58,985 bases of DNA from Nitrospiraceae bacterium (GTDB lineage: Bacteria; Nitrospirota; Nitrospiria; Nitrospirales; Nitrospiraceae): the NCBI GenBank assembly GCA_013140715.1, contig JABFSG010000012.1, forward strand, positions 1 through 58,985, written 5' to 3'. Positions 1-58,985 of the stretch are shown piece by piece. The position numbers and the translations under genes are program-made. A model generated the notes under the pieces. That model did no database searches, was not told the DNA's origin, and saw nothing but the letters and a program-made list of their open reading frames with translations. How positions within the stretch are numbered: position 1 is the first letter of the stretch; each line of letters opens with the position of its first letter.

Positions 1-28
1 CCCTTACCCCTTACCCCTTACCCCTCAC
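1..28. repeat. Four tandem CCCTTAC heptamers
   Basis: The window opens with three exact CCCTTAC units and a fourth CCCTCAC unit. Similar C-rich wording (CCCCTTACCCC) recurs just before the M48 gene at about 15091-15112, so this looks like one of the low-complexity intergenic words of this genome. Here it runs in frame into the HAD hydrolase reading frame. Confidence 0.75.
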
Positions 29-694
29 GTCGTCGACTGGAGCCAGATCGACGATGTCCTCCTCGATATGGATGGGACCCTGCTCGACCGCCATTTCGAC
101 AATTTCTTTTTCGAAGAAGAATTACCGCGTCGGTATGCCACGCTTCACGGTCTACAGCTCGAAGAGTCTCGTGAAGGGCTGATGGCGATGTATCGCTCGG
201 TCGAAGGCGAACTGGCCTGGACCGATCTGCATTATTGGACCAAGCAGGTAGGAATCGATGTTGTGGCGATGACCAAAGAGCTGGATCATATGATCGGCTT
301 CCTCTTTGGGGCAGAGGAGTTTCTGCAACACCTTCGACAGCTGGGAAAGAAGGTGACGATCGTGACAAATGCCCATGAATCAGGTGTGGCCATCAAAGTT
401 GCTAAGACCGGACTCGATCGATATGTCGATCGAATCGTGAATGCGTTTGAGGTTGGGTATCTGAAAATGCGCCCGGAATATTGGCCCAATTGTCAGCGAT
501 TACTTGGATTCGATCCAACCAGGTCCCTTTTCATGGATGACGATGAGAATTGCCTGATTGCGGCAAAACAATTTGGTGTCGCCCACCTCATTCATAGCGC
601 CAAGTCGAGTTCTCAACTGCCCCCCACCCCGCTGGCACAGTTCGCTTCGGTCATCGGTTTTTCTTCACTCCTGAGCAGGCAGCCTGTAATCTAG
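2..694 (+). CDS. HAD-superfamily hydrolase (5' end outside window or start unresolved)
   Basis: This is a small HAD-fold phosphatase, probably acting on a phosphorylated metabolite in the cytoplasm. Motif I (DMDGTLLD) starts at base 65, motif II is VTNAHE, and the C-terminal acidic motif is MDDDENC. The first ATG, at base 68, lies inside motif I and would delete the nucleophilic aspartate, so it cannot be the true start. The frame is open to the window edge and has no ATG, GTG or TTG upstream of base 68. The gene therefore either starts before the window or uses an unusual start after the heptamer repeat. The C-terminus is complete. The substrate cannot be told from sequence. Confidence 0.75.
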   Translation, partial: PYPLPLTPHVVDWSQIDDVLLDMDGTLLDRHFDNFFFEEELPRRYATLHGLQLEESREGLMAMYRSVEGELAWTDLHYWTKQVGIDVVAMTKELDHMIGFLFGAEEFLQHLRQLGKKVTIVTNAHESGVAIKVAKTGLDRYVDRIVNAFEVGYLKMRPEYWPNCQRLLGFDPTRSLFMDDDENCLIAAKQFGVAHLIHSAKSSSQLPPTPLAQFASVIGFSSLLSRQPVI

Positions 695-733
695 CAATAT
701 GCTATAAAGTCCGGCAGTCTGCTTTCTTCATTT

Positions 734-797
734 GGTCTATCTCGTTTATTTGGTTTGTCTTGTAACGGACCACCTAACCAGAAAAACCAGGTAGACC
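734..797. repeat. Imperfect inverted repeat, GGTCTAT/TTGGTT word family
   Basis: Arms at 734-755 and 776-797 are reverse complements at 18 of 22 positions, with a 20-base loop. The left strand is T/G-rich and the right is A/C-rich. Similar sequence lies at 23081-23134 and about 35803-35905. The gap before leuS holds nothing else recognisable. It could fold in RNA and act as a weak terminator or attenuator, but there is no U-tract. Confidence 0.65.
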
Positions 798-894
798 AGA
801 CAGACCAGGCGAACCCTTCCTCGATTCTTGTTGCTCCCGCAGGTCTATGTTAGAGTCCTTCCTCTTTTTCTAACTCTCTGCACTCTGTCGCGGC

Positions 895-3330
895 ATGAGT
901 AAGACCTACGATCATCAGACCATTGAAGTGAAGTGGCAGGCCTACTGGGATCAGCACCGGACCTTCCGGGTATCTGACGACCAGACCCTGCCAAAATTCT
1001 ACTGCCTCGACATGTTCCCCTACCCCTCCGGATCGGGCCTCCACGTCGGCCATCTGGAAGGCTATACCGCGACGGATATCGTGTCCCGCTTTAAGCGCAT
1101 GAAGGGTTTCAATGTGCTGCATCCGATGGGATGGGATGCGTTCGGACTGCCGGCTGAACAATATGCCGTGAAGACGGGCGTCCACCCTGCCATTACGACA
1201 GCCCAGAATATCGAGACCTTCAAACGCCAGATGAAACGTGTCGGTCTGTCCTACGACTGGGAACGCGAGGTCGGCACGATCGATCCCGATTATTACCGCT
1301 GGACACAGTGGATTTTCTTGAAACTGTTCGAGCGAGGGCTGGCTTACGTGGCAGAAGTGCCGGTGAACTGGTGTCCGGCGCTGGGGACAGTGCTGGCGAA
1401 TGAAGAGATCATCGATGGCAAGAGTGAAGTCGGCGGGTTCGATGTGCTGCGCAAGCCAATGCGCCAGTGGGTATTGAAGATCACAGCCTATGCCGACCGG
1501 CTTCTCGAAGATTTGAGGCTGGTCGAATGGCCGCCCAGTACATTGGAGATGCAGAAAAACTGGATCGGACGGTCGATCGGAGCCGAAGTCGAGTTCACTC
1601 TGGCCGGCGTCCCCGGCACGTTGCGAATCTTTACGACCAGACCCGACACTCTGTTCGGCGCGACCTATATGGTGCTGGCCCCTGAGCATCCACTGGTGGA
1701 GGCAGTCACAACGGCCGATCGCAAGTCCGACGTGATCGCTTATCGCGAGTCGGCATCCAGAAAAAGCGATCTCCAGCGGCAGGAACTCGAAAAGGAAAAG
1801 ACCGGGGTCTTCACCGGCGGCTATGCAGTGAATCCGGTGAATGACGAGCCACTCCCCATTTGGATTGCCGACTATGTCTTGATGGGCTATGGGACCGGTG
1901 CCATCATGGCCGTGCCAGCGCACGACGAGCGGGACTGGGCCTTTGCCAAGACCTATGGATTGCCGATCCGAGAAGTGATTGCAGGCGGTCAGGTTGAGCA
2001 AGAGGCGTTCGTCTCGACCGACAAGGGCACTGTCGTCAATTCCTCGGCACCGGATGGAAGTGTGACCATCAATGGGATGACACCGGCCGACGCCATTCCA
2101 AAAATTACGACCTGGCTGGAGTCCCGAAGCAAGGGCCGCAAGGCAGTGAACTACAAGTTGCGTGACTGGCTGTTTGCCCGTCAACGTTATTGGGGTGAGC
2201 CCTTTCCGATTCTGTGGGTCGATGGTCAGGCCCTTCCAATTCCGGAAGAACAGTTGCCGGTACTCTTGCCCGAAACCAGCAATTTCAAACCGTCCGGGAA
2301 CGGCGAAAGCCCACTCGCCAATCTAACCGACTGGCTGACGACTACCGACCCGATTAGCGGAATGCCTGCCAGCCGTGAAACCAACACGATGCCCCAATGG
2401 GCTGGCTCCTGCTGGTATTACCTGCGATTTATCGATCCGAAGAACCAGAGCCAGCTCGTCGATCCAGCCAAGGAGCGCTATTGGATGCCGGTGGATCTCT
2501 ACATCGGCGGCAGCGAACATGCCGTGCTGCATTTGCTCTATGCGAGGTTTTGGCACAAGGTTCTGTACGATATCGGAGTGGTCAGTACCCCGGAGCCGTT
2601 TAAGAAGCTGGTGCATCAGGGCATTGTGCTGGGGGAAGATAATCAAAAGATGTCGAAGTCCCGCGGCAATGTCGTGAATCCCGACGAGATCATGGATCAG
2701 TTCGGCGCCGACGCCGTGCGGCTCTATGAAATGTTCATGGGTCCTCTGGAGGCGGTGAAACCTTGGAGTACGAGGGGTGTAGAAGGAGTTACGCGGTTTC
2801 TGGAGCGGACCTGGCGGCTCATGGTGAATGAAGAAGGCCGGCTCTCACATGCCGTAGTGGAGACAGTTCCTACTCTCGAACAACAGCGGTTGCTACACCA
2901 GACCATCAAAAAGGTGACGGAAGATATTGAAGCCTTGCGATTCAATACCGCCATCTCCCAGATGATGGTCTTTACCAATGAGATGACAAAGACCGAACAA
3001 CGGTCACGGGTCTTGCTTGAACCATTCGTCTTGCTCCTGGCCCCCTTCGCACCCCATCTGGCCGAAGAATTATGGGAAGTGCTCGGCCACCAACCGAGCC
3101 TGTCTCAGCAAACCTGGCCGATCTTCGATCCGGCACTGATCGTAAGCGATCGGCTGACCATTCCAATCCAGGTGAATGGAAAGTTGCGGGCCAAACTGGA
3201 CGTAGGGGCCGATGCGACTCGCGAGCAGATCGAGGGACTGGCGCGCGGGCAGGTCGCAGAGTGGCTGCAGGGCAAGGAGCCGAAGAAGATTGTGTATGTC
3301 GAAAAAAAACTGATGAACTTTGTGGTGTGA
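895..3330 (+). CDS. leuS: Leucine--tRNA ligase
   Basis: Class I aminoacyl-tRNA synthetase that charges tRNA-Leu in the cytoplasm. The 811-residue length is normal for bacterial LeuRS. The class I signature appears as HVGH near residue 50 and the KMSKS loop near residue 585 ([13 protein letters not shown]). The CP1 editing domain is present, with the T-rich [11 protein letters not shown] segment near residue 250. The anticodon-binding and C-terminal domains are intact. ATG start at 895. The stop is followed closely by lptE, with holA behind, giving a probable leuS-lptE-holA unit. Confidence 0.98.
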
Positions 3331-3350
3331 ACGAGCGAGAAGGGCGCGAC

Positions 3351-3435
3351 GTGCGAGAAAAGCGAGACGGGCTGAGACAATGTGCTTCGCGGAATTGGAC
3401 AGTTGCCTGTCGCGCATGTCTCGCTTCTCTCGCAT
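3351..3435. repeat. Inverted repeat spanning the lptE start and signal peptide
   Basis: Arms 3351-3368 and 3418-3435 are reverse complements at 16 of 18 positions, separated by 49 bases. The left arm begins exactly at the proposed GTG start of lptE. The right arm, rich in CTCGCNTCTC words, lies in the hydrophobic core of the signal peptide. Further partial matches (GAGCGAGAAGGGCGCGAC upstream, GTCTCGCGCTC downstream) extend the symmetry. Confidence 0.7.
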
Positions 3436-4013
3436 GTCTCGCGCTCTTAGCCGGCTGCGGTTACCAATTCCGTGTGGAGGGAGCGGGACCCACGATCGGG
3501 GGTACAACGGCAACATCTTCTTCCACGTCGCCTCCACCCCGATTAGTAGTCCAGACTCTGGAAAATAAAAGTTTTGAACCCAACCTGGAAACCCGCTACA
3601 CCAACTATCTGCGCCACGAATTTTCATCCGGCAGCGGGGCTCAGATCGTGGCGGATACTGAGGCAGCAGATCTTGTGTTGTCAGGTCAAATTCTCTCGGT
3701 CATGGTTCCAACGCTCAGTTTCAGCCAGACCACCACACTCGAAAGCCGTACAGAAGTTGTGGTAACGGTCAAGGTGGAGGAGACGAGGACGAAACGTCTT
3801 GTGTGGGCGCAAATGGCGAAGGGTGCCTCAGAGTTCTATGTGACGCCGGATCTGCAATTCAACCGTGTGTTACAAAACCGGGCCTTGGAGCAAGCAGGCC
3901 GCTTCATCGCCGAAGACTTAGCCTCCCGCTTTCTGCTCCAGTTGGAATCGGGAAAACTTGCAAAGCCGGATCTGGATCCAACATCGAACAACGTGGACAG
4001 CAACACCAAATAA
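3351..4013 (+). CDS. lptE: LPS-assembly lipoprotein LptE
   Basis: Outer-membrane lipoprotein expected to plug the LptD barrel and help deliver lipopolysaccharide to the cell surface. The lipobox LAGC is followed by GYQFRVEG, the usual LptE beginning (CGYxF/L). The rest shows the LptE-type pattern of NKSFEPNLE, RYTNYLRHEF and a TTTLESRTE strand. GTG at 3351 is chosen because GAGAAGG lies just upstream and it gives a 220-residue protein with a charged n-region (MREKRD). GTG at 3327, overlapping the leuS stop, is the alternative. The signal peptide is unusually Cys/Leu/Ala-repetitive because it is encoded by an inverted repeat. Ends 13 bases before holA. Confidence 0.85.
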   Translation: MREKRDGLRQCASRNWTVACRACLASLACLALLAGCGYQFRVEGAGPTIGGTTATSSSTSPPPRLVVQTLENKSFEPNLETRYTNYLRHEFSSGSGAQIVADTEAADLVLSGQILSVMVPTLSFSQTTTLESRTEVVVTVKVEETRTKRLVWAQMAKGASEFYVTPDLQFNRVLQNRALEQAGRFIAEDLASRFLLQLESGKLAKPDLDPTSNNVDSNTK

Positions 4014-4026
4014 ACCCGATCCATCT

Positions 4027-5130
4027 ATGGCCACAGCCATTTCTCATGCTCAGCTCAAGTCTCAGCTTACCCAAGGAACAGTTGCACCGCTGTATCTGGT
4101 GGTTGGCGAGGAGGATTTGCTGCGCGATTTGGCTCTGGATACGCTGAGAGGCGCGCTATTAGGAGAAGGCGAAAGCGATTTCAATTGCGATCTGTTCTAT
4201 GGAGATGACTCGAGTGGAGCAGAGATTGCTACCTGTGCTTCGGAAGTAGCCGTGTTTGCGGCTCGGAGGGTGGTAGTGGTGAAAGCGGCCGATAAACTTC
4301 CAGCCCGGGAATGCGAGGCGCTCCTTCCCTATCTGAAGGAGCCGAATGGTTCCACCGCCATGATTTTCATTGCGCCGAAGCTTGATGGACGGCTGAAGTT
4401 CACACAGGCCCTTACACGGGTAGCTGTGACCGTCGATTGCTCACCGCTCAGAGAAGCGCAATGGCTTCCTTGGCTCAGGCAGGATGCTGAACGGGTTGGG
4501 ATCAGGCTCGATGAGGAAGCTGTCGAATTGCTTAGAGAAGCCTGCGGTGGTTCGCTCTATTCGGTTCGGCGGGAATTGGAAAAACTAGCCGCCTATGTCT
4601 CTCCAGGCCGATCGGTCAATGCAGTTGACGTAGCAACCCTGCGTGGAACAGAACCAGGCGCTTCGGTATTTGACTTGACATTGGCCATTGGAGAGAGAAA
4701 TCGTGGACGGGTTTTGGCGATTCTGGCCCGGAATCTTGAAGTAGGTGAGGCTCCGCTTAGAATCCTCGGTTCCCTGGCCTGGCAGTATCGGAGGCTGTGG
4801 AAGGTCAAGGAAGTTTTACGGCAGAGTGGCCGTGAGGGAGAAGCCGCTCGGACATTGCGCATGGATCCCTATAAGATGCGAGTATTTCTTGAGCAGTTCC
4901 CTGACGCGCACCTACAGGAGGCGCTTCGGTTATTGTTGGAAGCCGACGCGAAGCTGAAGGGTGGAAGCGGGGGACGTCCCGCACGAATCTTAGAGGACCT
5001 GTTGTTGCGGCTGTGCAATCACATAGAGCCCAACAGGCCCACACTCTCACCAAGTCGTGGCTTAGAAATGCCGCGACCAGTGAGGGCGAGAACGATATCG
5101 AACGTGCGTACGGTTACGCGGGGGAAGTAG
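4027..5130 (+). CDS. holA: DNA polymerase III subunit delta
   Basis: Clamp-loader delta subunit, which opens the beta sliding clamp during replication. It begins MATAISHAQLKSQL and carries the typical PLYLVVGEEDLLRDLALD segment near residue 25, the DCSPL and WLPWLRQDAE region near residue 140, and the C-terminal collar-like helices. The 367-residue length fits the family. The frame is open further upstream inside lptE, but ATG 4027, thirteen bases after the lptE stop, gives the family-like N-terminus. leuS, lptE and holA are also adjacent in many other Gram-negative genomes. Its last codons overlap the 3' end of convergent rpsT by 17 bases. Confidence 0.93.
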   Translation: MATAISHAQLKSQLTQGTVAPLYLVVGEEDLLRDLALDTLRGALLGEGESDFNCDLFYGDDSSGAEIATCASEVAVFAARRVVVVKAADKLPARECEALLPYLKEPNGSTAMIFIAPKLDGRLKFTQALTRVAVTVDCSPLREAQWLPWLRQDAERVGIRLDEEAVELLREACGGSLYSVRRELEKLAAYVSPGRSVNAVDVATLRGTEPGASVFDLTLAIGERNRGRVLAILARNLEVGEAPLRILGSLAWQYRRLWKVKEVLRQSGREGEAARTLRMDPYKMRVFLEQFPDAHLQEALRLLLEADAKLKGGSGGRPARILEDLLLRLCNHIEPNRPTLSPSRGLEMPRPVRARTISNVRTVTRGK

Positions 5131-5392
5131 ACAAGGAGTTGACGTGGAGAGTGAGACGAGCGATCCGGCGCGAGGCCGTATTCGGTTTCATCACACCTTT
5201 CGTCACAGCCTTGCCGAGTGCCGACGTGGCCTGGCAAAGAGATGCCTTCGCATCCTCGACTTTTTTCTCAGCCACCGCCGACTGGACTTTCTTGACGAGG
5301 CTCTTGAGAGCGCCCAGCGTCGCACGGTTACGAGCCTGTCTCTTCACGGACTGGCGAGCTCGACGGATTGTCGATTTGTGTACAACCGGCAT
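5114..5392 (-). CDS. rpsT: 30S ribosomal protein S20
   Basis: Small basic ribosomal protein that binds 16S rRNA during early 30S assembly. The 92 residues match S20: HKSTIRRARQSVKRQARN at the N-terminus, a central helix LKSLVKKVQSAVAEKK, and the conserved KGVMKPNTASRRIARL near the end. The ribosome-binding site ACAGGAG lies upstream of the ATG. Convergent with holA; the coding ends overlap by 17 bases, so the two transcripts are antisense to each other there. Confidence 0.97.
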   Translation of the reverse strand: MPVVHKSTIRRARQSVKRQARNRATLGALKSLVKKVQSAVAEKKVEDAKASLCQATSALGKAVTKGVMKPNTASRRIARLTLHVNSLSTSPA

Positions 5393-5419
5393 AGTAGACT
5401 CCTGTAGAAAAAGAACGCT

Positions 5420-5449
5420 CTTGTACCATACGGCTTAACAAAGCGTCAA
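5420..5449 (-). promoter_or_regulatory. Candidate sigma-70 promoter of rpsT
   Basis: On the minus strand TTGACG (5444-5449) and TACAAG (5420-5425) are separated by 18 bases. Transcription would begin about 20 bases upstream of the rpsT start codon, just before its AGGAG ribosome-binding site. The -35 matches five of six consensus bases and the -10 four of six. Confidence 0.45.
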
Positions 5450-5478
5450 GGTGAACCCTCCTGCAAAAGGACAAGCTC

Positions 5479-6192
5479 GTGACAACTATCATTGCCCGTG
5501 ATCGCTTAATCTTGGCCCTCGACGTCCCCTCAAGCGATGAAGCCGACCGTCTTCTCGATCGCTTACAGGACCAGGTTGTATTCGTGAAGGTCGGACTCGA
5601 ACTCTATACTGCAGCCGGACCCGAGATGGTCCAACGCCTGATCGCACGAGGCAAACGAGTGTTCCTCGACCTGAAGTTTCTGGACATTGAGGAAACAGTT
5701 CGTCGGGCCACTGCCCGTGTTGCAGCGATGGGAGTGGAGTTTTTGACGGTTCATGCAAACCGGAAAGCGCTGGTCGCAGCAGTCCAAGGTCGTGGAGACT
5801 CCAGGCTTCAACTGTTGGCGGTAACAGTGCTGACCAACTTTGACAGCCAGGATCTTCGCGACATGGGCATTCAACGGACTGTCCAGGACTTGGTTGCCGC
5901 GCGTGCTTTATTAGCGTCCGAGGTGGGCTGTGACGGGGTCGTCGCCTCAGGTGAGGAACCGGCCATCCTCCGTCCTAAGGTTGGTCCACGATTTCTGATC
6001 GTCACACCGGGCGTGCGCCCGGTCGGCAAGGATGTCGATGACCATGCGCGAGCCACCACACCGACCCAGGCAATTTCAGCGGGGGCTGACTATCTGGTAG
6101 TCGGCCGACCTATCAGGGACGCCTCGGATCCTGCCGCCGCTGCCGCTGCAATCTTGTCGGAAATGCAGGCCGCCTTCGATGCCAGAGGATGA
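5479..6192 (+). CDS. pyrF: Orotidine 5'-phosphate decarboxylase
   Basis: Converts OMP to UMP, the last step of de novo pyrimidine synthesis. The 237-residue TIM barrel has LALDVPSSDEA at the first strand, the catalytic DLKFLDIEETV block (D-x-K-x-x-D type), VTVLTNFD, and the phosphate-binding TPGVRP and VVGRPIRDASDP loops. GTG start at 5479. It stands alone, divergent from rpsT. Confidence 0.96.
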   Translation: MTTIIARDRLILALDVPSSDEADRLLDRLQDQVVFVKVGLELYTAAGPEMVQRLIARGKRVFLDLKFLDIEETVRRATARVAAMGVEFLTVHANRKALVAAVQGRGDSRLQLLAVTVLTNFDSQDLRDMGIQRTVQDLVAARALLASEVGCDGVVASGEEPAILRPKVGPRFLIVTPGVRPVGKDVDDHARATTPTQAISAGADYLVVGRPIRDASDPAAAAAAILSEMQAAFDARG

Positions 6193-6274
6193 TCGCATCA
6201 AACGGCCAATGGCCTTTGCGTCCCGGCGAGCCATGATTAACGAATAACCGGTGACATCAATTATCTCTCGGTGG

Positions 6275-6304
6275 TTGCGGCGATTCTCCGCTCTTTGCTA
6301 AGAT
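6275..6304 (+). promoter_or_regulatory. Possible promoter of tRNA-His
   Basis: TTGCGG at 6275-6280 and TAAGAT at 6299-6304 are spaced by 18 bases and end about 40 bases before the tRNA. Both hexamers match four of six consensus bases. This is the best pair in the gap. Confidence 0.3.
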
Positions 6305-6345
6305 CTCTCTCCTTTGACGTACGGCATATCTCCTCGCCTCAGGAT

Positions 6346-6423
6346 GGTGGGTGTAGCTCAGTTGGTTAGAGCGCCGGATTGTGGATCCGGAGGTCGCGGG
6401 TTCGAAACCCGTCATCCACCCCA
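6346..6423 (+). tRNA. tRNA-His (anticodon GTG)
   Basis: The acceptor arm GTGGGTG (6347-6353) pairs with CATCCAC (6413-6419). The D-arm TAGCTCAGTTGGTTAGAGC and T-arm GGGTTCGAAACCC are canonical. The anticodon loop TTGTGGA holds GTG at 6381-6383. An extra G at 6346 faces C73 at 6420, the G-1:C73 pair that identifies tRNA-His. The CCA end is encoded (6421-6423). Confidence 0.97.
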
Positions 6424-6501
6424 TACCCCTGGCCAACCAATCTTCGCGGTTAGTTCTCCGATTTGTCGACGTCCACGATGACTGACTCTCTCGATCAGGA
6501 A

Positions 6502-8100
6502 TTACTCAGGTCGTACAGGTGGCTGAAGCGGGGCGGATGGATCTCCCGTACTCGAAAGAGGAGCTGGAACTCCATTCTGGCGTTCAAGTTTTTCTAAGAT
6601 ATCTTGCTTGAGCTTCGTCGGTTCCTCGATCCGATTTTCCCGTTGAAGTGTCCCCAGTTCTGCTGACTTGCGGGCATTTAACTCCACCACGTCTCCATCA
6701 TCTCTGACTAGGGTTGGAGTCAAGAATACGAGCAGGTTCAGTTTCTCAATTTGTCTGCTTTGGAATCTGAACAGCCAACCCAAGAACGGGATATCGCCCA
6801 AGAGAGGCACCTTTCGCTCGCTGAGAGTGATGTTATCCCGTACGAGCCCACCGACAACGATCGTCTGCCGATCTTTAGCAATGGTGGTTGTCTCCATCGA
6901 CCGTTTGGTTGTCGTAGGTCCGACCGGGATACTGGCCGTCCCGCTCCCGATCGTTTGTGCCACATTCTCGGCAATCGCGGTAATCTCCTGCTTGATTTTC
7001 AAGCGGATCAGGTCATTTTCCAAAACCTGCGGGGTAATTTCCAATGTGACACCGACATCTTTTCGCTCGATCGTGACAAGAGTGCCCCCCGTGATTCCCT
7101 GGGCCTGGCCTGTCGGAAAGGGACGATTTTCGCCCACGACGATCTTCGCCTCTTGGTTATCTGCCGCGAGCACTTGGGGAGTCGACAGAACGTTCGTGTC
7201 CGTGAGGCTCAACAACAGCTGCAAGAAAGCGCGCACGTTCACCGTATTCAGTACCGACGTTGCTCCTCCTGTTGCAGCGCCAGTAATGGCCTGCGCAATG
7301 GTTGCCAAGTTTTCCGGCGCGCTATTGAGTCCAGCAGCGGCCTGCACTGACCCGCTCCTGCCGGCGCCTATGACTTGAATAGGGTCACTCCCGATCTGTC
7401 TAAGCCGATCGACTTGTACCTCCAAGATGACGGCTTCGACAAAGACCTGATTCCGACGGGTATCCAAGTCACGAATAACGGACTGCAGTTTGAGGTAAGC
7501 GCTCTTTGTCGAACTGATGATGATCGAGTTCGTAGCCTTGTCCGCAAAGACCTGGACTGGGGCTTCGAACTCGCTCAAGGGCCTAAAGAGTGGTCTTGTG
7601 CCGGGTGCCGTCTGAGCGACCGTCTGAGATCGGGCGACAAGGTTAGTCAGGATGGCTGCAAGGTCTGTCGCATTGGCATGCTTCAGCTTGTAGACGAAGG
7701 CCCCTCGCTCCGGAGGAAGATCACCCATTGCCACGATTTGATGGACGTTTCCCTTCATGACGACAGCCAGCCGGCTGACTTCAAGCGCAGCCACAAACAT
7801 GTTGTAGGCTTGGTCCTGCGTAACCTTGGTAGGAGAATAGACGCTGATTTTCCCCCCGGCCTTCTTAACTACATCGTCCAAGACAAAATTCTTACCGGTC
7901 AACTCACTGATGAAGCGAACAAAAACAGCGAGTTCAACATCGTTGAAATCGAGGGACACCCGTCCGGAAGAATTCCCCCCGGACTCAGCCCACGAGACCA
8001 AGGGAAACAGAAATCCACTCAGCACTACCAGCAGACAGACGAGAGCAGTCCGCCTAACCCAACGTAATTGCCCGAAAGGGGGGAAATCCATAATTCTCAT
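6502..8100 (-). CDS. Secretin (GspD/PilQ family), short form
   Basis: Outer-membrane secretin forming a gated channel for type II secretion or type IV pili. After a signal peptide (about residues 18-38) come an N0-like domain (FNDVELAVFVRFISELTGKN, 51-70), one N-type ring domain (about 134-215), and the secretin barrel domain (about 217-465) with VGENRPF, ITPQV and the family signature VPLLGDIPFLGWLF near 431-444. At 532 residues it is shorter than typical GspD, with fewer N domains and no obvious pilotin tail. No other gsp or pil genes are adjacent; a PilB/GspE ATPase lies 23 kb away. Divergent from the 1310-aa gene. An alternative ATG lies at 8091. Confidence 0.85.
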   Translation of the reverse strand: MRIMDFPPFGQLRWVRRTALVCLLVVLSGFLFPLVSWAESGGNSSGRVSLDFNDVELAVFVRFISELTGKNFVLDDVVKKAGGKISVYSPTKVTQDQAYNMFVAALEVSRLAVVMKGNVHQIVAMGDLPPERGAFVYKLKHANATDLAAILTNLVARSQTVAQTAPGTRPLFRPLSEFEAPVQVFADKATNSIIISSTKSAYLKLQSVIRDLDTRRNQVFVEAVILEVQVDRLRQIGSDPIQVIGAGRSGSVQAAAGLNSAPENLATIAQAITGAATGGATSVLNTVNVRAFLQLLLSLTDTNVLSTPQVLAADNQEAKIVVGENRPFPTGQAQGITGGTLVTIERKDVGVTLEITPQVLENDLIRLKIKQEITAIAENVAQTIGSGTASIPVGPTTTKRSMETTTIAKDRQTIVVGGLVRDNITLSERKVPLLGDIPFLGWLFRFQSRQIEKLNLLVFLTPTLVRDDGDVVELNARKSAELGTLQRENRIEEPTKLKQDILEKLERQNGVPAPLSSTGDPSAPLQPPVRPE

Positions 8101-8608
8101 ATAAGTTTGAGGAAAGACCGATCATCCCTCGACCACATTGAGCATGAAAAGGGGATGAAAGACGGTACCACAAGGCTCGTTATCGGCACAACCAGACTAG
8201 GAGCCTGTTGCAACCAGCCGATCGGATTTGCCGCTTGCTTACTCGCCATCCGGCGTAAGAATGTCTTCCTTGCCTGCTTCGACTTCATTGGGGTCCGACA
8301 AAGGAACCCAGCCGGACCTGATTAGAAATCTCATCGGTTACTCCCCAAGAAGACTTTCTCAATGGCAATTCTTGAATGGTTTGTTCATTTTTGACAAATC
8401 ACCAGTAGTAGGAAAGGGGAAGGTTTTTCTAACACACTAATAATTAAGGGCATTCAAAAATTCTTTGACAGCCGGCATGGCACTAGGATTGCACTTGCCC
8501 ATCCAGTTTGCCTCCCCTCATGATCGTGAAAAACAGAATAGAGCAAGTCTGGTGAAAGTAGCCAGGGGAACCACCTCGCATATTTTGATGATCTGCTAAG
8601 GTTGTAAC
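8101..8608. other. 508-bp divergent intergenic region
   Basis: This gap separates the secretin (minus) from the 1310-aa gene (plus). I see no convincing gene in it on either strand. It contains the RpoN-type promoter at 8478-8493 and AT-richer stretches around 8380-8460, including an isolated TTGACA at 8391 without a matching -10. Confidence 0.5.
8478..8493 (+). promoter_or_regulatory. Sigma-54 (RpoN) promoter
   Basis: TGGCACTAGGATTGCA matches the -24/-12 consensus TGGCACGNNNNTTGCA except for T in place of the seventh base, with the invariant GG and GC at the correct spacing. Transcription would start near 8505, leaving a leader of about 100 bases before the GTG at 8609. An enhancer-binding activator would be needed; none is encoded in this window. 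Confidence 0.7.
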
Positions 8609-11600
8609 GTGCGGACCGATAAGAAATCCCTTCAAAAAACCGATAAAAAGATCCCATCCCGAACACACAATCGGGGTGTTGTCGGCTATAGCAAGAAAAG
8701 CGCCCTTCTTGAGGAAGCCATTACCCATATGAACACCGGCAAATACGGCCGGTCTTCCACTGCATTAAAGCAGCTGCTCGCACTCGATCCTCAGAACACA
8801 GAAGCACGACGACTCTTTGCCACATTGCATCTACGATTGGGTAGTCTTGTCACGGCTCGGCAAGCATTTGAATCCCTCGCCAAAGAAGCAATCGAGCGAC
8901 AAGACTTCTGGTTAGCCGAATCCTTGTTGCGTGAATATTTAGTCGCCGGACCCCGTTGCATCCCGTTCCTCGAACTCTTGGCCCATGTGCATGAGGTCAA
9001 AGGAGATGCCGTTGCTGCTGTGACTGAATTGGGCAAGGCAATCGACATTCTCCTCGAGGATCCAGACTCTGAAAACCCCAAGAAACCTTCTCAGCTCTAT
9101 ACCAAAGTGAGAGAACTTGCACCGGCCAGCTCTGTAGCCTGTCAGCTTGCTTCTCTCTTCGATATACAAACAGGCGAGCTTCTCGTATCTCGCCCGTTGG
9201 CTCCTGCCGCAGCAGAGTCCCTGGAAGAAGTGCGTATCTCGCAGCCCAAGGGAGAGATCTCCGCTACCGCTGAAGAATCCAACCCCTTTGATGTGATGCC
9301 GTGGGAACAGCCGGATGGGGCGCTTTCACGTCACGAAATTCTGCCACCCCCTTTATCGAACTCCGTCATCGAATCGTTCGATACTCCAGAGGCTGTGGTA
9401 GACCCAGCACTAGTCGGTCTACTCCCACAGGAACTCGACATCCCTACGTCCGAATCAACTGGGCCAATCCAGGATGCCAATCGCTTCGTCCATGAGACGG
9501 CACCATCCAAATTGCCCGAGCCCCCGCTTCCATTGAACGGAGATCGCCATGATCGGACAGGTGATTCGATCGTCGAATTTTCGACCTTTGCGGATGAGCA
9601 GCGCGCCCCTAACTCCTCAGAGGAATATCGAGTGGATGACGGAGGCGGTGAATCCGTTCTTGCCCCACCCACTACCTCTCAACCTGAGCCTGTATCGGAC
9701 CAGTTAGCAAGTCGAGCTCCCACGCCCGATCTGACGGAACCGACGGTGTCGATCTTTGCCGTAGCACCTTCGACAAGCCCGGCGGAGCTTCCAGAGCCTG
9801 AAACTACAACTCTGTCTGCTACTCCTGAACCTGTATCGGACCAACTGGCGACTCGAGCCCCGACGCCCGATCTGACGGAACCGACGGTGCCAATCTTTGC
9901 CGTAGCACCCTCAACAAGCCCGGCGGAGCTTCCAGAGCCTGAAACTACAACTCTGTCTGCTACTCCTGAACCTGTAACCCAGCTGTCGGAATCTAGCGAA
10001 TCGATCTTTTCGACAGAACCGCCACCAAGTCTCGCGGAATTTCCTGAACCAGAAGTTCCACCCTCATCCACCGCCGATGCGTCACCCACGGCCCCACTTT
10101 CATGGAACAACATATTCGACGGCGCATGGAAGTTTGCCGCAGGAACGTTATCGTCGAGTTCGCCTGCCGCATTATCCAAGCCCTATGCGAGCTTACAGGA
10201 TGCGAGGGAATTGGAACCGGTTCAACCAGAATCAGACCTCTCCGCCCCATCCAGTACAATAACTTCTGGCCTGCCAGTTTCATTCAGCGATCCCGACTCC
10301 AAACCCGACTCTTTACCATCGCCTGATCCTTCGATTGTGAGTGGATCGATTGAAAGAGCAAATGCGATCGAAGAGGTCGATCTCCTATCCCCGACACCAG
10401 CCCTTAGTTCGGAAGAGCCCTCGCTGATAGAGGCGCCGTCGGTTTTTGCGAGTGAAGCCCAGAGCTCCATTAATGTGGACCTTCCGGTGCCACCTCTGCC
10501 GGAATCGGTCGAACCAGCTCGAAATTCTGAACCGGTTACCACAGGGCAACGTGAAATACCCATCACACTGCTTAAGGACGCGGAGGCGCCTCCTCTCCCC
10601 GCAATGCAAAGTGATGCGCCATCGGCTTCGCCTAGCTCGATAGATACATCGGCGCAATGGAGCACTGGCGAGGTCGCGGTTCAGCCACATCGCCAGCTCG
10701 AAAAGAAAAGACAATGGGACAAGGAGAAGGGAGACGCTCCAGTCGGTCAGCTGACACCACTACCGGTGATTGAGGAATCTTCTAAATCAGTTGCCGAACT
10801 GTCTCGTACCGGCGGGTGGGAGACCGCTCCCGCAGGTGCAGTCACTCCGGTCGTTGAAATGGTAGCCCCGATCACAGAGAAGCCTGTTCTTGAGGAAGAT
10901 ACGAGACCGGAATGGATTCGTGAGAGTGAATCGATCACCTTTATGGATTCCCCCCTACCCTCTTCCTCCACGTGGCAGGACCCCGGTGCCGAAACCACTC
11001 ATTTGAGGCCAGAACCTGAGTTCTCTGTTGCTGCCTCGGCTGTTGATGTGCTTTTTGACTCAACGGAACATAAACACCAAGTTCACACACAGGATCGTGT
11101 CGCGACGCCAAGATCCCGCCCTCGGCTTGCCACACGAATGGCTCGTATCCGCATCGGCATCTCCTCATTTATCGGGACCTGTTTTTCAACGACACGATCG
11201 ATCGTCCTGCTGTGTGTCGGGTTAGCCCTCTCCTCTGTGGCACTGGTGGCAGTCAGCATCGGGGCAATTGGATTGGCCTGGATCATAATGGAAGCGCCCC
11301 CCTCGTCGGTCTATCACGATCTAACAGTCAGCCCTCCCCAGGCGCTGACCGATTCAAGAAAAAACGGATATTTCTTGCTGCTCGGCTTCGACGCCTCTGC
11401 AGAGCAGAATCCGCTCCAAGTTGGTTACGAGCGTAAGACTGAAGGAAGCGATCCCCAAGCTGCACATAGCTGCATGCTCGGTGATACGGAAAAAGGAACG
11501 ACAATCAATGGAGCCTCCCCCAACGTAGTCCGTGAATGGTTCAGCAGCGCCGACCCAGCGGCGCAGATCGCACTGCAGACCACAGCAGTGCGATCATGGG

Positions 11601-12541
11601 TGACACAAGAATCGCTCGCCCTCAAACGTTACCAACAATGGCTTCCGATGGCGTTTGAAGATGCCGGATATGGACAAATCCTGAGCCCGAACTGCGACCG
11701 CATTTTGCTGGCTCATCGGCTGTACTTGGCAGAAGGGTTTGCGCAGGGTATCAACACCGGCCTCGAGCGGCTGGAAACCGATATGGGATCTTGGCGCGTT
11801 GTGCTGGAACAGTCCAAGACCTTGATGGTAAAGATGCTGGCAACGACGGCAGTCCGGGACAATATTGCGCTCGCATCCGGGCTCTTGATTCGGCAGAGCC
11901 TCGATGGAGATGCAGTCGGTCGTCTCGGCAAGATTGTCCGCCCTCTGGATCCGGTTGAGTTATCTCTCCGTTGGCCGATGCAAAGCCATCTCGCGTGGGG
12001 GACGAAGTCCGTGACGATGGCCTTGAAAAATGACAAGAATGGCGAGCGTCCTCTTCACGTTGCCTTGGCGGCCGCAATGCCCCTTCCTGTACAGCGGCGA
12101 TCCAACGCCTATGCTGACTATTACGAGGCGGCGAGTAAATCTGTGGCGGAAGGACGCTATACCAACTTGCCAAAACTGTCCAGTTTCATTCGGACTCCCG
12201 CTACCAGCACATTGGACTATTTGGCAAATCCGATCGAACACATCCTCGGAATTGAACCCCTCCCATCATGGGATCCCTACGTTGGACGTATCGTGGAGAC
12301 CGATGCACGGCTTCGTCTCGCGAGCCTGCAGATCTGGATCAGACGAGGGGCACAAGAAGAAAATGTGCTCGCGCGCCTCGCAAAAGCAGGGCAGGCCCTC
12401 TACGATCCCTTTACTGGCCTTCCCATGCTGCTCGATCAACAGAAGGGTATGATGTATAGCGTCGGGCCAGACGGCAAGGATCAGGATGGCGATTCCCTGC
12501 GCGATATCGCCGCAACCATCCCCAAGCTCAATCGGTCGTGA
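8609..12541 (+). CDS. 1310-aa TPR protein with one membrane span and an exported C-terminal domain
   Basis: I do not recognise a named family for the whole protein. Residues about 25-185 form TPR-like helical repeats (HMNTGKYGRSSTALKQLLAL). Residues about 195-850 are Pro/Ser/Glu/Thr-rich and probably disordered, with a duplicated 47-residue unit. One membrane span (about 865-893) is followed by roughly 400 residues predicted outside the cytoplasm. The extreme C-terminus carries DPFTGLP and MYSVGPDGKDQDGD, wording also seen near the ends of GspG-type pseudopilins and some secretion-associated proteins. GTG start with AAGG upstream. A RpoN promoter and the divergent secretin suggest an envelope or secretion role; this is inference. 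Confidence 0.8.
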   Translation: MRTDKKSLQKTDKKIPSRTHNRGVVGYSKKSALLEEAITHMNTGKYGRSSTALKQLLALDPQNTEARRLFATLHLRLGSLVTARQAFESLAKEAIERQDFWLAESLLREYLVAGPRCIPFLELLAHVHEVKGDAVAAVTELGKAIDILLEDPDSENPKKPSQLYTKVRELAPASSVACQLASLFDIQTGELLVSRPLAPAAAESLEEVRISQPKGEISATAEESNPFDVMPWEQPDGALSRHEILPPPLSNSVIESFDTPEAVVDPALVGLLPQELDIPTSESTGPIQDANRFVHETAPSKLPEPPLPLNGDRHDRTGDSIVEFSTFADEQRAPNSSEEYRVDDGGGESVLAPPTTSQPEPVSDQLASRAPTPDLTEPTVSIFAVAPSTSPAELPEPETTTLSATPEPVSDQLATRAPTPDLTEPTVPIFAVAPSTSPAELPEPETTTLSATPEPVTQLSESSESIFSTEPPPSLAEFPEPEVPPSSTADASPTAPLSWNNIFDGAWKFAAGTLSSSSPAALSKPYASLQDARELEPVQPESDLSAPSSTITSGLPVSFSDPDSKPDSLPSPDPSIVSGSIERANAIEEVDLLSPTPALSSEEPSLIEAPSVFASEAQSSINVDLPVPPLPESVEPARNSEPVTTGQREIPITLLKDAEAPPLPAMQSDAPSASPSSIDTSAQWSTGEVAVQPHRQLEKKRQWDKEKGDAPVGQLTPLPVIEESSKSVAELSRTGGWETAPAGAVTPVVEMVAPITEKPVLEEDTRPEWIRESESITFMDSPLPSSSTWQDPGAETTHLRPEPEFSVAASAVDVLFDSTEHKHQVHTQDRVATPRSRPRLATRMARIRIGISSFIGTCFSTTRSIVLLCVGLALSSVALVAVSIGAIGLAWIIMEAPPSSVYHDLTVSPPQALTDSRKNGYFLLLGFDASAEQNPLQVGYERKTEGSDPQAAHSCMLGDTEKGTTINGASPNVVREWFSSADPAAQIALQTTAVRSWVTQESLALKRYQQWLPMAFEDAGYGQILSPNCDRILLAHRLYLAEGFAQGINTGLERLETDMGSWRVVLEQSKTLMVKMLATTAVRDNIALASGLLIRQSLDGDAVGRLGKIVRPLDPVELSLRWPMQSHLAWGTKSVTMALKNDKNGERPLHVALAAAMPLPVQRRSNAYADYYEAASKSVAEGRYTNLPKLSSFIRTPATSTLDYLANPIEHILGIEPLPSWDPYVGRIVETDARLRLASLQIWIRRGAQEENVLARLAKAGQALYDPFTGLPMLLDQQKGMMYSVGPDGKDQDGDSLRDIAATIPKLNRS
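9689..9970 (+). repeat. Two tandem 141-bp units inside the 1310-aa gene
   Basis: The unit starting CCTGTATCGGACCA at 9689 recurs at 9830, and a third partial start (CCTGTA) follows at 9971. Each unit is 141 bp, or 47 codons, and encodes PTPDLTEP, IFAVAPSTSPAELPEPE and TTTLSATPEPV. The copies differ at only a few bases, pointing to recent duplication or ongoing copy-number change. The period keeps the frame. Confidence 0.9.
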
Positions 12542-12696
12542 ACGAAAACAGCCGCCGCCTCTCCCTACCTCAATTCAAGCAATACACCAGGTTCTTTCGC
12601 GGTTAAAGACTTCCGGTTCCTCCGACCTCTCCTCTGTCCGGATAAACCAAATACACAAGCTAGGCTGAACAGCACGATCCTGGCCTCTCTACTTGC

Positions 12697-12725
12697 TTGA
12701 CACTGCCTCTGGTATTCCACAGAAT
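12697..12725 (+). promoter_or_regulatory. Candidate promoter of the amidohydrolase
   Basis: TTGACA at 12697-12702, a perfect -35, is followed after 17 bases by CAGAAT at 12720-12725. The predicted start lies about 25 bases upstream of the ATG at 12758. The rest of the gap from 12542 shows no gene. Confidence 0.45.
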
Positions 12726-12757
12726 CACCCACAGAGCTGCGCAGAGGACGATTGGCT

Positions 12758-14242
12758 ATGGCCCCTCCACAACACCCCGCTTGGAAGAACCTCGCAGTTC
12801 ACCAAGGAAAGACCTTTTGCTCCGCGGTACCGACTCAGATCGTCTCGAACGAGGAGTTTGTACCCTTCCGCCAGACTGCAGACCAAGCCCGCGTCGAACA
12901 GATCGCCGCGGCGATAATTGAACAGTCCGCCGAACGGCGAGGCCTCACCCGCAGAGACTTTCTCAAAACGACTGGTGGAATGGCCGGGGCCTTGCTGGCG
13001 ATGAACTCGGTCTTCGGACGATTCTTCGACGTTGGAGATATCGAATTGTTCGAATCAACGGCCTTTGCGGAACAGCAGGGGGCGCCCTATTTCATCTTCG
13101 ACGTGCAAACTCATTATGTCGGGTCTCACTACGACCCTACGGATACGGAAAACCATCGCAAAGGGGGCGTATCCAAACAGGCGCTGTTGTCTCTGCGCCG
13201 CCGCATTCGCGAAGCAGGGCTCAACCCAAAGCTGGCAGAAGATACAGGTACGCTCGACGATCTTTCCTGGCGCAATTTCGTGAAAGAAGTCTTTCTCGAT
13301 AGTGAAACGACGATCGGACTGATCAGTACACCTCCAGGGCCCTATCCGCAAGAAGCCGTCGTGCCGCCACGCGAGATGGCGCATATTCGCGACGAAATAA
13401 ATCGGGTTGCCGGATCACAGCGCATGTTGGCCCATGGATTGGTCACGCCGCAGCTTGGCAAAACGGATCTCGACTTTATGGCTATGCAGGCGGAAACACT
13501 CAAAGTCGAGGCCTGGAAGTGCTACACCGGTTCTTGTCCACCGGGATTCGACCGTGGCTGGTGGATGGACGATGAGCGGATTGCCTACCCCATGTTGGAA
13601 CAGGCGCGCAAGCTCAACGTGAAGCGGATTTGTGTCCACAAGGGACTGCCGCTCGGCCCCGTACCGGACTACAACCACCCAAAGGACTTGATCAAGGCGG
13701 CCAAGGACTTTCCCGACATCGACTTTCTGGTCTACCACTCGGGGCTCAAGAACACGGCCGGCATGAAGGATCTAGCGATCAAAACCGGCGAGATCCCCTG
13801 GACGAGCGAGTTCTGCCGCATGAAACAGCAAGAACCGAGGATCGGCAATATTTATATGGAGCTCGGTTCGACCTTCGCTCAGCTTGTGACAACTCAGCCG
13901 TCGACCTGTGCCCATCTGTTGGGGCAGATCATCCAGACCTTCGGCGCCGACCATGTGCTTTGGGGAACCGACTCGATTTGGTACGGGACGCCTCAATGGC
14001 AGATCGAGGCATTCAGGCGATTTCAGATTCCCGATCAGCTGATCGAGGCTCATCGCTATCAGTCCCTCACACGACAGGTGAAGGAACAGATCTTTGGACT
14101 CAACGCCGCCAGAATTTTCGGGGTCGACGTGAAAGCCAAACGGCATGAGGTGTCCAAAGATGCGCTGGGCCAAATCAGAATGAGTTATCTCGAAGAAGGA
14201 CCGGAGCCGAGTCACCGAGTGTATGGGTGGGTAGCGGGGTGA
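12758..14242 (+). CDS. Tat-type metal-dependent amidohydrolase (amidohydrolase 2 family)
   Basis: TIM-barrel hydrolase of the amidohydrolase_2/ACMSD-like group, 494 residues, substrate unknown. A twin-arginine motif (TRRDFLK, Arg 65-66) precedes the hydrophobic stretch GGMAGALLAMNSVFG, so it is probably exported folded. Metal-site candidates are FDVQTHYVGSHYD near residue 110, VHKGLP near 295, VYHSG near 325, and the C-terminal LWGTDSIWYG. The motif sits unusually deep, after about 60 residues. ATG 12758 with GAGGAC upstream is preferred to the TTG two codons earlier. Confidence 0.82.
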   Translation: MAPPQHPAWKNLAVHQGKTFCSAVPTQIVSNEEFVPFRQTADQARVEQIAAAIIEQSAERRGLTRRDFLKTTGGMAGALLAMNSVFGRFFDVGDIELFESTAFAEQQGAPYFIFDVQTHYVGSHYDPTDTENHRKGGVSKQALLSLRRRIREAGLNPKLAEDTGTLDDLSWRNFVKEVFLDSETTIGLISTPPGPYPQEAVVPPREMAHIRDEINRVAGSQRMLAHGLVTPQLGKTDLDFMAMQAETLKVEAWKCYTGSCPPGFDRGWWMDDERIAYPMLEQARKLNVKRICVHKGLPLGPVPDYNHPKDLIKAAKDFPDIDFLVYHSGLKNTAGMKDLAIKTGEIPWTSEFCRMKQQEPRIGNIYMELGSTFAQLVTTQPSTCAHLLGQIIQTFGADHVLWGTDSIWYGTPQWQIEAFRRFQIPDQLIEAHRYQSLTRQVKEQIFGLNAARIFGVDVKAKRHEVSKDALGQIRMSYLEEGPEPSHRVYGWVAG

Positions 14243-14295
14243 GAAGGAGGTGCTCGATGGACGTGCGCGGTCAGAACGACCCGAGCACCTTCTTC
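14243..14295. promoter_or_regulatory. Hairpin between amidohydrolase and AIM24-like gene
   Basis: GAAGGAGGTGCTCG (14243-14256) pairs with CGAGCACCTTCTTC (14282-14295) at 13 of 14 positions plus one G-T wobble, with a 25-base loop. It begins immediately after the amidohydrolase stop. There is no T-run after it, so it may be an mRNA-stabilising or processing hairpin rather than a terminator. Confidence 0.55.
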
Positions 14296-14332
14296 AGTGG
14301 GAATATGATTATAGGAAAAGGAGACGGTAAGG

Positions 14333-15016
14333 ATGAAAAGCGAAATATTATATCCAGGGGCGTTTCCCATGGTTCGAGTGGAATTGGCAGCTGGCGAGAA
14401 CATCAAGGCTGAGTCGGGCGCGATGGTAGCTTGTTCTCCAACCATCGACATTGAAAGCAAGATGGAAGGTGGCTTTCTCGGAGCTCTCTCCCGAAAGTTT
14501 CTGACAGGCGAGAAATTCTTCTTTCAGACATTACGTGCCAGCCGAGGCCCTGGCGAAGCCCTGCTGGCGCCGACGGTGCCGGGAGAAATTGCCATTTTGG
14601 AACTCGACGGCGTGAACGAGTATATGGTGCAAAAAGACGGATTCCTCGCCGGCGCCGACGCGATCGTCATCGAAAGCCAGATGCAGAGCATGAGCCGAGG
14701 GTTACTGGGCGGGGAGGGCTTCTTCATTCTGAAAATCAGCGGGAAGGGGATGCTCGTCCTGAACAGTTTCGGAGCCATTCATAAAATCGAATTGAAACCC
14801 AACCAGGAATATATCGTGGATAATAGTCATCTGGTAGCCTGGTCTACGACGACCTCCTACAACATCGAAAAAGCCACTTCCGGTTGGGTGGCAAGTTTCA
14901 CCTCGGGCGAAGGGTTTGTCTGTCGGTTCCGGGGACCGGGACTCGTGTACATTCAAAGCCGGAATCCGGGAAGTTTCGGAGCGTGGATCAGGCAGTTCAT
15001 CCCGGTCTCTGAATAA
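14333..15016 (+). CDS. TIGR00266/AIM24 family protein
   Basis: Beta-rich cytosolic protein of the family related to mitochondrial AIM24; biochemical role unknown. Recognised by the N-terminal pattern VRVELAAGENIKAESGAMV, then GGFLGALSRKFLTGEKFFFQ, and the late GGEGFFILKISGKG and GEGFVCRFRGPG strands. The 227-residue length is usual. AAAGGAGA upstream of the ATG is a good ribosome-binding site. Followed by M48 protease and phosphodiesterase genes in the same direction. Confidence 0.88.
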   Translation: MKSEILYPGAFPMVRVELAAGENIKAESGAMVACSPTIDIESKMEGGFLGALSRKFLTGEKFFFQTLRASRGPGEALLAPTVPGEIAILELDGVNEYMVQKDGFLAGADAIVIESQMQSMSRGLLGGEGFFILKISGKGMLVLNSFGAIHKIELKPNQEYIVDNSHLVAWSTTTSYNIEKATSGWVASFTSGEGFVCRFRGPGLVYIQSRNPGSFGAWIRQFIPVSE

Positions 15017-15017
15017 G

Positions 15018-15112
15018 GGGGATAGAGGGATATAGAGGTAGAGGGATAAAGGAATGGATCAATGAGTGACGAGACCACATTATCTCTTTGTCCCCTTACC
15101 CCGGTTACCCCG
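15018..15112. repeat. Low-complexity symmetric sequence, GGGATA/CCCTTACCCC words
   Basis: A purine-rich run of GGGATAGAGGGATAT type words (about 15018-15053) is mirrored by a pyrimidine-rich run with CTCTTTGTCCCC and CCCCTTACCCC (about 15084-15112). Complementarity is partial. It fills the gap before the M48 gene and shares wording with the heptamers at 1-28. Confidence 0.5.
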
Positions 15113-15114
15113 CT

Positions 15115-16248
15115 ATGAGCCCCAACGCCCTCTGCTTCGGTGACGAGTTTCCTGCCGCCGGTGCGCCCTGTTTCGTGCAGGTCGACACGGGGGGACTGAC
15201 GATCGCCTTCGAGTCTGATGAGGGCGACGGCGTACGAGAGGCCACACAATTTTCTGCGCTCACAGTCTCGGCTGGCGGAATCGACCACGACCACCTCGTC
15301 GTGAAATGGAACAACATTCGGGGCGAGCGGACCCTGTATCTGAAAAATCCCGATGTGATTCGGGCTTTTCGGGAAGCGGTCCCCGATCACCTCGATGCTC
15401 CGTTGGCACAGGTTGCAGAGCGGGTACGTCAGGTGCGTCAACGGCGCAGGCTGGTCTGGGGCATCGTCGGCGGGGCGATCCTGTCCTCGGTGCTAGGCCT
15501 CTGGTTGGGATCGGATATTTTGGTGGAAGTCGCCGTGAGTCGGATTCCGGTGGAATGGGAACAAAAGCTCGGCGAGTCAGCCTATCGTGATTTTCTCACC
15601 CACCAGGATGTCGTGAAGGAAGGACCAGCTGTTGCGGCAGTTGAGGAAATGACCCATCGCCTGACTGAACAGATTCAGAATAATCCCTATAGCTTTCAAG
15701 TGACGGTGGTGAAGAGCGACGTGATCAATGCCTTTGCCCTACCCGGCGGGTACGTCGTGGTCTTTACGGGGCTCATGAAAAAGGCGGAGAACGGTGAAGA
15801 GGTGGCAGGCGTGTTGAGCCATGAACTGAATCATGTGCTGCAACGGCATGGACTGGAGCGGATCGTCAAAAGTGTTGGCCTACTCACGGCCGTAGCCATT
15901 GTGTTCGGCAATCAACAGGGCCTCATCGGAATGATGAAACAGCTCGGCATCGAACTACTCACCCTCAAGTTCGGCCGGGAGCAGGAGACCGAAGCCGATC
16001 TGAAGGGATTAGAACTGCTCCAGCGGGCGAAGATCGACCCCTCCGGCATGATCCGGTTTTTTGAACGGCTCTCGGAGAAAGGCGAAGGTCGGATGGAATG
16101 GCTCTCGACCCATCCGATGAGCGCTGCCAGGGCCGAACGATTGAAAGGAGAGCTCGCCGCTCTGCCAAAAACATTGCCGGTGCCCTTTACATTTGATTGG
16201 AAACAGGTTCAGGCTTCCCTCGGTTCCCAGCCGGTTGCTGTCCCATGA
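15115..16248 (+). CDS. M48 family zinc metalloprotease, membrane-anchored
   Basis: Zinc endopeptidase of the M48 (HtpX/Oma1/BepA-like) group. The zinc motif HELNH is seen in LSHELNHVLQRHG near residue 240, and the third ligand is probably in EQETEADLKGLELL about 55 residues later. A single membrane helix (IVGGAILSSVLGLWLG, about 120-136) splits a 115-residue N-terminal domain from the protease domain, as in the M48 proteins with an N-terminal PH-like region. ATG 15115 is preferred to an in-frame start at 15088 inside the repeat. Its stop overlaps the next start (ATGA). Likely role is envelope protein quality control. Confidence 0.88.
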   Translation: MSPNALCFGDEFPAAGAPCFVQVDTGGLTIAFESDEGDGVREATQFSALTVSAGGIDHDHLVVKWNNIRGERTLYLKNPDVIRAFREAVPDHLDAPLAQVAERVRQVRQRRRLVWGIVGGAILSSVLGLWLGSDILVEVAVSRIPVEWEQKLGESAYRDFLTHQDVVKEGPAVAAVEEMTHRLTEQIQNNPYSFQVTVVKSDVINAFALPGGYVVVFTGLMKKAENGEEVAGVLSHELNHVLQRHGLERIVKSVGLLTAVAIVFGNQQGLIGMMKQLGIELLTLKFGREQETEADLKGLELLQRAKIDPSGMIRFFERLSEKGEGRMEWLSTHPMSAARAERLKGELAALPKTLPVPFTFDWKQVQASLGSQPVAVP

Positions 16249-16754
16249 CCCGGCGCAAGACCATTCGGATCGGAATAATCACCGATACCCATGGTCTCTT
16301 CGATCCGGCGGTTCGACGATATTTCAAAAATGTCGACCACATTCTCCACGCCGGAGACATCGGCAATCGGTCCGTAATCGAGCAGTTGGAACAAAGCGCT
16401 CCAGTCACAGCTGTCTCAGGCAACGTGGATAACTACGAACAGAGCAGCTTTCCATCCGAGGCAGTACTCGATATAGCAGACCGCCGTTTTGCCATCCGTC
16501 ATATTCTGTACAAGGGCGGGAAGATGACGAAAGAAGGGCAGGCGTTCTTGGAGCGTGAACAGCCAGATGTCTGCATCTTCAGCCATACGCATCAGCCAAA
16601 AACAGAATGGTTCGACAAGCTGCTGCTCTTCAATCCGGGATCGGCAGGTCCGAAGCGGTTCAAACTTCTCCGGGGCATCGGTCTTCTGTATCTCTGTGGT
16701 GCTGAAGTAAAACCGCGTCTCATTTCTTTGGCCGATAGGGCCCGCCACAGCTAG
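16245..16754 (+). CDS. YfcE/MJ0936-type metallophosphodiesterase
   Basis: Calcineurin-like phosphodiesterase, 169 residues. Metal-binding motifs are in order: DTHG (residues about 12-15), HAGDIGN, SGNVDN, and SHTHQP, with the closing FNPGSAG. The family cleaves phosphodiester bonds in vitro; the natural substrate is unclear. ATG at 16245 overlaps the M48 stop by four bases, so translation is probably coupled. Confidence 0.9.
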   Translation: MTRRKTIRIGIITDTHGLFDPAVRRYFKNVDHILHAGDIGNRSVIEQLEQSAPVTAVSGNVDNYEQSSFPSEAVLDIADRRFAIRHILYKGGKMTKEGQAFLEREQPDVCIFSHTHQPKTEWFDKLLLFNPGSAGPKRFKLLRGIGLLYLCGAEVKPRLISLADRARHS

Positions 16755-16788
16755 TGGTATGACGGCGATGATGAATCTCTTCGCAGCC

Positions 16789-16904
16789 AGCTGCGGGGTA
16801 TCCTGCGAAATTCTCCGAAGCCGCACCCTCCTTCGCCAAGGCCATGGAGGGTTCTCCTCGCCTTCATCCTCATAGCAAGCTACAAGGCATTCGGCGAAGA
16901 AGAA
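16789..16904. repeat. Intergenic repeat, copy A
   Basis: This stretch (CTGCGGGGTATCCTGCGAAA, then CCCTCCTTCGCCAAGGC, then TTCTCCTCGCCTTCATCC) matches copy B at 21855-22015 closely. CTCCTTCGCC and the later GGCGAAGAAG are near-complementary and could fold. The rest of the gap to 17001 shows a strong AAGGAGG ribosome-binding site at 16987 but no other gene. Confidence 0.8.
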
Positions 16905-17001
16905 ATAATCTACTTGCAAGAGCCGTCAGTTCAGCTAATGATGGGCTAGGACGCATCCCGATAAAATCTGTGCGCTAAGAAGAATCAAGGAGGTCTTGGT
17001 G

Positions 17002-17517
17002 ATGAATGTAGGGAAGGTCATGATGGTTATAGTTCTCGCGAGTGTCAGCCAGATGGGAATTGCGATGGCCTATGGGAATCCCGACACAGGACCCGGCTGT
17101 GGGTTGGGCAAGCTTGCCTGGGCAGATTTTAAGCGACAAAAGGACATCGCCCCCCAAGTACTCATGGCAACGACGAATGGAACCTTTGGAAGTCAGACGT
17201 TCGGAATTAGTTTTGGGACATCCGGTTGCACAAATGATGGAAAGGTCTGGGCGGAACATAAAACCGAGTTGTTCGTGGCAGCCACGTTTGAAAATCTGGC
17301 AGGGGATATGGCACGCGGGCAAGGAGAACATCTGACTGCGTTGGCAGTATTGCTCGGCGTGCCGACAGACCGTCGGCAGATGTTCAATACGCTGGCGCAA
17401 GCACGCTATCAAGAACTCATAGGTCGTGGCGAAACTTCACCGAGTGCTCTTCTTAAGGCGCTTGATGAGACCATGAAGGAATATCCGGTTGTAGCCGAAG
17501 TCGAGATGGTACGCTAG
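17002..17517 (+). CDS. DUF3015 family exported protein, copy 1
   Basis: Small secreted or periplasmic protein of unknown function, 171 residues. A signal peptide (VMMVIVLASVSQMGIAMA) is followed by the family core: NPDTGPGCGLGKLAW, QVLMATTNGTFGSQTFGIS, SGTSGC-like FGTSGCTNDGK, and a helical C-terminal half ending KEYPVVAEVEM. Two cysteines (GPGCG, SGCTN) may form a disulfide. Start at ATG 17002, eight bases after AAGGAGG; upstream TTG and GTG are in frame but badly spaced. Nearly the same protein follows. Confidence 0.88.
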   Translation: MNVGKVMMVIVLASVSQMGIAMAYGNPDTGPGCGLGKLAWADFKRQKDIAPQVLMATTNGTFGSQTFGISFGTSGCTNDGKVWAEHKTELFVAATFENLAGDMARGQGEHLTALAVLLGVPTDRRQMFNTLAQARYQELIGRGETSPSALLKALDETMKEYPVVAEVEMVR

Positions 17518-17562
17518 CACCTACACGTCGACAGCTATCCCGGGAGCTTATGTATTTTTTGC

Positions 17563-17591
17563 TAAACAATCGCAATGACTTCGGCTATACT
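17563..17591 (+). promoter_or_regulatory. Candidate promoter of DUF3015 copy 2
   Basis: TAAACA (17563-17568) and TATACT (17586-17591) are 17 bases apart, with four and five consensus matches. Transcription would start near 17598, about 50 bases before the ATG at 17652. Suggests copy 2 can be expressed independently of copy 1. Confidence 0.4.
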
Positions 17592-17651
17592 GCACCCTGT
17601 TGTGTCGTGTCGGAACAGTGGTACCTAACCAACTCTAAAGGAGGAGGGCTT

Positions 17652-18161
17652 ATGTCGAAGAAAGTGATCATGTTATCGGTGGCGGTGCTCTTTGGCATGC
17701 AGGCAGGCATCGCAATGGCAGCCAACCCGGATACTGGTCCTGGCTGCGGACTGGGCAAGCTCGCCTGGAGCGATTATTCCCACCAGAAGAACATCGGACC
17801 CCAGGTGTTGATGGCAACCACCAACGGCACCTTCTGGAGCCAGACATTCGGGATCAGCTCGGGAACCTCAGGCTGCACGAACGATGGGAAGGTCATGGCC
17901 GAGCAGAAGACGACCATGTTCGCTCAGCTTAACTTCGAAAACCTGTCTCAAGAAATGGCACAGGGCCAAGGTGAGCATCTTGCTTCACTCGCTACCTTAA
18001 TGGGCGTACCAGCCGAGAGCCAGGCAGCGTTCTTTGCCATGACTCAGGAGCGATATACCTCCTTGGTCAAGACCGGGGAAGCCTCACCGGTGGCGATGGT
18101 CAAGGCAATCAACGACGCGATTGCCACGCATCCAGTTCTTGCTAAGGTCTCGACTCGCTAA
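17652..18161 (+). CDS. DUF3015 family exported protein, copy 2
   Basis: Paralogue of the preceding gene, 169 residues. It has a signal peptide (VIMLSVAVLFGMQAGIAMA) and the same core (NPDTGPGCGLGKLAW, QVLMATTNGTF, GTSGCTNDGKVM, GQGEHLASLATLMGVP). ATG 17652 follows a strong AAGGAGGAGGG site; the frame is open further upstream but without a ribosome-binding site. Conservation is highest in the N-terminal half. It ends 22 bases before the DUF4105 gene. Confidence 0.9.
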   Translation: MSKKVIMLSVAVLFGMQAGIAMAANPDTGPGCGLGKLAWSDYSHQKNIGPQVLMATTNGTFWSQTFGISSGTSGCTNDGKVMAEQKTTMFAQLNFENLSQEMAQGQGEHLASLATLMGVPAESQAAFFAMTQERYTSLVKTGEASPVAMVKAINDAIATHPVLAKVSTR

Positions 18162-18183
18162 TCACCATCATGGGGCTTCGGCG

Positions 18184-20166
18184 TTGAAGTCGAAGTCCCA
18201 TGTTTTTCTGACCTGCCGCTTGTCCATTATTTTCCTGCTGTTCATACTGCTTTTCGCTTCCGCTTCGCCGGTTGATGCCGGCGAGTCCCCCGACAATGCC
18301 TATCTCGTCGAACTGATCAACAAGAGTGTGCAAGCCAAACTCGCAGACGAGCGAGAGTGGCATCTTTTACTCCACTATCGAGAAAATCTGTTTGGTGGCT
18401 ACACCAGCGAGCAGGACGACCAAGGATTTTTCATGTCCTCCGATGGGAAAACCGACCCACAGGCAGAGCTCGACGCGACATTGAAGCAGTTCTTCTCCGA
18501 TGAATTCATCGGACGCTCGAAACAGCCGGCTCAATGTGCGTTCATCGCGCGGTATGAATGGCTACGGAATCAATTGCACTTTGACGAGACCCGCCTCCCG
18601 CCTCAACCCTGTGAACGGTTTGAGCGGTGGTTTGCCGACTTCGACGTAGAGAGTGTCAGCCTCATCTTTGCGTCAGGGTTCATGAACAATCCCTCGTCGA
18701 CGTTCGGACACACGTTTCTTCGCGTCGACCAAAGAGGCCAAACGGATCAGACGAGAATTCTGGCCTATACCATCAACTACGCAGCTGAGTTACCGCCGAA
18801 TACTGGTCCAGAATATGCCGTGAAGGGAATCTTCGGCGGCTATCATGGCTATTTTTCGACTATTCCGTACTACCTCAAAGTGCAAGAGTACGGCGATATC
18901 GAGGATCGAGATCTCTGGGAGTACAAACTCAACTTCACGCCGGATCAGCTCCGTCGCCTACTGACGCACGCATGGGAAATGGGTAACGCATACTTCGATT
19001 ACTTCTTTTTCAAGGAGAACTGTTCGTACCATATCCTCTCGCTGGTGGAATTCGCCGATCCCTCCCTGCACCTGACCGATCGGTTCGCACTCTACACGAT
19101 GCCCACCGACACGATCCGAAGACTCATGGAGAAACCCGATGCAGCGAGCAGCGTCGTGTATCGCCCATCACGAGGTACGTCGGTCCGGAAGAAAAGAGCG
19201 CTATTGCCAGATCAAGAATATAAATGGTTACGAAGCATGATCGCTGCGCCCTCGTCCGCCAAGGACCCAGGGTTTCTTGCCTTACCGCCACAGCGGCAAG
19301 TTGCCGTCCTGGATATCGCATCGGACTACCTGCTTTTGAAAAGTTCCGGCGAAGGGCTCAATAACAATCCCTACCAAAAGCGGAATCGTGAACTCCTTCT
19401 CAAAAGAAGCCTACTGAAGGTTCAGCCTGAGAATGTGGCGATTTCTCCCTTTACGAACCGGCCCGATTCGGGGCATGGAACGTCGCGGGCCAGCGTTGGC
19501 GTTGGTTGGCGAAACAAACAACTGTATGAAGAATACGCGATTCGGGCTGCCTATCACGATCTACTCGATCCCGAGAAGGGCTACACACCGGATGCCCAGA
19601 TCGAAGCGCTTTCGCTGGCGGTGAGACAGTATTCACCGACAAGTTGGCAGGACTCGAGTTTCGCGAAAAACCTCAGTGATACGCAGATTCGTATCGAGCG
19701 ATTCACCTTGCTCAACATGATATCGTTGTCGCCAATGGATGGTCTTTTCCATGCCCCCTCCTGGAAATTCGGCCTCGGCATGAACACGATTCGACATAAT
19801 AATTGTCGGCTTTGCAGCAACGGTTATCTCAATGGCGGGATTGGAGGCTCAATCGAGAGTCATTGGCTCAAACGGGAACTTTTCTTCGCGTTTGCCGAGG
19901 CAGAAGCCAATTACAGCAGCGCATACGAAGAACGGCATCGCATTGGCGGAGGCGGTACGGCCGGCATGCTGGCAGATCTCACGGATCGGTGGAAAATGCT
20001 CGTGTCGGGAACCTATCTTCGCTATCCCTTAGGGAACAAAGGCGACGACTTCCGTTGGACCGTTGGCCAGCGGGTTGCCCTGCTCCAGAACCTTGCACTC
20101 AGGCTCGACTACAATCACCGCGATAGGGACAACGACGTCACCTTCTCGGTACACGCATATTTCTAA
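18184..20166 (+). CDS. DUF4105 (Lnb-type) envelope protein with probable C-terminal barrel
   Basis: Large exported protein, about 660 residues. A hydrophobic signal (IIFLLFILLFASASPVDA) leads to a DUF4105 domain with STFGHTFLRVDQ near residue 170 and FKENCSYHILSLVEFADP near 280. The paired His and Cys in these blocks could form a papain-like site; this is inference from motif layout. From about residue 430 on, alternating polar/hydrophobic strands ending in NDVTFSVHAYF (aromatic last residue) suggest an outer-membrane barrel. No ATG gives a clean signal peptide; TTG 18184 does. Follows two DUF3015 genes. Confidence 0.8.
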   Translation: MKSKSHVFLTCRLSIIFLLFILLFASASPVDAGESPDNAYLVELINKSVQAKLADEREWHLLLHYRENLFGGYTSEQDDQGFFMSSDGKTDPQAELDATLKQFFSDEFIGRSKQPAQCAFIARYEWLRNQLHFDETRLPPQPCERFERWFADFDVESVSLIFASGFMNNPSSTFGHTFLRVDQRGQTDQTRILAYTINYAAELPPNTGPEYAVKGIFGGYHGYFSTIPYYLKVQEYGDIEDRDLWEYKLNFTPDQLRRLLTHAWEMGNAYFDYFFFKENCSYHILSLVEFADPSLHLTDRFALYTMPTDTIRRLMEKPDAASSVVYRPSRGTSVRKKRALLPDQEYKWLRSMIAAPSSAKDPGFLALPPQRQVAVLDIASDYLLLKSSGEGLNNNPYQKRNRELLLKRSLLKVQPENVAISPFTNRPDSGHGTSRASVGVGWRNKQLYEEYAIRAAYHDLLDPEKGYTPDAQIEALSLAVRQYSPTSWQDSSFAKNLSDTQIRIERFTLLNMISLSPMDGLFHAPSWKFGLGMNTIRHNNCRLCSNGYLNGGIGGSIESHWLKRELFFAFAEAEANYSSAYEERHRIGGGGTAGMLADLTDRWKMLVSGTYLRYPLGNKGDDFRWTVGQRVALLQNLALRLDYNHRDRDNDVTFSVHAYF

Positions 20167-20199
20167 CAGGAATCCTGGAAGATATCAGGTAGCCTCCCT

Positions 20200-20823
20200 T
20201 TACTGAACGGGAGTCGAATTCAATCGCTCTGCAGATGTGAGTGGAGATTTCTGTTTCTGCTCAATGAATTTCTCTTGTAATTCTTGAGCTTCGATCACGG
20301 CTTTTGACGCAGGGGCTGACCCAGAATCTGGTTGTCGCTCGTATTGCTTTTGCAATTCTTCGGCCTCGATCACGGCTTTTTCTTTTGATGCAGGCGACTC
20401 AGTCTTGATCACGACTTTTGAGACAGGCGGTGGGGAGTACCCGTGAATTTCGAGAATCCTATTATCAGGCCCATACACAATTCTGGTTTCTTCGTCGTGC
20501 CCCTGAAGCAGTTCAACAATGGTGAGGATCGGCTCGGCCAGTCCGATGGTGTAGAGATCAACGTAGAAGTTGACCCAAGCCCGACCCGTGTTTGGAGAAT
20601 TGCCCATCTCGTACTTGTAGATGGCTTCTTGTTTCCCCTCAGTCGATTCATTTGTGGCGGCAGGGTGACCAAGTTCTGCTTCCACTTGGTTCCGTGGTGT
20701 TCCGACCGAGATTAAATCGAAGTTCGGTTGCTTGTTCCCGCTAAGTGCCATCCCAATGGAGCAACCAGACAAGACGAACGCCGCATAGAGCCCGCATACT
20801 GCTGTGAGAATTTTTATTGTCAT
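20200..20823 (-). CDS. Lipoprotein with repeated C-terminal AVIEAEELQ units
   Basis: Predicted lipoprotein of 207 residues, unknown role. Lipobox LSGC at residues about 18-21. The mature part has VGTPRNQVEAELGHPA, reminiscent of SmpA/OmlA-like modules, and IVYGPDNRILEIHGY. The C-terminal third has two related units, KAVIEAEELQKQYE and KAVIEAQELQEKF, likely helical. ATG 20823 follows AAGGAGATT; the longer open frame upstream lacks a ribosome-binding site. Convergent with the DUF4105 gene. Confidence 0.75.
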   Translation of the reverse strand: MTIKILTAVCGLYAAFVLSGCSIGMALSGNKQPNFDLISVGTPRNQVEAELGHPAATNESTEGKQEAIYKYEMGNSPNTGRAWVNFYVDLYTIGLAEPILTIVELLQGHDEETRIVYGPDNRILEIHGYSPPPVSKVVIKTESPASKEKAVIEAEELQKQYERQPDSGSAPASKAVIEAQELQEKFIEQKQKSPLTSAERLNSTPVQ

Positions 20824-20952
20824 GGCAATCTCCTTGAAGATACCTGGCACGCTACAGGATTGAAGGGAGCATGAGCGAGTACTGTATGCTAGCGAAGTTT
20901 CTTGTTGTAGACAAGGCGGTATGTACTCCGAGATCAATTGATATGGGAGTAT

Positions 20953-21810
20953 ATGTGCGCAGCGCCTCTTGCAATTCGGCGCCAGGGAAACCGTCTTTCT
21001 TCTTCCCGGATGTTTGGGTATTCTCCTGCCAGTCATGTGGTGGAAATCGTGAGCATCCTCGATCAATTCTTCGTCTATCATCCTGAGCCCTGGCAAGATC
21101 GGGACTGGGCCAGACTCAGTGGATTGCCGCTTGAGGATGTCTGGTTTCAGGCTGCCGATGGGGCGCGTCTGTTCGGTTGGTACGTGGAGGCACAGGCAGA
21201 TCGTCCGGTCATACTCTGGTGCCATGGCAATGCGGGGAACATCACCAACCGACTGGAGAATCTCAAGCTCCTCTACCGATCGGGCCTGTCGGTGTTTCTA
21301 TTCGACTATCGCGGCTATGGTCGGAGCCAGGGGCATCCGTCGGAAGAGGGGCTCTATCAGGATACATTTGGGGCGCACGATTATCTCACGCGAACCAGGA
21401 TGATCCGCCCCGAGCGCATCATTATATTCGGGCGCTCGCTCGGCGCGGCAGTCGCAGGCGAACTTGCCACGCAGAAGCCTGCCGTGGGGTTGATCCTCGA
21501 GTCATCGTTTCCGTCGATCGAAGCAGTAGCCAAGCTCCATTACGGCGGGTTGCCGGTTCATTGGCTGCTCGGGGCAGACTTTACCTTGATCGACCGCCTT
21601 CCGCACCTGTCTCTCCCGAAGCTGATCATTCACGGCGGCAAAGACGACATTATTCCGATCGAATTGGGCAGGCAGGTCTTCGAGGCGGCCACGCCACCCA
21701 AATCTTTTTACGTCATTCCCGGCGCCGACCACAACAACACCTACCAAGTCGGAGGCGCAGCTTATTTCCGGCAATGGACCGAATTCATCCAAACATCCCT
21801 CAAATCCTAA
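20953..21810 (+). CDS. Alpha/beta hydrolase (BEM46/FrsA-like)
   Basis: Serine hydrolase fold, about 285 residues. Oxyanion region ILWCHGNAGN, then FDYRGYGRSQG, nucleophile elbow GRSLGAA, acid GGKDDIIP and His GADHNN. These are the usual landmarks of the YfhR/BEM46 group. Most relatives begin with a membrane anchor; here none is visible and the N-terminus is uncertain (ATG 20953, or the GTG in VVEIVSILDQ near 21040). Substrate unknown. Confidence 0.8.
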   Translation: MCAAPLAIRRQGNRLSSSRMFGYSPASHVVEIVSILDQFFVYHPEPWQDRDWARLSGLPLEDVWFQAADGARLFGWYVEAQADRPVILWCHGNAGNITNRLENLKLLYRSGLSVFLFDYRGYGRSQGHPSEEGLYQDTFGAHDYLTRTRMIRPERIIIFGRSLGAAVAGELATQKPAVGLILESSFPSIEAVAKLHYGGLPVHWLLGADFTLIDRLPHLSLPKLIIHGGKDDIIPIELGRQVFEAATPPKSFYVIPGADHNNTYQVGGAAYFRQWTEFIQTSLKS

Positions 21811-21854
21811 AACCAAAGTCAACTCGGCTCCACCGATTCCAATAAAGCTCCCCC

Positions 21855-22015
21855 GTAGCAACCTGCGGGGTATCCTGCGAAACTCTCCGAACCTACTCCG
21901 CCGAAGTAGCTTCGGACGCGAAGGCTGGAAGCCGTACCCTCCTTCGCCAAGGCTATGGAGGGTTCTCCTCGCCTTCATCCCCGTAGCAAGCTGCAGGGCA
22001 TCGGCGAAGGAGAAC
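21855..22015. repeat. Intergenic repeat, copy B
   Basis: Same element as 16789-16904, here with about 38 extra bases containing CCGAAGTAGCTTCGGACG. It is bounded by two direct copies of a GTAGCAANCTGCNGGGNATC word, at about 21855 and 21983. CTCCTTCGCC near 21939 is the exact complement of GGCGAAGGAG near 22003, so the element can fold on itself. No gene in the gap 21811-22182. Confidence 0.8.
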
Positions 22016-22067
22016 AAAGAAGTGATTGGAGATTGCCTCGACATTTGATACAGTGCGCGTCGGCCAG

Positions 22068-22103
22068 GGGACAGGCTCCATCGTCTGCGATGGTGCCTGT
22101 CCC
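22068..22103. repeat. Strong hairpin GGGACAGGC/GCCTGTCCC, first of two
   Basis: Arms 22068-22083 and 22088-22103 pair at 15 of 16 positions around a TCTG loop. This is the best stem in the window and lies about 80 bases upstream of mlaA. Confidence 0.85.
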
Positions 22104-22118
22104 ACTGCTCCATCGGAA

Positions 22119-22151
22119 GGGGACAGGCGCAAAAAAATGGCGCCAGTCCCC
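22119..22151. repeat. Hairpin GGGGACAGGCGC/GCGCCAGTCCCC, second of two
   Basis: Arms 22119-22130 and 22140-22151 pair at 11 of 12 positions with a nine-base A-rich loop. The same architecture occurs at 36577-36611. Palindromes of this GGGGACAG wording resemble REP-type elements mobilised by RAYT transposases; no such gene is in this window. Confidence 0.8.
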
Positions 22152-22182
22152 AACAATCATGCGGGTTAAGGAGGCCGGACTG

Positions 22183-23052
22183 ATGATTCTCTCTCGTCCA
22201 CTGGCATTCAGTCTGCTGGGTTTTGCAATCATGTTTGCGAGTGGTTGTGCCGGAAAGTCAGGCACAGTACTGCCACAGGAGCTGAGCGATACGAAACCCG
22301 TGACAGGCCAGGCACCGGCTCCTTCGCGGTTACCTGAGGCACCATCGGATGAACCGCTCGATCCCTTTGCTAAAGCCGGTGAGGGAGTCGGTGAGGAATA
22401 TGACCCCTGGGAACCGATGAATACTGGCGTCTTCGAATTCAATCGGCAGATGGACCGCTTTGTACTCAAGCCCGTGGCAAAGGGCTACAATTTCATCATG
22501 CCGGATCTGGCTCAGGTCGGAGTCAGCAACTTCTTCTACAACCTTCGCTTTCCCCCGCGTTTTTTGAACAATATATTCCAGGGAAAGGTAAAAGGCGCCG
22601 GTATTGAGTTAGGTCGTTTTTTGGTCAATAGTACGGTCGGCATCGGAGGGTTTTTCGACGTCGCAAAAAAGATCGACCTGGTGACGCCGGAAGAGGATTT
22701 GGGGCAGACCCTGGGTTTCTATGGAGTGAGTCCGGGCCCCTATCTCGTGGTGCCGTTTCTCCCGCCCTTCACCGTTCGGGATTTTGTAGGCTATGTCGGC
22801 GATGTGTTCCTCAATCCGATCAACTGGCTGGTCGCGCCGATCATTGAAGTCGACGGCGTCCCCTCCGTGATCGCCCACAAGAACAGGGTGACGTCGAGCT
22901 TCATCCAGACCGGGTCACGTGTCGGTGATATCGTCAACGAACGGTCACGGAATCTCGAAAAGTTCCAGGGAGTCGAGGAAGCGACGCTGGATCTCTACAC
23001 CGCCGTGCGTAACGCCTATCTGCAGAAACGTTCGCAGGCAGTCAAGGAATAA
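22183..23052 (+). CDS. mlaA: MlaA/VacJ family outer-membrane lipoprotein
   Basis: Removes mislocalised phospholipids from the outer leaflet of the outer membrane, passing them to the Mla shuttle. Lipobox ASGC near residue 20; then a Pro-rich linker, the family entry DPWEPMNTGVFEFNRQMDRF, VSNFFYNLRFPPRFLNN, STVGIGGFFDVA, and PEEDLGQTLGFYGVSPGPYLV. 289 residues fits. ATG 22183 follows AAGGAGG at good spacing. Upstream are two strong hairpins. No other mla genes are nearby. Confidence 0.93.
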   Translation: MILSRPLAFSLLGFAIMFASGCAGKSGTVLPQELSDTKPVTGQAPAPSRLPEAPSDEPLDPFAKAGEGVGEEYDPWEPMNTGVFEFNRQMDRFVLKPVAKGYNFIMPDLAQVGVSNFFYNLRFPPRFLNNIFQGKVKGAGIELGRFLVNSTVGIGGFFDVAKKIDLVTPEEDLGQTLGFYGVSPGPYLVVPFLPPFTVRDFVGYVGDVFLNPINWLVAPIIEVDGVPSVIAHKNRVTSSFIQTGSRVGDIVNERSRNLEKFQGVEEATLDLYTAVRNAYLQKRSQAVKE

Positions 23053-23080
23053 GCGAAGCCAGGTTGGTTTTGTTCATCTT

Positions 23081-23134
23081 GTTGGTCTGGTTTGTTTGGT
23101 TGTGAATGAGAGAAACCAAATGAACCAAATAAAC
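23081..23134. repeat. Inverted repeat, GGTTTGTTTGGTT/AACCAAAT word family
   Basis: Arms 23081-23101 and 23114-23134 are complementary at 16 of 21 positions with a 12-base loop. It sits between the convergent ends of mlaA and kbl and could serve as a bidirectional terminator. Same wording as 734-797. Confidence 0.65.
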
Positions 23135-23148
23135 TACACAAATATTTT

Positions 23149-24339
23149 TTATCGGATTATCCCCAGTTCCCGACCGACTGTGGCAAAGGAAGCGCTGGCT
23201 CGCTTCAGCTGTTCTTGTGTGTGGGCCGCCGACATCTGCACACGAATCCTTGCCTGACCTTCCGGCACAACCGGGTAACTGAACCCCACGACATAGACTC
23301 TTTCCTCCAAGAGTCGTTCAGCCATTCTGGCAGCAAGTGACGCATCGCCCAGCATGATCGGGATAATGGGATGCTCGCCGGGAATGAGCCGAAATCCGAG
23401 CACGGTGAGTTGGGCGCGGAAGAAGGCTGCATTCTCGTGCAGCCTGGCCCGTAACTGGTCGCCTTGGGCCACGAGGACCACAGCGCGCCGCGCCGCCGAA
23501 ACGATGACGGGCGGAAGAGAATTCGAAAACAAGTAAGGCCGCGAACGCTGCCGCAACAGCTCGACGATTTCCTTCCGTCCGGACGTAAATCCTCCCGCCG
23601 CGCCGCCCAATGTCTTTCCCAATGTGCTGGTGACGACATCGATCCGGTCGCCGACTCCGAAATGGTCCGGCGTACCTCGTCCGTTGCGCCCAAGTACACC
23701 GGTCGCGTGACTGTCGTCCACGATCACCGCTGCGTCATATCGATCTGCCAACTCGACAATTCGATCGAGCTTCGCAAGATCGCCGTCCATGGAGAAGACT
23801 CCATCTGTCGCGATCAAGCGAAGGCGATAGGATGTCGCCTCGCGCAGCTTAGCTTCCAGGTCTGCCATATCGGAATGTGCGTAACGGAATCTGGCGGCCT
23901 TGCAGAGCCGAATGCCGTCAATCAGGCTGGCGTGATTCAAGGCGTCGCTGATGACGGCGTCTTGCTCACCGAGGAGTACCTCAAAGAGTCCACCGTTGGC
24001 GTCGAAGCAGGAACTATAGAGAATCGTATCCTCGGTGCCCAGGAAGGCGCTGAGCGCCTGTTCAAGTTGTATATGGAGATCCTGCGTACCGCAGATGAAC
24101 CGGACAGAGGCCATGCCGTAGCCATGTTCTTGCAATCCCTCTGCGGCTGCCTGTCTGATATCAGGATGGTTGGCAAGCCCCAGATAGTTGTTGGCACAGA
24201 GATTGAGGACTTCACCCTGCGCCACACGAATCTCGGCACCTTGCGGCCCGAGAATTTGCCGCTCAGATTTATAGAGGCCTGCCTCGCGGATTTCAGCAAG
24301 TCTGGCCGCAATGGTTTGTTTGAATGAGTGGTAGGCCAT
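23149..24339 (-). CDS. kbl: 2-amino-3-ketobutyrate CoA ligase (glycine C-acetyltransferase)
   Basis: PLP enzyme that cleaves 2-amino-3-ketobutyrate with CoA to glycine and acetyl-CoA, the second step of threonine degradation. 396 residues. [11 protein letters not shown] near residue 50, [21 protein letters not shown] near 205, and the PLP lysine in [14 protein letters not shown] near 242. Pairing with tdh upstream settles it as kbl rather than another alpha-oxoamine synthase. The C-terminus ([12 protein letters not shown]) matches. Confidence 0.94.
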
Positions 24340-24374
24340 CTGCTTCGTAAAGCGTGAAATGTAGGGTGTCAGGG

Positions 24375-24439
24375 GTGAGGCGTTAGGTGATAGGAACTAG
24401 TGCTCCATCCTTGCCATCGTTTCACGACTAACGCCTCAC
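24375..24439. repeat. Perfect 12-bp inverted repeat between tdh and kbl
   Basis: GTGAGGCGTTAG (24375-24386) and CTAACGCCTCAC (24428-24439) are exact complements, with GTGAAA/TTTCAC words outside and inside. It fills the tdh-kbl junction. A relict of the same wording (TTTCACGCCTCACG) lies at about 47577-47590. Could act as an intra-operon attenuator or processing site. Confidence 0.8.
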
Positions 24440-24450
24440 GCCTAAATCCC

Positions 24451-25485
24451 TTACGGCAATAAAACGACCTTTCCGCATTGACCTGAGTTGATCAATTCGA
24501 ACCCTCTCGCAAAGTCTGCCATCGGAAACCTATGGGTGATCACCGGCTTGATATTGAGTCCTGCCTGAAAGAGACCGGTTAAGCGATACCAGGTCTTGAA
24601 GAGTCGGCGACCGGTCACCCCATACACGCGGATACCTTTGAAGATGATCTCGTTTGGCAGGTCAAAACACACGGACCCGGTCGGAATGCCGAAGAGTGTG
24701 ACACGACCGCCGTTCTTCACGGCACTGAAGGCTTGGTGTAGCGCGGTGGGGTTTCCCGACATTTCGAGTGAGGCATCGACGCCTTCGCCGCCAGTGATCT
24801 CGAGAATAGCGGCGGCAATACGATCCGTTGTTTCGGTCTTGGCATTGAGCAAATGATCCGCGCCGACCTGCTTGGCAAGGTCCAGGCGGTAGGCACTGAC
24901 ATCCATGGCAATGATCGTGGCGGCGCCGGCCGTTCGTGCGACGGCGGCCGCAAAGAGTCCGGTCGGACCACAACCAGTAATCAAAACCGTTTGCCCTGTA
25001 AGGTCTTCGACTAAGGCTGCGTCGACTGCATTGCCGAGCGGTTCTTGGAGGCAGGCGAGTTCCGGTGGAATCGTAGGCGAGGACTTCCAGAGCACACTTT
25101 CAGGCAGAACCACGTACTCCGCAAAGGACCCGTCTCGATCGACGCCGAGGATACGGTAATTTTTGCACACATGGGCCTGTCCGGTGCGACATTGGAAACA
25201 GGCCCCACAAGTCAAATGCGATTCCGCGGCGATGTGATCGCCCACTTTGACGAGCCTCACGTCCGAGCCGACCTCCACGACTTCGCCGCACATTTCATGG
25301 CCGATAATGCGCGGCGGATGGATGCGGCTGTGCGCCCAGGGGTCCCAATTGTAAATATGCGCATCCGTCCCGCAGAGAGATGTGGCTGTGACGCGGATGA
25401 TCGCATCGGTGGAGCCCGGTCTCGGATCCGGCCTGTCGGTAGCGGTCAACCCTGGCCCTGCCGATGTCTTGACGAGCGCGCGCAT
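24451..25485 (-). CDS. tdh: L-threonine 3-dehydrogenase
   Basis: Zinc- and NAD-dependent enzyme oxidising threonine to 2-amino-3-ketobutyrate, the substrate of kbl. 344 residues from ATG 25485, the family's usual length. TSLCGTDAHIYNWDPW, catalytic GHEMCGEV, structural-zinc CGACFQCRTGQAHVC, and the nucleotide loop ITGCGPTGLFAAA. The frame stays open to 25599 inside the adjoining MITE-like repeat, giving a spurious N-terminal extension. First gene of a tdh-kbl unit. Confidence 0.95.
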   Translation of the reverse strand: MRALVKTSAGPGLTATDRPDPRPGSTDAIIRVTATSLCGTDAHIYNWDPWAHSRIHPPRIIGHEMCGEVVEVGSDVRLVKVGDHIAAESHLTCGACFQCRTGQAHVCKNYRILGVDRDGSFAEYVVLPESVLWKSSPTIPPELACLQEPLGNAVDAALVEDLTGQTVLITGCGPTGLFAAAVARTAGAATIIAMDVSAYRLDLAKQVGADHLLNAKTETTDRIAAAILEITGGEGVDASLEMSGNPTALHQAFSAVKNGGRVTLFGIPTGSVCFDLPNEIIFKGIRVYGVTGRRLFKTWYRLTGLFQAGLNIKPVITHRFPMADFARGFELINSGQCGKVVLLP

Positions 25486-25572
25486 GGGTACATTGTATAC
25501 CTCTGGCTCAGTCACGCCTACCCTTTCTGGGGGTTGCGCCAGGATCAACGGGATCGGTAGGATGCGACCTAT

Positions 25573-25696
25573 CAGGATGCTGAAAATGTCCGCCAGCATC
25601 GTTCTCGCATCGCTCAGACCCTCAACGTACCCCAGAGGGTACGCCTCGGGTCTTCACTCGCTGCGGTCTCGCTGGACGGCCATTTTGAGCATCCTG
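25573..25696. mobile_element. MITE-like element 1
   Basis: 124 bp bounded by imperfect terminal inverted repeats: CAGGATGCTGAAAATGTCCG at 25573 and its near-complement at 25672-25696. Inside is a perfect GTACCC-CAGA-GGGTAC palindrome (25627-25642). The internal text ACCCTCAACGTA and GGTCTCGC recurs in the element at 27406-27586. No coding capacity. It lies between divergent tdh and the TonB-like gene and may carry their promoters. Confidence 0.8.
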
Positions 25697-25723
25697 CATG
25701 ACGTGCTCCTATGATTATCCAAC

Positions 25724-26734
25724 ATGTGTAGACCGGTGAATTTTAGACATACCAACAGAGCATTTGTATTGCTGGCAGGGATCTGTTGCCTGGCACTCGC
25801 TTGTCCCGTTCTTATCGAACCAGCTCATTCAGCATCATCGCCCCAGACGGTTTCCTCGTCCGGCTCTACAAAACGATGGGCACAGTTCGAATTGAGCCAA
25901 GAGGGGTCGATAGGGGAACCACAAACGGGCAAGCCTGTCGCTCTGACGATTTTCCTTGGTGGCATCACGGCGAATACCGCTCCGGTAGTCGTGGTCTGTG
26001 AATCGATTGCCTTTCAATCCCAAACGGTCAAACTTGAGCCGGATGAAGCGTCTATGGCGTTGAAGGGAACGGTGACGCTCGAACCGATTTCGATGAGTCG
26101 GACCACCGTGCCGCCTAGGGCAGCGAGAATCCAAGTCACCTTCGCTCAATCCCGCCAGGACAAACTCGAACGACTCATGCAGCGGGTGGTGTATGTGACC
26201 ATGGATCGCCCGGAACCGGCCGATGAGGGCAGTGAGTCCCTGCCGGCTCGTCTGGAGGAATCGCAAGGCGATGAAGTCATCATGCAAGAAGTGCAATCGG
26301 ACGTGGAACCGGTTTCGGCAGGCGCTGTCGCCGAGGAAGATCTCGTCCCCTTCACTTCCCCGGGGCAAGGGGAAGCATACTGGCAGCAGGTGAATCACCT
26401 CATCAGCCGGAGTTGGGCCCGCCAGGTCCGTGGAATCCGGCATAGGTCGAAAAACGAGACCGTGCAGGTCCATTTCAAATTGTTTCCCAACGGTCGCGCC
26501 CAGCTGATCGAAATTGAGAAAGGCTCTGGCGCGCGCGACATTGACGAAGCAGGAATCTATGCGGTGGTCAATGCGCAGCCCTTCCTGCCCTTCCCAACTG
26601 AGCTGGGGAAGGATGTGGTGGACGTACATATCCGGATGCGAACCGGTAGCCGGGGGCAGTCTCGCGAGGTGCTGTCGGTTGGGAACCGGTCACCCAGTAA
26701 ATCTGGCACGGCGGGTCTACCGTCGAAAAAGTAG
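25724..26734 (+). CDS. Periplasmic protein with TonB/TolA-like C-terminal domain
   Basis: 336 residues. An N-terminal hydrophobic segment (FVLLAGICCLALACPVLI) is a signal peptide or anchor. Residues about 35-155 are beta-rich and unrecognised; residues about 165-210 are acidic. From about 220 the pattern EAYWQQVNHLISRSWARQV, VQVHFKLFPNGRAQLIEIEKGSGARDIDEAG, and AVVNAQPFLPFP is that of TonB/TolA C-terminal domains. Classic TonB has a Pro-rich spacer; this one does not. The role may be coupling inner-membrane energy to an outer-membrane partner, or a structural analogue. YceI follows 55 bases later. Confidence 0.75.
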   Translation: MCRPVNFRHTNRAFVLLAGICCLALACPVLIEPAHSASSPQTVSSSGSTKRWAQFELSQEGSIGEPQTGKPVALTIFLGGITANTAPVVVVCESIAFQSQTVKLEPDEASMALKGTVTLEPISMSRTTVPPRAARIQVTFAQSRQDKLERLMQRVVYVTMDRPEPADEGSESLPARLEESQGDEVIMQEVQSDVEPVSAGAVAEEDLVPFTSPGQGEAYWQQVNHLISRSWARQVRGIRHRSKNETVQVHFKLFPNGRAQLIEIEKGSGARDIDEAGIYAVVNAQPFLPFPTELGKDVVDVHIRMRTGSRGQSREVLSVGNRSPSKSGTAGLPSKK

Positions 26735-26789
26735 CTGCTACAACTAGTTTAAGCCCACTGCAATACGATTCATCCAAGAGGAGCGGCAC

Positions 26790-27401
26790 ATGCTGAAGAG
26801 GAGAGGGCAGAGTTGGCTCGTGTTCTTGTGGCTCGTAACCATAGCATGGCTCCCGACCGCAGTTCACGCAGAGCCGGCTCGTTGGAACCTGGATCCTGAC
26901 CATTCGACCATCGAGTTTCGCGTTACGCACATGGTCATCTCCAAGTCCACGGGCCGATTCATGGACTATGCGGGGTTTATCGACCTGGACACAGAAGACG
27001 GCACGGTAACGGCGATTGAGGCTACAATCAAAGCCGAGTCGGTAAATACCAATCACCTCAAACGGGATACCCACTTGCGGAATGCCGAATTTTTAGACGT
27101 AAAACTCTATCCCACGATCGCCTACAAGATGAAAAACTACAAGAAGACATCAGAAGGCTTTACCGCTGTGGGAGACCTCACGCTGCACGGGGTGACAAAG
27201 GAAGTCACTCTGGCAGGCCGCTATAATGGAGCGACGAAGGATCCCTGGGGCAATATCAGGGCCGGCTTCAACGCAGAGGGGAAATTCAACCGCAAGGACT
27301 TCGGTATGGTCTGGAACAAAACATTGGATAATGGCGGGCTCGTCGTCAGCGACGAGGTTCAGATTCGACTGGATATTGAATGCATCAAAGCCAAGCCTTA
27401 G
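26790..27401 (+). CDS. YceI family periplasmic protein
   Basis: Lipocalin-like YceI barrel that binds isoprenoid or amphiphilic ligands; 203 residues. Signal peptide about residues 8-28 ending VHAEP. Family marks: WNLDPDHSTIEFRVTHMVIS, VNTNHLKRDTHLRNAEFLDV, GDLTLHGVTKEVTL, and AEGKFNRKDFGMVWN. AAGAGGAG upstream of the ATG. Probably cotranscribed with the TonB-like gene. Confidence 0.95.
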   Translation: MLKRRGQSWLVFLWLVTIAWLPTAVHAEPARWNLDPDHSTIEFRVTHMVISKSTGRFMDYAGFIDLDTEDGTVTAIEATIKAESVNTNHLKRDTHLRNAEFLDVKLYPTIAYKMKNYKKTSEGFTAVGDLTLHGVTKEVTLAGRYNGATKDPWGNIRAGFNAEGKFNRKDFGMVWNKTLDNGGLVVSDEVQIRLDIECIKAKP

Positions 27402-27405
27402 CCCG

Positions 27406-27586
27406 CATGATTCATGAACACTTCTGCTGCAATCGCCGATCCGCTGCTACGACGAGCCTCCGGCCAGCGGGCTCGCCCCTCGGACCCTCAACGTACTGCA
27501 CGAGTACGCTACCGGGTACTCAGGACTCCACGCGCTGGTCTCGCGACGCGGCTTAGCGATTTCGCGACGAACTGTCATGAATCATG
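27406..27586. mobile_element. MITE-like element 2
   Basis: 181 bp with perfect 12-bp ends, CATGATTCATGA (27406-27417) and TCATGAATCATG (27575-27586); complementarity continues inward weakly. The inside shares ACCCTCAACGTA, GAGTACGC and GGTCTCGC with element 1. No coding capacity. It starts only five bases after the YceI stop codon. Confidence 0.75.
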
Positions 27587-27593
27587 AGGGCTA

Positions 27594-27759
27594 GCAGGCT
27601 GCTGAAAAAGACCGCCAGCTTCGTTCTCGCATCGCTCCCAGGAATCGTGAAGCGTGAAGCGAGTGGTCAGCCGCAGAGTTGCGGCCTTGCCCATGGAACG
27701 GCGCGTCTTGGCGCGCCGGGGTGGGCGGGTGAGAAGTCCGGTCTTTTTGAGCAGCCTGC
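27594..27759. mobile_element. MITE-like element 3
   Basis: 166 bp with 21-bp terminal inverted repeats matching at 20 of 21 positions (GCAGGCTGCTGAAAAAGACC at 27594; complement ends at 27759). Inside are GCGCGTCTTGGCGCGCC and GGTGGGCGGGTGAGAAG, text also found at 48530-48553 and 56501-56545. It lies seven bases after element 2, so the 437-bp gap 27402-27838 is almost entirely two repeats. Confidence 0.85.
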
Positions 27760-27838
27760 GAGCCCATACTGTTACTCTGCTGCTCATCTGGGTCATCAAT
27801 CTGTTCACCGCAGCTTATCTTGCTGAGGGTAATCACTG

Positions 27839-28843
27839 ATGAAGGCGATGGTTCTGGATCGTACAGCCGATGTGGCGACTGATCCGCTACAGCTTCGAGA
27901 GCTTCCCGTACCGACCCCAGGCCCCGGAGAGGTTTTGGTGCGCATCACGGTCTGTGGGGTCTGCCGGACGGATCTTCACGTCATCGAAGGCGAGTTGGCC
28001 AATCCTACGCTTCCGCTCATCCCGGGCCACCAAGCAGTTGGGATTGTGAATCAAATCGGCCTCGGTGTGACTGAGCGGTCGATCGGCGAGCGAGTCGGGA
28101 TCGCCTGGCTACAGCACACATGTGGCTTCTGTGAGTTTTGCACCAGTGGACGAGAGAACCTATGCGAACGAGCCAGGTTTACCGGCTATCAGGTCGATGG
28201 AGGATATGCAGAGTATGCGCTCGTTCCATCAGCATTTGCCTATCCGATTCCTCCGGTCTTCAGCGATGAAGAAGCGGCCCCTCTCCTCTGTGCCGGGATC
28301 ATCGGCTTCCGTGCCTTGCGTCTGAGCGGAATCCAGCCTGGCCAGCGGCTCGGCCTCTACGGGTTCGGAGCATCCGCCCACATTGCTATCCAGATTGCTC
28401 GTCATTGGGGCTGCCGAGTCTATGTCAGCTCATTGAAGCCCGAACATCAAGATCTCGCACGTGAGTTGGGCGCTGCATGGGTCGGAGGGGCGACCGACAG
28501 ACCTCCGGACAAGCTCCACGGATCCATTATCTTTGCGCCAGCCGGAGAATTGGTCCCGCTCGCCTTGCGCTCATTGGAACGAGGAGGCACCCTGGCTCTT
28601 GCCGGTATTCATATGACTTCAATTCCTTCGTTAGACTATGACCGTGAAATATTTGGAGAGAGGACCATTCGAAGCGTCACGGCCAATACGAGGCAGGATG
28701 GCCTCGATCTTCTGCGCGAGGCAGCGGCAATTCCCATCAAACCCCACACGGTACGCTTTCCATTTGGAGCGGCCAACCGGGCACTGCAAGCTCTCAAATC
28801 TGGATCCTTTCAAGGCGCAGCAGTCCTTTCGGTCTCCGCCTGA
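27839..28843 (+). CDS. Zinc-dependent alcohol dehydrogenase
   Basis: Medium-chain dehydrogenase, 334 residues. Catalytic zinc site CGVCRTDLH and GHQAVG; structural zinc HTCGFCEFCTSGRENLC; nucleotide loop GLYGFGASAHIA. The layout matches the AdhA-like class that lacks a long insertion. It likely interconverts alcohols and aldehydes with NAD(P); the exact substrate is unclear. ATG at 27839, just after a repeat-filled gap. Confidence 0.9.
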   Translation: MKAMVLDRTADVATDPLQLRELPVPTPGPGEVLVRITVCGVCRTDLHVIEGELANPTLPLIPGHQAVGIVNQIGLGVTERSIGERVGIAWLQHTCGFCEFCTSGRENLCERARFTGYQVDGGYAEYALVPSAFAYPIPPVFSDEEAAPLLCAGIIGFRALRLSGIQPGQRLGLYGFGASAHIAIQIARHWGCRVYVSSLKPEHQDLARELGAAWVGGATDRPPDKLHGSIIFAPAGELVPLALRSLERGGTLALAGIHMTSIPSLDYDREIFGERTIRSVTANTRQDGLDLLREAAAIPIKPHTVRFPFGAANRALQALKSGSFQGAAVLSVSA

Positions 28844-28885
28844 TATTGGGAAACGGCTCCCCTGGCTATGGTACATTGAGCGGCG

Positions 28886-29455
28886 ATGACACCGATCCTC
28901 GCAATCTTGATCCTGGTACTGGGCATTGGAACTACCCTGCCGGCTTGGGCCCTGGAGTTCACCGCTGACCGCATCACAACCATCGACGGCCGTACCGGCA
29001 AAGATGCCCTCTTCTATCGGGACGACATGTGGCGGATCGAGCATCACGCTCGAGGACCTGTCACCGTCAGCATCGTGCGCAAGGATCAGCAGGTCGTATG
29101 GCTCCTGCTGTCCCGTATCAGACATTTCCAGACCATTCCCTACAGCGGGGAGCAGGATCTGATGGTGACCGAAAAACTGGAGGGAGAAGTGTCGCGGGAA
29201 GAAATCGGACAAGAAACACGCGAAGGCCACCCGATGATCTTATATGAAGTAACCACGAAGCAGGGTGAGCGGACGGAAGTCTATTATCAGTGGTGGGCTA
29301 CCGATATACATTTTCCGATGAAACTGGTGAAGAAGAACAGCAGTTGGAGCGTGGAATATCAGCACGTCAAGATACGATCTTTATCGGATTCTCTGTTTCA
29401 GTTGCCGATGTTCTTCAGGCCGCTTGAAGAAAACAAACAAGACTCTGCGAGATAG
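28886..29455 (+). CDS. Exported protein of unknown function
   Basis: 189 residues with signal peptide (ILAILILVLGIGTTLPAWA). The mature part is beta-strand rich (ALFYRDDMWRIEHHARG, VVWLLLSRIRHFQTIPY, MILYEVTTKQGERTEVYYQWWATDI), a layout like the LolA/LppX-type or DUF4412 half-barrels that monitor or carry lipids. This is a fold impression, not a family match. Starts 42 bases after the alcohol dehydrogenase, same strand. Confidence 0.65.
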   Translation: MTPILAILILVLGIGTTLPAWALEFTADRITTIDGRTGKDALFYRDDMWRIEHHARGPVTVSIVRKDQQVVWLLLSRIRHFQTIPYSGEQDLMVTEKLEGEVSREEIGQETREGHPMILYEVTTKQGERTEVYYQWWATDIHFPMKLVKKNSSWSVEYQHVKIRSLSDSLFQLPMFFRPLEENKQDSAR

Positions 29456-29644
29456 CCGAAGAATTGGGACTGCCGTCTCGAAAGACTCCGGTACATCCCT
29501 CTTGTAAACAAGCCAACATTCGCCCGGGCAAAAAAGTCATCGATCAGTAACGCTGCCGAGCAGCGGATCCTCGGCTGCGCTTTCCGCTTTTCCGATCCAA
29601 TAAGACCTGCTACTCTTCCTAATCCACTCTGCGAGGCCGGCGAC

Positions 29645-30460
29645 ATGGAAAAAGAATTGACTCTGTTGGTCGAAGCGGTCCGGAAGGCCGGCGCGAAGGT
29701 TGGTGAATTGCTCAGGGACGGGTTTGACGTACAGACGAAACCGGACCGTTCGCCCGTCACCACCGTAGACCACGAGGTCAACCGTATTCTGCATGAAATG
29801 CAGCGCCGGGAGTTTCCACTGGATGGATGGCTCTCGGAAGAATCCCCCGACGATCCGGCTCGACTCGACCAGGCGCGTGTTTGGATTGTGGACCCCATCG
29901 ACGGCACGAAGGCCCTGGTGAATCGGATGCCGGAATTCTGCATTTCTGTCGCGCTGGTCGAACGAGGCATGCCGGTCGTCGCTGCGATCCTCAATCCCTC
30001 GACCAACGAACTCTTCACCGCGGTGCGCGGCGGCGGGCTGTTCTTGAACGGCGCACGTGTCACCCTCTCGCCCGCTCATGACTTCAGTCCCATCGTCATG
30101 GTCAATGCCTGGGAACTCCGGCAGGAGCGCTGGTTGACGCTTGCCGAGACCACTCGGTGCCGCCCCATGTACTCCATCGCCAATGCACTGGCCCTGGTCG
30201 CCGCCAGCCGCATCCAAGCCGCTTTCACTATTGAGCCGGAAAACGAGTGGGATCTCGCAGCGGGAGTCCTCCTTATCGAAGAAAGCGGCGGCTCCGTCTG
30301 CGATGCAGATGGAAAACCCTTCATCTTCAACCAGCCGACGCCGAAATTTCTCGGCGTCATCGCTGTCGCAGCCACAGCCGACAAAAACCTGCGCCCCAAG
30401 CTTCAAACCCATGCCGAACAGGCCCGCGCCCATTCACAATCAAAACAAACCGTTCCATAG
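29645..30460 (+). CDS. Inositol monophosphatase-family phosphatase (CysQ-like)
   Basis: Mg-dependent phosphatase, 271 residues. Conserved acidic sites in order: SPVTTVDHEVN near 42, WLSEESPDD near 68, the signature WIVDPIDGTKALVN near 81-94, and ENEWDLAAGVLLIEESGG near 203. Best candidates are 3'(2'),5'-bisphosphate nucleotidase (CysQ) or inositol-1-phosphatase; sequence alone does not settle which. The preceding 190-bp gap holds no gene. Confidence 0.88.
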   Translation: MEKELTLLVEAVRKAGAKVGELLRDGFDVQTKPDRSPVTTVDHEVNRILHEMQRREFPLDGWLSEESPDDPARLDQARVWIVDPIDGTKALVNRMPEFCISVALVERGMPVVAAILNPSTNELFTAVRGGGLFLNGARVTLSPAHDFSPIVMVNAWELRQERWLTLAETTRCRPMYSIANALALVAASRIQAAFTIEPENEWDLAAGVLLIEESGGSVCDADGKPFIFNQPTPKFLGVIAVAATADKNLRPKLQTHAEQARAHSQSKQTVP

Positions 30461-30773
30461 CCATCGCCCTTGGCGAGTCATTGCCAAATGACTTCCGTCC
30501 ATCCGCCAAACTGTCATGGTTTATGACCACACCTAGCAAGGACGCTTCCATTTCAGCAAGAGGCTGAACAGCTACTCTTCACCCGCCAACTCCTACACAC
30601 CGAAACGCACCTTTTCTCTATGCCGGGCTCTCAATACCCGTGAAATATACTCTCATGAGAACTTCAAGTTTTTTGTTTCCAGTTCCATTCTAGAACCTCA
30701 CCACCTCCCAGGCTTATTGCAGATTCCCGATTCCGGTGAGCCCCCTAGCCATCGATTCTGTTTTCGATATTGG

Positions 30774-30801
30774 TTGTACACTATGAAAATGCTTTTATAA
30801 T
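30774..30801 (+). promoter_or_regulatory. Sigma-70 promoter of the PilB/GspE-type gene
   Basis: TTGTAC (30774-30779) and a perfect TATAAT (30796-30801) with a 16-base spacer. Start site near 30808, roughly 70 bases before the ATG. The rest of the 395-bp gap from 30461 shows no gene or clear repeat. Confidence 0.6.
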
Positions 30802-30876
30802 CTGTGATGGACCGAAAAGCCGATACCGCTCTGGAACTGAAGTCCTCCACCTTCCGTGACCTGCGAGCGAGAAGCA

Positions 30877-32628
30877 ATGCAGAAGTCGTCCCACAGAACC
30901 ATCGAAGCATGCGCCTACGATGGCTTGATCCACGAGAGCCTCATTAGCCAAGCAGATCTTGCAACAGCTCTTCAGGAGTCTCTGCAGGGATCGACCGACT
31001 TGGAAGCCCTGTTGATCCGGAAATACCGAATTCCGAAAGCGGCGCTCGGCAGAATACTGAGCGCATTCTTCGACTGCCCCTACATTCCACACGACGGGCG
31101 GACTCTGGCCAATCCCCAGCTCCTCAAGAATCTCAGTAAGGACTATCTTCGCAATCACCATTGGGTCCCGCTGAAACAGCAGGATGATATTCTGGATGTC
31201 CTGATCGACAACCCCCACGATCTCGAAAAAGGCCATGACATTCGGCGTTCCTTCCCAGGCCTGACGATCCGGTATGCCATAGGCTTGCGGTGTGACATTG
31301 AACGGTTCCTCAACGACACGATCGGAGACACGGACAGCGGGTCCATTGAGGACACACTGGGCGAGCTGGTCCACGACGCTTACCAGGAGCAATCTCTCGA
31401 TAGCAGCTCTGACGATATTGACGAGAATGATTCTGCGATCGTACGGCTGGCGAATCAGATTATTGCTGAAGCATTCAAACATGACGCTTCGGACATCCAT
31501 ATCGAACCGTACTCGGACCGTAAGGAAACAGCCATTCGCTTTCGCGTGGATGGTACCTGTTCCACCTATATGCGGATTCCCGCAACGTACCGCCGAGCCC
31601 TAGTGTCCCGTATCAAGATCATGTCCGGTCTTGATATTTCCGAACGACGGAAACCGCAGGACGGGAAGATCCGGTTCAAGATGAGCCAGGATAGAGAAAT
31701 CGACCTGCGCGTGGCGACAGTGCCGACCGCCGGCAACAATGAAGACATCGTCATGCGATTGCTCTCGGCAAGAGAGCCCCTCCCCCTTGATGCCATGGAG
31801 TTCGAACCGGCCACGCTCGCGACGCTCCTGGCTATCGCAGAAAAACCGCACGGCATCATCTTGTGCGTCGGTCCTACCGGGTCTGGAAAAACGACGACTC
31901 TGCACGCCCTACTTCGCCATCTCAACACAGACGAACGGAAAATCTGGACAGCAGAAGATCCCATCGAAATCACCCAGGAAGGCCTCCGACAGGTGCAGGT
32001 CCATCCTAAAATAGGATTTACCTTTGCTTCCGCCATGCGAGCATTCTTACGGGCCGACCCAGACGTGATCATGATCGGTGAAATGCGGGACAAGGAAACT
32101 GCCGATGTAGCCATCGAGGCCTCGCTGACCGGCCACCTAGTCTTGAGCACTTTACATACGAATGGAGCGGTCGAGACGGTGGTTCGTCTCCTCGACTTGG
32201 GGTGCGATTCTTTTAACTTTGCCGATGCCATGCAAGGAGTGCTCGCTAAACGTCTTTGCAAGCGGATCTGCGTCAGTTGTAAAGATGCCTACCACCCCTC
32301 GGCGCAGGAGTACGATTCCCTGGTCCATGGGTACGGCGAACAAGCGTGGGAAAGCCTCGGATTGAGCTATTGCGAAGATTTTCAACTCTATCGAGGACGT
32401 GGATGTGACGCGTGCAAACAGACAGGCCTCAAGGGTCGTGTCGCCCTTCATGAACTCTTGCGCGGATCGGACGAACTGAGAAACCTGATTCAAAACCGCG
32501 CTAAAACGATGGAGATGCAGAATCTAGCCTCGAAGGAAGGAATGATCACACTCGTGCAGGATGGAATTCTGAAGGTGCTCGCCGGTCTGACCACCTATGA
32601 ACAAGTGCGCACCGTTGCCATGAGATAG
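30877..32628 (+). CDS. Type IV pilus / type II secretion assembly ATPase (PilB/GspE family)
   Basis: Hexameric cytoplasmic ATPase driving pilin or pseudopilin assembly; about 583 residues. The N-terminal MshEN-like domain (LISQADLATALQES, RIPKAALGRILSAFF) can bind c-di-GMP in relatives. Walker A GPTGSGKTTT near residue 332, Walker B DPDVIMIGEMRD near 395, His box LSTLHTNGA, and a zinc tetracysteine: CKRICVSC plus CDACKQTG. ATG 30877 has GAGAAG upstream; GTG 30856 is an alternative. No pilin or pilC nearby. A PilZ gene is convergent immediately after. Confidence 0.9.
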   Translation: MQKSSHRTIEACAYDGLIHESLISQADLATALQESLQGSTDLEALLIRKYRIPKAALGRILSAFFDCPYIPHDGRTLANPQLLKNLSKDYLRNHHWVPLKQQDDILDVLIDNPHDLEKGHDIRRSFPGLTIRYAIGLRCDIERFLNDTIGDTDSGSIEDTLGELVHDAYQEQSLDSSSDDIDENDSAIVRLANQIIAEAFKHDASDIHIEPYSDRKETAIRFRVDGTCSTYMRIPATYRRALVSRIKIMSGLDISERRKPQDGKIRFKMSQDREIDLRVATVPTAGNNEDIVMRLLSAREPLPLDAMEFEPATLATLLAIAEKPHGIILCVGPTGSGKTTTLHALLRHLNTDERKIWTAEDPIEITQEGLRQVQVHPKIGFTFASAMRAFLRADPDVIMIGEMRDKETADVAIEASLTGHLVLSTLHTNGAVETVVRLLDLGCDSFNFADAMQGVLAKRLCKRICVSCKDAYHPSAQEYDSLVHGYGEQAWESLGLSYCEDFQLYRGRGCDACKQTGLKGRVALHELLRGSDELRNLIQNRAKTMEMQNLASKEGMITLVQDGILKVLAGLTTYEQVRTVAMR

Positions 32629-32657
32629 CGGATCAAGCCTCGTTGGTGCCCCTGCCC

Positions 32658-32972
32658 TTATGTCGGAGATTGCAAAACCTTGACAAACTTCTTCAGCCGC
32701 TCCTCTTCTTTAGAATGAATCTTGATAAACTCGACTCCGAACCTCGTCGCAGATGACCATCGAACCGCGGCCAGTTCGACCTGGACCGGCTCCTCTTTGG
32801 CTCGGAGTTGCATGGCCAGTTGGACATAGGCTGCAACGCCGGCGACGGTCTCCGAAGTGACGGCGCAACCTTCTTCGGACAGATTCAAGATCGTGCCCTC
32901 GTCGGAAAGCTGGTCTCCCTTGAACGACACAGGGAGCTGTACCGCAAAACGGGTATACTTACGATCCTTCAT
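32658..32972 (-). CDS. PilZ-domain protein
   Basis: 104 residues, a single PilZ domain, the usual c-di-GMP receptor. The two binding motifs are present: RKYTRFAV (RxxxR) near residue 4 and NLSEEGC (D/NxSxxG) near residue 28. RWSSATRFGVEFI completes the barrel. The tail KEEERLKKFVKVLQ is helical. Convergent with the PilB/GspE-type gene, 29 bases apart, which hints at c-di-GMP control of pili. Confidence 0.9.
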   Translation of the reverse strand: MKDRKYTRFAVQLPVSFKGDQLSDEGTILNLSEEGCAVTSETVAGVAAYVQLAMQLRAKEEPVQVELAAVRWSSATRFGVEFIKIHSKEEERLKKFVKVLQSPT

Positions 32973-32994
32973 GGAACTCCCTGCCGATCACGGG

Positions 32995-33489
32995 CTATGG
33001 CGTGATAAGCTTCTCACGGTATCGTGGGGTGGCGCTGTGATTCTTACGAGCAGTCTTTTTTCTCAGATGAAACGTGCCGCCCTTTTGAATCGGGGCGCGG
33101 TCGGTTCCGATGCGGCTATACCACCAGCGGCCCTCTCCTTCTGAAAAGTCCGGCGAGAATTCGACCGTAAATCCTCCATCCCGATTATTCTCCTCCTGTG
33201 TCCACATGCCCTCCCAGGTTTGACCGATGAGCGTGCTGGTCTGGAATCTCCCTTCTTTCCAGTTATAGCGGCCATTACCCTCCCCATCCAGTTTCAGATG
33301 ATCGACAGCGCCAATTTCATCGACATATTCCCATTCACCGGCCAAGACCCGGCGGTCACCGGTCTGGGGCGCAAGCGATTGAGGAAGCGAGTCTATGGGA
33401 ACAGACCGCTGAACCTCAGACTTATCGCAAGCCGTAACGATTAATACGCAGGCGAGTAGGAGAGAGGGGCGGATGTATCGTAGGAGCAT
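32995..33489 (-). CDS. Lipoprotein of unknown function
   Basis: 164 residues with signal peptide and lipobox VTAC near residue 20. The mature region has GEWEYVDEIGAVDHLKLDGEGNGRY and QTWEGMWTQEENN, a small beta-barrel-like pattern with repeated Trp. The C-terminus is very basic (RKKTARKNH). No family recognised. 22 bases upstream of the PilZ gene, same strand, so probably cotranscribed. Confidence 0.6.
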   Translation of the reverse strand: MLLRYIRPSLLLACVLIVTACDKSEVQRSVPIDSLPQSLAPQTGDRRVLAGEWEYVDEIGAVDHLKLDGEGNGRYNWKEGRFQTSTLIGQTWEGMWTQEENNRDGGFTVEFSPDFSEGEGRWWYSRIGTDRAPIQKGGTFHLRKKTARKNHSATPRYREKLITP

Positions 33490-33628
33490 GTCGGCCTTTC
33501 AGCTCATATCATGCATTCTACTTACCATTTGGTGAGCGGGCAGACAAGAAATCGAACGAAATAGACGCACAGGCCGAGGCCGGAAACTTATCCCGGTACG
33601 ATGCTGAAAAGCCATGATGGACAATCAG

Positions 33629-34789
33629 CTAACCGAGTCGCGCGACCCTCCGGCAAGCGTCGTCGATATCGGCATCGATTTTCGCATAGCTGAATCGAAT
33701 GAACTGTCGACCTTCAGGTCCGGAAAAGAATGCTTCACCCGGCACACCGGCCAGGCCGATCGTCTCAAGGAGAAACATGGCCCGCTCTTTTCCGGTCGTG
33801 CCGGGAAGGCGCGACACATCGGCCAATACATAGTATGCGCCCTGGGGAATCGAGGGGGTCAGGCCTGCCTGAGCCAGGGCTCGGCAGAACCGGTCCCGTT
33901 TCTCTTGATAGTCGCGCGCCAGATCGCGGTAAAACAAGTCTGGAAGCTCCTGGATGCCCACGGCGACGCCCGCCTGCAACGGTGTCGGCGCACAGACATA
34001 GAGCAGGTCGTTCATCGCTCCAATCGCCTGTGCCCATTGCCCTACGGCAACCGTGTACCCGATCCGCCAGCCGGTGATGCTAAATGTCTTGGAATATCCG
34101 CCGATGGTGATCGTCCGCTCGGCCATGCCAGGCAAGCTTGCCAGGCTCGTATGTGTTCGACCGTCATACAGGAAGTATTCGTAGATTTCGTCGGTGAATA
34201 CGAACAGATCGTATTGTTGTGCGATCGTTGCCATACTCTCCAGTTCTTGCCGGCTGAATACTTTTCCTGAAGGGTTGCCGGGCGAATTCACGATGATCGC
34301 TTTGGTTCGTGGCGTGATTGTGCGCTCGACATCGCCGACGGAAAGTGTCCAATCCGGAGCCAGCATCTTCACCGTCACCGGAACCGCCTCAACCGCCAGC
34401 AGCGCGCTGATATGATACTGGTAGTAGGGCTCGAAGAGAATGACCTCATCGCCTGGACTGAGCAAGGCCAAACAGGCGCAATGAAAGGCCCCGGTGGCTC
34501 CGGCGCTGACGGTAATGTCCGTCTCAGGATCAGCCGCGATGCCGTTGTACTGTGCAAGCTTCCTGGCAATCGCCTGCCGCAGTTCGGGCAATCCATCGAA
34601 CCGCGAGTAGACATTCTTCCCTCGCTCCATCGCCTGTTCCGCGGCCTGAATCACCACCGGCGGCACCGGAGTGTCGCAGACCCCTTGCGCCATATTGAGA
34701 CCCTTCGCCTGAACACAGGCTTGGGTCATCGCTCGAATCTCCGAATGGGCCAATGTCGCCATTCGCTGGTTGATATTTCGTGTCGTCAT
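33629..34789 (-). CDS. PLP-dependent class I/II aminotransferase
   Basis: 386 residues of the aspartate-aminotransferase fold. GATGAFHCACLALLSPGDEV, VNSPGNPSGKVF (cofactor contact), DEIYEYFLYDG, and the PLP lysine in YSKTFSITGWRIGY near residue 232. The closest known groups are aspartate/kynurenine-type aminotransferases; the amino-acid substrate is not decided. ATG follows GGAGGAAT. Confidence 0.93.
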   Translation of the reverse strand: MTTRNINQRMATLAHSEIRAMTQACVQAKGLNMAQGVCDTPVPPVVIQAAEQAMERGKNVYSRFDGLPELRQAIARKLAQYNGIAADPETDITVSAGATGAFHCACLALLSPGDEVILFEPYYQYHISALLAVEAVPVTVKMLAPDWTLSVGDVERTITPRTKAIIVNSPGNPSGKVFSRQELESMATIAQQYDLFVFTDEIYEYFLYDGRTHTSLASLPGMAERTITIGGYSKTFSITGWRIGYTVAVGQWAQAIGAMNDLLYVCAPTPLQAGVAVGIQELPDLFYRDLARDYQEKRDRFCRALAQAGLTPSIPQGAYYVLADVSRLPGTTGKERAMFLLETIGLAGVPGEAFFSGPEGRQFIRFSYAKIDADIDDACRRVARLG

Positions 34790-34943
34790 CGCATTCCTCC
34801 ATGACCAAACAATTTCTTTTGTCGCAGAGCAGGTCCGGTCAGGTCAAGGGGCCTTGCGATGAGTCGATATTTGAATCCCAAGAGTCTGGCGAAGTAGAAG
34901 AGCCGGTGGGAAGGGTCCGAGGGAGCTAGCGCCCGTCTTGCAC

Positions 34944-35501
34944 TCACTTCTTCTCTTTAGCGGGAGCCTGTTGTTGGTGGGAACGGAACGCTTCATAGTT
35001 CCGCAACACTTTCTTCACATAGGCGCGGGTTTCGCGAATGCGCGGAACTTTGCGATTTTTGACCCGATGGACCCCCGCATTGTAGGCCGCTAAAGCCAAA
35101 GGAAGATCACCTTGGTAGAGATTCAGCAGATGCCGCAGCTGCTTAGCACCTCCGCGGATATTCTGAATGGAATCGTACGCGTCGCCGACGCGCAATGTCT
35201 CTGCGGCAGCCGGCGTCAGTTGCATCAAACCAATTGCGCCCTTGCGGGACACAGCATGTTGGTGAAAGTCTGATTCGGTCTTGATGACCGCCCGTAGCAG
35301 GGCAGGGTCAAGACGGTACTTCTTGGCATACCACTTGATAGCACGACGGATTTCCTCATTAGAATACCGGAGGTATGCACCGTCGTAGTCCGGCCTAGTC
35401 GGCGTGGGAGAGGCGCCGATCAACAGGCAGAGCAGAACCAGCGCACACATGGCGGGCAGGAAACCTGAACGGAAAGGTCCACTCCGTGCCTCATCAGCCA
35501 T
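34944..35501 (-). CDS. Lytic transglycosylase (SLT domain)
   Basis: Muramidase-like enzyme cleaving peptidoglycan to 1,6-anhydro ends. 185 residues: signal peptide (about 12-32, LPAMCALVLLCLLIGASP), then an SLT domain with catalytic Glu in IKTESDFHQHAVS, GAIGLMQLTPAAAE, and the closing ALAAYNAGVHRV. Basic C-terminal tail. ATG 35501 with GGGTG upstream; GTG 35510 is the alternative. Short single-domain form, often linked to secretion or pilus machinery passing the wall. Confidence 0.92.
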   Translation of the reverse strand: MADEARSGPFRSGFLPAMCALVLLCLLIGASPTPTRPDYDGAYLRYSNEEIRRAIKWYAKKYRLDPALLRAVIKTESDFHQHAVSRKGAIGLMQLTPAAAETLRVGDAYDSIQNIRGGAKQLRHLLNLYQGDLPLALAAYNAGVHRVKNRKVPRIRETRAYVKKVLRNYEAFRSHQQQAPAKEKK

Positions 35502-35510
35502 AATATGCAC

Positions 35511-35926
35511 CCACTTCCTGTATGCGAAATAACCTGCATAGAGGTCTCAAGATCCGTGCCTGACACGGCTCTTACTAACATGCGGATAGGATGGAGAATA
35601 CGGCGATCATGTCACAGAACCCACTGTGGCCTGATCTGCACAAAGTGGACGTTTGGGAACTGTCGGTATTCCCGCCTCAGCGGGGCGAAAACGGGTTGGG
35701 GGGGGCGCTGAGAGGGGCAGGAACCGGCAAACGGGATCCTGTGGAGACTAAGTAGAACCCTTCGGGCACAGAAGAACCTGGTTGCTTGCACGTCTGAGAC
35801 GAGCCTGGTCTATCTGGTTTTTCCGGTTACTTGGTCTGGTTTCTCTCGTTCTTCGAACCAAATCCACCGAACAAACAAGACAAACCAAATGAACAAGAGA
35901 GGCTGGCTGACTTTTTCAGAATCCTG
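35511..35926. other. 416-bp intergenic region with repeats
   Basis: No gene is supported. The part 35803-35905 has GGTCTGGTTT and ACCAAATCC/ACAAACAAGACAAACC words of the family seen at 734-797 and 23081-23134. At 35905-35929 is a half copy of the MITE-like terminus (GACTTTTTCAGAATCCTGC), running into the stop codon of the next minus-strand gene. Confidence 0.55.
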
Positions 35927-36436
35927 CTAGAGTAAATCGCCGATCAGCTTCACTGCCTCTTCGGGAGAGGCAGCGGCATGAACAAGATGCGGCGCGAGAC
36001 TCTTGAACAATCCCACCCCCGCCTTATCGGCGCCCAACAGAATCACAGTCTTCTTCGCCTTCAAGGCCAAGGCGACTTCAGAAACCGTTCCGCTGCCTCC
36101 AAGCCCACAGGCCACGATGACATCGCTGGACATGACGTTCACGTTATTGCGGGCTTGGCCCAGGTCCGTCACAATCGCCACATCCACAAATCGAGACACC
36201 TGCACCTTGCCATCCGGTAGAATCCCGACCGTCAAACTTCCAGGCACCGACTTCGCGCCCTCGCTGGCCGCGTCCATCACACCACTTGCGCGCCCGCCAG
36301 TCAATACGACCCACCCTTGGCGCGCGATGAGTTCCCCCAAGGTTTTTGCGTCGGCCAATTCTCGATTACCGGCCTTGGCTGGCCCCATCACACCTATCAC
36401 TGGTTTTCTCGTCGATTGTCGGATCGGACGTTTCAC
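35927..36436 (-). CDS. TIGR00725 family SLOG-fold protein
   Basis: Rossmann-like protein of the LOG/DprA superfamily, 169 residues. KPVIGVMGPAKAG at the start, GWVVLTGGRASGVMDAASEGAK, ILPDG, and ACGLGGSGTVSEVALALKAKKTVILLG are the nucleotide-binding landmarks. Function is undefined; relatives bind nucleotides. The open frame extends to 36640, but GTG 36436, eight bases after AGGGAGGTG, gives the normal family length. The extra 68 codons would lie in repeat sequence. Confidence 0.85.
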   Translation of the reverse strand: MKRPIRQSTRKPVIGVMGPAKAGNRELADAKTLGELIARQGWVVLTGGRASGVMDAASEGAKSVPGSLTVGILPDGKVQVSRFVDVAIVTDLGQARNNVNVMSSDVIVACGLGGSGTVSEVALALKAKKTVILLGADKAGVGLFKSLAPHLVHAAASPEEAVKLIGDLL

Positions 36437-36576
36437 GGACCCACCTCCCTGGGCAAAAGTATCGGCGCAGGTTGCTGGGTTAGAAATATACACCGAGGGA
36501 GAAGGACTTGTCGCGCCGGGACTGGATCCCCCCGTCGCTTGGCTAATAAGGGAGGTGCCTGTCCGGCTCTTAGGAC

Positions 36577-36611
36577 GGGGATAGGCGTCAAGAAGAACGG
36601 CGCCTGTCCCC
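36577..36611. repeat. Hairpin of the GGGGACAGGCGC family
   Basis: GGGGATAGGCGTC (36577-36589) and GGCGCCTGTCCCC (36599-36611) pair at 11 of 13 positions with a nine-base loop. Same layout as 22119-22151. A partial extra arm (GCCTGTCC near 36557) lies beside it. It sits between msrA and the TIGR00725 gene. Confidence 0.75.
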
Positions 36612-36649
36612 AAGAGTGCAATAGCAGAAACGTTCTTCAATCATGTCGG

Positions 36650-37285
36650 TTAGTGGTTTCCCCACAATGATTCCAAGCGCTGGGCTCTCCCGCAATTGTA
36701 TTTGTAGAATTTGTAACGGACCGGGTTCTTTTTGTAGTAGTCCTGGTGATAGTTCTCGGCCTGATAGAACTGCGAGGCCATGACAATCTCCGTCACGATC
36801 GGCTCATTAAACCGTTTCGACTGTTCGATCGCCTGTTTGGAATTGATCGATGCGCGTTTCTCTTCCTCTGTCTGAAAGAAAACGGCGGAACGATACTGGT
36901 TGCCGTGGTCGCAGAACTGTGCGTTCGGTGTAATCGGATCGATGTTGCGCCAAAATGCATCCAGCAACTTCTGGTAACTGACCTTGGCTGGATCGTAGAC
37001 GACTTCGACCGATTCCGCATGGCCCGTTCGTCCGGCAGACACCTCTTCATAGCTCGGATTGGCGACCCTACCCCCCATGTATCCCGAGGTCGCAGACAAG
37101 ACTCCTTCAACCTTTTCGAAGGCTTCTTCCATACACCAGAAACAGCCCCCCGCAAAGTAGGCCTTGCCGATAGTCGCGTCTGCAGCAGCCCGGCTGGCCG
37201 ACGGCATGGTCCATAGTCCCAGGGTCCACGATCCGGTGAGAACCATGACTACGGCAAAGATCGATAGGGCAATTCGTTTTTTCAT
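36650..37285 (-). CDS. msrA: Peptide methionine sulfoxide reductase A, exported
   Basis: Repairs oxidised methionine (S form) in proteins using a Cys pair. Catalytic GGCFWCMEEAFEKVEGV near residue 46, SGYMGG, GHAESVEVVYDP, CDHGNQYRSAVFF, and YHQDYYKKNP near the end. An N-terminal signal (ALSIFAVVMVLTGSWTLG) places it in the periplasm. Good GAGGAGG site. No msrB is adjacent. Confidence 0.96.
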   Translation of the reverse strand: MKKRIALSIFAVVMVLTGSWTLGLWTMPSASRAAADATIGKAYFAGGCFWCMEEAFEKVEGVLSATSGYMGGRVANPSYEEVSAGRTGHAESVEVVYDPAKVSYQKLLDAFWRNIDPITPNAQFCDHGNQYRSAVFFQTEEEKRASINSKQAIEQSKRFNEPIVTEIVMASQFYQAENYHQDYYKKNPVRYKFYKYNCGRAQRLESLWGNH

Positions 37286-37385
37286 AGATTGGCCTCCTCA
37301 CTGACTCAGTCGAACAGGACTGTGAACCCTTACACTTCTCTACGGTCATGGCTTCGATTCGGATCTTCCTGTACGATCGAACCCC

Positions 37386-37856
37386 ATGGGGATCTTTGTC
37401 CGTTATCTCACATGCATAGTCTTTGTCGCCATGGCCGGATGCGCCTCCTGGTTCATGAAGGGCAAACCCCCTGAGGTGCTAGTTATCAATGTGATACCCC
37501 TGGATGCCACCGCGCTTGAGCAGCGATTGCAGGTAGATCTCCGTATCCGCAACCCGAACGATTTCGACCTGCTCGTCACGGGCATAGACTTTACGCTCAA
37601 CTTCAACGGAAAACGTCTAACCCGCGGTTTGAGCAATAAAGACCTTACGGTCCCCCGACTTGGCGATGCCGTCGTCTCAGTCGAGACCAGTACTTCCACC
37701 TTCGATGTGGTACGCCAACTACTGGGCTTCTCCAGAAATCAGGATCTCTCCTACGACATCACGGGCCTGCTCCATCTCAAAGACGGACGCCTGCCCTTTG
37801 ACAGCTCCGGCATCCTCCTCGAAAAGGGCCAGCTCTCTGACTTGCCTTCTCCCTAA
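37386..37856 (+). CDS. LEA14-like (WHy domain) lipoprotein
   Basis: 156 residues. Lipobox MAGC near residues 15-18. WHy/LEA type 2 domain: VDLRIRNPNDFDLLVTGIDFTLNFNGKRL then DISYDITG-type strands (SYDITGLLHLKDGRLPF). Such proteins occur widely in envelopes and are linked to stress tolerance; mechanism unknown. Convergent with the TPR gene; the stop codons are only four bases apart. Confidence 0.88.
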   Translation: MGIFVRYLTCIVFVAMAGCASWFMKGKPPEVLVINVIPLDATALEQRLQVDLRIRNPNDFDLLVTGIDFTLNFNGKRLTRGLSNKDLTVPRLGDAVVSVETSTSTFDVVRQLLGFSRNQDLSYDITGLLHLKDGRLPFDSSGILLEKGQLSDLPSP

Positions 37857-37860
37857 TTCT

Positions 37861-39495
37861 TCACATTCGAGACGCCGGAACGAAGTCGGCGTGGGTCCAG
37901 GCCTTCTTGAACCGCTCCTCTGCCTCAGCCGCCTGGTCGTCCTTCTGTTGAGCCCGGAGGCTCCGGATCAGTCCGGTCAAGGCCCAGCCGTTGTCCGGAT
38001 GGTGTAGCAGGTCTGCACGATAGACCTCTTCTGCTTCGGACGAACGATCGGCCGACAAGAGCACCGCCCCCAGATGATGTCCTACAGGCAAGGGCCAAAG
38101 CGGCGGCTCAGAATACTGGAGAGCTTCTTCCATCTTGATCGCCTCTCCAAGTATCCGGATCGCGTCATCGTTCTGTTGACGGCGCGCAGTAAGTTCTCCT
38201 GCCAATACCCGCTCGGCAATCTTGAGCAACGCCCGCTCGGTCTTTTCTTCTGTCGTACGATCACGACGTATCTGTTTCGTGAGACCGGCCAAGACCACAT
38301 GCTCACCCTCAGCCCCAGGGAGCCGGCCAGTCGCAACGAGGGCGAGCCCACGACCTAGCCGCCACATTCCATCCAGCAGCCGCAATCCCTTGGGAGGCGC
38401 TGGTTCCCTGAGTAACTCCTCCCACCGTGAAAACCGGATCATCGAGAAGATCGGCGCTGAAAGGTAGAGTTCCTTCCCGCGATCCTTCCGTACCTCCTCC
38501 AGTGCGATCGTTGCCGCCAAGTCGCGCGCCGCTTTCAACGCCTCTTCGTTGCGCCCCTCCATCATCAAGGAGGCCCAAAGAAAATGGAGATTGTGGGTAT
38601 AATACCCCTCTGCATATTCGCTTCCCTGGTTCCGGCCGGCCAGATATAGTTGATCGACATGGGCCGCCTCCTGATTCCGCTCCGCCGCTTCGTGGTACTT
38701 TCCAAGCTTCATATAGATGTGGGCCGGCATATGAACGAGATGACCGGCTCCCGGCATCAGGCCGGGCAGTCGCTCCGCACAGGATAAAGCTCGTTCCGGT
38801 TGCAGTGATGCCTCGACCGCATGCAGGTAGTAGTGGCAGGCGCCCGGGTGATCGGGATTCTGTTGAAGCACCGACTCAAGCGTCGTGAGGATCTCGTCGG
38901 TACCAGGCTGCGGTCGACCGTCCGGCTTCCATAAATCCCAGGGCCGGAGATTCATCAACGCTTCCGCAAATAGCGTCGTGGCATCGGCATCTTCCGAGAA
39001 CTGCTGCGCTACCGATCTCATAGCCTTCGCATAGGCTTCGTCGAGGCCCTTGCGCTTCACTCCCTTCCGGCCCACGTACCGTGCGGCCAGCGCTTCGATG
39101 TACGCTTGCTCTCGTGCAGTTGCGTTGGTTGCCAGCCGCCGGGCCTTCTGAACCATCGCGATCGCACGCTGTTCGTCTTTCTTTTCCATCGCACTGTTGA
39201 TGTTGGGACCGAGAGCCAACGCGATCCCCCAATAGGGCATAGCCGCCTGTGGATCTTGGCGGGCCGCAGTTTCGAACGATCGAACCGCTTCTTCGTGGTT
39301 GAAGGCATAGACCAGTCTGAGCCCCTGATCGAAATACTGTTGGGTCAGTTCCGATGTTGTGGTGATCAGATGATGGAGGGAGCCAAGATTATCGTAAAGC
39401 TGTGCCTGTTCTGTCCGGTCGGCAGTTCCAGCCTCTGCCGGTGAGAATATCGCCAGCCAACAAGCTATACCGACTACCAAGAATATCGCGACCAT
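37861..39495 (-). CDS. Exported TPR-repeat protein
   Basis: 544 residues. Signal peptide IFLVVGIACWLAIFSPAEA, then many helical repeats: FDQGLRLVYAFNHEEAVRSF near 40, AMPYWGIALALGPNIN, HPGACHYYLHAVEAS near 240, HMPAHIYMKLGKYHEAA, and DNGWALTGLIRSLRAQ at the end. Similar TPR proteins of several hundred residues with HxPxHIY occur in many environmental bacteria with no known role. ATG 39495 follows GAGGAAGG; the frame upstream has no such site. Confidence 0.8.
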   Translation of the reverse strand: MVAIFLVVGIACWLAIFSPAEAGTADRTEQAQLYDNLGSLHHLITTTSELTQQYFDQGLRLVYAFNHEEAVRSFETAARQDPQAAMPYWGIALALGPNINSAMEKKDEQRAIAMVQKARRLATNATAREQAYIEALAARYVGRKGVKRKGLDEAYAKAMRSVAQQFSEDADATTLFAEALMNLRPWDLWKPDGRPQPGTDEILTTLESVLQQNPDHPGACHYYLHAVEASLQPERALSCAERLPGLMPGAGHLVHMPAHIYMKLGKYHEAAERNQEAAHVDQLYLAGRNQGSEYAEGYYTHNLHFLWASLMMEGRNEEALKAARDLAATIALEEVRKDRGKELYLSAPIFSMIRFSRWEELLREPAPPKGLRLLDGMWRLGRGLALVATGRLPGAEGEHVVLAGLTKQIRRDRTTEEKTERALLKIAERVLAGELTARRQQNDDAIRILGEAIKMEEALQYSEPPLWPLPVGHHLGAVLLSADRSSEAEEVYRADLLHHPDNGWALTGLIRSLRAQQKDDQAAEAEERFKKAWTHADFVPASRM

Positions 39496-39598
39496 CCTTC
39501 CTCCCCTCGCCGCATGATCTATGACTGTTCTTCCGCAATAGTAGGTTCGCCGCGGTGACATGCCTTCGTCGCTCATCATTTGTGAAAGATCGCTCATC

Positions 39599-39958
39599 TT
39601 AATCGATGTTTCGGATAAGGACAGCGCGGCCTCTGTCGTCCACGAAGGCCTCGATCCGGTCCCCGACATGGGCCGGTCGATCGATTCGAGTATTTTCGTC
39701 ATGCGCCACCCGACGTTCGACGCCACTGGAATCTTGCAGCACATAGGCCCCACCCTCGATTGCCGTCACCTGCCCTATCAAAGAAAAAGCATAAGACGGA
39801 ATAGCCAGCCGCACCTCGCCGAGCGGCTGGGCTCCCAACGTGCCCCTTACGATCCCCTGTCCAAGATCCTCTTGCTTCGACATTCCCACGATATTGCAGC
39901 CGGCGCCCAGCAGGCTCGCACCCACCATACTCACCAGGCACCAGATCCTCATACGCAT
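39599..39958 (-). CDS. Small lipoprotein
   Basis: 119 residues with lipobox GAGC near residue 20. The mature part has GQVTAIEGGAYVLQDSSGVERRVAHDENTRI and GDRIEAFVDDRGRAVLIRN, an OB-fold-like beta pattern resembling DUF5666-type domains. Function unknown. ATG 39958 follows AGGGGG. Lies 103 bases upstream of the TPR gene, same strand. Confidence 0.65.
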   Translation of the reverse strand: MRMRIWCLVSMVGASLLGAGCNIVGMSKQEDLGQGIVRGTLGAQPLGEVRLAIPSYAFSLIGQVTAIEGGAYVLQDSSGVERRVAHDENTRIDRPAHVGDRIEAFVDDRGRAVLIRNID

Positions 39959-40044
39959 CGATTCGTTCCCCCTCTCTTGCCTCCCCCTGCTCTCCCGCCT
40001 CGCCGGCAAACCATCATCGATCATCCCATCATGGCAAACGAACG

Positions 40045-41388
40045 TCAGAATCTGGTGACACTGGAAAAGTTGAAGTCGCTGAGGGTCATCGCCGGCACAA
40101 GGAACTTGCCGGTTTCTGACGTGATGGCTTCAGCCGGATTGGTAAAGGCCTCGACCCGGTTGAAGGCCCGCAGAGGGCTCTCGTGAAATCGAAAGTTTTT
40201 CACCGCCGACACGATCACTCCGTTCTCGACGAGAAAGGTGCCGTCTCTGGTCATACCAGTCAGGGTCAGATCGGTGGGATTGACCGTTCGGATGTACCAG
40301 AAGTTCGTCACGAGGATGGCGCGCTCTACATGCTTGATCATGTCTTGTAGCGTCGGCAAGGGCGCTCCCCTTCCTGAGAGGCAGGGAGCATCGAGCGTGG
40401 GGATCCTGTCGATCCCTCCCGCCTTTGCAGTAAAACGATCGTAGCTAAGCTGCTTCAGTGCCCCATCTGTAATCCAGTCGGAGACTACGGTCGGTAACCC
40501 CTCAGCAGTGAACCCGACGCCCAAGAGATCCTCATGCGCCGGCAGATTGCAAAGCGTCAGTCGTTTGTCCACGATCAACCGGCCCAGTTTGCCTGAAAAT
40601 GCGCTCGTGCCCTTCTCGTAGGACTTCGCATCGAGCATCCAGAGCAACGAAGACCACAGACCGGCAACGGCAGCCGGCTCGAGAATCACGGTATAGCGCC
40701 CCGGCGGCAGCTCGCACAGCTCCAGACCCCGCTTGGCCTTGGCGATCGCGGTGAGTGTCCGCTCCTGGACCTTCAAATGGTCGATGGACCGATGGGCCGC
40801 AGCAGCCCAGCCGGTGGCCTCACCGGCCTGAGCCGTCAGGCTGAATCGCGCATCGGTCCGTTCTTCATAGGCAAAGAGTCCCGTACTCGCAGCCACGCCG
40901 ACCGTCGCAACCGACGAGGAGACAATCCCGGCTGCTCCAAGATTTTCCATCCGGCATTGCCCGATGGCCTCGTTCGTATACTCCAGTCGACGGGCCGGCC
41001 CGGCCAACGCAGTTTCGACCCGCGCCGCAGGAGGCGTCAGATAGGACTGCGGCTCAACCGGAGGAAGATATTCCGGATCCTCCGGCGACAGGCACGCAAT
41101 CTCTGTCGCTCTACTCACAATCTCCTGCACAGCCCCGGCTGTAAAGTCCGTCGTGCTGGCGGTCCCGTGACGCTGCCCGAACGTCACCGTCACTGTCAAC
41201 GATCCGCACCTCGTGTCGACATTCTGAACAATCTGACTGTTCGCAAACCGTGTCGTCCCGTTATGCCGATCGTGCAACGTAACCACCGTATGGTCGCCCG
41301 TCGAACGTTTCAACATCTGTTCCGAGATAAACCGGAACTCGTCCCGGCTCGTCAGCTTTGGCCAGGTCTTGTGGCCTGTCGTACTCAT
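40045..41388 (-). CDS. tldE: TldE/PmbA family protein
   Basis: Non-catalytic partner of the TldD/TldE protease, which processes microcins and unfolded peptides. 447 residues. It lacks the HExxxH motif, as expected for TldE, but has the family end pattern: GVGFTAEGLPT, RGAPLPTLQDMIKHVERAILV, RTVNPTDLTLTGMTRDGTFLVENG. ATG 41388 overlaps the tldD stop by four bases. Longer upstream extension of the frame lies inside tldD and is rejected. Confidence 0.88.
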   Translation of the reverse strand: MSTTGHKTWPKLTSRDEFRFISEQMLKRSTGDHTVVTLHDRHNGTTRFANSQIVQNVDTRCGSLTVTVTFGQRHGTASTTDFTAGAVQEIVSRATEIACLSPEDPEYLPPVEPQSYLTPPAARVETALAGPARRLEYTNEAIGQCRMENLGAAGIVSSSVATVGVAASTGLFAYEERTDARFSLTAQAGEATGWAAAAHRSIDHLKVQERTLTAIAKAKRGLELCELPPGRYTVILEPAAVAGLWSSLLWMLDAKSYEKGTSAFSGKLGRLIVDKRLTLCNLPAHEDLLGVGFTAEGLPTVVSDWITDGALKQLSYDRFTAKAGGIDRIPTLDAPCLSGRGAPLPTLQDMIKHVERAILVTNFWYIRTVNPTDLTLTGMTRDGTFLVENGVIVSAVKNFRFHESPLRAFNRVEAFTNPAEAITSETGKFLVPAMTLSDFNFSSVTRF

Positions 41389-42842
41389 GATCCGGACGAC
41401 CCTCCGATGACGTTTACGTTGCGGAACCTTGCATGCGACGCAGCGTGGGTCATCCAGCCGGACTGGCCCGGCTGCCCTTTCCCGCACGTAATAAACCCAT
41501 ACCGCCGGCGATGCGACCGGTCTGCAACCGCATCGCAGCTGTTCCAAAACTCCGGTGTAATGCCATGGTAGACGACATCACGAACCATGTGTGTCCGCTT
41601 CCCGTTCTCGATCAGCCAGAATGCGTCGCCGCCGAACTGAAAGTTATACCGTCGTTGATCGATGCTGAAGGACCCGTGGCCTTCGATGTAGATACCGCGT
41701 TTCACCTCAGCGAACAGGTCGTCGAGGGTGGCGCGGCCAGGCTCAAGGCCGATATTGGCGATGCGCACGATTGGGACGCTGCCCCAGCTGTCCGCCCGAT
41801 TGGAACCGCGCGAGCGGGTCTCGCCGATTTTTGGCGCGACCTCGCGGTTCGTGCAATAGCCGACGAAAATCCCATCGCGCACGATGTCCCATTGCTGGCA
41901 AGCCACCCCATCGTCATCGTAGCCGGTCGCGGCAAGGGTCTCCGGCTCCGTATTGTCTGCCACAAGATTCACGTGCGGAGAGCCGTACCGAAAGGTTCCT
42001 CGTTTTTCAGTCGTGAGAAAACTGGTGCCAGCATAGTTGGCCTCATACCCAAGCGCGCGATCGAGCTCGCTCGGATGGCCGCAGGATTCATGCATGGTGA
42101 GCGACAGATGTTCAGGATCGAGGACGAGATCGTAGAGACCGGGATCTGTGGTGGGCGCCTGCACTTTTTCAACTGCCTGGGACGCGATACGAGAAGCCTC
42201 GGCCAGAAAATTGGCCTCCTCGATCAATTCATAGCCCATCCGAAGATGCGGGGTATTGAAACTCCGCGAGGCGAATCGTCCGTCATGAACCGCCGTGGCA
42301 TCGACGTCGCCGCTCAGGGCCAGAAGATCGAATTCCAGGCGCGACCCTTCGGTCGACACAAAAAGTTTTCGGTCCCGACAGGCCCAGAGGCTCGCGCTGC
42401 TCCGCACGATCCCTGGCTGACGATGGACATACTCCATCGTCTCCAACAATAGCGCCGTTTTGGTTTCGAGCTTGACGGAAAACGGATCAATCCGCCGTGC
42501 CGTCACGACCGAGTCCCGATGGGCCGGCTCATCTGCGAGTTTGACCTTTTCGCTCGCAAGGGACGCAGAGCCTTTGGCGATCTCGATCGCTAAATCGGCT
42601 ATCCTCGGAGCTTCTTCCACCGACAGGACCGAACTGGCCGCAAAACCCCAGGCCCCATGATAGAGGACTCGGATCCCAAACCCTCTATCCTGCCTCTCAC
42701 GAATAGACGCGATACGACGATCCTCGCCGCGAATGGTCTGGGTCGTGCTGTCGAGGAGGCGGATATCGCCGTACTCAGCGCCCGAAGCAATCACGCGTTT
42801 CAACGCAAGTTCGGCGAGTTCGTCCCGCTCAGGAGCGCTCAT
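41385..42842 (-). CDS. tldD: Zinc metalloprotease TldD
   Basis: Catalytic subunit of the TldD/TldE heterodimer. 485 residues; zinc motif HESCGH (HExxxH) near residue 250 in LTMHESCGHPSELDRALGYEANYAG. Later blocks GYDDDGVACQQW, SWGSVPIVRIANIGLEPG, and HMVRDVVYHGITPEFWNSCDAV are typical. tldD-tldE form a coupled pair here. Two TraT-like genes lie 109 bases upstream in the same direction. Confidence 0.92.
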   Translation of the reverse strand: MSAPERDELAELALKRVIASGAEYGDIRLLDSTTQTIRGEDRRIASIRERQDRGFGIRVLYHGAWGFAASSVLSVEEAPRIADLAIEIAKGSASLASEKVKLADEPAHRDSVVTARRIDPFSVKLETKTALLLETMEYVHRQPGIVRSSASLWACRDRKLFVSTEGSRLEFDLLALSGDVDATAVHDGRFASRSFNTPHLRMGYELIEEANFLAEASRIASQAVEKVQAPTTDPGLYDLVLDPEHLSLTMHESCGHPSELDRALGYEANYAGTSFLTTEKRGTFRYGSPHVNLVADNTEPETLAATGYDDDGVACQQWDIVRDGIFVGYCTNREVAPKIGETRSRGSNRADSWGSVPIVRIANIGLEPGRATLDDLFAEVKRGIYIEGHGSFSIDQRRYNFQFGGDAFWLIENGKRTHMVRDVVYHGITPEFWNSCDAVADRSHRRRYGFITCGKGQPGQSGWMTHAASHARFRNVNVIGGSSGS

Positions 42843-42951
42843 CGTGTGACCGCCTTTGTGAAGAGTGAGCGAGTCTCAACCGCGGGTAGTATAACAGGAT
42901 TATGAGGAATATCGGAGAGGATCAGAAAGGATAGGCTGCGAGCGAGATTTG

Positions 42952-43581
42952 CTAGAACAGTCCTGCAATGCCAGTTGAGATCTTTTCTTGAATGATCGGG
43001 GTGGCTTCGGAAATATCCAGATCTTTCTGGCGGACGTGACCCACCATCCGCATTTGCTGCACTTTCGGTAGGGGACTGTCGCCTTTCCGATCGGCGGCTG
43101 TCCCCGTCATACCGGCCGGCAAACCGATTGTTTTGCCGAGCTTGCGATCGGCGATCTGCACATCGGTCACGCAGAGATAGGTCATACCCTCTTCTTTCGG
43201 CGGCGGTTGCATCTCCGGAAACCCCATGCCGCGCATACCGCTGATCTGTTGCATCATAGCGCTCATGTCGGGCATACCAGCCATCCCTCCGCCCATCTGA
43301 TCGCCCGTGGAAGCCATGGCTGTTCCTCCGCTGCTGATGCCGGCGCCGGGACCGACCTTGGCCACGCTTTCCGGCGTCACGCCTTCCGCAGCTTTATGGC
43401 AATAAATCACCTTGGCCTGAATCCAATAGTTCGCTTGCGTTGGATCGTTTGCCAGCTGATAGCCCTTCGCCGAGAGCTTCGCATTCAACTCGTTCAACGA
43501 CACCTGCTGGTTCTCTGAGGTGTTCCTGAGCTGGGTATAGACGGTGCGGTTGGTATTGGGATCAAGAAAGATGGTGCTCAT
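42952..43581 (-). CDS. TraT-like protein without signal peptide
   Basis: 209 residues with weak TraT likeness: TVYTQLRNTSENQQVSLNELNAKLSAKGYQ at the start, YWIQAKVIYCHKAA, a Gly/Met-rich stretch (about 85-125), and the closing RQKDLDISEATPIIQEKI. TraT is a plasmid-coded surface-exclusion lipoprotein, but chromosomal relatives exist. No signal peptide or lipobox is visible. ATG overlaps the stop of the upstream paralogue (ATGA). Confidence 0.7.
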   Translation of the reverse strand: MSTIFLDPNTNRTVYTQLRNTSENQQVSLNELNAKLSAKGYQLANDPTQANYWIQAKVIYCHKAAEGVTPESVAKVGPGAGISSGGTAMASTGDQMGGGMAGMPDMSAMMQQISGMRGMGFPEMQPPPKEEGMTYLCVTDVQIADRKLGKTIGLPAGMTGTAADRKGDSPLPKVQQMRMVGHVRQKDLDISEATPIIQEKISTGIAGLF

Positions 43582-44294
43582 CAGAAATTTCCTGCGACGG
43601 AGGCGCTCAACTTCTGCTGAAGGAGAGGAGTAGCTTCGTCCTCATTCAGTTTTTTCTGGTGCACGTCGGCGGCGAGACGCGTTTGATAGACGCCAGGATG
43701 CTGGGCTGTTCCAGATTTGGCCGGAGCTGGAGCTGAAGCGGTCGCGCCCTGTTCAGTGATTTGGATATCGGCGACGCAGGCATAGTTCACATCATCCGGC
43801 ACCTTGGGTGTTGAAGGGCCGCTGAACAAACTCCCAATCGCACTACCGACACCCTCGATTGCGCTCAATCCCATCGACGCGGCAGAGCCGATCAGTGCTC
43901 CCTGCGGTCCCGCCATGCTGGCCATGCCGGTTAAGCTCTGAAGCCCGCCCATCATCGACGAACCAAATCCGCCCCCGTACCCACTCGCGACGATCGCCTC
44001 CACCGGCATCTCCGGTTTGGTGATGTTGCAGTAGACGATATTGGCCAGGACGATGTAGTGCGCTGCACCGTAATCCTGTATGATTTTATACCCCTTCGCG
44101 GTGAGCCGTGCCCCAAGATCGTGGAACGACACGCCTTGATTGTCGGACGAGTTGCGCGTCTGAATGTAGATAGTCTTGGCCGTCGACGGTGGGAGAAAGA
44201 AGGTATTGCTGGCGATGAGATCGGTATCTTTGATGTTGCCGGCGTAGGCCGTGAGAGGGAGCGCAATGAGAAGAGGCAGCAGGGCGTATCGCAT
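43581..44294 (-). CDS. TraT-like exported protein
   Basis: 237 residues. Signal peptide YALLPLLIALPLTAYA, without a lipobox cysteine. TIYIQTRNSSDNQGVSFHDLGARLTAKGYK, YIVLANIVYCN, and a central Gly/Ala/Ser stretch (about 95-145) of the kind that inserts in membranes in TraT. C-terminal HQKKLNEDEATPLLQQKLSAS parallels the downstream gene, so the two are paralogues. ATG 44294 preceded by GAGGTG. Confidence 0.75.
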   Translation of the reverse strand: MRYALLPLLIALPLTAYAGNIKDTDLIASNTFFLPPSTAKTIYIQTRNSSDNQGVSFHDLGARLTAKGYKIIQDYGAAHYIVLANIVYCNITKPEMPVEAIVASGYGGGFGSSMMGGLQSLTGMASMAGPQGALIGSAASMGLSAIEGVGSAIGSLFSGPSTPKVPDDVNYACVADIQITEQGATASAPAPAKSGTAQHPGVYQTRLAADVHQKKLNEDEATPLLQQKLSASVAGNF

Positions 44295-44464
44295 GGACAC
44301 CTCGCAGCGTAGCGGGACGAATTCTACGCAAGAGGCCATGAGAATAGCAATGCCTGCATGTTGATAGTGTATTGTCTCTTCAGGCTGTCTTGAAGAAAAC
44401 CTGCGCTTGGGCTAGCATGGCGGCCATTCCAGCCGCAGGGTGGTCCCTCACCGGGAAACCGCTG

Positions 44465-46618
44465 ATGCCGACCCACTTGTTCCTGCTCCTCTCCATTGCG
44501 TTCGTGACGGCCAGTTGCCTGGGCGGCGACAAACACCTGCCGTCCTCGAACCCGCCGGAGTACGATCCCAAGAAAGTCCATACGGCACCGGTTGCGCAAC
44601 CCAGTGCGCCGGCCATGGTGGCTAAACCGACCGAGCTGGACTTGCTCCGGTCCAAGCTCGACTCGCTCGAAACGGGCTCGAAAGAAAAGGGCGAGGGAAA
44701 GAAGGTACCGATCGATCCGAACTTGCTCCAACTCTTCAAGGGAGTCACCAGCCCCTGCGAGGCCCTGTCACGGCTAGCGCCTGGTCTGGGCAGTACACAG
44801 CTCTTTGCGGGTCAGGAGGGAGTGGCGTTGAAGAAGGCTCTCGGCCCGGACGCCGACGGCATTGCGCGTCGAATGGACGAGCGATTGGCGGAAGGATTGA
44901 AACGGTCGCTCGGCCCCGGCGCGTCAGATTGTCCGATCTCGGTGCGGCAACGGAAGAGCAGCCGTCTCAAGAACCCGTTTCAACCAGCTCGCGTCGTTCT
45001 GGCTCATGCGTCGTCCAGCGTGCCTTTTCTCCTGGCCCAGACGACCATACCTGAGACGTCCCAGGATGACTATGACGTTCAGAAGAGTTTGCACCGAGAA
45101 GATCCGCCTCCCGAGTGGGTGGGTTGGAAGACGACCGATACCATGACGAGGATCGGCAAGGAGGACCGGCCCACGAACGGCATTCGAGAAGATTATGAGA
45201 TGATCATTGCGCCCAAGGCGAAACAGTGCCCTCATCTGGAGGGGCCTGAATTGAAGGGGATGGTCGACGGGACATTTGACTGGTCCTACACGATGTTTCG
45301 GGCGACACCGGGACCGCAATCGGTGCTCTACCGCCGAAAAATTCAGGCCACGCTCAAGGGGGATGTCGATGACAGTGCCCAGTTGAAAAAGGTGGTGAAA
45401 TATGATGCCGCCATCACGTTTCAACACATCGGCTCCGAACTTCCGCACTATGCTAACTCAGGCACGATCCATGGGGAATTCACGATCGATCAGCGAACAG
45501 GAATACCCGAAGAGTTTAGGATCATTACGGTCTCAGGTTTTTCGGAAGGGGAGGCTCAGACAAGAGACGCACAGCTACTCGGAACGCTCACAGCCCTCAT
45601 GGCCTTTTTTTCAGGACAAGAGTATGTCGACGCCGAGAAAATATGGAAGCATCCCAACACCTGCGTAGAAATCACCTTCACGCCGGCGACCAAGACAAAA
45701 AAGTTTGTTCCAAACGAATCGACTCCGGTGAAGACGGAACTGCGGACCAAAAAGGAACAGACGGTCGTTCCGGCAAAGTTCAAGGAGGCAAGGGAGCGGC
45801 CAAGGGAGGGCAATGGTCGTGTGTCGCCAAGGGAGAAAGAGTCGCAGCTCAACACTCCGGCGACGTTCACCTACCAGACTCCGGCGACCAAGGTGAGGCA
45901 CAGTGGTTTCCGGGTGAAGGCGGTCTCTCGCGCGGGAATGGCAGAAGAGAAGGATGGCGAATGGGAATTAGCCCCTTCTTCTTATGTCCTTGAATTCAAG
46001 TCGCACATCGTTCAGAGCCCGTTGAATCTTCCGGTTACGGATTTCGGCGTGAGTATGGGGAGTGTGGGCGGGTTCGATGCCCATGTCCAGGCGACAGTAC
46101 CGCTCCGACGGAGGGACGATGGCGAATGGGTAGGGGAAGGCGAGATGCAGTATGAGACTCGACCAACAACTCAGGCGGCTCATTGCGAAATCCGTATTCA
46201 GGGTTCCGGCAAGACCACCTTTCATGTGAAGGGAGGCTCGATCGGCACCGACCCTGAGCCATTTGCCGTGAACTTGATTATTCTTCCAGGGGAAACAGGG
46301 GAACTGACAGACATCCACTGTAAGAGTGGCAATACGCCTGAAAAAATGAAGGAGTTGTTTGCGACACAAGGTGTGCAGGACGGTCGTGAGGCACATAGCG
46401 TGACAAAAGGTATGAGATGGAGCTTGCTCTTCGGCACCACTCGCCGCAGGACATTCAATATGACTAGGGGAGGCTACGAGATCGGAGGCTGGACGCCGGT
46501 ACAGGGTTCCGATGTCATTGCGAAGAAGACGATCACCGTGAGCTGCGCTGTCGTCCCACTTTTGCCCTGCCAAGAGGTGACCGAGTTAACCTTGAAACAG
46601 GCCGAAACATCGGAGTGA
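44465..46618 (+). CDS. Large lipoprotein of unknown function
   Basis: About 717 residues. Signal peptide THLFLLLSIAFVTASC with lipobox TASC. Residues about 25-110 are Pro/Lys-rich with a short coil (ELDLLRSKLDSLETGS). Middle: SYTMFRATPGPQSVLYRRKIQA and EFTIDQRTGIPEEFRIITVSG. Linker about 430-475 is very basic (KKEQTVVPAKFKEARERPRE). The C-terminal part is beta-rich with Cys pairs and ends SCAVVPLLPCQEVTELTLKQ. No family recognised. Divergent from traT-like genes. ATG 44465 preferred for the lipobox. Confidence 0.7.
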   Translation: MPTHLFLLLSIAFVTASCLGGDKHLPSSNPPEYDPKKVHTAPVAQPSAPAMVAKPTELDLLRSKLDSLETGSKEKGEGKKVPIDPNLLQLFKGVTSPCEALSRLAPGLGSTQLFAGQEGVALKKALGPDADGIARRMDERLAEGLKRSLGPGASDCPISVRQRKSSRLKNPFQPARVVLAHASSSVPFLLAQTTIPETSQDDYDVQKSLHREDPPPEWVGWKTTDTMTRIGKEDRPTNGIREDYEMIIAPKAKQCPHLEGPELKGMVDGTFDWSYTMFRATPGPQSVLYRRKIQATLKGDVDDSAQLKKVVKYDAAITFQHIGSELPHYANSGTIHGEFTIDQRTGIPEEFRIITVSGFSEGEAQTRDAQLLGTLTALMAFFSGQEYVDAEKIWKHPNTCVEITFTPATKTKKFVPNESTPVKTELRTKKEQTVVPAKFKEARERPREGNGRVSPREKESQLNTPATFTYQTPATKVRHSGFRVKAVSRAGMAEEKDGEWELAPSSYVLEFKSHIVQSPLNLPVTDFGVSMGSVGGFDAHVQATVPLRRRDDGEWVGEGEMQYETRPTTQAAHCEIRIQGSGKTTFHVKGGSIGTDPEPFAVNLIILPGETGELTDIHCKSGNTPEKMKELFATQGVQDGREAHSVTKGMRWSLLFGTTRRRTFNMTRGGYEIGGWTPVQGSDVIAKKTITVSCAVVPLLPCQEVTELTLKQAETSE

Positions 46619-46797
46619 TGGACTCCGGCGATAGCCAGTTGTGCAACGCGGTGAGTCGTGATTTCCCGGCGATAAATCTTTTGAAGAGGTGGACGTATGT
46701 TGGCAACAACGGTGTGGTGGCAACCAAGACGCTCCACGGCAGTTGCGGTGGTTTCTGTGAAGATGTGACTGTCTTCACGCTGAAGGAGGGAAGGTAA
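46618..46797 (+). pseudogene. Remnant of a duplicated C-terminus of the preceding lipoprotein
   Basis: About 59 codons in one frame starting on the stop of the large lipoprotein. The end (RWTYVGNNGVVATKTLHGSC, FCEDVTVFTLKEG) parallels the end of its neighbour (GWTPVQGSDVIAKKTITVSC, PCQEVTELTLKQ): same W-T-V, V-A-K-T, S-C, C-x-x-V-T, T-L-K spacing. Without a signal or complete domain it is probably a leftover of tandem duplication, though a short functional protein cannot be excluded. Confidence 0.5.
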
Positions 46798-46851
46798 CCA
46801 GCCGACGCGGGCATCGACTATGGTTCATGGGCGCTTCTTGAACTTCAGTCC

Positions 46852-47217
46852 ATGCCCGCCTACCATAACCCCATGCTTCCTCCTGAACGCACCCCACGTC
46901 AGCGGATCATGGAACTGCTGGTCGGCACGCGCCTGACGACCCACCAATTAGCCCAGATGATCGCGATTCCTGAGAAGCAGGTTGAGGATCATCTCATACA
47001 TGTGGTGAAATCGATCTCGCAGGATAAGACCCGGCGATTCATCCTGGAGCCATCCCGCTGCCAGGACTGCGATTTCGTCTTCCGCGATCGCCGACGGCTC
47101 ACCAGACCCAGCCGCTGCCCGAACTGTCGTAGCGAAGACATCACCGCCCCGCGTTACGGCATCGACTCGGTCGGATCACGACTTGGCATAATGGACAGCA
47201 ATGCGTCAGGTCGGTAG
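46852..47217 (+). CDS. HTH plus zinc-ribbon transcriptional regulator
   Basis: 121 residues. N-terminal winged-helix-like segment TPRQRIMELLVGTRLTTHQLAQMIAIPEKQVEDHL, then a zinc ribbon with CQDCDF and CPNCRS. This is the COG3357-type layout, more often seen in archaea and some deep-branching bacteria. Target unknown. ATG 46852 or 46873. Followed immediately by a small lipoprotein. Confidence 0.85.
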   Translation: MPAYHNPMLPPERTPRQRIMELLVGTRLTTHQLAQMIAIPEKQVEDHLIHVVKSISQDKTRRFILEPSRCQDCDFVFRDRRRLTRPSRCPNCRSEDITAPRYGIDSVGSRLGIMDSNASGR

Positions 47218-47242
47218 GATGCTTCCAGAAAGGACGATCAGG

Positions 47243-47464
47243 ATGACCACACGACTCATGCTCTCCACCCTCTGCTGTGTCGTTCTACTGAGCTGTTCTG
47301 GCGACAAGGCGAAGGAACTGCTCGAAACTGCCGAGTTCGAAGAGCGGCAGCAGAATCTTCCCCACGCAAAACAGTTGTACGAGGATATTGTCCGTCTCTA
47401 TCCCTCCAGCCCACAGGCAGAAACCGCTCGCACACGCCTCGACTTACTCAATAAAGCCCCGTAG
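47243..47464 (+). CDS. Small TPR-like lipoprotein
   Basis: 73 residues. Lipobox LLSC near residue 16; the mature part is one TPR-like hairpin: AKELLETAEFEERQQNLPHAKQLYEDIVRLYPSSPQAE. BamD and YbgF-like proteins share this motif in longer form. ATG 47243 with AAAGGA upstream; the frame also opens earlier inside the regulator gene. Function unknown. Confidence 0.7.
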   Translation: MTTRLMLSTLCCVVLLSCSGDKAKELLETAEFEERQQNLPHAKQLYEDIVRLYPSSPQAETARTRLDLLNKAP

Positions 47465-47585
47465 CCCATCTGGCCAGTTCATCCCTCAGCGATGACCCGA
47501 TAAGCCGTGAGGCCAAGCGACAGAGGATCCGATCCCACCATTGCGTCCTCCAATGTCCCGGCTCCCGCGCTTCACGTTTCACGCC

Positions 47586-48467
47586 TCACGGACTACCATC
47601 GTGGTAATCCCACAGATCAGAGCCTCGGCCTGAACCTGTGGAAAGCCATTCATGAAATCCCGGAATACGGAACGACAAGAGGTTCTGAATTTTGTCGCAG
47701 CGGAGCGAAAGGTCGGCGGGCCTGGGACTCCCAACATGGTTCCGTGCGGAGCTTTGGACAAGCCGACCTTGTAACTCCGGATACCAAGGCAGCAAGGCTT
47801 CCCCGATTTCCCAGCGCGAGAGCCGTTCGCACCCGCCCAGGTGATAGAGGCCCGGCTTCTTGCAATCGACGAGTTCCCAGATGACTCTGGCGATGACCGC
47901 GGCAGGAAGCGGGCAGCGAAATTCGTCGGCATAGAGCACCACATCCTTACCGGCCCTCGCGGTCCGACACATATCCTCGACAAAACCCCTGTCGCCTGTC
48001 TCCGACGTTCCGGCAGTCAGGACAATCCGAACGACTGTATGAAGAGGATTCTGCAGGACAGCCCGTTCGGCTTCCAGTTTTGTTTGGCCATACACGTTGA
48101 CCGGGTTCGGTTCATCCTGCTCTCCATACCAGCCGGTCTTTCCATCGAAGACTTCCCCGCTGGACAGGAAGATGAAAGGAATAGTCTGGGACAGTTGCGC
48201 GAGGTGAGCCGTAGCCTCCACATTGATGCGGCGGGCCGATGCAGGATCTTGCTCGCAATCCTTGGTTCGGCTGAGCGCGGCACAATGGATGAGGAGGTCA
48301 GGATTCAGCGCATGAATCCACGCTTCGACGTTCGAGGTTTCAGTCAGCTCGAGATCCGCGCGAGTCAGCCCCTGCACACCCCAATCAGGAGCCCATCGAG
48401 GAGCGGTTTTGACAAGGTACTGCCCGATCAATCCCGCCGCCCCGGTGATGACCGCGCGAGGTATCAT
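47586..48467 (-). CDS. SDR-family reductase (RmlD-like)
   Basis: 293 residues of the extended SDR / dTDP-4-dehydrorhamnose reductase type. GAAGLIGQYLV (NAD(P) loop), HCAALSRTKDCE, active-site SSGEVFDGKTGWY, and catalytic VYGQTKLEAE. No rml neighbours, so the sugar-nucleotide role is open. The stop codon lies in a CACGCCTCACGG word shared with the repeat at 24375-24439. Confidence 0.85.
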   Translation of the reverse strand: MIPRAVITGAAGLIGQYLVKTAPRWAPDWGVQGLTRADLELTETSNVEAWIHALNPDLLIHCAALSRTKDCEQDPASARRINVEATAHLAQLSQTIPFIFLSSGEVFDGKTGWYGEQDEPNPVNVYGQTKLEAERAVLQNPLHTVVRIVLTAGTSETGDRGFVEDMCRTARAGKDVVLYADEFRCPLPAAVIARVIWELVDCKKPGLYHLGGCERLSRWEIGEALLPWYPELQGRLVQSSARNHVGSPRPADLSLRCDKIQNLLSFRIPGFHEWLSTGSGRGSDLWDYHDGSP

Positions 48468-48486
48468 GGTGAGGGACTCTCTGATA

Positions 48487-48765
48487 GGCTACTGAAAAAC
48501 TCTGTAATCACCCAGCATCTTAAGGCCGACCTTCTCACCCGCCCAACCCCGGCGACTATTTCACCCACACGCCCTGAGTCTGCCAAGACAGTCTCTACAC
48601 CCTGGGGCGCGCCTTTTCCCAAGTGAGGCCGCAGCGCGCAGTCCCAATAGTGGGGTGGATGGGATGATCCCAACTGCGCGCGTCGAACGAGCACATTCCT
48701 ATCGTGCGCGTTCCGCGAGCAAGGGGATCGTCCCAGCTACCCCATCCCCGCTTTTTCAGCATCCT
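48487..48765. mobile_element. MITE-like element 4 (degenerate)
   Basis: The left end AGGCTACTGAAAAACTC (48487) is near-complementary to the right end GCTTTTTCAGCATCCT (48750-48765). Inside are CTTCTCACCCGCCCAACCCC (reverse of element 3 text) and CAACTGCGCGC. About 280 bp, no coding capacity. It occupies the whole gap between the SDR gene and ettA, abutting the ettA stop codon. Confidence 0.7.
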
Positions 48766-48766
48766 G

Positions 48767-50446
<1,680 letters not shown>

Positions 50447-50518
50447 GCGTTCCCCTATTTGTGATGGACTGCTGAGTTGAAAAGAACGATCTATTCACAG
50501 AAACCGATGGAAAACCTG

Positions 50519-51325
50519 CTACAGCGAGTGCAGGGCTTGGAGTCCCGAGTTTGCCTGGGCGGCCAGGCCGGCCAGACCGGCCCTGACCTCCGACCCGTTG
50601 CGCACAGGACTAGTAAAGGCCACCCTTCCGCCCTGCATGCGTCCTGGAGTGGTGATCCGAAGATGAAAGCCCAACCGATCCAGCGCCGTCACCGTCGCCT
50701 GCTGCGCCTCCACATTGCCGAACACACGGGCCAGCAGCAGCAGCGTCGCCGCCTGCTCTATATTGATTTCACGGATCAAGTTCGAAGCCTCGTCCGCAAG
50801 GGGATCCACGGCAGCCCCTGCGTAATCGCCCGGCATGACCCAGCCCATCGACCCAAAACCCCCGACAAAATAGATATCCGTTAGTGCCATGCGGAAAAAT
50901 CCGAAGTCTTGGAAGTCCACCCAGTAGGAAGCATTGTCATGACGCTCCAGGTAGAGCGCGCGAACTTCTGCAATCTCCTCCTTCGGCACCTTGGTCACCG
51001 ACCCCATCAACGTCACCCGAGCCGCGCCCAGCGGATCGCTGCGGCTCTCAGGCTGTGTCACCAACAGGCTGGCGCGTGGATCGCTCAGGAGATTTTGCGT
51101 ATGCATTGCCATCGTGCTGATGAGAAACACCGGTTGCCCATGATCGTCCAACCCATAGGGCATCACAGACCCGAAGGGCCAGCCAGGTTGTTTGCGTAAG
51201 AGAGTCGAGAGGCTACCGGTCTGCTGCAAGTGGACCAGAGTCCTGGCCCGCTCTGCATGGGACGGTTCAGGAACCTCAGGACCGTCTGAATCGGACCCGC
51301 TATTATGTTGTCGCGATGATGTCAT
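50519..51325 (-). CDS. HugZ-like / PPOX-type flavin or heme-binding protein
   Basis: 268 residues: split-barrel PNPOx domain (GWPFGSVMPYGLDDHGQPVFLISTMAMHTQNL, DPRASLLVT) followed by a DUF2470-like C-terminal domain (REINIEQAATLLLLARVFG, ALDRLGFHLRI). This two-domain layout matches HugZ heme oxygenases and chloroplast PPOX relatives. The heme ligand cannot be confirmed. 122 bases after the small Cys-rich gene, same strand. Confidence 0.85.
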   Translation of the reverse strand: MTSSRQHNSGSDSDGPEVPEPSHAERARTLVHLQQTGSLSTLLRKQPGWPFGSVMPYGLDDHGQPVFLISTMAMHTQNLLSDPRASLLVTQPESRSDPLGAARVTLMGSVTKVPKEEIAEVRALYLERHDNASYWVDFQDFGFFRMALTDIYFVGGFGSMGWVMPGDYAGAAVDPLADEASNLIREINIEQAATLLLLARVFGNVEAQQATVTALDRLGFHLRITTPGRMQGGRVAFTSPVRNGSEVRAGLAGLAAQANSGLQALHSL

Positions 51326-51447
51326 ATGTGATCTCTTGTCTGTGCAATAAACCGGATGACACCTTACCCTGGATCTATCCTACATTTCTACTGAGGGAGG
51401 GACGTAACAGACGGTTCCGTATTCGGAATATGCTGGAACGAAGCGAC

Positions 51448-51615
51448 TCAGATGCCCATCTCCTCCGACAGCCGGACCTCCGATGCGTCGTCGATTTCCT
51501 CAAGGCAACTGAAGCAGGTAAACGGAAACCGGTCGATGGGGATCGCGCAGACCTCGCCGACGGGCGATTCATCGAGCGCCGGACAGCCGCATTCTTTGTG
51601 AATGAGTGTGAGCAT
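51448..51615 (-). CDS. 55-aa Cys-rich protein (probable zinc ribbon)
   Basis: Read directly from the minus strand: starts MLTLIHKECGCPALDESP, contains FPFTCFSCLEEID, and ends SEEMGI. Cysteines at 9, 11, 23, 34 and 37 plus His 6; C34-x2-C37 looks like half of a zinc ribbon. The ATG lies nine bases after the upstream hydrolase stop, with TGAGG upstream. Last gene of the four-gene cluster. No family recognised. Confidence 0.65.
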   Translation of the reverse strand: MLTLIHKECGCPALDESPVGEVCAIPIDRFPFTCFSCLEEIDDASEVRLSEEMGI

Positions 51616-51624
51616 AATGGGGCC

Positions 51625-52380
51625 TCAGGGTTGTCCTACGACCAATTGATGAAACTGTTCCACGTTCTCAGGACTGCTCAATCGATGGTCGCCTGGAACC
51701 AGATTGAGCTCTACAGGAAAGGCCACATCCTTGGCTAAGAGCTGTTCGACAAACTGCCTGCTGCCGCCCGGAAGGATCACGCTATCTTGCAATCCGTGTA
51801 AGATCGTCGTATGCACCTGTCTGAGACGATCGAAGCTGGCCTTCCAATAGGCCTCGCTCTCCTCGACCCATTTCCACGCGAGAGGCCAGTCCTTGTGAGC
51901 CGGCTCATCGTCCCAGGGCATCCAGCCAGCGCCTTGCCAGGCCTGTCTCCTTTCAGGATCAATCGACTTCGCCCGCAGTCCCATCATGTTGAATGCTGGA
52001 GCGATAAGGACAAGCCGCTCAATCTGCTCGAGCTCCTGCGCCATCAGCCAGGCGATCCACCCTCCAAGTGAATTGCCGACAAGGGTCAGCGGCGGACCGG
52101 TGTCGAGAGTGCGGAGTACCGTTCGCGCATCCGCGATCCAATCTGACAGGGTGTAGTCGGTGAAGTTTCCACCCGATTCTCCAAACCCCCGCACATCATA
52201 ACAACAGAAACCCCAGCCCTTCTCCTCACACCACTGAACCAATGCCTTGCTCTTGTTGCCCCAGCGTTTCGACAGAAAGCCGGTGATAAAGAGGATCTGG
52301 CGATCCTGACCGATCGACCGGTCTCCACGAATCAGCTTGCCGTCTGTGGCTATGAGTTCAAATGAGTGGAGGCTACTCAT
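51625..52380 (-). CDS. Alpha/beta hydrolase
   Basis: 251 residues. FITGFLSKRWGNKSKALVQW, CCYDVRGFGESGG, nucleophile elbow GNSLGGWIAW, HGLQDSVILP (acid region) and PGDHRLSSPE (His). Lip cap between. The start at 52380 overlaps the upstream gene by eight bases. Close in style to YcjY/BEM46-like esterases; substrate unknown. Part of the 51.4-56.4 kb operon. Confidence 0.88.
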   Translation of the reverse strand: MSSLHSFELIATDGKLIRGDRSIGQDRQILFITGFLSKRWGNKSKALVQWCEEKGWGFCCYDVRGFGESGGNFTDYTLSDWIADARTVLRTLDTGPPLTLVGNSLGGWIAWLMAQELEQIERLVLIAPAFNMMGLRAKSIDPERRQAWQGAGWMPWDDEPAHKDWPLAWKWVEESEAYWKASFDRLRQVHTTILHGLQDSVILPGGSRQFVEQLLAKDVAFPVELNLVPGDHRLSSPENVEQFHQLVVGQP

Positions 52381-53095
52381 GTTTGGCAACCGCCTTGGCA
52401 ATAAAGGGTCCCAGCCGCTGCAGAACCGCTCTTGGAATCTCGTGGCCGCCGCGGAAGCTGTGCCATTCAACTGTGAGTCCTCCATGACTAAGCGTGTCTC
52501 GTAACCGTTCCGCTCCAACATAGGGCAGGATCTCGTCCTGTATCCCATGGCTTTGAAAGACCGGTAGCCCTTTGCGTTTTTGGAGCAACGGAGCCCATTC
52601 CTGTGTGGCGAGGAGCGTACCGGAAAGTTGGATCAACCCAGCATAGGGTTCTGTCGTCCTGAGCATCACATCACAAGAAAGCATGGCGCCCTGGGAAAAG
52701 CCCCCGAGGATAGTTTTGTGCGGGGCCGCGTTGAGATGTTGCTCGACCTCCTTGAGGAAGGCCAACATTGTCGTGCGCGCCGGAGCCAGGCCTTTGGGAA
52801 TATCCTGCGAGAGATCGCGGATCCGGCCTGCCGCTTGATCTGCGGCAATGCGCGCCATATCGATTAGCCACCAGGCTCGCGCATCTCTCGGCCCAAAGCT
52901 TAACGAAAGCGGGCCTTCGGGAAAGACAAATCTGATATCGGCCGGCACATTCAACACTTCGGCTAACGACACCAAGTCATGCCCTGGCGCCCCGAAGCCG
53001 TGCAAGAGCACAACGAGAGGGCCGTTGCCCCCACCCTTGCCATCGATACCACCTACGATCCGCGTCCGCAGCCCGCCTATCTGTGTTTCGCGCAT
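52373..53095 (-). CDS. Phospholipase/carboxylesterase-type serine hydrolase
   Basis: 240 residues of the acyl-protein-thioesterase / carboxylesterase group. VVLLHGFGAPGHDLVSLAEVL, RAWWLIDM, nucleophile in GGFSQGAMLS near residue 143, acid HGIQDEILPY near 194, His in FRGGHEIP near 224. The start is ten bases after the big membrane protein gene, with AAAGGA at its end as ribosome-binding site. Confidence 0.9.
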   Translation of the reverse strand: MRETQIGGLRTRIVGGIDGKGGGNGPLVVLLHGFGAPGHDLVSLAEVLNVPADIRFVFPEGPLSLSFGPRDARAWWLIDMARIAADQAAGRIRDLSQDIPKGLAPARTTMLAFLKEVEQHLNAAPHKTILGGFSQGAMLSCDVMLRTTEPYAGLIQLSGTLLATQEWAPLLQKRKGLPVFQSHGIQDEILPYVGAERLRDTLSHGGLTVEWHSFRGGHEIPRAVLQRLGPFIAKAVAKHE

Positions 53096-53105
53096 GAACG
53101 ATCCT

Positions 53106-56100
53106 TTACTTCAAATAGAGATATTGCAGCAGGGCCACGAGCCCATAGAGCGAAGATTCGACGACCGGTTGCTGATAGAAAGGAACGAAGGCGCCCTTCT
53201 GGTTGGCCTCAACCTCGCCGATGATGTACTGGACCTGCTTCGCGCGGACTTCGTGGTCCTTGCCGAGCCCGAGCGCTTGGATCATTTGCTTACTCAGCCC
53301 GGCCAAAACCGACTGCTTCGCGCGGTCGGCTGAGCGATAGAGCAACATCGCCCCGCCCAGCGCCAGAACGACGTTCAAAGCCCAGGCCAGCAGCAGCAAG
53401 AGCGGATAGTTCCAAATATCGAAATAGTCGTTGCGCGCGGCGATCATAATCAGCAGGGCGATGAAGGGGTACCGGATGAGGCGATTGACCGCTTCCGTTC
53501 GCCGGCTGATCAGATCGATGCCGGCCAAGTATTTAAGTTTGTCAAACTCTGCCTGGTGGCTCTGGCTCAATCCATACTCGCGCAAGTATTTCTGTTGCAC
53601 CTGATCGGACCAGCCCCCGCTCGTGCTGTTCACCCAACCGACCCACCGGCGGCACAACATGACCTCATCGAACACCGCCAGATTGAGTAGCACCACAAAG
53701 CTCACGCTAGTCAACGTCATGATCGAATCCACTCGACAGCTCAACCAGCCCCGACAGGGCTGGATCATCTCTTCGTCAAGGACCCAACGGTCCAGAGACG
53801 CCATCATCGCGCCATACAGGAGAAACAGGACCAGCAGGCGCGCCGCCCTCTGTAGCGGAGCTGCGCCGTCGAGATACCAGGACCAGGCTTGATCGACCGT
53901 GGTGGCGGCTCTGGTGGCGACCGGATGATAGATCCGTTGCACATTGGTCCAACACATCTTCAGGGTCCATCGAGAGCGAGGGCTCTGATCGATGTGAAAT
54001 AGAAAATCTTCGGTGAGGCGGTCGCTGTTCTTCCTCAGATCGCGAGCCCCCTTGACCAGGAAGACAAGGCACATAAGCACCACGAGAAACCGGAGCCACT
54101 CGCCTGGCCAAATGCTTACACCGGCAGTCCAGGAGAAAGGTTCACCTTCATCGTGCTGGGCCATAAGGGCTGTGCCGCCGCCCAGAGTCAAAAAGATCGC
54201 AGTCCCGGCGAGTAGCAACAGACCAGCCAATGCGAACAGACCCCAGGACCGAGAAACCCGGAGCCAGACTCGCTCATTCGTCCAGGCAAGCGCCGTCACA
54301 ATGAACAGCCCGATCCCGACCAGCGCCATCACGGTTGCGCTGCTGGGGCCGATACCCTGTTTCAGCTGACCATAACTGTCCGTATGATCGAGATCCACAC
54401 GCAAGGGATGGATCGTTCTCACCCCTTCGACATCCACGACGCTGAGGTCTACAGCGCCCTCTCGCCCCACTTCGAAGATGCGAGGATGTTCAGCCGAATC
54501 GTAGACCCGGTCTTCAGGGGTCAGCGGCACGTGATACCCTGCCTGACAGGGCCCCGCCGACGGCTGCCGCCCCCCCCCTGCTCGACAGGTCACGTGATTC
54601 ACCGCCCGAAGCACGGCAAAGTATGTGGCAGTTTGATAGCTGCTCCGGAACGGCGGAACGTCGCGCTGGAGACTCCCGTCCAACTGCAGGCCGAACGGCG
54701 AGGCGACGACCATGTTCCTGGTCCACTTGTACTCACTGGCGTGAAGATGGCGCGCATCGAGATCGACGGTGAAGAAAACGGCGTAGGGGAAGGCCGGCCG
54801 GAGCGCTTTCAGAATGAGCAAAGCATCGTAGGGATCCCTGCCCAGAATACCGATCGCTTTTGCTCCCTCTCCTTCGTCTTGAATCCTTGTCGTCAAGGCC
54901 CGCACATAATCGAGCTGGCTCGTTCCCTCCGGACGTTCCCGCAACCCACCAGCCAGCAGATCCTTCGCCGTCACACTGGCCTTGGAACTCTCTCCACGTC
55001 CGGCTTTCACCGCATCGTCGCCTGGCACTTCGCCATCGAGACCGCTCAGATAGCTATATCGGAAGACGTTCAAGGTCAGGGACTCATAGTCAGCCGGGCG
55101 CTGAATCTGCAAATCGACCGCGCGCGGAACAGTCGGACACCAGGATTTGATCGTCGCCGGCACCTGAATCTGCTTGAGCTCTAGCTCCGTGAACGTTGCC
55201 ACTTTCGCGCAGGCTGCCGCTCGAAACTCGATGGGCAATGCTCGGCCATAGAAGGAATCCCATTCCCCGATCAGGATCACCGCATCCCAGCCAAGCCGTA
55301 CCTGACGTCGTTCCAATTCCTCGATCAGCGTGGTGAAAAGCCGATCGTCGGTTCCGACCTCGTAGACGAGCCTCACATTTGCAGCGGCCAGCCGATGGGA
55401 AAACTCCTCCTCGCAGGCTTCATAAGCCTGGCAGGCAGATCCCTTCCCCCCTTCCTTCTTCAGCCCATAGGCCATGAGCCCCTTCATCGCGCTGGCCCAA
55501 GGCGAATAGAGCTCGATGGTTCCATCTGTGTTCGGCCAGGCCCCGATTCCTTCATGGGGCTCGGTATACAAGTCTCCGGCTTCATCCAGGAGTTGACGCA
55601 GGGCTGAGGAGCTGCGGGGCCCCACAATCTTGAACGTGACAGACTGTTGCAACCTCGGATTCAGCCGGACCAGCCTGTGCCGGTCATCGGTAAAGAGACA
55701 TTCGCTCTTCTCTGTCGACTCTTGGCACACCAGGGCTTGCGACAACGAGGTCAAGGTGGCCAGGAATCCTCGGCTGAGTGCGTCATCGGAGACCCAAACC
55801 ACGAGGGTATTTTGAGCCCGATCCTGGCCCTCGCCACAGACCTTGGTCTTCCGGAGCCGATACCATTCGTAGGGTAAGAAACCAGTGCCCTGAGTATTGC
55901 CCTCGATGAACGAGAGATGCCCCTCATCTTCCGGAACATAGCAGGCGACACCCAACGCAGTGCCGACCGCATAACGATCCCGGATGCGGGACTCAGCACT
56001 CTCCGCATAGGGATCACCGCTCATGGCCATCAAGAGTACGGTGATCTGCTCATCCTTCTTGATCCGGTCGGCAATCGCATGCCTCAGTGGTCTCAGACGC

Positions 56101-56381
56101 TGAACGAACAACGAATCGGCCGACTGGCCGGACGAAGGCTTGGACGACCCGCTTGCTGCCGGCGGCGCCGTTCCCATCCCCCGCTGCACCGCTGCCAGAG
56201 GATCTTCCCACAGCCTCGCGCGAACCGATTGTTCACTGGTGGTTTGTTTCACCTCCAACCCGGTCCCTACCGGACGAGAACTGCGCAGAGGCTCCTTCAC
56301 TAACAGCACGCCGGTGAGCGCGACTGCGAGGGTGACCACACCCACCAGAGCGATCTTCGACTCTCCACTTCCTTTTGCCAT
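53106..56381 (-). CDS. 1091-aa membrane protein, unknown, with large exported N-terminal region
   Basis: One N-terminal anchor (IALVGVVTLAVALTGVLLV), then about 660 residues outside the cytoplasm, then about seven membrane helices from residue 715 on (MALVGIGLFIVTALAW; LFALAGLLLLAGTAIFLTLG; WLRFLVVLMCLVFLV; further ones to ALNVVLALGGAMLLY). The exported part has alternating strand-helix text (ITVLLMAMSGDPYAESAESR; AVILIGEWDSFYG; AIGILGRDPYDALLILKALR) like two or more periplasmic-binding folds. No catalytic motif seen. Sensor or channel-like role is inference. First gene of a tight operon. Confidence 0.75.
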   Translation of the reverse strand: MAKGSGESKIALVGVVTLAVALTGVLLVKEPLRSSRPVGTGLEVKQTTSEQSVRARLWEDPLAAVQRGMGTAPPAASGSSKPSSGQSADSLFVQRLRPLRHAIADRIKKDEQITVLLMAMSGDPYAESAESRIRDRYAVGTALGVACYVPEDEGHLSFIEGNTQGTGFLPYEWYRLRKTKVCGEGQDRAQNTLVVWVSDDALSRGFLATLTSLSQALVCQESTEKSECLFTDDRHRLVRLNPRLQQSVTFKIVGPRSSSALRQLLDEAGDLYTEPHEGIGAWPNTDGTIELYSPWASAMKGLMAYGLKKEGGKGSACQAYEACEEEFSHRLAAANVRLVYEVGTDDRLFTTLIEELERRQVRLGWDAVILIGEWDSFYGRALPIEFRAAACAKVATFTELELKQIQVPATIKSWCPTVPRAVDLQIQRPADYESLTLNVFRYSYLSGLDGEVPGDDAVKAGRGESSKASVTAKDLLAGGLRERPEGTSQLDYVRALTTRIQDEGEGAKAIGILGRDPYDALLILKALRPAFPYAVFFTVDLDARHLHASEYKWTRNMVVASPFGLQLDGSLQRDVPPFRSSYQTATYFAVLRAVNHVTCRAGGGRQPSAGPCQAGYHVPLTPEDRVYDSAEHPRIFEVGREGAVDLSVVDVEGVRTIHPLRVDLDHTDSYGQLKQGIGPSSATVMALVGIGLFIVTALAWTNERVWLRVSRSWGLFALAGLLLLAGTAIFLTLGGGTALMAQHDEGEPFSWTAGVSIWPGEWLRFLVVLMCLVFLVKGARDLRKNSDRLTEDFLFHIDQSPRSRWTLKMCWTNVQRIYHPVATRAATTVDQAWSWYLDGAAPLQRAARLLVLFLLYGAMMASLDRWVLDEEMIQPCRGWLSCRVDSIMTLTSVSFVVLLNLAVFDEVMLCRRWVGWVNSTSGGWSDQVQQKYLREYGLSQSHQAEFDKLKYLAGIDLISRRTEAVNRLIRYPFIALLIMIAARNDYFDIWNYPLLLLLAWALNVVLALGGAMLLYRSADRAKQSVLAGLSKQMIQALGLGKDHEVRAKQVQYIIGEVEANQKGAFVPFYQQPVVESSLYGLVALLQYLYLK

Positions 56382-56497
56382 TGAGAAATCAGCTTTCTGT
56401 AATCAGCGCCGCTCGTCGGTTAACCATATAAATGTTCCCTCCAAGCTTGCTCGTAATTTCTCATGGATGGGGCCTGATTGATTTCCCACTGCGCGCA

Positions 56498-56545
56498 ACT
56501 TTTTCACCCGCCCACCCTCTGGCACGCCGAGACGTGCCATTAGCC
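56498..56545. repeat. Fragment of the MITE-like family
   Basis: TTTTTCACCCGCCCACCCTC and the GGCACG-CCGAGA-CGTGCC palindrome (56521-56538) are the reverse of text in elements 3 and 4. No clear terminal repeats remain. The 329-bp gap between selO and the 1091-aa gene holds nothing else recognisable. Confidence 0.55.
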
Positions 56546-56710
56546 CGGGCGAGGGCCTTCCGATTTTCCTCACTTCGCCCTAGGGGGAGCAGCCAGACTG
56601 CCCTGAGCCACTCTACAACAGACAGAGGAGGAGACTGCAAGGTGGGATACAAAAAAACGGCTCACGATACGGTAGATGTGTGGGTCGTCAAAAAGCTCAA
56701 TTGTCCGGGG

Positions 56711-58189
56711 CTACGACGAGCAACTGACCGATAAATGCTTGCCCCAGTTGGGAGGCGGATATGCGTAGGCGTCCATACCTGGCTGGTCGCTGTAGGGATT
56801 TTGTAGCAGAGTGAGCAACCGATCGATCTCGGAGAAGTCCTTTTGTTGAGCCTTCTCGATGGCTGTCTGCGCCAGATAGTTGCGAAGCACATACTTGGGA
56901 TTGACGCGGTTCATGCGTACCAGACGATCGTTGTCTCGGCTCCCTTCGGCCTGCAACCGGCACCTATACCGGCGAGCCCACTTGTCGAAAGCTTCACGAT
57001 CCAGGAAAAAGTCGCGAAGCGGCTCGTTCAGCGATGCTGACCCAGTCTGAAACAAGCCCAACGATCGAAAGAAAATCGTGTAATCGACATGGTGCAGATG
57101 CATGAGAACCAAGAGGTCTTGAATCAAGGATACATCCTCCTCCTTCGCCTCGATCAGTCCACACTTGGCCCTCATCAATTCCATGTACCGTCCTTCGCAG
57201 AGGGGGGTGTAACGGTCAAGCGCTGCCTTCAGCTCTTCCTTTTCGGCCAACGGGAGTAACGCCTGCGCGAGACAACTGAGGTTCCAGAGACCGATATAGG
57301 GCTGTTGATTGAAGGCATAGCGGCCGTTGTGGTCGGAATGGTTGCAGATGAAGCCGGGATCGTAGTCGTCCATGAACCCGAATGGACCGTAGTCGAGCGT
57401 GATGCCATGGATCGACATGTTATCGGTATTCATCACCCCGTGCGCCCAGCCGACAGCCTGCCATTGTGCGATCAGCTTGGCGGTACGTTCGACGACCTCG
57501 GAAAAGAACCGCGCGTACTTGTCCGGGGCATCCACTAAATGGGCAAAGTTGTTCGCAATGACATAGTCGGCAAGGATTGTGAGTTGCTCATGCTGTTTAC
57601 GGTAATAAAAGATCTCAAAGCTGCCGAACCGCACATGTGATGGCGCCATCCGCACAAGCATCGCGCCGGTTTCAATCTGCTCGCGATAGACCTTATTGTC
57701 GCTGCCGACGAGACAGAGCGCCCGCGTCGTCGGAATCCCCAGGCCATGCATCGCTTCGCTACAGAGATATTCCCTGATGGTTGAGCGCAGCACAGCGCGG
57801 CCATCTCCCTCGCGCGAGAACGGCGTCAACCCTGCTCCTTTCAAATGCAGATCCCACGTCTCACCTCGTTCGTTCCGCACTGTTCCAAGAAGGATGGCTC
57901 GCCCGTCCCCTAGTTGAGGGACATAGACACCGAATTGGTGCCCGGAATAGAGCATGGCCAGAGGCTCCATTCCCGGCACAAGAAGGCTCCCCCCAAAGAC
58001 CCCGGCAAACTCCGGGCGTTTTGCTTGCTCCGGATCGAGGTCGATCAGTTTAGCCGCAGCGGCATTGAAACTGACCAGATAGGGAGGCTCTGCAAAGGGA
58101 GTGGGATTCAACTTCGAGTAACAAGCCTCGGGCAGGCGGGCGTAGCTGTTGTCGAATGATAATGTTTCCAGTGAACGCATAGGTCCCAT
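56711..58189 (-). CDS. selO: Protein adenylyltransferase SelO
   Basis: Pseudokinase that AMPylates protein targets on Ser/Thr/Tyr and protects against oxidative stress. 492 residues. SGHQFGVYVPQLGDGRAILLG near 80, LKGAGLTPFSREGDGRAVLRS near 115, GVMNTDNMSIHGITLDYGPFGFMD near 250, RVNPKYVLRNYLAQ, and the conserved redox C-terminus SCSS. Alternative ATG at 58180. The C-terminal cysteine is expected to pair with another cysteine. Confidence 0.95.
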   Translation of the reverse strand: MGPMRSLETLSFDNSYARLPEACYSKLNPTPFAEPPYLVSFNAAAAKLIDLDPEQAKRPEFAGVFGGSLLVPGMEPLAMLYSGHQFGVYVPQLGDGRAILLGTVRNERGETWDLHLKGAGLTPFSREGDGRAVLRSTIREYLCSEAMHGLGIPTTRALCLVGSDNKVYREQIETGAMLVRMAPSHVRFGSFEIFYYRKQHEQLTILADYVIANNFAHLVDAPDKYARFFSEVVERTAKLIAQWQAVGWAHGVMNTDNMSIHGITLDYGPFGFMDDYDPGFICNHSDHNGRYAFNQQPYIGLWNLSCLAQALLPLAEKEELKAALDRYTPLCEGRYMELMRAKCGLIEAKEEDVSLIQDLLVLMHLHHVDYTIFFRSLGLFQTGSASLNEPLRDFFLDREAFDKWARRYRCRLQAEGSRDNDRLVRMNRVNPKYVLRNYLAQTAIEKAQQKDFSEIDRLLTLLQNPYSDQPGMDAYAYPPPNWGKHLSVSCSS

Positions 58190-58873
58190 CTTTTTATCTG
58201 TAACATGGCACGGATAGGAATCGCCAGGCGACGCTCATGGTCGATAGACTTCAACGCATGCCAGCACAGTTGGTATCTGGCGAGTCGATCGGCAAGACGA
58301 AAACAGCTGGCCTTTCTCTGGCAATACGTCAGTGGTTGAGCGAATCTACGGTGAGCGATAACGCACTAGGCGCACAGTGCGGTATCGCCTCGATCAAACT
58401 CCATCACATTTCAACTCAGCTCTTATCCTAAATTCATATTCTTACAAGTCCTTAAACTTACTAGAGTAGTTAGCGTGATGATGGATTAGATTTCCATTTT
58501 ATGTGCGATACATCTAACGGCATCGGTTGTGCGTAACCCTAGTCTGCACTGTAGTGAGGTTGATGGTAAGGGTACTGCTGAGAAAACTAAGATGAATGTT
58601 TTCACCGCACTTACTTTCTTCCGGATCAATAGTCTCTTCCCTTCATAATTGATAGGCAAGGAAACTCCCCAAACCGGGAATTCATCGCTTTGCCTTTGCC
58701 AGATGCCCTGCATCTTCCGAACTTGCCGCGGAGACCTCTGTTGGATTACTATCACACGTTCAAAGCTTCTCAATGAACAGATAATGTCAAACGATTCTTT
58801 ACATCGAAAATTTACGATACGTTTATCGTTTCAAAGAATTTTATAGGAAAATCGGAAATTCAGGAGGCCCGGC
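58190..58873. other. 684-bp AT-richer intergenic region
   Basis: No convincing gene on either strand. From about 58430 the base composition becomes visibly AT-rich (TTTATCG, TTTTATAGG, AAATTTACG). It ends in a good CAGGAGG site for the following gene. Promoters for the divergent selO and the following gene are probably here but none is clear. Confidence 0.5.
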
Positions 58874-58985
58874 ATGTCGTCGCATGGAACCCAGACGCTG
58901 GCAATCGATCCCGCCCTCGAGAGAATGGAGAAACCCGAAAACGGGATAAAGGGGCTGAAGCATTTCCGGTACGACATGATGGCGG
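58874..58985 (+). CDS. Probable SulP-type anion transporter, 5' fragment
   Basis: Only 37 codons are present before the window ends. ATG 58874 follows CAGGAGG. The text ends KGLKHFRYDMMA, similar to the cytoplasmic entry to the first helix of SulP permeases (LxxxRYDxxAG). Identification rests on this short match. Confidence 0.45.
   Translation, partial: MSSHGTQTLAIDPALERMEKPENGIKGLKHFRYDMMA

Follow-up and report, generated by a model that had tools for sequence, protein, structure and literature searches.

A 1091-residue membrane protein of Nitrospirales predicted to join a periplasmic flytrap to a domain resembling insect chemoreceptor channels

The stretch of Nitrospira DNA analysed in this work (58,985 nucleotides, the window) encodes a 1091-aa membrane protein, for which we use the working name GMP. 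Structure predictions suggest that GMP is a receptor of the inner membrane with a periplasmic flytrap joined to a domain resembling the 7-transmembrane ion channels (7TMICs) of insects, and we consider the chances of such a receptor with a channel-type role to be about even. A more specific reading, with a probability of roughly 0.4, is that GMP is a bacterial ligand-gated ion channel consisting of a Venus-flytrap sensor and a 7TMIC pore, and that it belongs to a paralogous family in Nitrospirales. It must be kept in mind that a common fold with 7TMICs is no proof of channel activity. The earlier note on this DNA offered, as one reading, that GMP and the three genes following it are a sensor or lipid/ester uptake module coupled to esterases; our analysis retains the sensor but not the dedicated module.

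Results

The locus

The window derives from a Nitrospira MAG; Nitrospira sp. CG24E is among its close relatives, which show 96% protein identity. The four minus-strand ORFs described by the earlier note were found in the same places (Table 1): GMP and the carboxylesterase are separated by 10 bp, the esterase and the alpha/beta hydrolase overlap by 8 bp, and a gap of 9 bp precedes the gene of the small Cys-rich protein (Cys55). For the hydrolase we used an internal ATG as start, the longest ORF would begin at 52548. In comparison with a close relative the dN/dS values were 0.018/0.119 (GMP), 0.030/0.126 (esterase), 0.042/0.197 (hydrolase) and 0.016/0.183 (Cys55). As dN was well below dS in all four cases, the ORFs are real genes. 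SelO lies 329 bp upstream of GMP, and Cys55 is followed by genes for a CREG/PPOX-type protein, EttA and an RmlD-like protein. No Rfam RNA was found in the region, and no PADLOC profile of known anti-phage defence systems matched at the locus.

Table 1. Features of the GMP locus (positions in the window; residue numbers refer to the respective protein)
Feature	Position	Strand	Evidence
SelO (protein adenylyltransferase), upstream member of conserved block	56711..58189	minus	Pfam/NCBIfam; synteny
Weak sigma-70-like promoter match in SelO-GMP gap	56664..56691	minus	only match in scanned region; 3.1 expected by chance
GMP (1091-aa membrane protein)	53106..56381	minus	ORF; AF2 model; fold matches; conserved orthologues
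GMP N-terminal membrane helix, residues 9-28 (in to out), predicted	56298..56357	minus	AF2 helix; hydropathy peak at residue 19
GMP periplasmic domain, predicted type-1 periplasmic-binding (LivJ/GluR-ATD) fold, residues ~104-650	54432..56072	minus	VIA-align; Foldseek
GMP connecting membrane helix TM-A, residues 681-700 (out to in), predicted	54282..54341	minus	AF2; hydropathy
GMP predicted 7TMIC-like domain, residues 713-1091	53109..54245	minus	AF2; Foldseek; VIA; positive-inside and conservation pattern
Predicted helices of 7TMIC-like domain: S1 713-732, S2 758-793, S3 842-866, S4 879-919, S5 940-982, S6 994-1038, S7a 1043-1059, S7b 1072-1090
Carboxylesterase, 240 aa, Abhydrolase_2 (PF02230), triad S134/D187/H218	52373..53095	minus	Pfam; PDB relatives; triad conservation
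Alpha/beta hydrolase, Hydrolase_4 (PF12146), triad S104/D199/H232, ABHD10-like	51625..52380	minus	Pfam; nearest PDB 6ny9; triad conservation
Cys55, 55-aa protein, four invariant Cys (C9, C23, C34, C37)	51448..51615	minus	conservation

Sequence searches and range of GMP

Searches with the GMP sequence against Pfam, NCBIfam, PADLOC and PDB gave nothing usable, and sequence profile searches of PDB were also empty. The Pfam 7tm_7 profile produced only scattered sub-threshold matches across 61 genomes, none of them at GMP loci. The Peripla_BP_6 (PF13458) profile had no match at the locus, and the hhalign probability between GMP and Nitrospira Peripla_BP_6 proteins was 0.1 %. Since neither family is matched at the sequence level, the two domain assignments below are made from the fold only. 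The statement of the earlier note that GMP has no recognisable motif is correct for the sequence, but it overlooked that the C-terminal half is predicted to fold like an insect chemoreceptor.

As far as searched, the GMP family extends beyond Nitrospirales to one further Nitrospirota genome and to an isolated 152-aa N-terminal fragment on a Methylosinus plasmid, the only relative on plasmids; none was found in viral contigs. On present evidence the family appears to be centred on Nitrospirales.

The periplasmic domain

An AlphaFold2 (AF2) model of full-length GMP, built from 20 orthologues, was of medium confidence (pLDDT 69, pTM 0.58). In Foldseek searches this model retrieved type-1 binding proteins, the flytraps of glutamate receptors and class C receptors, and insect gustatory and odorant receptors. 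Residues 104-650 were aligned with LivJ/LivK-type proteins by VIA-align with Z-scores of 14.5-18.1 over ~300 residues (3.3-4.2 Å for most rows), and the Foldseek probability of a type-1 binding fold was 1.00. These values, obtained with a predicted structure, indicate that residues ~104-650 probably form a two-lobe alpha/beta flytrap of the type-1 periplasmic binding protein fold, in agreement with the resemblance suggested previously for the exported region.

The C-terminal membrane domain

AF2 and hydropathy predict eight membrane helices in the C-terminal part of GMP, TM-A plus seven, where about seven had been counted before. A second AF2 model, made for residues 676-1091 from an alignment of 71 sequences, was better than the full-length model (pLDDT 79.4, pTM 0.77). 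When the C-terminal domain (~740-1091) was compared with known structures by VIA-align, 19 of the top 21 entries were insect GR/OR/Orco channels with Z-scores of 9.5-12.3 (12.3 for BmGr9 and 10.9 for Orco, with a helical background near 10). The alignments comprised ~240-274 residues at 4.9-6.5 Å over model residues ~64-416, and ran in native helix order from just before S2 to the C-terminal end, S1 being mostly outside. In Foldseek, too, a 7TMIC ranked first; probabilities reached 0.99, the best E-value was 0.035 and the TM-scores were low (0.3-0.4). A comparison of the model with viral structure predictions yielded no coherent family (probability <=0.35).

Is the likeness to insect receptors a chance resemblance of helical bundles, so that GMP would be a sensor of the periplasmic-binding fold attached to a membrane domain unrelated to these receptors? 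One published screen for structural matches to 7TMICs set its threshold at a Dali Z above 10 (PMC9998090). According to the calibration of VIA-align, chance alone can give helical models a Z of 13-14; in our search two designed helical proteins scored 10.2-10.4, thus the VIA score alone is indecisive for this domain. The weak Foldseek E-values and TM-scores and the missing sequence match also speak for chance. Against it stands the coherence of the matched family, aligned through the C-terminus, which in our opinion is a stronger argument than the Z-score. Moreover, the two GMP models, although made from different alignments, both point to insect chemoreceptor channels, and the predicted helices correspond to those of the insect channels in length and in the splitting of S7. 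We consider a chance resemblance doubtful, but it is the most serious of the alternatives.

The agreement concerns the hallmarks of 7TMICs, in which TM4-6 project into the cytosol and TM7 is split (PMC9998090). In the GMP prediction S4, S5 and S6 are 41, 43 and 45 residues long and would form such a cytosolic anchor; the corresponding lengths in BmGr9 are 52, 53 and 45 (helix boundaries, including S7a 395-409 and S7b 424-444, from PMC11100771). The last helix of GMP is likewise predicted to be split into a cytosolic S7a (17 residues vs 15 in BmGr9) and a membrane-embedded S7b (19 vs 21), with an S6-S7a turn of 4 vs 5 and an S7a-S7b link of 12 vs 14 residues. The 7TM unit is predicted to start in the cytosol, and the charge distribution fits an N-in, C-out topology: K+R counts are 1.9, 6.0 and 1.8 in the predicted cytosolic loops and 2.6 in S7a, as compared to 0.5, 1.0 and 1.2 in the periplasmic loops. 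The TYhhhhhQF motif of GRs, for which only partial or no conservation is reported outside insects (PMC9998090), is absent from the aligned GMP C-termini. A C-terminal [QE][YF] pair was considered as a counterpart of the QF gate pair of GRs, and was dropped when the structural alignment (416 to 441) placed it about two helical turns off.

A possible mechanism

In our best reading, the N-terminal helix would anchor GMP in the inner membrane, the type-1 (Venus-flytrap) domain would bind a small molecule in the periplasm, TM-A would bring the chain back to the cytosol, and the C-terminal domain of the 7TMIC fold (insect OR/GR type) would carry the output. In the mechanism that we consider most likely, closure of the flytrap on its ligand would move the periplasmic loops S1-S2, S3-S4 and S5-S6, and this movement would shift S7b, the putative pore helix of a GMP oligomer (by analogy perhaps a tetramer), and open a path for ions. 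The most conserved C-terminal segments are these three loops, S5, the S7a-S7b link and S7b, i.e. the places that, according to the model, would couple the periplasmic sensor to the pore.

GMP has no cytosolic signalling domain, which favours an output by ion flux or by contact. The latter possibility leads to an alternative in which GMP has the same two domains but is a receptor of a different kind: its cytosolic anchor helices signal to partners, or it moves a lipid or other solute instead of ions. Similarity of fold does not fix function, and the predicted cytosolic parts (the S2-S3 loop of ~48 aa, S7a and the ends of S4-S6) could bind partners; four of the GMP paralogues have a TPR gene nearby. 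However, neither a dedicated signalling domain nor a partner gene constant across the paralogues was seen, and the strong conservation of S7b and of the S7a-S7b link is what one would expect for a pore helix. We regard this alternative as unlikely.

Is the array one functional module?

The array is conserved in more than 60 orthologous loci, and the order SelO-GMP-esterase-hydrolase-Cys55-(PPOX)-EttA recurs across Nitrospira loci even where GMP identity is 35-45%. The GMP-esterase spacing is usually 8-12 bp (median 10 bp; within -30..60 in 49 of 62 orthologous loci), the esterase-hydrolase spacing has a median of -4 bp (tight in 52/59) and the hydrolase-Cys55 spacing a median of 9 bp (tight in 39/47). 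Where enough downstream DNA was available, the esterase was present in 53/53 and the hydrolase in 51/53 loci. GMP copies in the slot between SelO and the esterase form a single clade (support 100/97) in a tree containing 52 syntenic rows and 19 from elsewhere. Within the orthologous locus joint transcription of the four genes is likely. No orthologue has a SelO-GMP gap shorter than 63 bp (the median is 220), thus GMP may have its own promoter; the sigma-70-like match in this gap is not above chance.

Close packing and deep conservation of an operon do not by themselves make it one functional module, as this locus shows. The spacing and the regular presence of the two hydrolase genes favour a functional coupling between the downstream cytosolic esterases and GMP as a sensor or as part of lipid/ester uptake, but other observations speak against it. 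A SelO-esterase-hydrolase-Cys55 block without GMP was found in four loci (L138, L139, L142 and L143), and in two others (L140 and L141) the block lacked both GMP and the hydrolase. In such loci SelO takes the upstream place, adjoining the esterase or, in L139, overlapping it. The genomes of L142, L143 and L144 carry a GMP-family gene elsewhere, and in a sister family (L151-L157) the esterase, hydrolase and GMP genes are all separate from one another. Of 101 relatives, 87 had an esterase match and 44 a GMP match. The 19 more distant GMP homologues that were compared lie beside unrelated genes; among the neighbours of such homologues and paralogues are ClpB, TPR proteins, an Exo_endo_phos protein and an ODP-type metallo-beta-lactamase. 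The earlier note had regarded GMP homologues without hydrolase neighbours as evidence against its proposal, and outside the orthologous locus this is what we observed, with a sole exception where a hydrolase homologue lies two genes upstream; coupling of GMP function to the hydrolases is thus unsupported there. ABC- or TRAP-type uptake was rejected because no transporter ATPase or permease gene was found near GMP and the membrane fold does not match.

The esterase scored 97 bits with Abhydrolase_2 (cut-off 23) and the hydrolase 66 bits with Hydrolase_4 (cut-off 27), and both catalytic triads are intact and at least 97% conserved. The nearest solved relatives of the esterase are bacterial carboxylesterases, 5dwd, 4f21, LYPLAL1 and the acyl-protein thioesterases APT1/2; that of the hydrolase is 6ny9 (E 3e-18), a mycophenolic acid acyl-glucuronide esterase, which we take to be ABHD10. 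Judged by sequence, the two look like ordinary cytosolic enzymes of the acyl-protein-thioesterase/carboxylesterase kind, which also speaks against the coupled module. Cys55 had no Pfam, NCBIfam or PDB match; its four cysteines are at least 97% conserved, and it is a probable small metal-binding protein with a metal-binding knuckle. The four-gene array is not an obligate module; esterase, hydrolase and Cys55 belong to a block linked to SelO, of which copies without GMP exist. The three genes are probably co-transcribed with GMP, but their products probably do not form one machine with it. We find the esterase-coupled module improbable.

Discussion

The confidences expressed for the alternatives overlap in part with that of our best reading and with each other, and they need not add up to one.

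The taste and smell receptors of insects belong to the 7TM ion channel superfamily. Himmel, Moi and Benton reportedly described members of this superfamily in bacteria and archaea in 2023. A review (PMC11526382) refers to Himmel et al. 2023 on prokaryotic 7TMICs and to eukaryote-to-prokaryote transfer of 7TMICs. Bacterial 7TMICs have thus already been reported; in the literature searched we found no description of a flytrap-7TMIC fusion and no role assigned to prokaryotic 7TMICs. If GMP is indeed a flytrap-fused bacterial 7TMIC, it would supply a natural ligand-sensing module with a testable gating mechanism, offer a prokaryotic point of comparison for how channels of the insect chemoreceptor type arose, and provide a candidate chemical sensor in globally important nitrifiers.

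It is useful to compare the proteins of the locus with known systems. By sequence, the esterase and the hydrolase are ordinary members of the acyl-protein thioesterase-type hydrolases (APT1/2, LYPLAL1; ABHD10), whereas they lie in a Nitrospiraceae neighbourhood together with SelO and Cys55. With type-1 periplasmic binding proteins (LivJ/LivK, AmiC) GMP is predicted to share the fold of its exported domain; unlike them, it lacks an ABC transporter partner nearby and a profile match, is tethered to the membrane and contains low-confidence inserts (e.g. 450-487). With the 7TMIC superfamily (insect GR/OR/Orco; PF08395/7tm_6) the predicted common features are the helix order, the long cytosolic S4-S6, the split S7a/S7b and the external C-terminus. 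Apart from the motif and the sequence match that it lacks, GMP differs from the insect channels in being bacterial and in carrying its 7TM unit behind a periplasmic domain of ~600 residues and an extra helix. In class C GPCRs and in iGluRs with their amino-terminal domains a flytrap of the same fold is also joined to a membrane domain (Foldseek matches 7m3j, 9nor and 3h6h); in the bacterial GMP, however, the predicted membrane domain resembles 7TMICs rather than GPCRs or the iGluR pore.

Outside Nitrospira, what is apparently a truncated relative of GMP (the 1091-aa membrane protein) occurs in Alphaproteobacteria: the 152-aa Methylosinus ORF matches the N-terminal ~140 residues of the family, including the RLWQDPF motif. 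Directly downstream of the Nitrospira GMP paralogues we recurrently found a gene for a TPR protein (L118, L129, L132, L133), and it is possible that this protein is a partner of the paralogues.

In locus L071 a hybrid histidine kinase ORF continues in frame from Cys55 (the 55-aa four-Cys protein), which reflects either a gene fusion or an assembly error. The Cys55 gene can also be multiplied, with two or three copies in a single neighbourhood (L199, L193).

In L139, which lacks GMP, the overlap of the SelO (protein adenylyltransferase) and esterase genes hints at an older link between SelO and the thioesterase. In L144 the dehydrogenase gene lies close to the slot occupied by GMP in other loci.

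Positions of the features
Feature	Location	Strand	Remark
Isolated 152-aa ORF	L178:5908-6366		plasmid pMSC49b, Methylosinus sp. C49
1368-aa ORF	L071:12699-16805		hybrid histidine kinase (PAS/GAF/HisKA/receiver) + Cys55
1310-aa ORF	window 8609-12541	+	sole Pfam match: N-terminal TPR
Glucose/sorbosone dehydrogenase gene	L144:7676-9577		between SelO and esterase
SelO/esterase overlap	L139:7133-7145		13 bp; locus without GMP
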